A DNA stretch of 34,644 nt. It comes from Spirogloea muscicola. Lineage: Eukaryota > Streptophyta > Zygnematophyceae > Spirogloeales > Spirogloeaceae. Position 1 is the first letter of the stretch, and each line of letters begins with the position of its first letter. The translations under genes were made by a program, and so were the position numbers. Shown piece after piece: positions 1-34,644 of this stretch. The notes below the pieces were generated by a model. That model was given only the letters and a program-made list of their open reading frames with translations, did no database searches and was not told where the DNA came from. The stretch is taken from the NCBI GenBank assembly GCA_009602725.1, contig WELB01000034.1, forward strand, positions 71,270-105,913, in the 5' to 3' direction.

Positions 1-382
1 ACTACCGCAGTCACAGTTGAGGGGGCTGTCGGGCTCTGGGTGTGAGAGCAGCGCGATCACGGCGCGGCACACTGACTGCAGCGTCCACGCGGGGCTCCAC
101 GCCGTCTTCAGGATGTCCAAGCAGATCTCGCCGGTCTGCACGACATGGGCGGCGGCCGCGCATCCTGAGCGGAGCTGGACGAGCGCGCTCTCGTGATGGG
201 CGGTCGCAAGCAGCCCACCAGCGCCGGCGGCGGCGGCGGCGGTGGCGGCGGACCTTGAAGTGGACGTTGGGATGAAAGACCTTGGTGACGAAGCGGGCCT
301 GCGGGGGCACCAGCGGGTACTGCTCCGGCACCGCCAGGGAAAGCTGGAAGACGCCGCCGGCATACGGCGTGTCGCCAGGGCC
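1..382 (-). CDS. PEX4: Peroxisomal ubiquitin-conjugating enzyme PEX4 (UBC21 type), partial
   Basis: E2 enzyme that ubiquitinates the PEX5 import receptor at the peroxisome membrane so it can be recycled. Two minus-strand exons are clear: 382-254 and 135-1, separated by a GT-AG intron (253-136) in phase 0. The first exon encodes a GPGDTPYAGGVFQ segment and then the E2 core with the HPNVHF motif. The second opens with TGEICLDILK, holding the catalytic Cys of the E2 fold, and continues with WSPAWTLQSV and HPEPDSPLNCD. This order and wording match plant PEX4 rather than generic E2s. The gene runs off the left edge, so the last 25 or so residues are missing. The usual 40-residue N-terminus was not found: the exon at 382 has a CTGCAG acceptor, but the DNA to its right is GC-rich low-complexity sequence followed by the SmD1 start at 511. 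Confidence 0.92.
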
Positions 383-464
383 CTGCAGCGGCGGCGGCGG
401 AGCGGCTGTGAGGCCGCTTTCGCACCGCCGAGGGCTGCAGCGTCGTCTGGGACGGCGGCGGCGT

Positions 465-465
<1 letters not shown>

Positions 466-501
<36 letters not shown>
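466..501. repeat. (GGC)n trinucleotide run in the PEX4/SmD1 divergent region
   Basis: An almost pure GGC run of about 36 bp lies directly before the SmD1 ATG, inside the PEX4-SmD1 gap. It generates poly-Ala, poly-Gly, poly-Arg or poly-Pro reading frames that are not genes. It may act in the 5' leader of SmD1, but that is inference. Confidence 0.8.
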
Positions 502-502
<1 letters not shown>

Positions 503-510
503 AGGGCGCC

Positions 511-1488
511 ATGAAGCTCGTCAGGTGAGGGGAGCCCGCAGTGCGCAGCTCGAGGCCCGCTGGGGTCAGACGGCCGCCGCTGCGGCAGTGGCGGTGCTGG
601 GCGGCGGCGGCAGCGGCGGCGGCGACGGCCGCAGCACCTTGCTCTGCCTGGTCATCCCTTTCTAACGGCGTCCTCGCCGCAAGTAGCGGTCACTAAATGG
701 GCCGTAAGGACCCCAGACGTAAGCAATGTTGCCTGCTTCGGCAGAAGCCTGACGACACGCTGCGGCGGCCGCCGTCGCGGGCGCAGGTTCTTGATGAAGC
801 TCAACAACGAGACGGTGTCCATCGAGCTCAAGAACGGCACCGTGGTTCATGGCACCATCATCGGTGCGTCGCCGGAGCCTCCGCCTCTTCTTGTGCTCAG
901 CACCGCCCATCTTGCGGTTTCCGCTGATGGGCTTTCGCGCCGCCGCCGCTGCGCCGCCTCTGTCGCCACGGCAGGCGTGGACATCAGCATGAATACGCAC
1001 CTGAAGACGGTGAAGCTGACGCTCAAGGGCAAGAACCCCGTGGCGCTGGACCACCTGAGCATCCGCGGCAACAACATCCGCTACTTCATCCTCCCCGACT
1101 CCCTCAACCTCGACACGCTGCTCGTCGCGGAGGCGCCCCGTGTCAAGGCCAAGAAGCCCGCACCCGGTGAGCCACAGCCTCCATACGCGCTTGGGCTCGG
1201 CCAGCACATCCCCTCTCTTGGCCGCCTGTGGACAGGCTCCCGCGCAATGGGCGAGCTCGCAAAACGCGCCCTCGACTGATATGCTGATGGCGCAGCCTGC
1301 TACTAGCAGCAGTCGACATCCAGATTGTTCATTGCATTCTCTGCTCTCTGTCGCTCGCCGATGGTGCTGCCAGTGCTGGTACGCTAAGCTGACCTACAAC
1401 TTCTGCGCACTTGTGTGCAGGCAAGCCGCTGGGCTGTGGCAGAGGCAGAGGCCGTGGCAGAGGCCGTGGGAGGGGAGGTGGGCGGTAG
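511..1488 (+). CDS. SNRPD1: Small nuclear ribonucleoprotein Sm D1
   Basis: Core Sm-ring protein of the U1, U2, U4 and U5 spliceosomal snRNPs. Four exons join in phase: 511-524, 787-863, 975-1166 and 1421-1488, giving 116 aa and a TAG stop. The first exon encodes only MKLV plus two bases of Arg. Exon 2 carries [20 protein letters not shown] (Sm1 motif). Exon 3 carries [15 protein letters not shown] and then the Sm2 motif [20 protein letters not shown]. Exon 4 encodes the basic C-terminal RG tail ([17 protein letters not shown]), the target of arginine methylation and SMN binding in other eukaryotes. Length matches plant SmD1. All introns are GT-AG and all junctions agree with the family alignment, so the model is very secure. 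Confidence 0.97.
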
Positions 1489-2522
1489 CTTGCACACCAA
1501 CCGGTGCCTCTCGGCTGCTGCTCTGCCGCCACACATGGCGCCTTGTGCCGTGCCGAGGTCTCCAGCCAAGGTGGTGGTTAGCGACCTGTTCAAAGCTTTA
1601 GACTCAGCCATTGGCACGAGCCGCAGTGGTGCAATTGGCCTGGTTGGGAAACCCCGCCGATACACCATGCGTGGAGCTTTCTGCTCTGTTAGCGTCTTCC
1701 AACCTCATCTCTTCAAAGAGCTCGGGATTGTCGGTGTTAGTAGCACCCTGTGTCTGCGGATGTCGAGCTGCTGAGGCAATCCTGCAGCCTCGCCCTGGGC
1801 TGCTGCAGAGGAACATGCTGATGCAGCATGGAAGATGGCACTCCAGTTGGGCAAGGTGCTGCATTTAGAAAAGTATGCTTTCATTCAACTGCAACATCTT
1901 AAGGTGTCTGGCTGCATTTCAGGAATCTACTGCCAGAAGAAGCGCAAGCCAGACAAGCAGAGCTTGTTTGCAAGAATGATACTTGTGACTTGTGCAACAT
2001 CCCGCAACCTCGTCCATGTGAGCTGGATGTGTCGCCTTCATACATACTTCGACCAGGTGCAGTGTGATGGTGCCATCCTCATGGCCAACGGCCAGGGTCC
2101 GCCCGCCCGGGCCCCAACAGATGGCACTCACCCGGCTCTCTGCAAGCGAGGGACTCGGACAAGTTGAGACCCAGCAAGAAGACCTGAAAGACACCACAGT
2201 CAGGTCTTACTTGGCGCCAGATCAGAGTTATCATGAATACCGTCAGCGTCCAGTACCAGAAGCTGGGCAGCTGTTGAGCAGCTCAAACAATATCTGCTCT
2301 TTGCAGATGCACAGAAAGTAGTGCTGTCTCTCGACTTCAAGTGACAGCTCCTACTTACAGACAAATCAAGTATCTGCAAGCTTGATCAATGAAGCAGCAA
2401 GTCTCTGCTTAGCTGGATCATACCCCACCACCATGTCACAATCACACCGCTGACCAGGACCGCAAGAGTCATGACCTACACCACCCTTAATGGAAAGCAG
2501 TAGGAACTCACACACACTCGTC
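1489..2522. other. Convergent intergenic region between SmD1 and APC5
   Basis: About 1 kb separates the SmD1 stop from the APC5 stop on the opposite strand. It should hold both 3' UTRs. On the minus strand a TGTAA pentamer (green-algal poly(A) signal type) occurs at 2359-2355, about 165 bp past the APC5 stop. Apart from the isolated WD40-like exon at 2048-2139 I see no gene here; open frames are short and lack family signatures. Confidence 0.55.
2048..2139 (-). pseudogene. Orphan WD40 exon resembling the APC4 N-terminal propeller
   Basis: A minus-strand segment with an acceptor (CTTGCAG) at 2140 and a donor (GTATGT) after 2048 encodes about 30 residues, including SAICWGPGGRTLAVGHEDGT and then ITLHLVE. 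The pattern is a WD40 blade. It closely follows the CWRPDGKxxAVGLxDGTISLHDVE wording of plant APC4. I could not find phase-compatible neighbouring APC4 exons on either side within 1489-2522, so it looks like a fragment or relic rather than a working gene. A larger gene with unrecognised flanking exons is the alternative. The splice signals are intact, which argues either for recent origin or for real use. Confidence 0.45.
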
Positions 2523-5500
2523 TCAGTCTAATGACGTAGCTAGAAGATCAGCCCGCGCTTCTTGGAGGGCCTGGGTGTGCCACTGAGACTTCTCAGCAGC
2601 CACATCTCGAGCAGCCGCGTCGTCCATGGCATTGTAGGTCAACGCCATCAGGTAGTAGCTCTCGGCCGCCTCCGCCCTTGCCTGACAAAGTACATATCAA
2701 CTCTACTTGCTCAACACTACTAGCCACAAAAAGACCCACTGCTTGATGAGCCCAGGTATGCAGTAAGCAACATCCCAGTGCCCATCTTCATACATACAAC
2801 AACATCGGGCAACACCGCAATGGTAAAATGCACAGAGAGAGACTTCCTCAAATTTCAAACTTAAATACTTCTCCACTGCACGTCACTTGTCTTTGCAACA
2901 GAGAAACCGTTGCAGACCTATATAAGCAACAAGGAAGCTTAGACATCACCTCAAGAGCCTCAAAACAATGTGCAGCAACAGAAAGTAGCTCCACAATGCC
3001 AGCAGACTCCTCCAGCACTGGCAGGATCACACACACTGTAAGCTTCCCAGCTGTCAAGCCATTGGCTCAAGCAAAGCATCACAGTAAAGCCACCCTCAAA
3101 GCAAGATCAGCATAGGCTAAGACTGACACCTCCTCCCACCACTCAACAACGGTGGTATACAATGTTCACTGTGCTACACATACAGGATCATGAAGTCCAT
3201 GACCACTTGTCGAGGAAAAAGCCTTACTACGAACAGTCAGTTCTTATACATTCAAGTCTCACCTCTGCTTTCTTCGAGGCTGATGAGTCGACACTTTGCC
3301 AAAGCAAGGTGGCAATTGCCCCGCAACTCTAGGTCGCCGTGAGCAAGGATCAGGGGCAAGCAGCATGTGAGGAGTTGTGAGCTCCTCGCTGCCTCCTCGG
3401 GGCCCATAGCCAGCCATAGCTCCGCCACCAGGACAACGGCAGCGGCCTCAAACATGTCCAGGGATAGGGACTGGCTGAGAGTGACACTATTCAAAGCATA
3501 TGGAAGAGCGGAGATTGGACTGCCCGCTTGCTGCCAGCAAACACAACAGGCTACAGTGAGGGGCATGCAAGACTCTGTGTAATTTCTGAAGGTGAAGGCA
3601 ATGGCCCTCCAGTTTCTTTCTCCACAAAAATTGTGGACATAACACACTCTTTCTTCAAGCGAGGCGCGACTAACATGATACAGGTACCCTCCTTTAGCTC
3701 ACTTCTCCTCTTGGTTGTGATATTGGCCTGATGTCTAGCCATTGCCTCAGGTCCCATGTCATCAGAGCATCAAGAGGTGCATCAAACTCACCTTGTGTAT
3801 GTTGGTAGACAAGATCAAGACCTGGACAAGCTCCAATTGCAAGTGAGACTGGACGCAATCGGCCAACAGCTTCTCTGCTAGGTCCGCCGCCTGCACAAAG
3901 GCAGCACTGCAATGTACGTGATCAACTGCCCATGTAGTTGCAGCTAACATGCTTCTGGTGGTCTTGCAGAGCAAAGCCATACGCAGGTCCTGGACATGGC
4001 GACGTGAAGCGCACATCCAGCTTGCAAAGACTGCAGGCAACTGTCTTCCTTCGCTTTGCGCATGCCAGGGCTTGAGACTGACCCCAGGCAAGTCGTCTGA
4101 AGCCAACAGATTCCTCGCTGACCTCATCCCCACTGCCACTCTCAACTCCATGTCACTACCAGGGGTTGCGGAGACAAGGGCAGATAGCTCCATAACAGCT
4201 TCCTCAGCTAGTCGCAGACGTCCTCTGACAGCAACATTGAGAACAATTTGTCAAGCGACACTTCCCAGGATATATTGATGACACCACAGACACATCACTA
4301 ACATATAGCTCATATGTTTTGAAAGCCGCTGTTTAAATGCAGATAAAATTTCAAGGTCCGCATAGCACACTTCCAACTTCAGGCACTCCAGCTGCTACCA
4401 GCACTTTGCAATGAGTGCTGACTCACCACAGCAGGCACCAGCACAGATTGCCGTTCAATCCTGAACGAGACACGGACCTGTGAAGAGATCTATCATGGAG
4501 AAGCTCCAACTGGCAGACTCTCAGCCGCCGGTTGGCAGGCAGGCTGAACTTCTTCAAGGCAACTTCCAATGCCACTGCTGCAGCTGTTGACACAAACACG
4601 CTCAACACGCTCAACACGCTCACAGTCAAAGAAGGCACCTTTTTGCAGACAAGGCTAGGATGTTCATGACGTGCAAATAAACAAGCACAATAGGCTTTCC
4701 CAAGAGCCTTGTCACTTCCTAAACAATGTTCCATTCAATGCGTACTTCGGTCTGCATATGTCATACACCCTGTACTTCATACCTTTATAACCATTTTGAC
4801 TGGCTACGTACTTGGCCAACTTCACATATGACGTGCACAGATCATCAGCTCTGCACAGAAAATTGGCAAGACTCAAATTGGAATCCTTTCACGACATATT
4901 CAAAGACCAGAACATCTCCTTAGCCATCTGATCTTGCAGAAAAGCAGCTGATTGCAATGCTCCTTGCTTGAAAATGATAAAATACTTTGAAGTTAACAGT
5001 AACAGCATCAAATGGCCTGACCACCTTGTACCTGGCAACATCTTGGTAGCAGGTGGCATGGACTAGTGCACCTAAGCGGGCCATGGGGGTGCTGCAGGAA
5101 CCAAAAACTTCTGTTGCAGGTGAGCAGAGGAAGCAGGCTGAAGGGGCTAAGTTATCCGATTCCAGGTAAATAGAGGAGCAAAGTAATATTGTGCCTTGAC
5201 CATGCCACCATGCTTCTCCAAATAACCATTTTTGATGACTATACCCAGCATAGCAACCGTGACTCATCAGTTCATCACATGCATTCTGGAAAGTGATAGT
5301 CTATCAGGGCTAAGACAAACAAACAACGTGACATGACGAACAACCTTCCATAAAGCTCCCAGGAGGTGGCCTTAAGGAGGTGAGAGCAGCCAGCCAAGCG
5401 CACACCAGTCTCCAAGAGTGGTGCAGCTCGAGCGGCAACTTGTCCCCACCCACTCAGAATGCTTCCACCAGATTGACTGGCTGAAGCATTGACTTGGAAT

Positions 5501-8500
5501 GATCGAGACGCTGAAGTCGCGGTATGCGTCAGCGATGACCCAACTCCTAGTAAGATAGGCCCAGATGAGGTCGCCCCCGCCTGTGGCGCTGCAGTGCCCT
5601 CCAGCAAGTGTGCAGTCTCCCTAAGAGCCTGTGGGGAAGCTATTTCTTTGAGGAGACCATGCATAGTGATCCAGAGCAATGCACTGTGTGAAGAAGGGTA
5701 CTGCCGTACAGGACTACTACAAGCGGTGCATGCCGCATGCTGAACTCATCCATTTACCTTGTATATGCTCACTGGCGTGTTACCTGGTCGGCCTGGGACA
5801 CCCTCACTTGGCAGCAGTTGTCTGACATGCTGGCAGAGTTGTAAGTCAGTCGACTTGCGCATAGAGTCCATTTTTGCTCAGTCTCAATGAGGATTCACAG
5901 CGCACACAGGGAATGCTTCCGGATCATCAGACCAAGTAACATCATCTTCAACTTGCAAACTCTCGTCTCGCAACAAAAACTGCGGGCAGACAGTGCTGAC
6001 AGATAGCAAAACCACATGCTGCACCAATTGCAGAATAAGCATTCCACGACTGCGCTAGCTGCAACATTATACTGATGGATGACCACACGTACCTGCATCT
6101 GAGATGTTGCAAGCGCTAGGCGGGCAAAAGCCACCAAGTGTGGTATATTGAGCTCCATGGCTCGAGCGAGACACCTTCGCAGGAGGAGGAGCAGCTGACG
6201 AGGAATTCCAACTACTTTGTCACCAGCACTGGTGGCCGACGATGCAGACATGGCGGTGCTGGCAGGCGATTCTAGTAGGAGATGACAAAGCGAAGCGAGC
6301 GCATGGGCTAGGCAAGTCTCATCATTGTTCTGCACAAATGAGGACCTCTTCATCAACGAGGCAATCCTTGAAGGCGGCTGTCGTGATTGACAGGAATGCT
6401 TGGATCTCTTTGCCAAATCAAGGTCCTAAAGCAGGCCAGGCCTATTATCGGTCAAATACAAGAGCTCAACCCTGCCACAGCACACAGGTACTCCACATTC
6501 ATTGATCTTTATACCGGTAGAGGACACATGCCTGCTGAGCGATGCGCACTGTTTCATTGAGAGCCTGTACATGGAGCACATACTCTTGTCAGCTCCCACA
6601 GCTTCTAATGACTTGTTGGCAAGTGATCAAGCATTTGCGGCTCTAGCCGCATACAACGTGACAAATGTCAAATTCATGCCTTTTCCTTATGATTGGCCTA
6701 TGGTTGTACTTTGTATTTCTTTGTATCAAGCTACAAGATTAAGGATCTGGTTGAAGTTCACCTGCATTGCTTCATGTGCATGGCCGAACTCAGTGTGTAA
6801 GCAGCCCAGCTCAAGGAGGGCAGTCTGGAACTGTCCAACATTGCCGTCTCCCGTGCTACCTGTATGCCCAGCACTACAGACACAGAAATTGGATAGTAAG
6901 CTCCACATTTACCCGAAGACTACAGCGGGCACTTCAAGGTTAGGGAATGACAAGCAAGGCATGCGAATGAGGGCCAGTATTACTGTCATTTCAGACACTA
7001 CTGCCAGGAGTCAGAGTGCAACGGCTGGTTGGACAAAGACTGGCTATGCTCCTGGCAGCAGACAAGCCTCTTCGTACAAAGAACTCCTCCCCACCATAGG
7101 GTTTTGCTTTGTGTAGTCCCATGCTTTGCACTAGCATTCTCCTAAACAGTGTATTGACCTAATCTAGCCTAATCTAGGCCTGATCTAGTCTCTGTTATAT
7201 TCATGTGCACCATGCGCGTTCTCTCTCTTACATAGGACTCCCCAGCATATAAGGGTACCTGTAGTCGAAGTACCGATGGAGGTTGTGCGAAGCAGCTGCA
7301 TAGTCCTTGTAATGTCGACTATGCAGGTAGTGCAGATAATGAGCCTGCCAAGCAGGTGCATGACCCAAGTGTCATGGCTTAGCATCATATAAGCAGGGTC
7401 TCACAAAGCAGTGAACCTACTACAACGTGGTGCAGACGTTAAGGAATGCATGAGCCCGAACCAGCCAGCTGCCAACCAACTGGTGATGGTTGCAGGTAAG
7501 CACTGACCTTGGAAGCACCTGGATTGAGCCTAAGGAGCTCCTTCAGCTTCTCTTCCAGACCAGCCTTTGAAGCAGACCTAGGCTGTCTGTAACAATCACG
7601 GATGAGCAACTTTGAGTCAGTGCTACATGCTGCTGATATAAGTTTGCGGGTTTGCAACAGCAGGTCTTATCAATCTGCAGCGGTTGACCATTTGTCAATA
7701 GTGCGCAGGGTTGCTGGACCTACTTTTGGATGGCCCTCGCCTCAGCTTCAAGGGCAGCCTCCAGCTGACCGGCTGGCTTCAAGAATTTGCGGCTGCCTTT
7801 GGTCATCTGCAGTCTTGTACTTCTGTCATCAGATAACCCCAAACCTTGCACGGCCAACTCCTGTTGAGAGGCCCCTTCATGCCCAAGCTCCACAGCCCAT
7901 GTATCTTCTGCACCATAGTCGAATTTGGCAGGATTGCTTGAGCAGCATCTCACAACTGACTCAATGCATGTCGCAACCTCTAAATGTAACTATATGCTTC
8001 TTCTTACACGTACCTGTATTGATGGGCAAGTGGTCATCAATACTTCTCATCTCTTGAGGGCTGCTGGCGTCTTTGTCTAAGCTGTATGCTTTTAAGTCAA
8101 TGAGAAGCTGGCAAATGGCCTGCAAAGGTGCGGGTGTGTCAAATCATTGAGGTGCTGTTCTCAAGGTACTGCACAGAAACACGGCTGTGAAAGTCGAGAG
8201 CCATCTGTTGAGCTGGGCTAGCCACAGAGACAATACATTGCCCTCCACTGAAAGCAGACGTCTAGCAGCTAAGCCAAGCAGGTCTTGGATCTCTGCATGT
8301 CACAAAGCCTGGGTCGTATGAGTGACCTTTTAGGACTGGTACTCGAAGACTACCTCAAATGGGAGGCTGTCGAAGGCAATGATAGACCGTCGTAGAAAGT
8401 GGCCGGATGTGCTATTGTACACGATGAGGACGTTTGCTGACAAGCCCTCCTCACGGGCGGCGAAAGAAGCATGCAGAAGATCTGCGCAGGAGCAACCCTT

Positions 8501-9417
8501 GGAGGTCTGATCATGACTGGGCTGATTGACCCCCATGAGCAGCTAAACTGACTGTCCTTGATGGTCGCCTAGATAAGCGTCTGTGTCATTATTTCGACAA
8601 TGTACTTTGCAGGGCATCCAGCACCGAGGAGCATCCAGCCGATAGGAGCAGCCTTACTGACCCCTGAGCGACTGGAAGAACTCAAAGAGGTCGTTGGGGC
8701 TCTCGAAGCTGGCCACTTGTGATGCAACCTGTTCGGCAAAGTCGTCAATTCTTGTCTCAATGGCGCCTGAGATACTCCGTAAGAACTCTGCCAGCGACGG
8801 CTCCACAAACCCGTCGTGAGCCTGCTGGCAGCAAAGGGCAGCTGTCAATCAGCAGTCAAGAGCTTCAGATATCTGCTCAGCGAATTCGGCAAGCTGGGAT
8901 CACATAATCTGTACGCAGGAGTGTGCGTCAGGCTTGCAATGTGGCCGATCGCAGGGGCTGCGCCGGCGACGAGCACGGCCCCGCCGCCGCTCACCTCATG
9001 CTCCTGGAGGAGGCACAGCGCCAGGCGGCGGCGCGCTGCGCGGTTCCCGGGCGTCGAGGCGCGGCCGGCGGCCTCAACGTAGGCGCGCACGGCGGCGCAG
9101 CGCGCTACGCGGTGCGGCGTGAGCGGCGGCGAGCGCCTGCGACTGCACCCATTTGTCGCTCGCCGGCCGATCGGGTCGCCGGGGGCCGCCCCGCGCGGGT
9201 GGTCGGGAGCCGCGTCCGGCCCGGATGAGGCGGGGGGTGGGGGGAGGTTTCCCTCCCTCTCCTCCGCCCTCCCTCCCCAGAGCCCCCTCCGGTGACTGTC
9301 CTGGCCCCTCGCTTTCAACAGGGCAGCCGGAGGCCCCACCCGCGTACGGCTGGGCCCGTTACCTCCCAAGCCCCCCCTCGTCCGGCGCAGCTCCCGCCGC
9401 GACGTCCGCGCCGCCAT
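2523..9417 (-). CDS. APC5: Anaphase-promoting complex subunit 5 (APC5)
   Basis: Scaffold subunit of the APC/C ubiquitin ligase, a TPR-rich platform protein. Phase-checked exons, 5' to 3': ..-8995, 8821-8662, 8436-8354, 8119-8014, 7907-7724, 7586-7508, 7344-7259, 6855-6762, 6329-6093, 5700-5345, 5091-5032, 4850-4783, 4583-4478, 4224-4083, 3890-3792, 3530-3263, 3035-2950 and 2681-2523 (TGA). These total about 931 aa if the first exon runs unspliced from ATG 9417. Family signatures in order are LTPHRVARC, SPNDLFEFFQSLRG, GHFLRRSIIAFDSLPFE, YLHRYFDY-type repeat, NNDETCLAHALASL, LLKATSWELYG, TPMARLGALVHATCY, PLILAHGDLELRGN and SYYLMALTYNAMD, matching plant and human APC5. Uncertain points: the N-terminus (a Gly/Pro/Arg-rich stretch before LTPHR may hide an intron), a possible extra exon near 5880-5788, and a possible microexon between 6762 and 6329. 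Confidence 0.94.
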
Positions 9418-9499
9418 GACCGCCGCCCCGCGGCGCCGCACTCCAGCCGCGGGTGCCGGCGGGTGACGGCGCCCGCGACGACGTCGGCGGGCCGGCGCC
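9418..9499. promoter_or_regulatory. Divergent promoter gap between APC5 and MRL1
   Basis: The proposed start codons, APC5 ATG at 9417 on the minus strand and MRL1 ATG at 9500 on the plus strand, are only 82 bp apart in a block of very high GC with several CG-rich motifs. This suggests a shared bidirectional promoter with overlapping 5' leaders. I see no TATA box. The extent depends on the APC5 start, which is the weaker of the two. Confidence 0.4.
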
Positions 9500-12400
9500 A
9501 TGGATGCCACGGCGCTGACCATGCGCTCCGTCATGCAGGGCCACACTCAGGTGGGGAAGCCCCCACTGCCATGGACACTGCCTGCCGCGAGCAGCTCGTC
9601 AGAGACGCGATCCGTCTAACGGCGCCAGGCGGCACTTGCGGGCCTTGAGCTGAGGCCGCTCAGCCGGTCCAGACTCTGCCCGCTGTTCGGTGGATCAGGG
9701 GCACGAACCCTAAGATGCAAATTCTACTGAACTCGCTTCCTTCAGAAGCGTTGTAGTAGCTCAATGCGGGTACGGATCAAATCTCATGATAAGGCGGCGA
9801 TCTCTGCAGACTGCTGTGTTGTTGAGACCGCTGGTGAAGGCTGTGAGCGGGCCTCCCCAGCAAGTGCGCTTGAAGGTGGAAAGATTAGTCGCTCCGGACA
9901 GGACGAGGGATGCTGCCTGGCAGCTTGGTCGATACAACAACCTCTTGCGGTTGGGGAGGTAACTTGCATACCAGATGTCAGATGTTGGATCAGATCCATG
10001 ACCGCTTGAACTTCAACATGACAAGTGCATTCTGCCGGTCTGCCGGGACGGAGCAGCACCTTTCATTAGCATCTAGTCTGCGTAGATTTTTCTGGACGGA
10101 GGCGTGATCCTGATGTGGAACTCTGCATCAACAGGCTGGAAGATTGCCTCCTGACATTAGAGAGGATGGACACTCTTGGCATCCTGCACACTGACAAGGT
10201 GAGTGTCTGATTGCCCCGAGATTTATGAAGCGGCAAGGCCATACTTATTGCAAGTCATGCAATTCTCCTCTCTCGTCAACAGGCTGCAAGAAGACTGCAG
10301 GCCCTTGGCAGCTGAGCTTTGTTTCTCACCTGAAGCGTGACCTCAATGCAGCACTGACTGTTCTGGGAGGTCATATTACTATGCAGATATACCATGGCAG
10401 GTTCTTCCAGGAGTGCAAGAGGCGGCGAGCTGTTACAGAAGCATTCAGATTTATGGAGCTCATAAGCAAGCCCACACTCAGCACTTACAACATGCTGCTT
10501 TCAGTATGTGCAGAAGCTGAGGATGTGGATGGTGAGGATGAGCCGACCTCTCAGTCAGCTACTCAGTGCGCTGGCCAAAGTAGTGTCTGCAGCGTCTATT
10601 TTGTCTTCCAACAAGCAAAGGGGAGGCCCACTTGACATGAGCAATGTGTGCTTATGTATTCCATTGGACTTCTGACGTGCAGGTGCTTCACGGGCTTTTA
10701 GTGCAGCCAAGAGGGCAGGCCTCAGGCCTGACAGCATCCTCTACACGACTCTCATCTCCACCTATGCACGGAAGGGCAAGTCCGACCTGGCATTCAAGGT
10801 AGGGCCAACGTACCACTTGCTACTCAGGGTGCACGCAGGTGAAGCTGCTTGGATTTTACAGGAAACCAAGCCTCAAGCATAAGGTGGTTGTTTCGTTCTG
10901 ACATTCCTTGCTACTTCATGCTTGGCATGAGAAGCTGTTGTGCTTTACCTACTGGTGTCCTAGATTACAAGTACTGTCATCCTCGAATCCGGCTCTGCTG
11001 ACAGCTGCTGTTATTTTCTGTGAGTCTCGCAGGCTTTTCATGAGATGGAGGCCGCGAAGGTGGAGGCAAATTTGAACACGTTCAGTTCTCTCATTGATGG
11101 CTGTGGCCGTGCCCGACAAATTGCGAAGGCCTTCGGTGTCTTTGGCATCCTCCTCGGAAAGGTCAGGATCTTTAGAGGCGGCCCTGCTACTGCATGTCAT
11201 ATCATGAAGGGTCTGGCCTGCACTGGATGCCAGAGAAAGGTGACTGGAACTCCTGCCAATCATTCTGAAGCCTATGAATATTTAACTTGACGCCAGGGCC
11301 TGAAGCCAGACAAGGCAGTCTACAATGCCCTGATCACAGCTTGTGCAAGATCAGGCGCAGTGGAGCGGGCTTTTGACACCCTCGCAGACATGAAAGCTGC
11401 AGACATTATACCAGACAAGATCACCTTGGGTGCACTCATTGATGCCTGTGCAAAGGCGGGACAGGTGTTGTCTCTCAAACCTGTAGATAGCATATCTTAT
11501 TCCTGTAGATACTGCCAGTGAGGCTGGTTGTGGAGTTGCATAAATTCCTGGTACGGGCTAAGACTCGCGATTGGAGGCTTGACTACAAGATGGACACGAA
11601 AGAATGAAGCATCCAAACTTCTTTGTGCTTGGTTCGCAAGGCTAGGTGCTAGCTATGCCAGTGAACCCTGCTTTGTCCCTTTCTGCACTGGTTATGTCGT
11701 TACGTCGACTTACAACAATCTTGCAATTAGTCAAGCACTGTGACTGCAGATGTCAGTTGGACAAATTGCCTGACACCAAGAGGTCATATCCTGACAGGTG
11801 GAGAGGGCCCTGGATGTGTACAACATGATGAGAAAGAAACGAATGAAGGGTACACCACATGTATACACAGCGGCAGTGCATGCCTGCAGTGTCAAGGGGA
11901 CATGGACCTCAGCTCTTCAGATTTATGAAGACATGAAAGAGGATGCTGTCAAACCAGATGAGGTCAGTGGCATGTCATCATCTTTGCAGGCTTGCAGAAG
12001 ATGGCCACCTTCAAGCAAGCAAGGACACCTGGAGGGTCTGAATGAGGTCTTGTACTGATGTTTCCCAAAGCTTTGCCTTATCAAGAGGTCTCCTCTTTTT
12101 CCATGCGTTTCACAGGTATTCTTTAGTGCAATGATTGACGTGGCGCGATCAGCAGGAAAGATCGACGAAGCATTTGAAATATTGTCCTGGATGAGGAGTT
12201 CGGGTGTAACCACTGGCTCTATCACGTACAGCGCTCTAATGGGCTTGTGCAGTAATGTCAGTTTCCACCCCTTCTGAGAGATAGGGTTGTGCAATCTGTC
12301 AATCCAGCTTGAGACAAGAGAGGCTAAAACCGGACTCTTTCAGAGCCAAGATAAGTGCAGACCTGATGAGCTCAAGATGTCCTCTGTTGTGCTGACACTT

Positions 12401-15008
12401 ATACCTTGTCATTTGCACCAGCTTCGGCTTCCAGAGAGGGCTTTGGAGCTTTACAACATGATGAAAGCTGCCAATTTGCAGCTGTCAACATCTACGTATA
12501 ATGCTCTCTTCCAAGTCCTTGGTAAGCTTCCCTGCTTTGCTAGAGGCAGGTCAAGCCATGCAACTGGTCCTTGTGAGTTGGTGCATGTCGCATAGTTCTG
12601 TTTCAAGTCCTGCACCATTCTACCCCTTTCATTTACCAGTGAGTTGGGCACTGTGAGTTGGGCACAGGTGAAAGTGAACGCCATGGTGTGCATTTCGCCA
12701 CAGAAGTGCGGAAAGAGATGCAAGAAAGGGGCGTGAGACCCAACCACATCACGTACAGCATCCTTATTGGAGCATGCGAGAAGTATGCCTTATCAAAGCC
12801 CTCTCCTGCTAGTGAGGTCGTTGCCTTATTCATGCATCGAGAGTTGGACATGCTCTTCTGGCTGGCTTTCTGCAGGTGTTTTCACACGTGTATTTTCACA
12901 CGTGGTGGTACTTATCGTTGCTATGCACCTTGTCCCTGTTGGGGTAAGGAACTGTGCAGTGATGACTCATGTGCCAGTCAAGTCAGCCTTGGCTTATTTC
13001 ACAAGTGATGTGAGCATCACACTGTACCTGGATGTTTCAGGTGTGGGGATGTTACTCTCGCTTTCCAATTATATGCAGCTGCTCAACAGGAAGGCGTGCT
13101 ACCAAATACTTCCATGTGCGGCAGCATGATTGGTAGGTCGCACACTTACTGCTCCAACTTACCTATCCCTTATCTGAAATTTATGCTTGCAGTGGTGTGG
13201 GGCATGGCTTGCATCTTGCTTACTTCGAAGAAGGTGTAACGCTGGGGTCATATTCGTTATGCTCAGGGCTGTGCTACCAGCAGATTAAGCGTGGAAAGCC
13301 ACCTCCAACATTTGCATTTGCCCTGACCCCCTTTGCATCAGACATGAGCAAGAAGTCACCGCAACAGCAATGGTACGCACCTTCCTCGTATCTGTCGCCC
13401 ATCTATGTACATGTGTCTGGCCCTCACTGAATACTTTGTGGTCGCTTCTCTTACCTCTATCATAGTCATTGTGGACCATCTTGCTGATGCAGGCAGAGGC
13501 GCTGTGTGCTTGTGTCCTTAAGCTATCTTGCCTGTGTTATTGTCAGGGCAACTTGCGCCCTTCATGTGTACCGCCAGACTCTGGCAGGAGGTGTCACACC
13601 CACCAGCAGCCTGTTATCTAAGATTCTTGGGTGCCTGCGGGCTCCTGATGCACCTCCACCTCAGTGCTTTTTAGACGAGATTCACATGTATGGGGAGGAG
13701 GGCTTCAACTCCTCGCATGGTCAAAGCAGGAATACCATGGACGATCTCTATGATCCTGTAGCCCTTGCGCTTTACGAGGTACACTTGGTATACTTTGACC
13801 CTAAGATAACTAGGCTGGACTTGAGTCAAGTGTCCGGCTCTTTACCTGATGATTCATATAGATGGCCGAGTACAGCAAATTTGTCAAGGTGGATCTTATG
13901 GTGGAAATTATGGTCTGCCCAGCACAGCATGTTTCGTCTGTTGGCATTCACTAGCTCACAGGGTGTTGCTCGTTGTGGTGACACAGGAGGCCGTGAGATT
14001 GAAAGCTGTGCCGCACTACACATTTTCACATGGCCCTGTACAAGTAGATATGGCATCACTGCCACCTCATGCAGCAGAGGTAGGTACTTCGACCTGCTAG
14101 GACTAAGAAGTCAAGGGCTCCATCAGGCCTTGATGGTATCGCTGCACTGGTTCAGCTCTGTGCTATTGTTCTGCTGCCTACCGCATTCTTGACTGAAGGC
14201 TGTCAGGTTTGAGAAATGAAGCGCTGACAATGTGAAAGCGCAATCTTACAGTGGGGGGTCATGTTGACTTGATCAGGTGTGCATGCTTGTCTTACTAAAG
14301 GCAATGAAGTCACGACATCAGAGAGGTGAGAGCAGATGAGTATTTGTCTCACATGTGCAGGGGTTTACTGTGGGCAGGTTGCCTATTGCAGATTTCTGAA
14401 AAGTATCATACACGAGCTGTGTATGCTGTTGAGATTCGGATGATTGTGGCTGATTGGGCCTTCTTTGCGTCCTCCAGATGAAAGACTACACCCTATGACT
14501 ATCCTTCTACGGGTAGAGGAACAGGAAGTGCTCACAAAAAGTCAAGGTGGCATCAAGCATGTGAAGCTTGCCTCAAGGTGGGCAGAAATCAAGCCTTCTC
14601 TGTGATCAAATTGTTATTCATGAAGAGCCAAGTCAAGTGGCTGTTGCTTCTGTAAGCCGGAAAGGTTGTGACCTTCTGCTATGAGTCAACCTGCTAGTAG
14701 CAGCGTAGACAGACTGCTGATCATTCTGTGCTCTTACACGTGACAACAGGACTGGTCAAGCAATAGCAGCCTTGCTGCGCAGGATGGGTCTAGCTTACCA
14801 AGGATCTGAGAGCGTAGGCCGGCTGAAGCTGACTGCCAGTGCCCTCTCAAAGTGGACGAAGCTGAGCCCAGCAACTGTGAACGGGGTCCACGCCCTGTAC
14901 CCGGCGCACGCGCCTGGGCCCCCGTTTCGGCAGCTGGCCAAGGGCATCGTCCAACAGCAGCGGGCTATTCGAATGGGGCCCTCTCGACCAGCTTCACACC
15001 TGTTCTAG
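9500..15008 (+). CDS. MRL1: PPR protein MRL1, rbcL mRNA stabilisation factor
   Basis: Chloroplast pentatricopeptide-repeat protein that stabilises the rbcL transcript in algae and plants. Nineteen phase-consistent exons: 9500-9550, 9810-9958, 10102-10198, 10387-10531, 10683-10798, 11033-11161, 11297-11464, 11798-11962, 12116-12256, 12422-12521, 12668-12782, 13041-13132, 13193-13233, 13281-13372, 13547-13778, 13987-14079, 14277-14325, 14478-14577 and 14750-15008. They total 777 aa. After a short N-terminus come about ten PPR units, for example ECKRRRAVTEAFRFMELI, KPDKAVYNALITACARSGAV and VRPNHITYSILIGACEK. They lead into the MRL1-specific C-terminus: LHPMTILLRVEEQEVL, then GQAIAALLRRMGLAYQGSES and GRLKLTASALSKW. 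That C-terminus separates MRL1 from other PPR proteins. The first exon (17 codons, weak GTGGGG donor) and the small exon 13193-13233 are the least certain. A transit peptide is expected, but the N-terminus is not strikingly typical. Confidence 0.95.
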
Positions 15009-15957
15009 AGTGGCCCCATTCTTCTACACGCATAGGCTCAGAAAGACATGCCAGTCCTCTCCTAGGTGCACATTGCGCTGCTGGAGAGGGCCCTAGTCCC
15101 GTAAGGCTCTCTGCAAGTAATACTCGACTGACTGAAAACCTGCATGTTTAGCAACCTGGGCCGCACCTCATTTGTCGATCAAACTTGGGAATAGCTCCCT
15201 ATGTTCGCGATGGCAACCATTGCCTTCGTGCACCACCACATTCATAGAACCTGCGCCCCCATTCATCGCACGCCCACAGTCTATCTGCTCTTGGCCATGT
15301 TCGTCGATGGACTGCAGCGGTTGTGGCCCTGGCAGTAGCTTGCATGTGTGGATGTGCAAAATTTCTGCAATAGAACCCTCGTCCTACCCGTGTGGTCGAT
15401 TGCGCGGGCTATGCATCCTTGCAGTGAAGAAAGGCTTGGTGGCCACACTGCACCTCTTATGCATGTCTGAGGTGAAAGAGGAAATTGAGGTGTGCAGATT
15501 GATCTGCTGTCAGCGAATGGGAGCGTGGTTCTCTCTGGAAATTCCAGATCGTAGCTTATTGCTTCTATTATGGGGTGAAGGGCTCACATTGACCTGCTCC
15601 TAGCATGTATTAGTGCAAGCTCTGAATGAGCTCTGCTGACCTAGAGTACCTAGAGTGTTGTTTTGTTTGCAAGGAGACAGACAGCGGCATGCGGACTATC
15701 TGGGCATATAGACAGGGGGCCCACTACCCAGAGACTAGTGTCTCTGACCAGCGGCTGCTCAACAGGGAATATGAGCACCCAGTGGCCACTTGAGTCGCTG
15801 TGTGCTTTAGCACTTTCTTAGCCATCGCCATACTTTAGAAGACCCACTCTCTTTCTTCTTCTCATTCCTGATGTCCGGTGCTTGCGCAATGAGCACAAGT
15901 CGCTCATGCAGTCTGATGACGAGCAGAACAGTCTTCAGAAATGTGGCCTACCTTACC

Positions 15958-16040
15958 ACAAAGTGGCTCTCACAAAGGGGCAAGGGCTGTGAACAGCCAG
16001 CCCAAAAACAATCGACAAGGTCCGAAGGGGCCAAGAAGCG
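15958..16040 (-). repeat. Dispersed hairpin repeat, copy A
   Basis: Read on the minus strand this has GGCCCCTTC, then GGGCTGGCTGTTCACAGCC, then CTTGCCCC and GAGAGCCACTT. It aligns over about 75 bp with the plus-strand copy at 22788-22862, including the GGCCCCTTCG..ACCTTGTC leader. Confidence 0.75.
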
Positions 16041-16327
16041 AAGGGCTGTGGTCCTGGCTCAGGGGTGGGCCTTCGCGCAGCCACCCTGAGCGGTGCGTTC
16101 CGTTGTCGTCGCGACGGCGACGGCACCGTCCGGGCCGACTGCGCCAACCGTCCGGCGCGCCCCGACCGTTGGGCCGTTCGAAGTCGCGGCGCGGGGGGGC
16201 CGCCCCCCCCCTCTTCCCTCCTCTCTCAGGAGGACTTTCGCTGCTGGCCTCTCAAGCTGACCAGCGGCGCCGGGAGCAGGGTGCTGCCCTTCCCGGTGGC
16301 TCGGTGCCTTTGGGTCTGGTGTCCTGC

Positions 16328-16429
16328 TACCGTATGCGACTGTCTATGTCCCTGCAGCGCTCCCAAGCGCTTGCTTTGCACCGCCGCGCTGGTCGCGCCC
16401 TTGCAGCAGCCTCTGGCTTGCGCAGCGGG
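16328..16429 (+). pseudogene. 34-codon coding relic, copy 1
   Basis: Encodes YRMRLSMSLQRS followed by an Ala/Arg-rich helix (RAGRALAAASG). It matches the segment at 22561-22662 at 28 of 34 residues, while 18 codons differ only at synonymous positions. It ends just before the ambiguous base at 16436 and the TC run. Family unknown; probably a mobile-element fragment or an exon of a dispersed gene family. Confidence 0.6.
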
Positions 16430-16435
16430 GTTGCT

Positions 16436-16436
16436 N

Positions 16437-16508
<72 letters not shown>

Positions 16509-16580
16509 CTTCTCTCGCTCTCTCTCCCTCTCTCGCTCTCTCTCTCTCTCTCTGTCACTCGCTTGCTTCGCTCCTCTCTA
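16436..16580. repeat. (TC)n microsatellite with ambiguous base
   Basis: An N at 16436 is followed by about 70 bp of pure TC, then interrupted CT-rich sequence to about 16580. It lies about 90 bp upstream of the proposed start of the repeat-protein gene, within its likely promoter or 5' leader. The N marks uncertain assembly of the run, so the true length is unknown. Confidence 0.95.
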
Positions 16581-16670
16581 CTCCCGCAGCGGCCGGGTCG
16601 CTGCCGACGCCTCGCCGGCCGCTCGGCCACAGCTGGCCTCCACGGCCGCTCGCACCGGAGCCGCGGCGCC

Positions 16671-19600
16671 ATGCCTGCGCCGCACCTCGCTCCGGCCCGC
16701 GACCGCACCACCATCTGCTCCGCCACCAACAGCTTCCTGGACGCCGTTGCCGCCGCGGAGCCGATGGCCACGACAGCGTTCTCCACAGGCTGCGGCCCGC
16801 CCGACGAGAACGGCAGGTAGCAGCTTCGATGCGGCGCACCCTCGCCGTCACACCGGCGGCTCTTGGCGAAGGCGCCGCACCATCGCTCGTGCACCGCGCT
16901 GATCCTCTACGTGTTGCCACGGCTGCCAGCTCCTGCTGCAACGCCGCCGCGATGGCTGCGCTGGACCGTCAGGGCGCCGGCGGCGGCGGCCGCGCCGCGC
17001 TCGAGGACCTGGCGGCCAACCGCCTCGCCGGCGCCGTCGCCCTCCCATCGCCAAAACCACCGGCGCCGGGCCCCGCACTCCATCCGGCGGCTGCCAGGTG
17101 TGCCGACGGCCCTACTCTGCCGAGCCGTGCGCCGGCGGCTCAGGCCCCACCGTGCTCGGTGCTGACAGCTGTCCCGCCGGCACCAGGTGTCCGCCGCAGC
17201 CCGAGTGCGGCACGCCGCGGCCGGCGCGCACCGTCGCCAGCACGCTGGCACTGCAACGCCACCTGGCGTCGCCAGCTGCCGTCGACCACCTGCACAGCCT
17301 TTTCCTCAATGACGGTTCTGGTGTGGCTGCTGAGGGCCTCCGGCTAGGGCTGCGGCCAACGGCGGCGGCCAGCGCCGCAGTCGTCGACCACATGCGGGAG
17401 CTGCTGCGGGAGCCGACGATTCAGGATATTCCGGCGGCCTTTCCGGAGCCGCCGCCGCCGGCGTACCCGGGTCAGTGCGACAGCGTCCAGGCGCTCCTTG
17501 GCGGCAGGGCGGACGAAGCGGCGACGCTGCCGCCGACGCCAAGGCGGGCCAGGGCCGTGCCGTCGTCGCCCGCCGCCGTGGACCACGTGCAGCAGCTGCT
17601 GGCGGGTGGTGGAGACGATGGCGGCAAGAGCAAGGCCCGCAGGGCGAGGCCGACTGGCGAGGGTGCCAACGTGCTGGGACTCTGGCGGCTGGACCTTGGC
17701 GCCGTCGATGGCAATGGCGACGCCGGCACCGTACCCAGAGCCACTCGGCGGCCCCCAGCGGCGGCTGCAATGGACAGCCTGCACAGCATCCTTCACGGCG
17801 ACGATACCGGCGACGTGCCTTCGGCTCCGCCGCCGCCGCAGCGGACGCCGCGCCGGCCGGCGGAGTGCATGGCTGCCGTGGACCACGTCAACGCGCTCCT
17901 CCAGAGTGGCGGCTGCTGCGAGTCGGAGGGCGCCTCTCCTACGCAGCTGGCGCAGCGCCAGGGCCAGGCAGCCTGTGCCGCCACGCGCAATGCCGTGCGG
18001 GGCATCCTGAACGAGTCCTCCGCAGACCCGACGGTGCCGACGCCGAGGCATCGCGGCCACTGCCCCTCGCCGGCGGCCGTCGACCACGTGCAGAGTCTGT
18101 TTTGCAGCCATGGAGGCGATGCTGATGAGATCGGAGTAACCCAGCGGCGGCTCGATGTGGCGCGGCCAGCGGCCATGGCGTCGGTCGACCACGTCCAGGC
18201 GCTGCTGCACAGCGCTCCTCCGGCGGAAGCAGCTCAGCGGCAGGCGCCGCCGTCGTACCCGTGGGCCAAGGACCACCTGGCATCGATCCTGCACGGTGAT
18301 GATGGCGGCACGGGTGGCGGCTTCTTGCAGAGGCGGACGAGGGGTGGCCGTGCAGCTGCCGAGGAGGACAATATCCGCGCGTACTTCGTCGAACTGGCAG
18401 AGTCGGCGACGGCAGCAGCCAACGAAGAGGCTCTGAGCATGGCGGCGCCACCACCGCCGACCGACTCGTTTGATGCGAATGGAGACGGCAATGGCACGAT
18501 TGAGGCAATGAGCGAGCGACTGGGGGATGAGCCAGGCGCGGAGCTGCGGCCTCTGCCGCTGGTGTCACCGGGCCTGGCCGGCCGCGGCAGCCCACCGGCA
18601 CTCGACGACGAGTCAGCGAGCCCGCCAGGTACAGGTGACGGCTGCATGGGTGGCACAGCAGAAGCTTGCACAACGGCGGCAGCGGTGACAGTGGCGGTGG
18701 CGGGCGACGTGGCAGCGCCGCCGGTGCCGGCGGTCTTCTCACCGGTGCGCTGGTTCCCGAGGGCCAAGCGGGAGTCCTACCTCGAGCGCAAGATCCGGCT
18801 GCTGCAGGTGATTGGCTGCCAGAGTGCCTCATCTCATCTGCAATCACCACAATCGGCATAGTGCTGAGGAGACTACTCCTTGATCAAAGTGATCAGCAAT
18901 TTGACTAACCGACAACATACTTACTTCAATCTGACTTTGGCTACTGATACTTTGTACCTCTTGGACGTCTGCATTGCTTGGCTGTGCAGGAGCAAGACGC
19001 TGCGGCGGCAGGCCCGCTGGACGAGGCGCTGGAGAAGGGGCGGCGTCGCACGGGCCTGGTGGAGCGCGAGAAGATTGCGGCGGCCGAGGCAGCAGTGGCG
19101 GCCACCGCCGCCCGCCGCGCGGCGCTCATCGAGGTGGCGTGGTGCTGCATTCTCGGGGCTGCAGGGTGACTAGCTCGGTCCCTGCAGCCTCGCAAGCGCA
19201 TCTGGTGGTGACTGCCGCTTTGCTCAGCACTGGTCAAGAGGGGCGGCTGTGATAGCCAGCCGAGTGCATGCAGAGGGAATTGCCAGTGCATCTACACTCC
19301 ACGATGCCGCAGGCTGGACAAGTTGATGTTGACTGATGGTGCCTCTCTTGGCCTGTGACTGCCTACCTGTGGCTCTGCTAATGTAGTCATTATTAACCTC
19401 CAATTCTGCAGGGTCGTGCTGCCAGATGCAAAGGCGCTGGCCGACAAGCGCGAGCAGGAGGCCCTGGCTGCCACCGCGCGCGCGGAGGCTCTCGGGGTGG
19501 CGCTGCCGCTGCCGCCGCAGAAGCGGTCATCCTGCGGCTCGCTCTTGATCAACAGCAGCTCAACTTGGCTTTCACAGCTGCCGGCAGCTGCCATGAGCCG

Positions 19601-21653
19601 CAGCATGGACCTCAAGGACGCTGCCTCCTTGTCGGTGGAGACCACACATACCGTTGAGAAGGTGTGGACTATCCTGAGCACCTACACTCACTTGACTGAC
19701 GGGCAGTGTCAAGCGACAACCAGCTGATTTGTAATTAACCATTCAGCTTCACTTATCAAGTCAAAGTGTACTCTCTACAACTTAATACTCGTAACTGCCC
19801 CCGTTCCACAGGATGTGGTGATTGCCGTCCAGGCCGCGCTTCGCAAGGTCGTCGATGTTGCCGGCAAGGTGGGCTTGGCAGGGCAGGGGCCTGAGGCAAG
19901 TGTGGCAACTACGTGTGTTGCAGAGGCGCTGAGTGAAGATATGGTTAAAGAGGAGGCGACGGTGGCAGTGGCAGGTCGGCAGGCTGCGGAATCTGCAGTG
20001 GGAGCGGCTGCATTGGAGCTCAGCGACGCCTCACTTGAGCACGGCAAGCCGTCAGTGGCAGGCCAGAATGCTGCCGAGACTGAGGCGGCGGCGGCTGTGC
20101 CGGGACTCTGCAACTCCTTGCTCGACGATGAGCCGCCTGTTGCTGGTCAGGAGGCTAATGAGCTCGCGGTGGTCGGGGCCACGACGGAGCTCAACGGAAC
20201 CCCGCTTGAACAGACAGTGGCAGGCCACCAGAACACTGCCACTCTTGAAGCAGTGATGACCGCAGCAGGGCTTGACCATTTCATGCACAGTGACGAGCTG
20301 CCCGTGGCGGGCCAGGAGGACACCGACATTGCACCAGAGCTAAGTGAAGCCTCACTTATCGACAAGGCGCCGGTGGCAGGCCAGGATGAAGCCAAGTCCC
20401 CACCGGTGGCAACTGGGATGGAATCTCAGACTGGCAATGAGCAGCCAGTACCACGCAAGGAGAAGGCCGCTGCCGAGGGGGATGGAAGCACCGACACCCA
20501 CCACTGCTGCTCCGCCGATGACGCTGAGGTGACTGCAGCAGAGCCGGTGGCTGTGCTGGAAGTGGTGGACGAGGCTCATACTGTGGCAGTCGCCGAGGCT
20601 GGCAGCAAGTCCAGGAGTGAGTCCGTGGGCACACCGGAGGCTGGCATGACAGGCAGGGACTGCAAGCAAAGTACGCAGGAGATGCAGGATGTGAGCGTGC
20701 AGGTGGAGGTGAACGAGTGCAGTGAAGGAGTCGAGATCCGTGCTGAGGCAGTGGCCAGCGAGCTGCAGAGCAGCGACACTCGCAGCCCGGATGCCGCCAA
20801 CATGCTGCTGAGAGCTGCCGTCGCAGCCGTCGAGCAAGCAGAGGAGGAGGACCCGCTGGTGGTCACCATGGCAGAGAGGCTGCGAGTCCTGGAGGCAGGT
20901 CAGCTCGCGACAGTAGCGGCGGTCGTCTCGACACGGGCGGCCGTGGCGGGCCTGCTCGCTGACCTGCAGGGGAGGGCGACTGCTGCAGAAGCCCCCAAGC
21001 GCAGCGACAGCAGTGGAACTGGTGGCGACGAGCACTGCGGACTTGGTGACATCCTGGTGAAGCGCGTGTCCCGTCTGGAGGCCGAGCGCGCAGCGGCGGC
21101 GGCCGCCGAGCAGCAGTGGCTGCAGGGATCCAGGAAGGGTGCCGCTGCTTCTGGGACCAGCGGCAAAGGCCCTCCGGCGGCCGCGGGGAGTTTCGGTGAT
21201 AACCTCGTGAAGCACCGGAGCCGGCTGGAGAGGGAGGTGGCCGCCGCGCGGGCTGCGGCGGCGAGCAGCGATGCGGTCCTGCAGCAGTCCCGGCTGGGAG
21301 TGGACAAGGATGGGCTGACGAAGCAGGAGGCTGTGGGCGGTGCCGCTGTCGGTGCTGTGGTGGCTGCTTCGGCGGCCAATGGCGGTGGCAGCCTGGGCGA
21401 TGTGCTTGTGAAGCGCAAGTCGAAGCTGCAGCTGGAGGTGGAGCGGGCGAGGGCGGCGGAGCTGGTGGCGCGTGAAGCGGCTGCCGTCCTTGCAGGCGCC
21501 AATGGCTCGCCAGTGATCATGACTGAGGCTGCACAGCGGGCCAGGGCCGCAGGCGGCAGTGGCCTGGGTGATGGCGTTGTGTGGCGCAAGTCTCGCCTGG
21601 AGGCAGAAATTGAGCAGGCCAAGGCCGCCGAGGGCAGGGCTCGAGACATGTAG
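16671..21653 (+). CDS. Unrecognised 1400-aa protein built from three repeat sets
   Basis: No family recognised. Six phase-consistent exons, 16671-16816, 16930-17097, 17187-18807, 18990-19165, 19412-19661 and 19812-21653 (TAG), give 4203 nt or 1400 aa. The N-terminus begins MPAPHLAPARDR. Residues about 130-510 carry about eleven copies of a short predicted helix, AAVDHVQxLLxxG, spaced 28-39 residues apart by Pro/Ala/Gly-rich linkers. Exons 4 and 5 encode charged Ala/Glu/Lys helices. Residues about 808-980 carry VAGQ repeats of 23-29 residues. The C-terminus has four copies of GDxLVKRKSRLExE in Ala/Arg/Glu-rich likely coiled coil and ends RARDM. It reads like a largely disordered multivalent scaffold. 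Exon 4-5 boundaries are the least certain because an alternative donor exists at 19134. There is no signal peptide and no membrane segment. Confidence 0.72.
17266..18400 (+). repeat. AVDHVQxLL tandem protein repeats (about 34-aa period)
   Basis: Within exon 3 the motif recurs with its central residue near positions 137, 171, 205, 236, 300, 336, 375, 403, 438, 466 and 500 of the protein. Examples: SPAAVDHLHSLF, SAAVVDHMRELL, SPAAVDHVQQLLAGG, AAMDSLHSILHGDD, MAAVDHVNALLQSGG and ASVDHVQALLHSA. The double gap after 236 could hold one decayed unit (VLGLWRLDLGAVDG). Linkers vary freely in sequence, so selection seems to act on the helix and on spacing. Confidence 0.85.
19227..19262 (-). repeat. Dispersed hairpin repeat, copy F (intronic)
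   Basis: The minus strand reads GGCTGGCTATCACAGCC followed by GCCCC. It lies inside the fourth intron (19166-19411) of the repeat-protein gene. Confidence 0.6.
19874..20386 (+). repeat. VAGQ tandem protein repeats
   Basis: Seven copies of [VL]AG[QRH] occur at intervals of about 23-30 residues in exon 6. Several units also share ELSDASL or ELSEASL, and most end with a Pro just before the next VAG. Surrounding residues are acidic and Ala/Glu-rich. This set is distinct from both the AVDHV and LVKRKSRLE sets. Confidence 0.8.
21042..21653 (+). repeat. GDxLVKRKSRLE protein repeats at the C-terminus
   Basis: Four copies: GDILVKRVSRLEAE, GDNLVKHRSRLERE, GDVLVKRKSKLQLE and GDGVVWRKSRLEAE. Each is followed by an Ala/Arg/Glu helix such as ARAAE or AKAAE. 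Spacings are about 51, 67 and 57 residues. The basic core followed by a heptad-like helix suggests repeated binding or oligomerisation modules. Confidence 0.85.
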
Positions 21654-22046
21654 ATTGGCGCCCAGCCGTCAGACTTGGCCACAATCTTGATCGGGCTGCG
21701 CGTGATGTCTGCGTATGCCTTGCGCGTGCTTTACCGAGGTAGTAAGCGCAGTTCTCAACTGCTTGGAATATCTCAGTCTTGCCACAGATGAGCCATGCAA
21801 TCCATCCTGAGGACGCTTTTCGTGGCCGTAAATGTACACCGCAGTCGGACTTAGGACACCATGGATTAGACCTACAGCTAGATCTCCCAAGTATTTCTGA
21901 TACAAACAGCTTGCAAGAAGGCACACTACTTATTCACACGGAGACAAACTATGTACATGATTGGTGTAGGAGCTACTTACTTGCTGATGATATGCAAGCA
22001 TCGCAGCCATGCATACTTCAAGCATGCTCATCTGCTCAAAGAGTTG

Positions 22047-22434
22047 AGAGAAGAAAGGGCTCGCCCCCATTGAGGATAGGGGCTGGAAAAGCCAGCCCAG
22101 AAAGGAAGGAAGAGTGGCAGAGTGCTGATCGTTGAGACACTTGCGGTCTTGGCACAGAAGCTAAGCGCTTGAAACAAAGTGGCTCTCCCAAAGGGGGCAA
22201 GGAGGAGCCACATATCAGAAAAGAAACGAAGCAGCTACGAAGCACTCAGTAACCCCTGCTAAGCAGCCTCAGGTAGCTGCTTCGTTTCTTTGCTGTGCTT
22301 GTTGTTCTTCGTACTTCCCCTGGCCCCTTCTCGTCCTTTGTTCATTCTTTTTGGGCTGGCTTGGCCAGCCCCTCTTTTCTATGGGCGCGCTTTTCTTTTT
22401 CCAGCCCCTATCCTCAATGGGCGAGCCCTTCTCT
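22047..22434. mobile_element. Nested inverted-repeat (foldback/MITE-like) element
   Basis: Outer arms at 22047-22088 and 22399-22434 are near-perfect inverted copies centred on CATTGAGGATAGGGGCTGG. Inner arms at 22220-22238 and 22273-22291 are a perfect 19-bp inverted repeat with a 34-bp loop. Between the arms are copies of the GGGCTGGC family and, at about 22173-22202, an inverted fragment of the dispersed repeat. No transposase is visible. I infer a non-autonomous foldback element or two elements nested in each other. Confidence 0.5.
22322..22370 (+). repeat. Dispersed hairpin repeat, variant copy C
   Basis: Has the same GGCCCCTTCTCGTCCTTTG leader as copies A and D and then GGGCTGGCTTGGCCAGCCCC, a shortened palindromic version of the core. 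Confidence 0.6.
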
Positions 22435-22560
22435 CATATCAGCCGAACTGCTCGCCCTGAGAGAAGAGGAGCTGGCAAAGCCAGCCCAAAAGAAGTGGAC
22501 TTTATCCAGAGCCAAAATAAGCCGGCTGACTTCAACGCCGCTGGCTCGTGGGCTCAGGTG

Positions 22561-22662
22561 TATCGTATGCGCTTGTCCGTCTCCCTCCAGCGGTCCATGG
22601 CCCACGCCTTGCATCTGCGTGCTGGCCGTGCTCTCGCTGCGGCCTCCGGCTTTCGTCAGGGG
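22561..22662 (+). pseudogene. 34-codon coding relic, copy 2
   Basis: Encodes YRMRLSVSLQRSMAHALH and then RAGRALAAASGFR; 28 of 34 residues match 16328-16429. The frame stays open to a TAA shortly after RLLTRNY (about 22719). A GGGCTCAG just upstream could be a splice acceptor. Product family unknown. Confidence 0.6.
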
Positions 22663-22787
22663 GATAGTTTACCGGCAGCTAGTCTGTCGGATGTGAGGCT
22701 CCTCACTCGTAACTACTAAGTGGTCCATCCTCCCCCGTTCTGCCATAGCCTCTTCAGGCCCCGCAGTCGCTGCTTAGCTCGTAGTTT

Positions 22788-22862
22788 GGCCCCTTCGAAC
22801 CTTGTCAATTCTTTTCGGGCTGGCTTCTCACAGCCCTTGCCCCCATTGGGAGAGCCACTTCT
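22788..22862 (+). repeat. Dispersed hairpin repeat, copy D (fullest)
   Basis: Reads GGCCCCTTCGAACCTTGTC, then GGGCTGGCTTCTCACAGCC, then CTTGCCCCCATTGGGAGAG and CCACTT. This is the fullest copy and aligns throughout with inverted copy A. Confidence 0.75.
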
Positions 22863-22936
22863 TCAAAATAAGGTGCTGAACGGAAAAACTACACAGTTTT
22901 TCCCCAGCTCAGGAAGACCACCTGGTGGTGGAAATG

Positions 22937-22994
22937 GGGAGAGGAACTCTTCCGGCAGAGGGGGACGGCTGTGATCGGCCAGCCCAGATGAAAA
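22937..22994 (-). repeat. Dispersed hairpin repeat, copy E
   Basis: The minus strand reads GGGCTGGCCGATCACAGCC and then GTCCCCC, so the hairpin core is conserved while the flanks have diverged. Confidence 0.65.
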
Positions 22995-23460
22995 GATGGG
23001 GTAAGGCAGGACAAGGCACGGCAAGGCTATCTATGTGATATGTCGGCTTTATGTATTCATTGACAGCTAACTGTTTGTGTTTCAGTAAGATGGGGAAGCA
23101 GGCTGTAGCTTGACCAGACTCGGCTGGTGTGCTGCGCCTCCAGACTGCTGGTTGCGAGAGGTGTCTGCTGCGACGTAGAGGAAGCGACAGCCGCAGGCGC
23201 CGTGGCATGCCCAGCTTGTGGTGCCGGCAGCGCCAGCGCCCAGCAAGCGGGGCTGTCGCAGGCGCTCACCGTCAAGCGATTCGGCGCCACTGAGCTTTGA
23301 CGGTCTACTGGGCGTGGGTGCCCACAAACCCAGATTGGGATGTGTGCAAGCACCGAGGCTCACAATCTGCTGGCGGCTCGGAGTGCCGCTGACGTCCAGT
23401 GAGCCCAGTGCCGCAGGACACGCCGACCCATTGAAGGCCGTGGCCTACGGAGGGCAAGAG

Positions 23461-24072
23461 ATGGCAAAGGAGAAGCAGGAGGGAGAGGAGGAGGAGAAGA
23501 GGGAGGAGCAGAAGGAGGACGAGGAGGAGGAGGAGGAGGAGGAGAGAGATTGTGATGGTGGCGAGGAAGTGGTCTGCCTGCGGTCGCAGCAGCGCTTTGC
23601 GGCGCCCGGAGAGCCGACGTGCGTCGCCTGCGGCCGCTTCGGCGCCTACATCTGCAACCAGGTGCTGCTGCTGGCGCTCTTACCCAACGGCGTCAGGATA
23701 ACAAGTAAAGTAAGGTCAGGGCATGTCATAAGCTATCAAAGCAAAGTGGAACTATTAAGTCGTAGCTCTGCCTGGGCTGCCGCTGGTCTGGCGCTGGCGC
23801 TGGCGCTGGTTTCGGCGCGCTAGCGCAGCCTTGCCTTATTCACGGAGCCCTGTACGTGTGGCGGCAGAGCACTTAGACGGGCTGGGCCCCACAAGTCTTG
23901 ACAAATGGAAGCCTGGATTGTCGGGCCGGGTCAGACGGAGGTTGACGTGTGCAGCCTCGAGTGCAAGGCTGAGCACCTAGCTGATGTGGCAGCCCCGACA
24001 GTGGAGGTAGCCAAGAGGTCACCTGGTGCCAACATTGGCCATCATCTCCCACTTGCTGTGTTTCACTCTTAG
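23461..24072 (+). CDS. Small HIT-type zinc-finger protein (DDX59/RH41-like finger)
   Basis: Two exons, 23461-23661 and 23935-24072 (TAG), joined in phase 0 by a GT-AG intron, give 112 aa. An acidic, Glu-rich N-terminus begins MAKEKQEGEEEEKREEQ. It is followed by CLRSQQRFAAPGEPTC and a finger with CVACGRFGAYIC and DVCSLECKAEHL. The Cys/His spacing and wording match the HIT finger at the N-terminus of DDX59 and plant RH41 DEAD-box helicases, including the ALPGEP-type lead-in. No DEAD motifs (Q-motif, GSGKT, SAT) were found downstream before the minus-strand gene. So this is either a stand-alone finger, a truncated helicase gene, or the helicase exons escaped me. A donor-like GTAGCC inside exon 2 (after 24006) would allow further exons. 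The ATG was chosen because it is the first in frame and lies near the family start. Confidence 0.65.
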
Positions 24073-26049
24073 CGTGGAACACATCGATAGGCTCTTGGTG
24101 GTATTGCACATGTGGGCCTGATGTGGAGGCTGGGTCAAGCATGCAAGCGAGCGAGTGAGCTTTTTCACTCGCTGCGCTCGCCGGCTCGTTACAATCTGCA
24201 AGTTTGCAGGAGCGCTAGAGGATACTTGAATGCTTAACTGCCGCTGCAGCAACTGAAGGGCAGGGGTCTACTGCTCTTCTGTTGTTGGGCAACTGAGTTG
24301 CTGGCGCAAGCTTTTGACTCAAGCTTGAGATCCCTCTGTTGGCCACAATGCAGTGCGCTGGGCCGACTGTGGGCCCGATCGTTGTGGCTGGCCCTGGCGA
24401 GGAGCCGCTGCAGCTGGCTGCTACTGCCGGTGCTTGGCCTAGGCGGGCTTCTAAGTGCCAACGGATCGGAAATGCGTCAGCAGCTCCAGGCGACTGGTGT
24501 GTATCGTGATGACCGACCTGCTGTGGGCGAGCTCTCTTGTGTGCAACTTCTGCTTGACCTGCTTCTGCCATCCTGCTGAGTGAAGTGAGGTCTGCCATTG
24601 GCCTGGCCACGTTGCGGATGACTCCACCGCCCCAGCCGCTTTTAAGGTGCTGAAATACCAAAGCCCTCACGCATTCAAAATCTCGAATCGAGTGCGAAAA
24701 TTTGAATTCGCAACCCTCGTGTTTCAGAATGCTGAAACCCAATAATGTGCACTGGCTCTGGCTTCCGTGGCCTGGCAATTGCTTACCACTGCGTGCCGAC
24801 ATCATCATCATGATAGTTCTTATTATTAACGTAATGATTTGTACATAGAAAATGCGCTGTTTGAAGCCATGAGCTTTTGTGTCACAATTTGTCACAATGT
24901 CATCGCCAGTGGCAAGGAGCTGGACAAGCAGAGGCTCGTTGTGCCTGCTATTGACCTATTTGCTGGCTGCCATCAGATCGTGCAAGTGGAGGCTCAAAAT
25001 GTAAAGCACAGAAACATCTCGTCTAATGTGACAGCTTTAGAGAAGATGAAGCAAACTGCACGGTATGAATATTGCTACCTGCTGCAACGAGCCTATCAAT
25101 CTATTGCTCATATGACCTGTGTATCTCTTAGAGCAACTACGCCTGCTTGTAAAAGCAAGCTCTGAGCCGCGCATGTGTTTTTAATGCACGCTCAGGTCGA
25201 CGCTTGATGCTGATGCTGCTTGCTATTGTGCAGCTTACTGAGTCTTCCTGTGGTTGATTTGACCATTTGTCCACTGTGGTCCTCAAAGCTGCAGACCACC
25301 AACTGTGAATGTGCGGTGCACAGTTTGCGGCAGCAGGGCTGGGCTGGCACAGTGCATCCAATGCTCATCTAATTATTGCAGCAGGTTCATGCAGAAGCTG
25401 TAGTAACAAGAAGAGGACCATCTTGACGTACATGCTCGACTCTCGACCATGACCACTATTCAACACAAGTAGTGCCTATTACGTAGTCTCAATTCCACCC
25501 ACTCCGAGCTGCCAGCTGATTGGGTGGAACGTTGCTTGTGCTTCTTGGATGCTGCAGGGCAGGCCACCTCCATACGCACGTGCTAGCATCTGAGTCACAT
25601 GGCCACCTGTATTCTTATAAACTTGGCTGCCAGGTGGGTCGGCTTGCTGGAGTTTCTTTGGCAAGACAGCCCACAAATGAGCTCTAGCCTAACAGTGGCC
25701 AAAATCCACTTAGGAAAGTCCTCTGTGGAGTCTGTCTCATGTAATGCTCATTGCAAACAAGTGGGTTTGCCATCAGCAGCAAGAAATCCTCTTAAAGCCA
25801 CTGCATCGACGGCATTGATACGCCTTACTGGCTGCATTGGACTCTTGAAGTGATTGGGTAAGGACTAGTTTGGGTCTGCTTAAGCTGGGCGGATGACTGC
25901 AGGTGAAATGCTGCAAAGCGGGCTGCCCGATAACGACCATCTACCAATTAAAGGGCTGTCACCACTGCTGGAGCAAGACACACAGCAATCACTACAACAG
26001 CACAAGTGGTCGCTGGTCTGCCTGCATACACCATAAGTGGCTCAATTAC
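24073..26049. other. Region without a confident gene
   Basis: No exon chain could be supported here. Minus-strand fragments with plausible splice sites occur (near 24895-24957, LLVQLLATGDDIVTNC; near 25250-25340), and may be 3' exons of the unidentified minus-strand gene at 26050-27128. A GC-rich block at about 24330-24560 is open on both strands but resembles no family. Confidence 0.4.
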
Positions 26050-27128
26050 CGCCCACAATTCACATCTTATAAGTTTAGCGAGCATTTTCTTGCAACACGC
26101 AAGACTTTCCTACAGGTCAGTCCATGTTTGTGGTTGCCAGGCCTGGTTGAATGATAGGACGGTTGACCGCAGCATTTGGCTATCCTCCCAGGAATGCGCT
26201 GGGCCTCAAGCAACTCACAAATGCAATTGCATGTGATGACCACTTTGAGTGGTAAGTGTTGCCACATTGCCAAGTCAAAGGACCACAACGTTTACTGGGC
26301 ACATTTGTTATGCTTACCCATAAGAGCTTGGGGCGTTGCATCTTCACAGTTTCTTGTAGGCACGTTTCATAGAACTCTGCGACTGAAGTAGCATCAGTCA
26401 TTGGCATTAAGATGGTTGCAAGGTTCTGACTGCAGTGTGGCCCCTGAATTGTACCTATATCTTGCCCAAGGGTTTCTGCAGGCATCGGATGAAATGCATG
26501 CATGCGGACGTTGACAACAGTGGCCTCCTCGCGACAGCTGATGTGAAACTATGGGATAGTATCAGCCACTTCTTGTTTTAACTAGCTCAGTATGCAAGAC
26601 GTCTTCTGCAGCACTGTTGTACTTGCGTCAAACTTTGTAAGCTCTTGACAATCGTCATCCACAATATCACCTCACTTTCAGTGCACAATATCTTCACCCC
26701 AATGTCCAGCTTCTTGTGAGAACTTGGCAGTACAAACTTTCTTGATGAAGCACAGACCTCAAGTTCACTGATGAATGACCACATGCCTCACATGGACTAA
26801 GCTTGTGGAAGTCTACTGCAGAGAAGCACAAATGAGGCAAAAGTTGCCTGCCCACTACCTGTCTGCCAAACCTCTGGGCTGAATTTGGGGCACGAGAGTA
26901 GACAGCTGCTGCAGCAAATCACTCGACAACCTGACAGTCACACCACCACCTCGCCTACGGTAGGCAATGTCTTAATAGTGGATCTTGACAGCAAGTTACT
27001 TTATGCTTGGTGACTGGAGTGCGACACAGGTATAAATGCAACCCTTGGCACCGAGCTGATGTTCTACGAAGAAAGCATTCTGTCAACAGGATTAGCTCAG
27101 ATGCGATGCACTGATGAGCAGCGGCCCA
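26050..27128 (-). CDS. Unidentified protein, several internal exons of a helical protein
   Basis: Minus-strand exons join without phase conflict: 27128-27052, 26930-26859, 26796-26698, 26537-26318 and 26109-26050. All have AG acceptors and GT donors. Encoded pieces include ASELILLTECFLRRTSAR, LSSDLLQQLSTLVPQIQPRG, SSVNLRSVLHQESLYCQVL, EEATVVNVRMHAFHPMPAE and MTDATSVAEFYETCLQE, then CKKMLAKLIRCELWA. The composition and Leu spacing suggest an alpha-helical, perhaps HEAT-like, protein. I do not recognise the family, and neither the start nor the stop is located. Exons may extend left toward 24200 and right toward 27300. Short exons and moderate GC make chance a real alternative for individual pieces, but five compatible phases in a row support a gene. 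Confidence 0.42.
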
Positions 27129-27542
27129 CTTGCAAGAAAAGTGGTTGAGTGTAGCAAGCACAAAAGCTCACCATCAATTACACAACAACGCAAACAAGCA
27201 TTCATACGACTGTAGCAACTGGAAGTTTTTTTGCCAAAAATTTCCCATTTTTGCCAGAGTGGTATTCTACAAGATGCTCTTGCAAGCATGTGGAGGTGAG
27301 ACCAGTGGCGGAGACCTGGACTGGAGAGGCGGCAGAGAGTGGGAAGAACGAGGGCTAAGGAGGGGGGAGGGTGGCCAGCCACATGCTCTCATAAATCCAA
27401 TAACAAATGGAGGGTGGACAGGTGGAGAAGAACGAAGCATTGTATGGCGATGGTGGTCACAAGGGCAGGAGGTCTGGGATGAGAGTGGGTACGCTGAAGG
27501 TCTATGCCAAATGCGAGCCAGTGGCGCTCAAGCGCTCAGCGC
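27129..27542. other. Spacer between CAO and the unidentified minus-strand gene
   Basis: Likely holds the CAO 3' UTR and the 5' region of the gene at 26050-27128. Open frames on both strands (for example a Gly/Arg-rich frame at 27290-27440) look compositional; no recognisable product. Confidence 0.5.
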
Positions 27543-29885
27543 TCAGCTGGCGGCGCCGAGCGGGCTGCCTGCGACCTCGCCTTGGGACGGTGACTCGATC
27601 GCCTTTCGCCACCGTCGGTAACTCAAGCCCAGTTTGTCGTAGCCCACGGGGTGGTTCCACACGTTGGCTCCCCGCACCATGCGGTCCTGCTGGCCCAGGA
27701 CTAGTCTCAAGTCCTCGGCAAGAACCTGCAAGTGTGGCATATGTGCAGGTGAGACACACTGGCCTCCCAACTTCTCAAGACATGTCCTTGACGATAAGGT
27801 GTCGCAGGTTCACCTGTGACGGCTAGATTCAGTCTTGGCAAGTGTGCCCATTGCATTCCTTAAAGGCAAAAGTAAGATTCGGACATTCCAACACAGGATT
27901 GCAGATGACGCAGAACTTGATTCGATGACACAATTGCATCTTGTATGCAACTGCCAAGTGCGTTCACGCTAAAGGTATGCAATGACTGATCAAAGCTGGG
28001 CAAACCAGTCTGGCAAAGCAGTACCTGGTTGGCGAGGTGCTGCCAAAGGTGGTCAATGAAGGGAATGTATTTTGCCCAGCTAGCAAAATCAAGGCCCATG
28101 CGGTAGAGGAGGCGGGTTTTGCCCCGCGATGACGGCATGCAGACGTGCAGTTGGTGGAGGTGCTTGGCACACTCGGCGGCGCTCTTGCCCTCCAGCTTTC
28201 CAGGCTTGGACAGCCCAATCGTTGACAGCACGACACATGGGGGCCGGAACTCCATGTCTATTGGGTACGGATCCCATGCGCCCTGCATTGCAGCCGCCGC
28301 CGCTGTCTTGAAGCGAACAAGGCTGCAACACCGTTGCCGCAACGAGCACAACTAGAGTCAGCTCAGTGATTGACAACTCTTACATAGCAGCACACCATCA
28401 ATGGCCGGTCTGGCCACCATGAGGATCTACCGCAGGAGCAAACACATTGAGTCAATGTATGTTGTTGGAATGTATGCGCCATACTTATATCGTTGCCAAA
28501 CCCGTGTGCTTGCGAACCAATGGCATGTGTGAAACATTCAAGACAGCAGCCCAAGCCAACCTTGGGATGGCCCAGCCCTTGGCAAACGTGGTGGTGTGCG
28601 TGAATGGCGCGTGCGCAAGGTCAAGAAGGTTCTCCACTAGCAGGCCGTGCTCCACCGGCAACTCTAGTACAATCTGCAGCACCCACCGAGCCGCTCACAT
28701 GGTGCTCGTTAAGACCCCGCCTCCGTTCTGGAGAATGGCATGGCTACCTGGTAGGGTGCTGACAGGCCGGACAGAAAATGACAAGACAGAGTTGCGGCGC
28801 CCGGAGGAGATAGTAAGGGCGTTGTCAGTGGCAAGCTCGGAAGGTCACCTCAGCATGGATTGTGTATTCGTCTGGTGGATTGAGGCATGGCAGCTTCTCG
28901 CTGGCCTGGCCGACACCGGGCCAGATCCACACCAAGCCGTCCTGCTCGACACACGGCATTGCCTTGACGCTCGCAGTGCTCTGCCGTGTGGAAGGCATCT
29001 TCTCGCACTGGCCGCTCACGGAGTACTCCCAGCCTGGACGCAAGCCCGGCTTGCTAAGACCTCAGAACGTAGCAGAGGTACAGAAGCCATATTCCCCCAA
29101 CTTCGGCTGAGCCTCCATTGACATTGAGCTATCCTAGCCTTGGCTGCTCCCCAGCTCCTTGATCCATGGATGCAGGTACTGACGGCAGGAAGCTGGGCAT
29201 TGCATTGCTGTAACAGCCAAGTGAAGGCTGCAAGAGCATCCCAGAGGCAGGAGCAGCAGGGACACTGACCATGGTAAGGGCACTGGACGCGGCCGTCCAC
29301 GACCGCGCCAAGGGAGAGCGGGCAGGCTCGGTGCGCGCACTCGTCCTGGATGCACCCCGGCGAGCCGTCGGCGCCTCGGAAGAGCACCCACGGCTCCTCA
29401 AAGCATTCAAACGGTATCTGCTGGGGCAGGCGAGAGTGACTCGCCGATGATAAGGAGCAGAGCTGGCTGCCAGTGCTCACGGCAGCTTCAGCATTGCAGC
29501 TGGCTACATCGAACCCCAACCAGAGGCAAGCTCGGTCAACACCACTGAAGCTGCCACGGCTCGCTTGACGATGGTGGCAGCCATCAGTGGCAGCTGAAGA
29601 TGGTGGCGGCAAACTCACCAAGGTCTTGTCGTCGAGTTGCCGGGAGAAGGCGGCGGGGAACCAGAAGTTCTTGAGCTCCGCCGGGTAGGGCTGCACGGGC
29701 CCCGACACGTCCAGGGACCCCACCCTGGACGGCGCGGCGAGCCGCGCGGTGCTGCTGCTGGGAGACGCCGCCGCCGGCTCCTCTGGAGCCAGCACCGCAG
29801 CGCTGCCGGCGGCGGCTGGCGCCGCGCTANGCTCTGCCGGTTTCTTACCGGCATCTCGCCGACAGCTGACCTCCCTGCGTCTCAC
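27543..29885 (-). CDS. CAO: Chlorophyllide a oxygenase
   Basis: Rieske-type monooxygenase of the chloroplast that converts chlorophyllide a to chlorophyllide b. Secure exons: ..-29619, 29417-29270, 29033-28849, 28673-28561, 28322-28025 and 27725-27543 (TGA), all in compatible phases. The first contains [18 protein letters not shown]. The second has [11 protein letters not shown] and the Rieske motif [16 protein letters not shown] (CxH and CxxH). The fourth has [20 protein letters not shown], with the Asp/His/His mononuclear iron ligands. The fifth has [20 protein letters not shown] and the last [16 protein letters not shown]. The catalytic domain is complete. The N-terminus is unresolved: only about 90 in-frame codons precede the catalytic part, an N sits at 29830, and a good donor (GTAAGA) follows an ATGCCG near 29850. 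Confidence 0.96.
29830..29830. other. Ambiguous base in the CAO N-terminal exon
   Basis: A single N lies in GC-rich sequence at the start of CAO, 20 bp from a likely splice donor. It may stand for one unresolved base or for a collapsed gap. Confidence 0.9.
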
Positions 29886-30016
29886 TACCCGCTCTCCCCG
29901 TTGTCACGTGTATAGCTCATGTGTTGCTTTTGTTTAGTGTCGGCCAGCGTGAGCCACCTTGCCTTCCCCTGCATCCTGCTTCGTCGTGCTGCGGCAGCTG
30001 CGGCGGCGGCTGCGGC

Positions 30017-30072
30017 GGCGGCGACGGCGGCGGCGACGGCGGCGGCGACGGCGGCGGCGACGGCGGCGGCGG
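30017..30072. repeat. 12-bp GC minisatellite (CGGCGACGGCGG)n
   Basis: About four head-to-tail copies of CGGCGACGGCGG follow a GCGGC-rich stretch upstream of CAO. The repeat reads as poly-Ala or Arg/Gly in plus frames and is not evidence for a gene. Confidence 0.85.
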
Positions 30073-30623
30073 GAAGTTGGCTCAGGAGACGGCAGCCATG
30101 GCCGCCGTCGCGGGGAGGGGACGAAAAGCGCACCGCTTCTCACATTCTGGCTCAGACCCGAGCTTCCCCCCCACCCGGGGTGCCACGTCACCGGCTGGCC
30201 GGATTGCCGAGCGCCAGGGTGGCCGCCCGCGCGTGCCACAGCGGCTCCGCAGTGGCTGGGGCAACCCCCCTGGATCTCCACGACCAATCCGCAACCGGGA
30301 TCGCCGCCACGCGCCGGCCGCGCGCCCGCCACGGTGGCGCGCCGGCCCGGGCCTCCTGATTGGCCGCGGATCCCGCGCAAGGCCGCCGCCTGGGCGCCGC
30401 GTGGCGCCGTGCCTTGGCCACTCAGTCCCGGGCCGCACCACGGCCGTCCGATGCGCATGTGCCGGGCGCGTCTGAACGGGCCCCCTGGACTAGGTGGGCC
30501 CTGTTCACACGCGTCACACGTGTTCCTTACTACAGTACTAGATCAGGAACCCATGACCTACTGGTCCCCCACTACCATTTATAACTACCATACATTGGAC
30601 GAGCTTCCTCTACTGGAGGCCAC

Positions 30624-30712
30624 ATTGAGCACGCAGTGGCCACTTTGGTCGTTACTTCTCCGGGCTGGCCACTCACAGCCATCGCCGTCTAGTGAGACAG
30701 TCTTTCTCTGCT
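30624..30712 (+). repeat. Dispersed hairpin repeat, copy G with shared upstream segment
   Basis: GGGCTGGCCACTCACAGCC followed by ATCGCC at about 30661-30686. The preceding TGAGCACGCAGTGGCCACTT (about 30627-30646) also resembles 15775-15794, so the homology between repeat regions extends beyond the hairpin. Confidence 0.65.
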
Positions 30713-30771
30713 TGTGTCGCTGTAAATTATCGCGCTTTTCTGGCCCATTTCAAAATTTCCTGAATCCGATT

Positions 30772-30825
30772 CTGGGCTGACCAATCACAGCCATCGTCCC
30801 TCTACTGAAAAAGTCTCTCTCTTCA
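30772..30825 (+). repeat. Dispersed hairpin repeat, copy H
   Basis: GGGCTGACCAATCACAGCC followed by ATCGTCCCTCTACTGAAAA. It lies about 110 bp after copy G in the same orientation. Confidence 0.65.
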
Positions 30826-31670
30826 CTGGAGGGCATGTGGTGGAGCCTAGGCAGCATCGCTGCAGCACAAAGGTCAGCTTCTCTGGGAGGAACATGGGCC
30901 GACTACAGACTAGCTGAAAGACCCCAAGACATGAGGAGCAATGCTTCAGTTGACATCACAATACGAGCTAGATGCAGCTGGTACTCAGCCGCATCTACGG
31001 TCAGGGGCAGTGTAAGTGCCAATATTAGGATCTATTTGAGGTACTGTGGGCTTCGGCTAGCTGGATTAGCAGATCAGCAGCCTTTGCCGCAAGTGGGTCA
31101 CAAGTGACATTCCCCGCTCTCCATTGTGCGGCGTGCAAGGCCAAAGATATGAAGAATTACAAGTGCTTAAGTACAGGATAGTCACAGTAGGTTGGATCCG
31201 TCGATTGCTGATACAGATACCTTCTCTACTGCGACGACATCAGTATGGAGTCTGTTGCAATCCTGCGTTTACGTTTTAATCTTTTGGGGGTATTCTTGCA
31301 AGCCATCAAGCAATTTCCCATTGCTGAGGCTTCTCAGAATCAAGATCAGGCGAAGTGCTTATATACAGGGCTGGCTTCTTTGCTAAATCACTGGGGCTCA
31401 TGATCAAAATTATCTGGCAATTATTGGCTGCTGCAACAAAGTTCAGCTTCACCAGGGTCAGGATCTCCGTATTCTGCCTCTGAGAAATTTAATCACATAA
31501 CCATGAACAACGTGACGGGGCCATGGGCCACGCGTATCTTCACGTAGTTACTAGTGGTGGCAGCGAGGCCACTGTCTTCTGGAGCTTATGGCATAGCCTG
31601 ACTGCATGCTTAGACAGACTTAGAATGCTACTCACGCCTTATTTCACAACCCCATACAGCACAGCGTCCA

Positions 31671-33596
31671 TCACATTACCACGCACTTGGGCTGGATTCT
31701 GTGATGCCTACGTTGCTTCGAAGTGGACTGCGTAGTGCCGTTGCCCTTCGAAGGCTTGTTCTCTGGCAACGGGATTTCGCTTTCTGTAGTTTTCGACTGC
31801 ACACAGGTGCTGCAAGAGCTTAATGAGCACAACAGAAAGTGACCTGAACCATGTGGTATTTGGTAGTACAACATATCATTGCTCAAGCCTCTGAGAATGG
31901 TCAGGCACTCGGCACCTACTTGAGCTGCAATGACGTCCTCTTCCTTCAAGTCACTTGCTTCGGACCAAGAAGGTCGCCCCCCAAGCTTCGTGAGTGTGGG
32001 CTGCTTAGGTGGTTGTTCCTGGCGCCTTCCAAGCTGAGTGACCATAGGCGGCTTGATTGGTTGCTCCCGTCGCCTGCCAAGCTCAGTGATGACCAGCTGC
32101 TTGGGCGGCTGCCTAGTTGATTGCTCCTGTTTCAGGGCTCCTGTAGGTGAAGCAGTCTTCATCTCGCATGTAATCAAGTGTGTCAAGGAGATTGTCGTCA
32201 GCTTTTTGCAGCCACATTTGGGATTCGTAGGCAACTTCAATACCTGCTTCAAAGTATGCGCGTCATGACCAGCCTACTACTTGTACTGGTGGTGACTTGC
32301 ATGTGTACCTATAGTAATGCTAGTGTTTATAGCCCTGAGATTATGATGTAGGCTAAAGTTCGCATGTCAAGCTTTAGAGAGTGCACCTGCAGGCTGGCAA
32401 GCCTCTTTTCCAGGTATGCGACACGATCTAGGACGGTGCTTGCTCTGCCACTCTTCACCTCGGTGGCCAGCTCACCACTGTTGTGCAAGGTCTTTCTGTC
32501 GACAATGTTGGGTGTCGGGGGCCCAGAAATAGGAAAGTCCAAAGGGGAAGACGGACTTGCAGCAGCCGCCAGAGCAGCAAGCTGCATGCAAAAGAGCACC
32601 CATCTCAAATGCCATCAACCGCCTCACGTCAGTACGACCCTTTCAGTCGCCTAGGACAGCACCACCAAGACTATCGACTTCCTCATAACTTCAAACTTCA
32701 GTGATTGGCTGACTGGTGGAGGAGACTTGGAGTGCAAGCATCGTCATGCCTGCACTTGCTGCAGATACATACCTGGACCTCAAGAGCTGCAACTCGCGCA
32801 AGCAGAGGAGTTGTTGGCGTTGGCGGGGCGCTCATAGCCCGCTGCTCAGCAACACTCCTTGCATCACCTGCAGTGGCCTGCTCTGAAGCAACTGGGGTTG
32901 ATGGAGGGGAATGGGGTTCGCCATCCTTGAATTCTGCAGCCTGCCGCTTGCGGTTGCCTGTCAAGACCTTGAGGCCAGGTACACTTTCTGAGACTCTCTG
33001 CTCGGCCTCCTTGGCCTCCTTCTCTGCGTGCTCTACCTTCTCGACCAACTTCACGCGCAGCCCTGTGCCGCTGCTGGCCTGTTGCTCTCCCTCTTGCTTT
33101 CGGTCAACCTGCTCCTCGGATCCTCGCTCGCGGGACCACAGTCCTGGGACAATATGCGAGACCTTCTCCTTGACATGCTCAGCCGTGGTGACCAGCTTGT
33201 CCTTCGCTTGCTCAGCCTTCTCGACCAGCTTATCCTTCGCTTGCTCAGCTTTCTCGAAAATGAGCTTCTTTGGACCATGCTGGCCTTGTCTTTGCCCCTC
33301 TGCACCGTCGGTCCTTGTACCGCCTAGAATGACTATCTCATCTTCATGCGGCCCTTGTGTGCCTCGGGATCCTAGAATGACGACCTCGTCTTTCTTCAGC
33401 CCGTGCGCCTTGCTGTCAGAGTTGCTGTTCTGTGTGGTATTTGCTGGAGTTGTTGGCTCACGAGCCCCTGATAGCCCTTGTCGGCGGCTACTAGCTCCAA
33501 GAAAGCGGGCCACACATCCTGGCTTCCTGCCTTTTGCAACACTATCTCTCACTACTGGAGGTTGGGTCTCGGCACCTGCACGAGCTTGCTGTCGTC
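31671..33596 (-). CDS. Unrecognised protein with LEA-like 11-mers and two further repeat sets
   Basis: Three phase-0-compatible minus-strand exons: 33596-32773, 32581-32387 and 32243 to about 31671 (stop; part of the last may be intron). The first exon has a duplicated KDEVVILG/EDEIVILG unit, then EKAEQAKDKLV twice and TTAEHVKEKV. This is the 11-residue periodicity of group 3 LEA proteins, linked with dehydration tolerance. It continues with a Lys/Glu helix (KLVEKVEHAEKEAKEAEQRV) and ends LLARVAALEVQ. The second exon has GPPTPNIVDRKTL and VLDRVAYLEKRLASLQ. The third has three copies of a basic unit like QPPKQLVITELGRRREQ. A further 5' exon likely lies at about 33760-33945; the start codon was not located. 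LEA assignment covers only one segment, and the whole protein is not a known LEA protein to me. Confidence 0.55.
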
Positions 33597-34644
33597 CTGT
33601 GAGTCAACATGACAGCGAGTCATGTCCAGCGCAGCGACATAATGAACTTAGCTGGTTATGCCACCCGATTCCTAATAATCACTTGCAAATCCTTTAGCAA
33701 GCCCTCTGTAACTTTCTCAGAGCCACATTCAGGTCAATCGACACCAATGACCACACAATTGACTACACAATTTTCAAGGGCGTCTTTCCAATAATACAAG
33801 TCAAGTTCCCAGAGTCGCTGCGCAGATGCACGTGTACGACCTGGCATATTGGCTGTCTGATACTCGTGCTGAGCAGGCTCAGAAACGAGACGTGGGCAAG
33901 CTGCATCACCTGGCTCTGCTGTTGAAGTGCCTTGCTTGTTGACAATCAGAGTCATGTTACCTCGATTTGGCACCCCAAATGTCAAGAGATGGATAAAAGT
34001 CTGCAGTAGTGTTCTTGCTTCAGCAGAAATAATGTGTCATCAATGCCTGCACCAATCTGTAGTCATGCAAAGGTGAGCGCGTCAACATGTGAATGCGCGG
34101 CAAGCGAATGTGAGCGCAAGAGATGAAGTGGTCAAATGTAGACGAGAGCGACAGGCCGGAGCAGCTTCTGTCGACCTGTGCGATGGAGGAGCGTTCAGAT
34201 GGCGATGACGGAGCCGGCGGGTCGCAGTGCAGCCATGCCGGTTATGGCTTGCAGGACTGGAGGCCCGTGCTCGTCCTAGCAGCCGCGCAATCCAGAGGCG
34301 GCGGACTCGCCACGACGGGCGCAGCGGCGGCGGCGGCGGCGGCTGTGAATGGCGGCGGTGGGGCGGGCGGGCAGTGAGCTAACGAGGCGGCGGTGGGTGG
34401 CGGCAGCGGCCCGTATTTGCCGACGGATTCCGCGCGGTCTGATGCGGCGCACCCGCGGGCGTGGTGACGGGAGGGATGTGTCTGGGTTGCCCGGCGGGTT
34501 CGATAGGGGCAACTTTTTATTGGAGAGATGACGGGCATGCAGGCCGTTGTCGATCGGCGCTCTGGGGCTGGGGCTGCATGCATGCAGGCGCCAGAGGGAG
34601 GAGAGGCGGGGCGGAGTGAGAGAGGGAGGACGGGGGAGGTGGGG
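33597..34644. other. Right-end region, probable 5' exons of the LEA-like gene plus unassigned GC-rich DNA
   Basis: A minus-strand block at about 33945-33763 is open in two frames (one with QRLWELDLYYWKDALE, the other with VVHVHLRSDSGNLTCIIG) and may be a 5' exon of the gene at 31671-33596. GC rises sharply after 34130. Plus-strand frame 34183-34377 (MEERSDGDDGAGGSQCSHAG) and an opposing minus-strand Arg/Ser-rich frame at 34583-34242, which would suit a transit peptide, are both possible first exons. Neither could be connected to anything. Confidence 0.35.

Follow-up and report, generated by a model that had tools for sequence, protein, structure and literature searches.

What kind of protein is built around a long series of short, evenly spaced motifs separated by variable linkers, and could it be, as the earlier note on this locus ventured under the label of inference, a component of a pyrenoid? 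The window examined here (the whole stretch of DNA that was analysed, 34,644 nucleotides) is part of one contig (C34) of a genome of 153 Mb in 471 contigs, and it contains one constrained nuclear gene coding for a protein of about 1344 residues, the first exon of which is a candidate. In the earlier note its length had been put at 1400 residues. The coding parts of the gene are the following:

16671..16816, forward strand: candidate first coding exon, with an ATG at 16671 (MPAPHLAP...) and a GT-AG join to 17187.
17187..18807, forward strand: exon A, bearing the helix-linker array; its donor (CTGCAG/GTGA) is conserved and it is open from 17203 in all three copies of the gene.
18990..19165, forward strand: exon B, in phase 2 at its end, with frame and splice sites conserved in the three copies.
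19412..19661, forward strand: exon C, with frame and splice sites conserved in the three copies.
19812..21653, forward strand: exon D, through the stop codon, open in the three copies.

The three copies reside on homoeologous contigs (C34, C23 and C1), and the frame and splice sites of exons A to D are kept in all of them; the stop codon is TAG in the window copy and TAA in the other two. An upstream exon is required, since the frame of exon A has no Met ahead of the second repeat, and splicing of 16671-16816 to 17187 yields a single in-frame open model of 1344 amino acids. A coding exon at 16671..16816 is thus likely, though unconfirmed by the homoeologues. The 813 bases from 16437 to 17249 are 100% identical to the copy on C23 and correspond to a gap or N in the copy on C1, in which N precedes the codon at 17203, so the modelled 5' end (16671-16816) is uncertain. 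The identical block begins directly after a single N, adjoining a (TC)n run, and either was filled in during assembly or goes back to a recent gene conversion; with this block set aside, the copies diverge elsewhere by roughly 9-21%.

Positions 16400-22200 and 25001-28000 are collinear across the three contigs, with a DNA identity of about 79-93%; the separate 3-kb stretch at 25001-28000 is 81% and 79% identical to the other two contigs. Because the array, exon D and this separate stretch all occur on the same three contigs, the block is triplicated, as expected of three subgenomes, and this is what the genome looks like. A similar multiplicity is seen for RBCS, found on four contigs, and for the LCIB family, found on three. 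The latter matches, to an LCIB-type carbonic anhydrase family, comprise 14 pieces on C183, C114 and C233, with an apparent tandem pair per contig and one piece containing an internal stop. No fourth member of the gene was found in the genome at the cut-offs used: with the array as a query (E up to 0.001) only the three homoeologues match, and with the C-terminus and the domain described below as queries (E up to 10) the three homoeologues are clear and three further matches are weak (E 0.4-4.7). Two other features of the window may be mentioned, namely a resemblance, noted by eye, of 29016-29903 on the minus strand to an exon of a Rieske-type chlorophyllide a oxygenase, and a repeat with a period of 33 bases at 33176-33257, whose minus strand codes for KAEQAKDKL-like units that to the eye are reminiscent of LEA proteins.

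The array itself lies where a tandem series of helices had been reported, and its elements are as follows:

17260..18400, forward strand: array in one reading frame, with about 12 units, each of some 33 residues, built around the motif [A/S]AVD[HS][VL]xx[LI][LF].
17284, 17386, 17479, 17581, 17773, 17881, 18082, 18187, 18271 and 18367, forward strand: codons of the motif Asp in the strict units.
Near 17680 and 17988, forward strand: two decayed units, placed by eye from spacing only.

The existence of the array is well supported statistically, as the pattern D[HSN][VLMI]xx[LIY][LF] has 10 matches in 434 residues, compared with a mean of 0.0066 and a maximum of 1 in 5000 shuffles, and the narrower VDH[VLM]xxL[LF] has six matches and none in the shuffles. 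A motif clearly recurs, but the consensus AAVDHVQxLLxxG proposed for it is best understood as an average, since the exact string AAVDHVQ is present only twice in the window copy. The strict units alone are 28-67 residues apart, and the two decayed units fill the two double gaps; eleven spacings of 28-36 residues then result (mean 32.8, SD 2.3). The regularity seen by the earlier note holds as a lattice of about 33 residues, the measured range with the decayed units being 28-36 rather than 28-39 residues, and the linkers are rich in Pro, Ala and Gly, as it had described. None of 200 random placements, made without a minimum distance, fits the lattice as well as the ten strict matches do. Individual units are less even in quality. 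In a scan in which the best score of the shuffles has a median of 1.0, the decayed units score -3.6 and -1.5, and a stretch near 17245 that lies off the lattice does as well (-1.3); it is therefore by their position alone that the decayed units are counted. Under leave-one-out scoring the last unit (18367) fails (-3.1), and the units at 17386 and 17479 pass modestly, with 9.6 and 8.0 against a 95% maximum of 7.1 in shuffles. Of the twelve units, nine are secure and three probable. Acidic strings resembling EF-hands, spotted by eye around 17707 and 18480, were dropped from consideration, the one at 18480 not being conserved in the copies.

Comparison of the homoeologues shows which parts of the protein matter most for selection. 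Pairwise dN/dS values, calculated for the three pairs with a Nei-Gojobori script, are 0.07-0.18 for a conserved domain downstream of the array (0.21-0.25 for its extension), 0.14-0.15 for repeats at the C-terminus, 0.45-0.50 for the whole array, 0.47-0.82 for the stretch following it, and 0.60-0.79 for a weakly constrained spacer with VAGQ motifs. Within the array, the helix motifs (0.24-0.38) are lower than the linkers (0.48-0.63), so that by this measure constraint is strongest on the domain and the C-terminal repeats, weaker on the motifs and weaker still on the linkers. These values indicate that the sequence is protein coding and under purifying selection, but also that the strongest constraint falls elsewhere than on the array. 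It might accordingly be proposed that the array is an expanded repeat under loose constraint and that the working part consists of the conserved domain and the C-terminal helices, and the dN/dS of the array against that of the domain, together with the decay of two units, points in this direction. However, the core positions of the ten motifs (D, V, L, L) are invariant in 37 of 40 cases compared with 209 of 283 ungapped linker columns (p = 0.009), the three changes being F/Y, F/L and I/V, and gap columns avoid the motifs, all 11 of those in the array falling in linkers and none in the 110 motif columns (p = 0.04). The contrast is not significant for the full 11-residue motifs (90 of 110 invariant against 209 of 283, p = 0.11). 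On balance we regard the repeat-expansion proposal as quite improbable. Of the original interpretation, a genuine series of short coding motifs on linkers, for which multivalency is the best reading, is supported, the array being kept in three copies and the core of its motifs more constrained than the linkers.

The best-conserved parts of the protein, which the earlier note did not mention, lie outside the array and comprise a basic domain and the C-terminal repeats:

18736..19871, forward strand: basic domain of 186 residues (FSPVRW...VAGKVG), spread over exons A to D, pI 9.3.
19872..21035, forward strand: spacer, acidic (pI 4.2), in which the motif VAG[QRH] occurs six times, at 19968, 20055, 20139, 20217, 20304 and 20373.
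21036..21650, forward strand: second array, with four GDxLVKRxSRLExE units at 21045, 21195, 21396 and 21567, recognised by a shuffle test, dN/dS and AlphaFold2.

In the domain, 96% of the first 108 columns and 90% of the next 79 are invariant across the copies. The six VAG[QRH] motifs of the spacer compare with 0.06 in shuffles and are separated by 23-29 residues (19968-20384). The four units of the second array compare with 0.0002 in shuffles, and this array is better conserved than the first by dN/dS. In the AlphaFold2 model of the C-terminal array (mean pLDDT 56, with 40 of 208 residues at 70-90) each unit opens a predicted helix of 28-39 residues, and two shorter helices are predicted between units. 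A Ser following basic residues is kept in all four units in the three copies; in the window copy alone, a Trp replaces the Arg ahead of one such Ser.

The structure of the first array can be addressed only by prediction. An AlphaFold2 model made from three sequences (mean pLDDT 34) has no compact fold and places helices over seven of the ten strict motifs and over one decayed unit, leaving the strict motifs at 17479, 17581 and 17773 without one; the identification of the motifs as helices in this low-confidence model is suggestive. A pLDDT of 34 from three sequences is compatible with disorder or with a shallow alignment, and charge-hydropathy analysis classes all five regions of the protein with folded chains (0.457 for the array against a boundary of 0.420) and calls none of them disordered. 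Disorder of the array is therefore not demonstrated. The period of about 33 residues and the position on the folded side invite another reading, a degenerate solenoid of ankyrin-like or other 33-residue repeats. Ankyrin repeats have a period of 33 residues, and their helix 2 resembles the Vxx[LI]LxxG-like string seen here. The linkers of the array are, in contrast, rich in Pro and Arg and variable in length, the AlphaFold2 model, low as its confidence is, contains no solenoid, and no ankyrin or other repeat family was listed for any of the three copies at E up to 10 in a profile search whose filters drop most weak matches. An ankyrin-like solenoid was consequently rejected for want of a family match in the three copies, and a solenoid of any sort seems to us extremely unlikely.

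The distribution of charge is distinctive. Averaged over the units, Arg is common at -13 to -9 from the motif Asp and Asp/Glu at +9 to +13, so that on average a unit reads Arg, Pro/Ala, a Val-x-x-Val-x-x-Leu-Leu face, Gly and Asp/Glu, with any one position holding a base in at most 4 of 12 units and an acid in at most 6 of 12. The array has a pI of 6.3-6.4 with two to three lysines, and the whole protein a pI of 5; values of 5.9-6.1 for the array, obtained with other borders, are replaced by these. By module, the pI is 9.3 for the domain, 4.2 for the spacer and 9.9 for the C-terminus. The averaged alternation of Arg with Asp/Glu and the acidic middle between basic parts could suggest that the protein self-associates into condensates through charge, with no specific docking partner. 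We consider this unlikely, as conservation is higher in the motif core, with its hydrophobic residues and Asp, than in the charge-bearing linkers.

Sequence databases offer little guidance as to the family to which the protein belongs, in agreement with the view that none could be assigned: there is no significant match in Pfam, NCBIfam or PDB. Pfam gave no match above its cut-off for any module, two of the scans covering the window copy, and the matches below the cut-off, to MMPL (E 0.05-0.09), BsobI (E 0.044) and the SelB wing (E 0.55), were judged to be due to chance, as was an NCBIfam GlmU model (E 0.016) hit by one of the three copies. A profile search of the PDB with E up to 10 returned nothing when the query was the whole protein, the domain or the first array, and with the C-terminal array three chance-level matches at E 2-3, none of them axonemal by name. 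Patterns derived from the protein were matched in viral contigs and prokaryote genome contigs, where no relative was confirmed; these are non-algal collections with no bearing on conservation in algae. Six exact peptide strings from the protein were not found in published papers.

These searches bear on the possibility that the protein is associated with the cytoskeleton, be it with microtubules, actin, cell division or cilia, by means of binding motifs in tandem and a tail at the C-terminus that is basic. Motifs in tandem, combined with a helical tail and a domain of basic character, are common among cytoskeleton-associated proteins, and both the tail and the domain are indeed basic in the window copy (pI 9-10). 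The array, however, is lysine-poor and not basic, and the PDB, which should include the solved axonemal chains, provided nothing beyond the three chance-level matches mentioned above. Against a ciliary role in particular, a search of the genome found neither dynein heavy chain (PF03028) nor IFT46 (PF12317), an argument that is weak since no control genome match accompanies it. A cytoskeletal role is, in our estimation, improbable.

We now return to the pyrenoid. If the protein were a Rubisco linker of a new type, its helices would cross-link Rubisco by binding to it, and a condensate would result. The array does have the general architecture that has led to such a linker before. FLIPPer, a search for disordered proteins with structured repeats 20-120 residues apart, was passed by 13 proteins of Chlorella sorokiniana, one of which co-purified with RbcL and is CsLinker, according to the accessible portion of the paper (PMC11570498). 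The spacing of the present array (28-36 residues, or 28-67 with strict units only) falls within this range, and the helices of CsLinker, of about 10 residues in the same portion of that paper, are similar; the same count of 13, read the other way, means that just one protein with such architecture went with Rubisco there (PMC11570498). The genome has RBCS and LCIB-type carbonic anhydrase family genes, which makes a CO2-concentrating mechanism possible, and RBCS being encoded in exons identifies the source as a photosynthetic eukaryote, which we take to be a green alga. A WRxxL string (LWRLDL or FWRLDL) and an FLQRR string, each present once, are conserved in all three copies. Pyrenoid linkers are described, in the accessible parts of two papers, as arising independently and found only in close relatives (PMC13167743, PMC11570498), and the Chlamydomonas motif is said there to be absent outside Volvocales (PMC13167743). 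Because linker motifs are lineage-specific, their absence would be expected even for a real new linker; missing motifs lower the probability that the protein is EPYC1 or CsLinker, not that it works like one.

The motifs of known linkers are in fact missing from the repeats. The string [DN]W[RK]xx[LIVA], which we take to be the Rubisco-binding consensus of Chlamydomonas EPYC1, has no strict occurrence in the three copies, the nearest being the one loose WRxxL per copy. F[LM]x[RK][RK] is in no motif helix, the sole FLQRR sitting between two helices. EPYC1, which carries the Rubisco-binding motif (PMC13167743, accessible part), has four near-identical 60-residue repeats and positive regions facing acidic patches of Rubisco, as far as the available text describes it (PMC6265248). 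The two proteins would have in common a succession of short helices borne on long, flexible linkers, but here there are about 12 diverged units of about 33 residues, the Arg-rich stretches of the array are offset by acidic ones, the protein as a whole is acidic, and further conserved modules are present. Similarly, the contacts given for CsLinker in the accessible text, Phe173, Leu174, Arg176 and Lys177 (PMC11570498), are without counterpart in the present helix, which ends in Leu-Leu, often followed by Gly. The near-neutral, lysine-poor array and the far better conservation of the domain and the C-terminus speak against a linker, as may the candidate N-terminus, with acidic residues at 11, 24 and 30 unlike the Ala-rich start of RBCS. 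In view of the base rate, of the charge and of the stronger conservation of the remaining modules, we deem a Rubisco linker very unlikely, and the suggested pyrenoid role finds no support: the repeats lack the sequence features of the two characterised green linkers, the pI of the protein is low, and conservation is highest outside the array. Just as remote is a new green-algal linker unrelated to these, in which the near-neutral VDHVxxLL helix would condense Rubisco or another stromal enzyme and the domain and phosphorylatable C-terminal helices would tie the condensate to another structure.

The reading that we favour, with about an even chance of being right, is that the protein is a multivalent scaffold in which a docking array of about 12 motifs is combined with the conserved basic domain, the acidic spacer and the four basic C-terminal repeats, and which probably holds several partner molecules together. 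Each unit would offer one short amphipathic helix with its Val-x-x-Val-x-x-Leu-Leu face, often with Pro/Ala before and Gly after it, and such helices may dock weakly in the groove of one recurrent partner, many weak contacts adding up to avidity. The Arg before and the Asp/Glu after the helix might keep the linkers extended or mediate chain pairing. The basic domain and the four C-terminal helices could serve to anchor the scaffold or to oligomerise it, and a kinase switch might be provided by the invariant Ser that follows basic residues at the opening of each C-terminal helix. Among known systems, the helices postulated here may be likened by description to the LD arrays of paxillin type, whose flexible chain carries a number of short amphipathic helices, with leucine and aspartate, that dock in a groove of the same type. 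No homology is claimed, and the motif is VDHVxxLL rather than LDxLLxxL.

Arrays of docking helices on flexible chains are one route to multivalent scaffolds and condensates, and they are easily missed by homology searches. If the partner of the present array were Rubisco, a pyrenoid linker would have been invented independently once more, which we judge unlikely on the evidence. In any case, a regular array available in three diverged copies, accompanied by two further modules without a family match, makes this gene a clean test object, and the motif itself names the residues to mutate.
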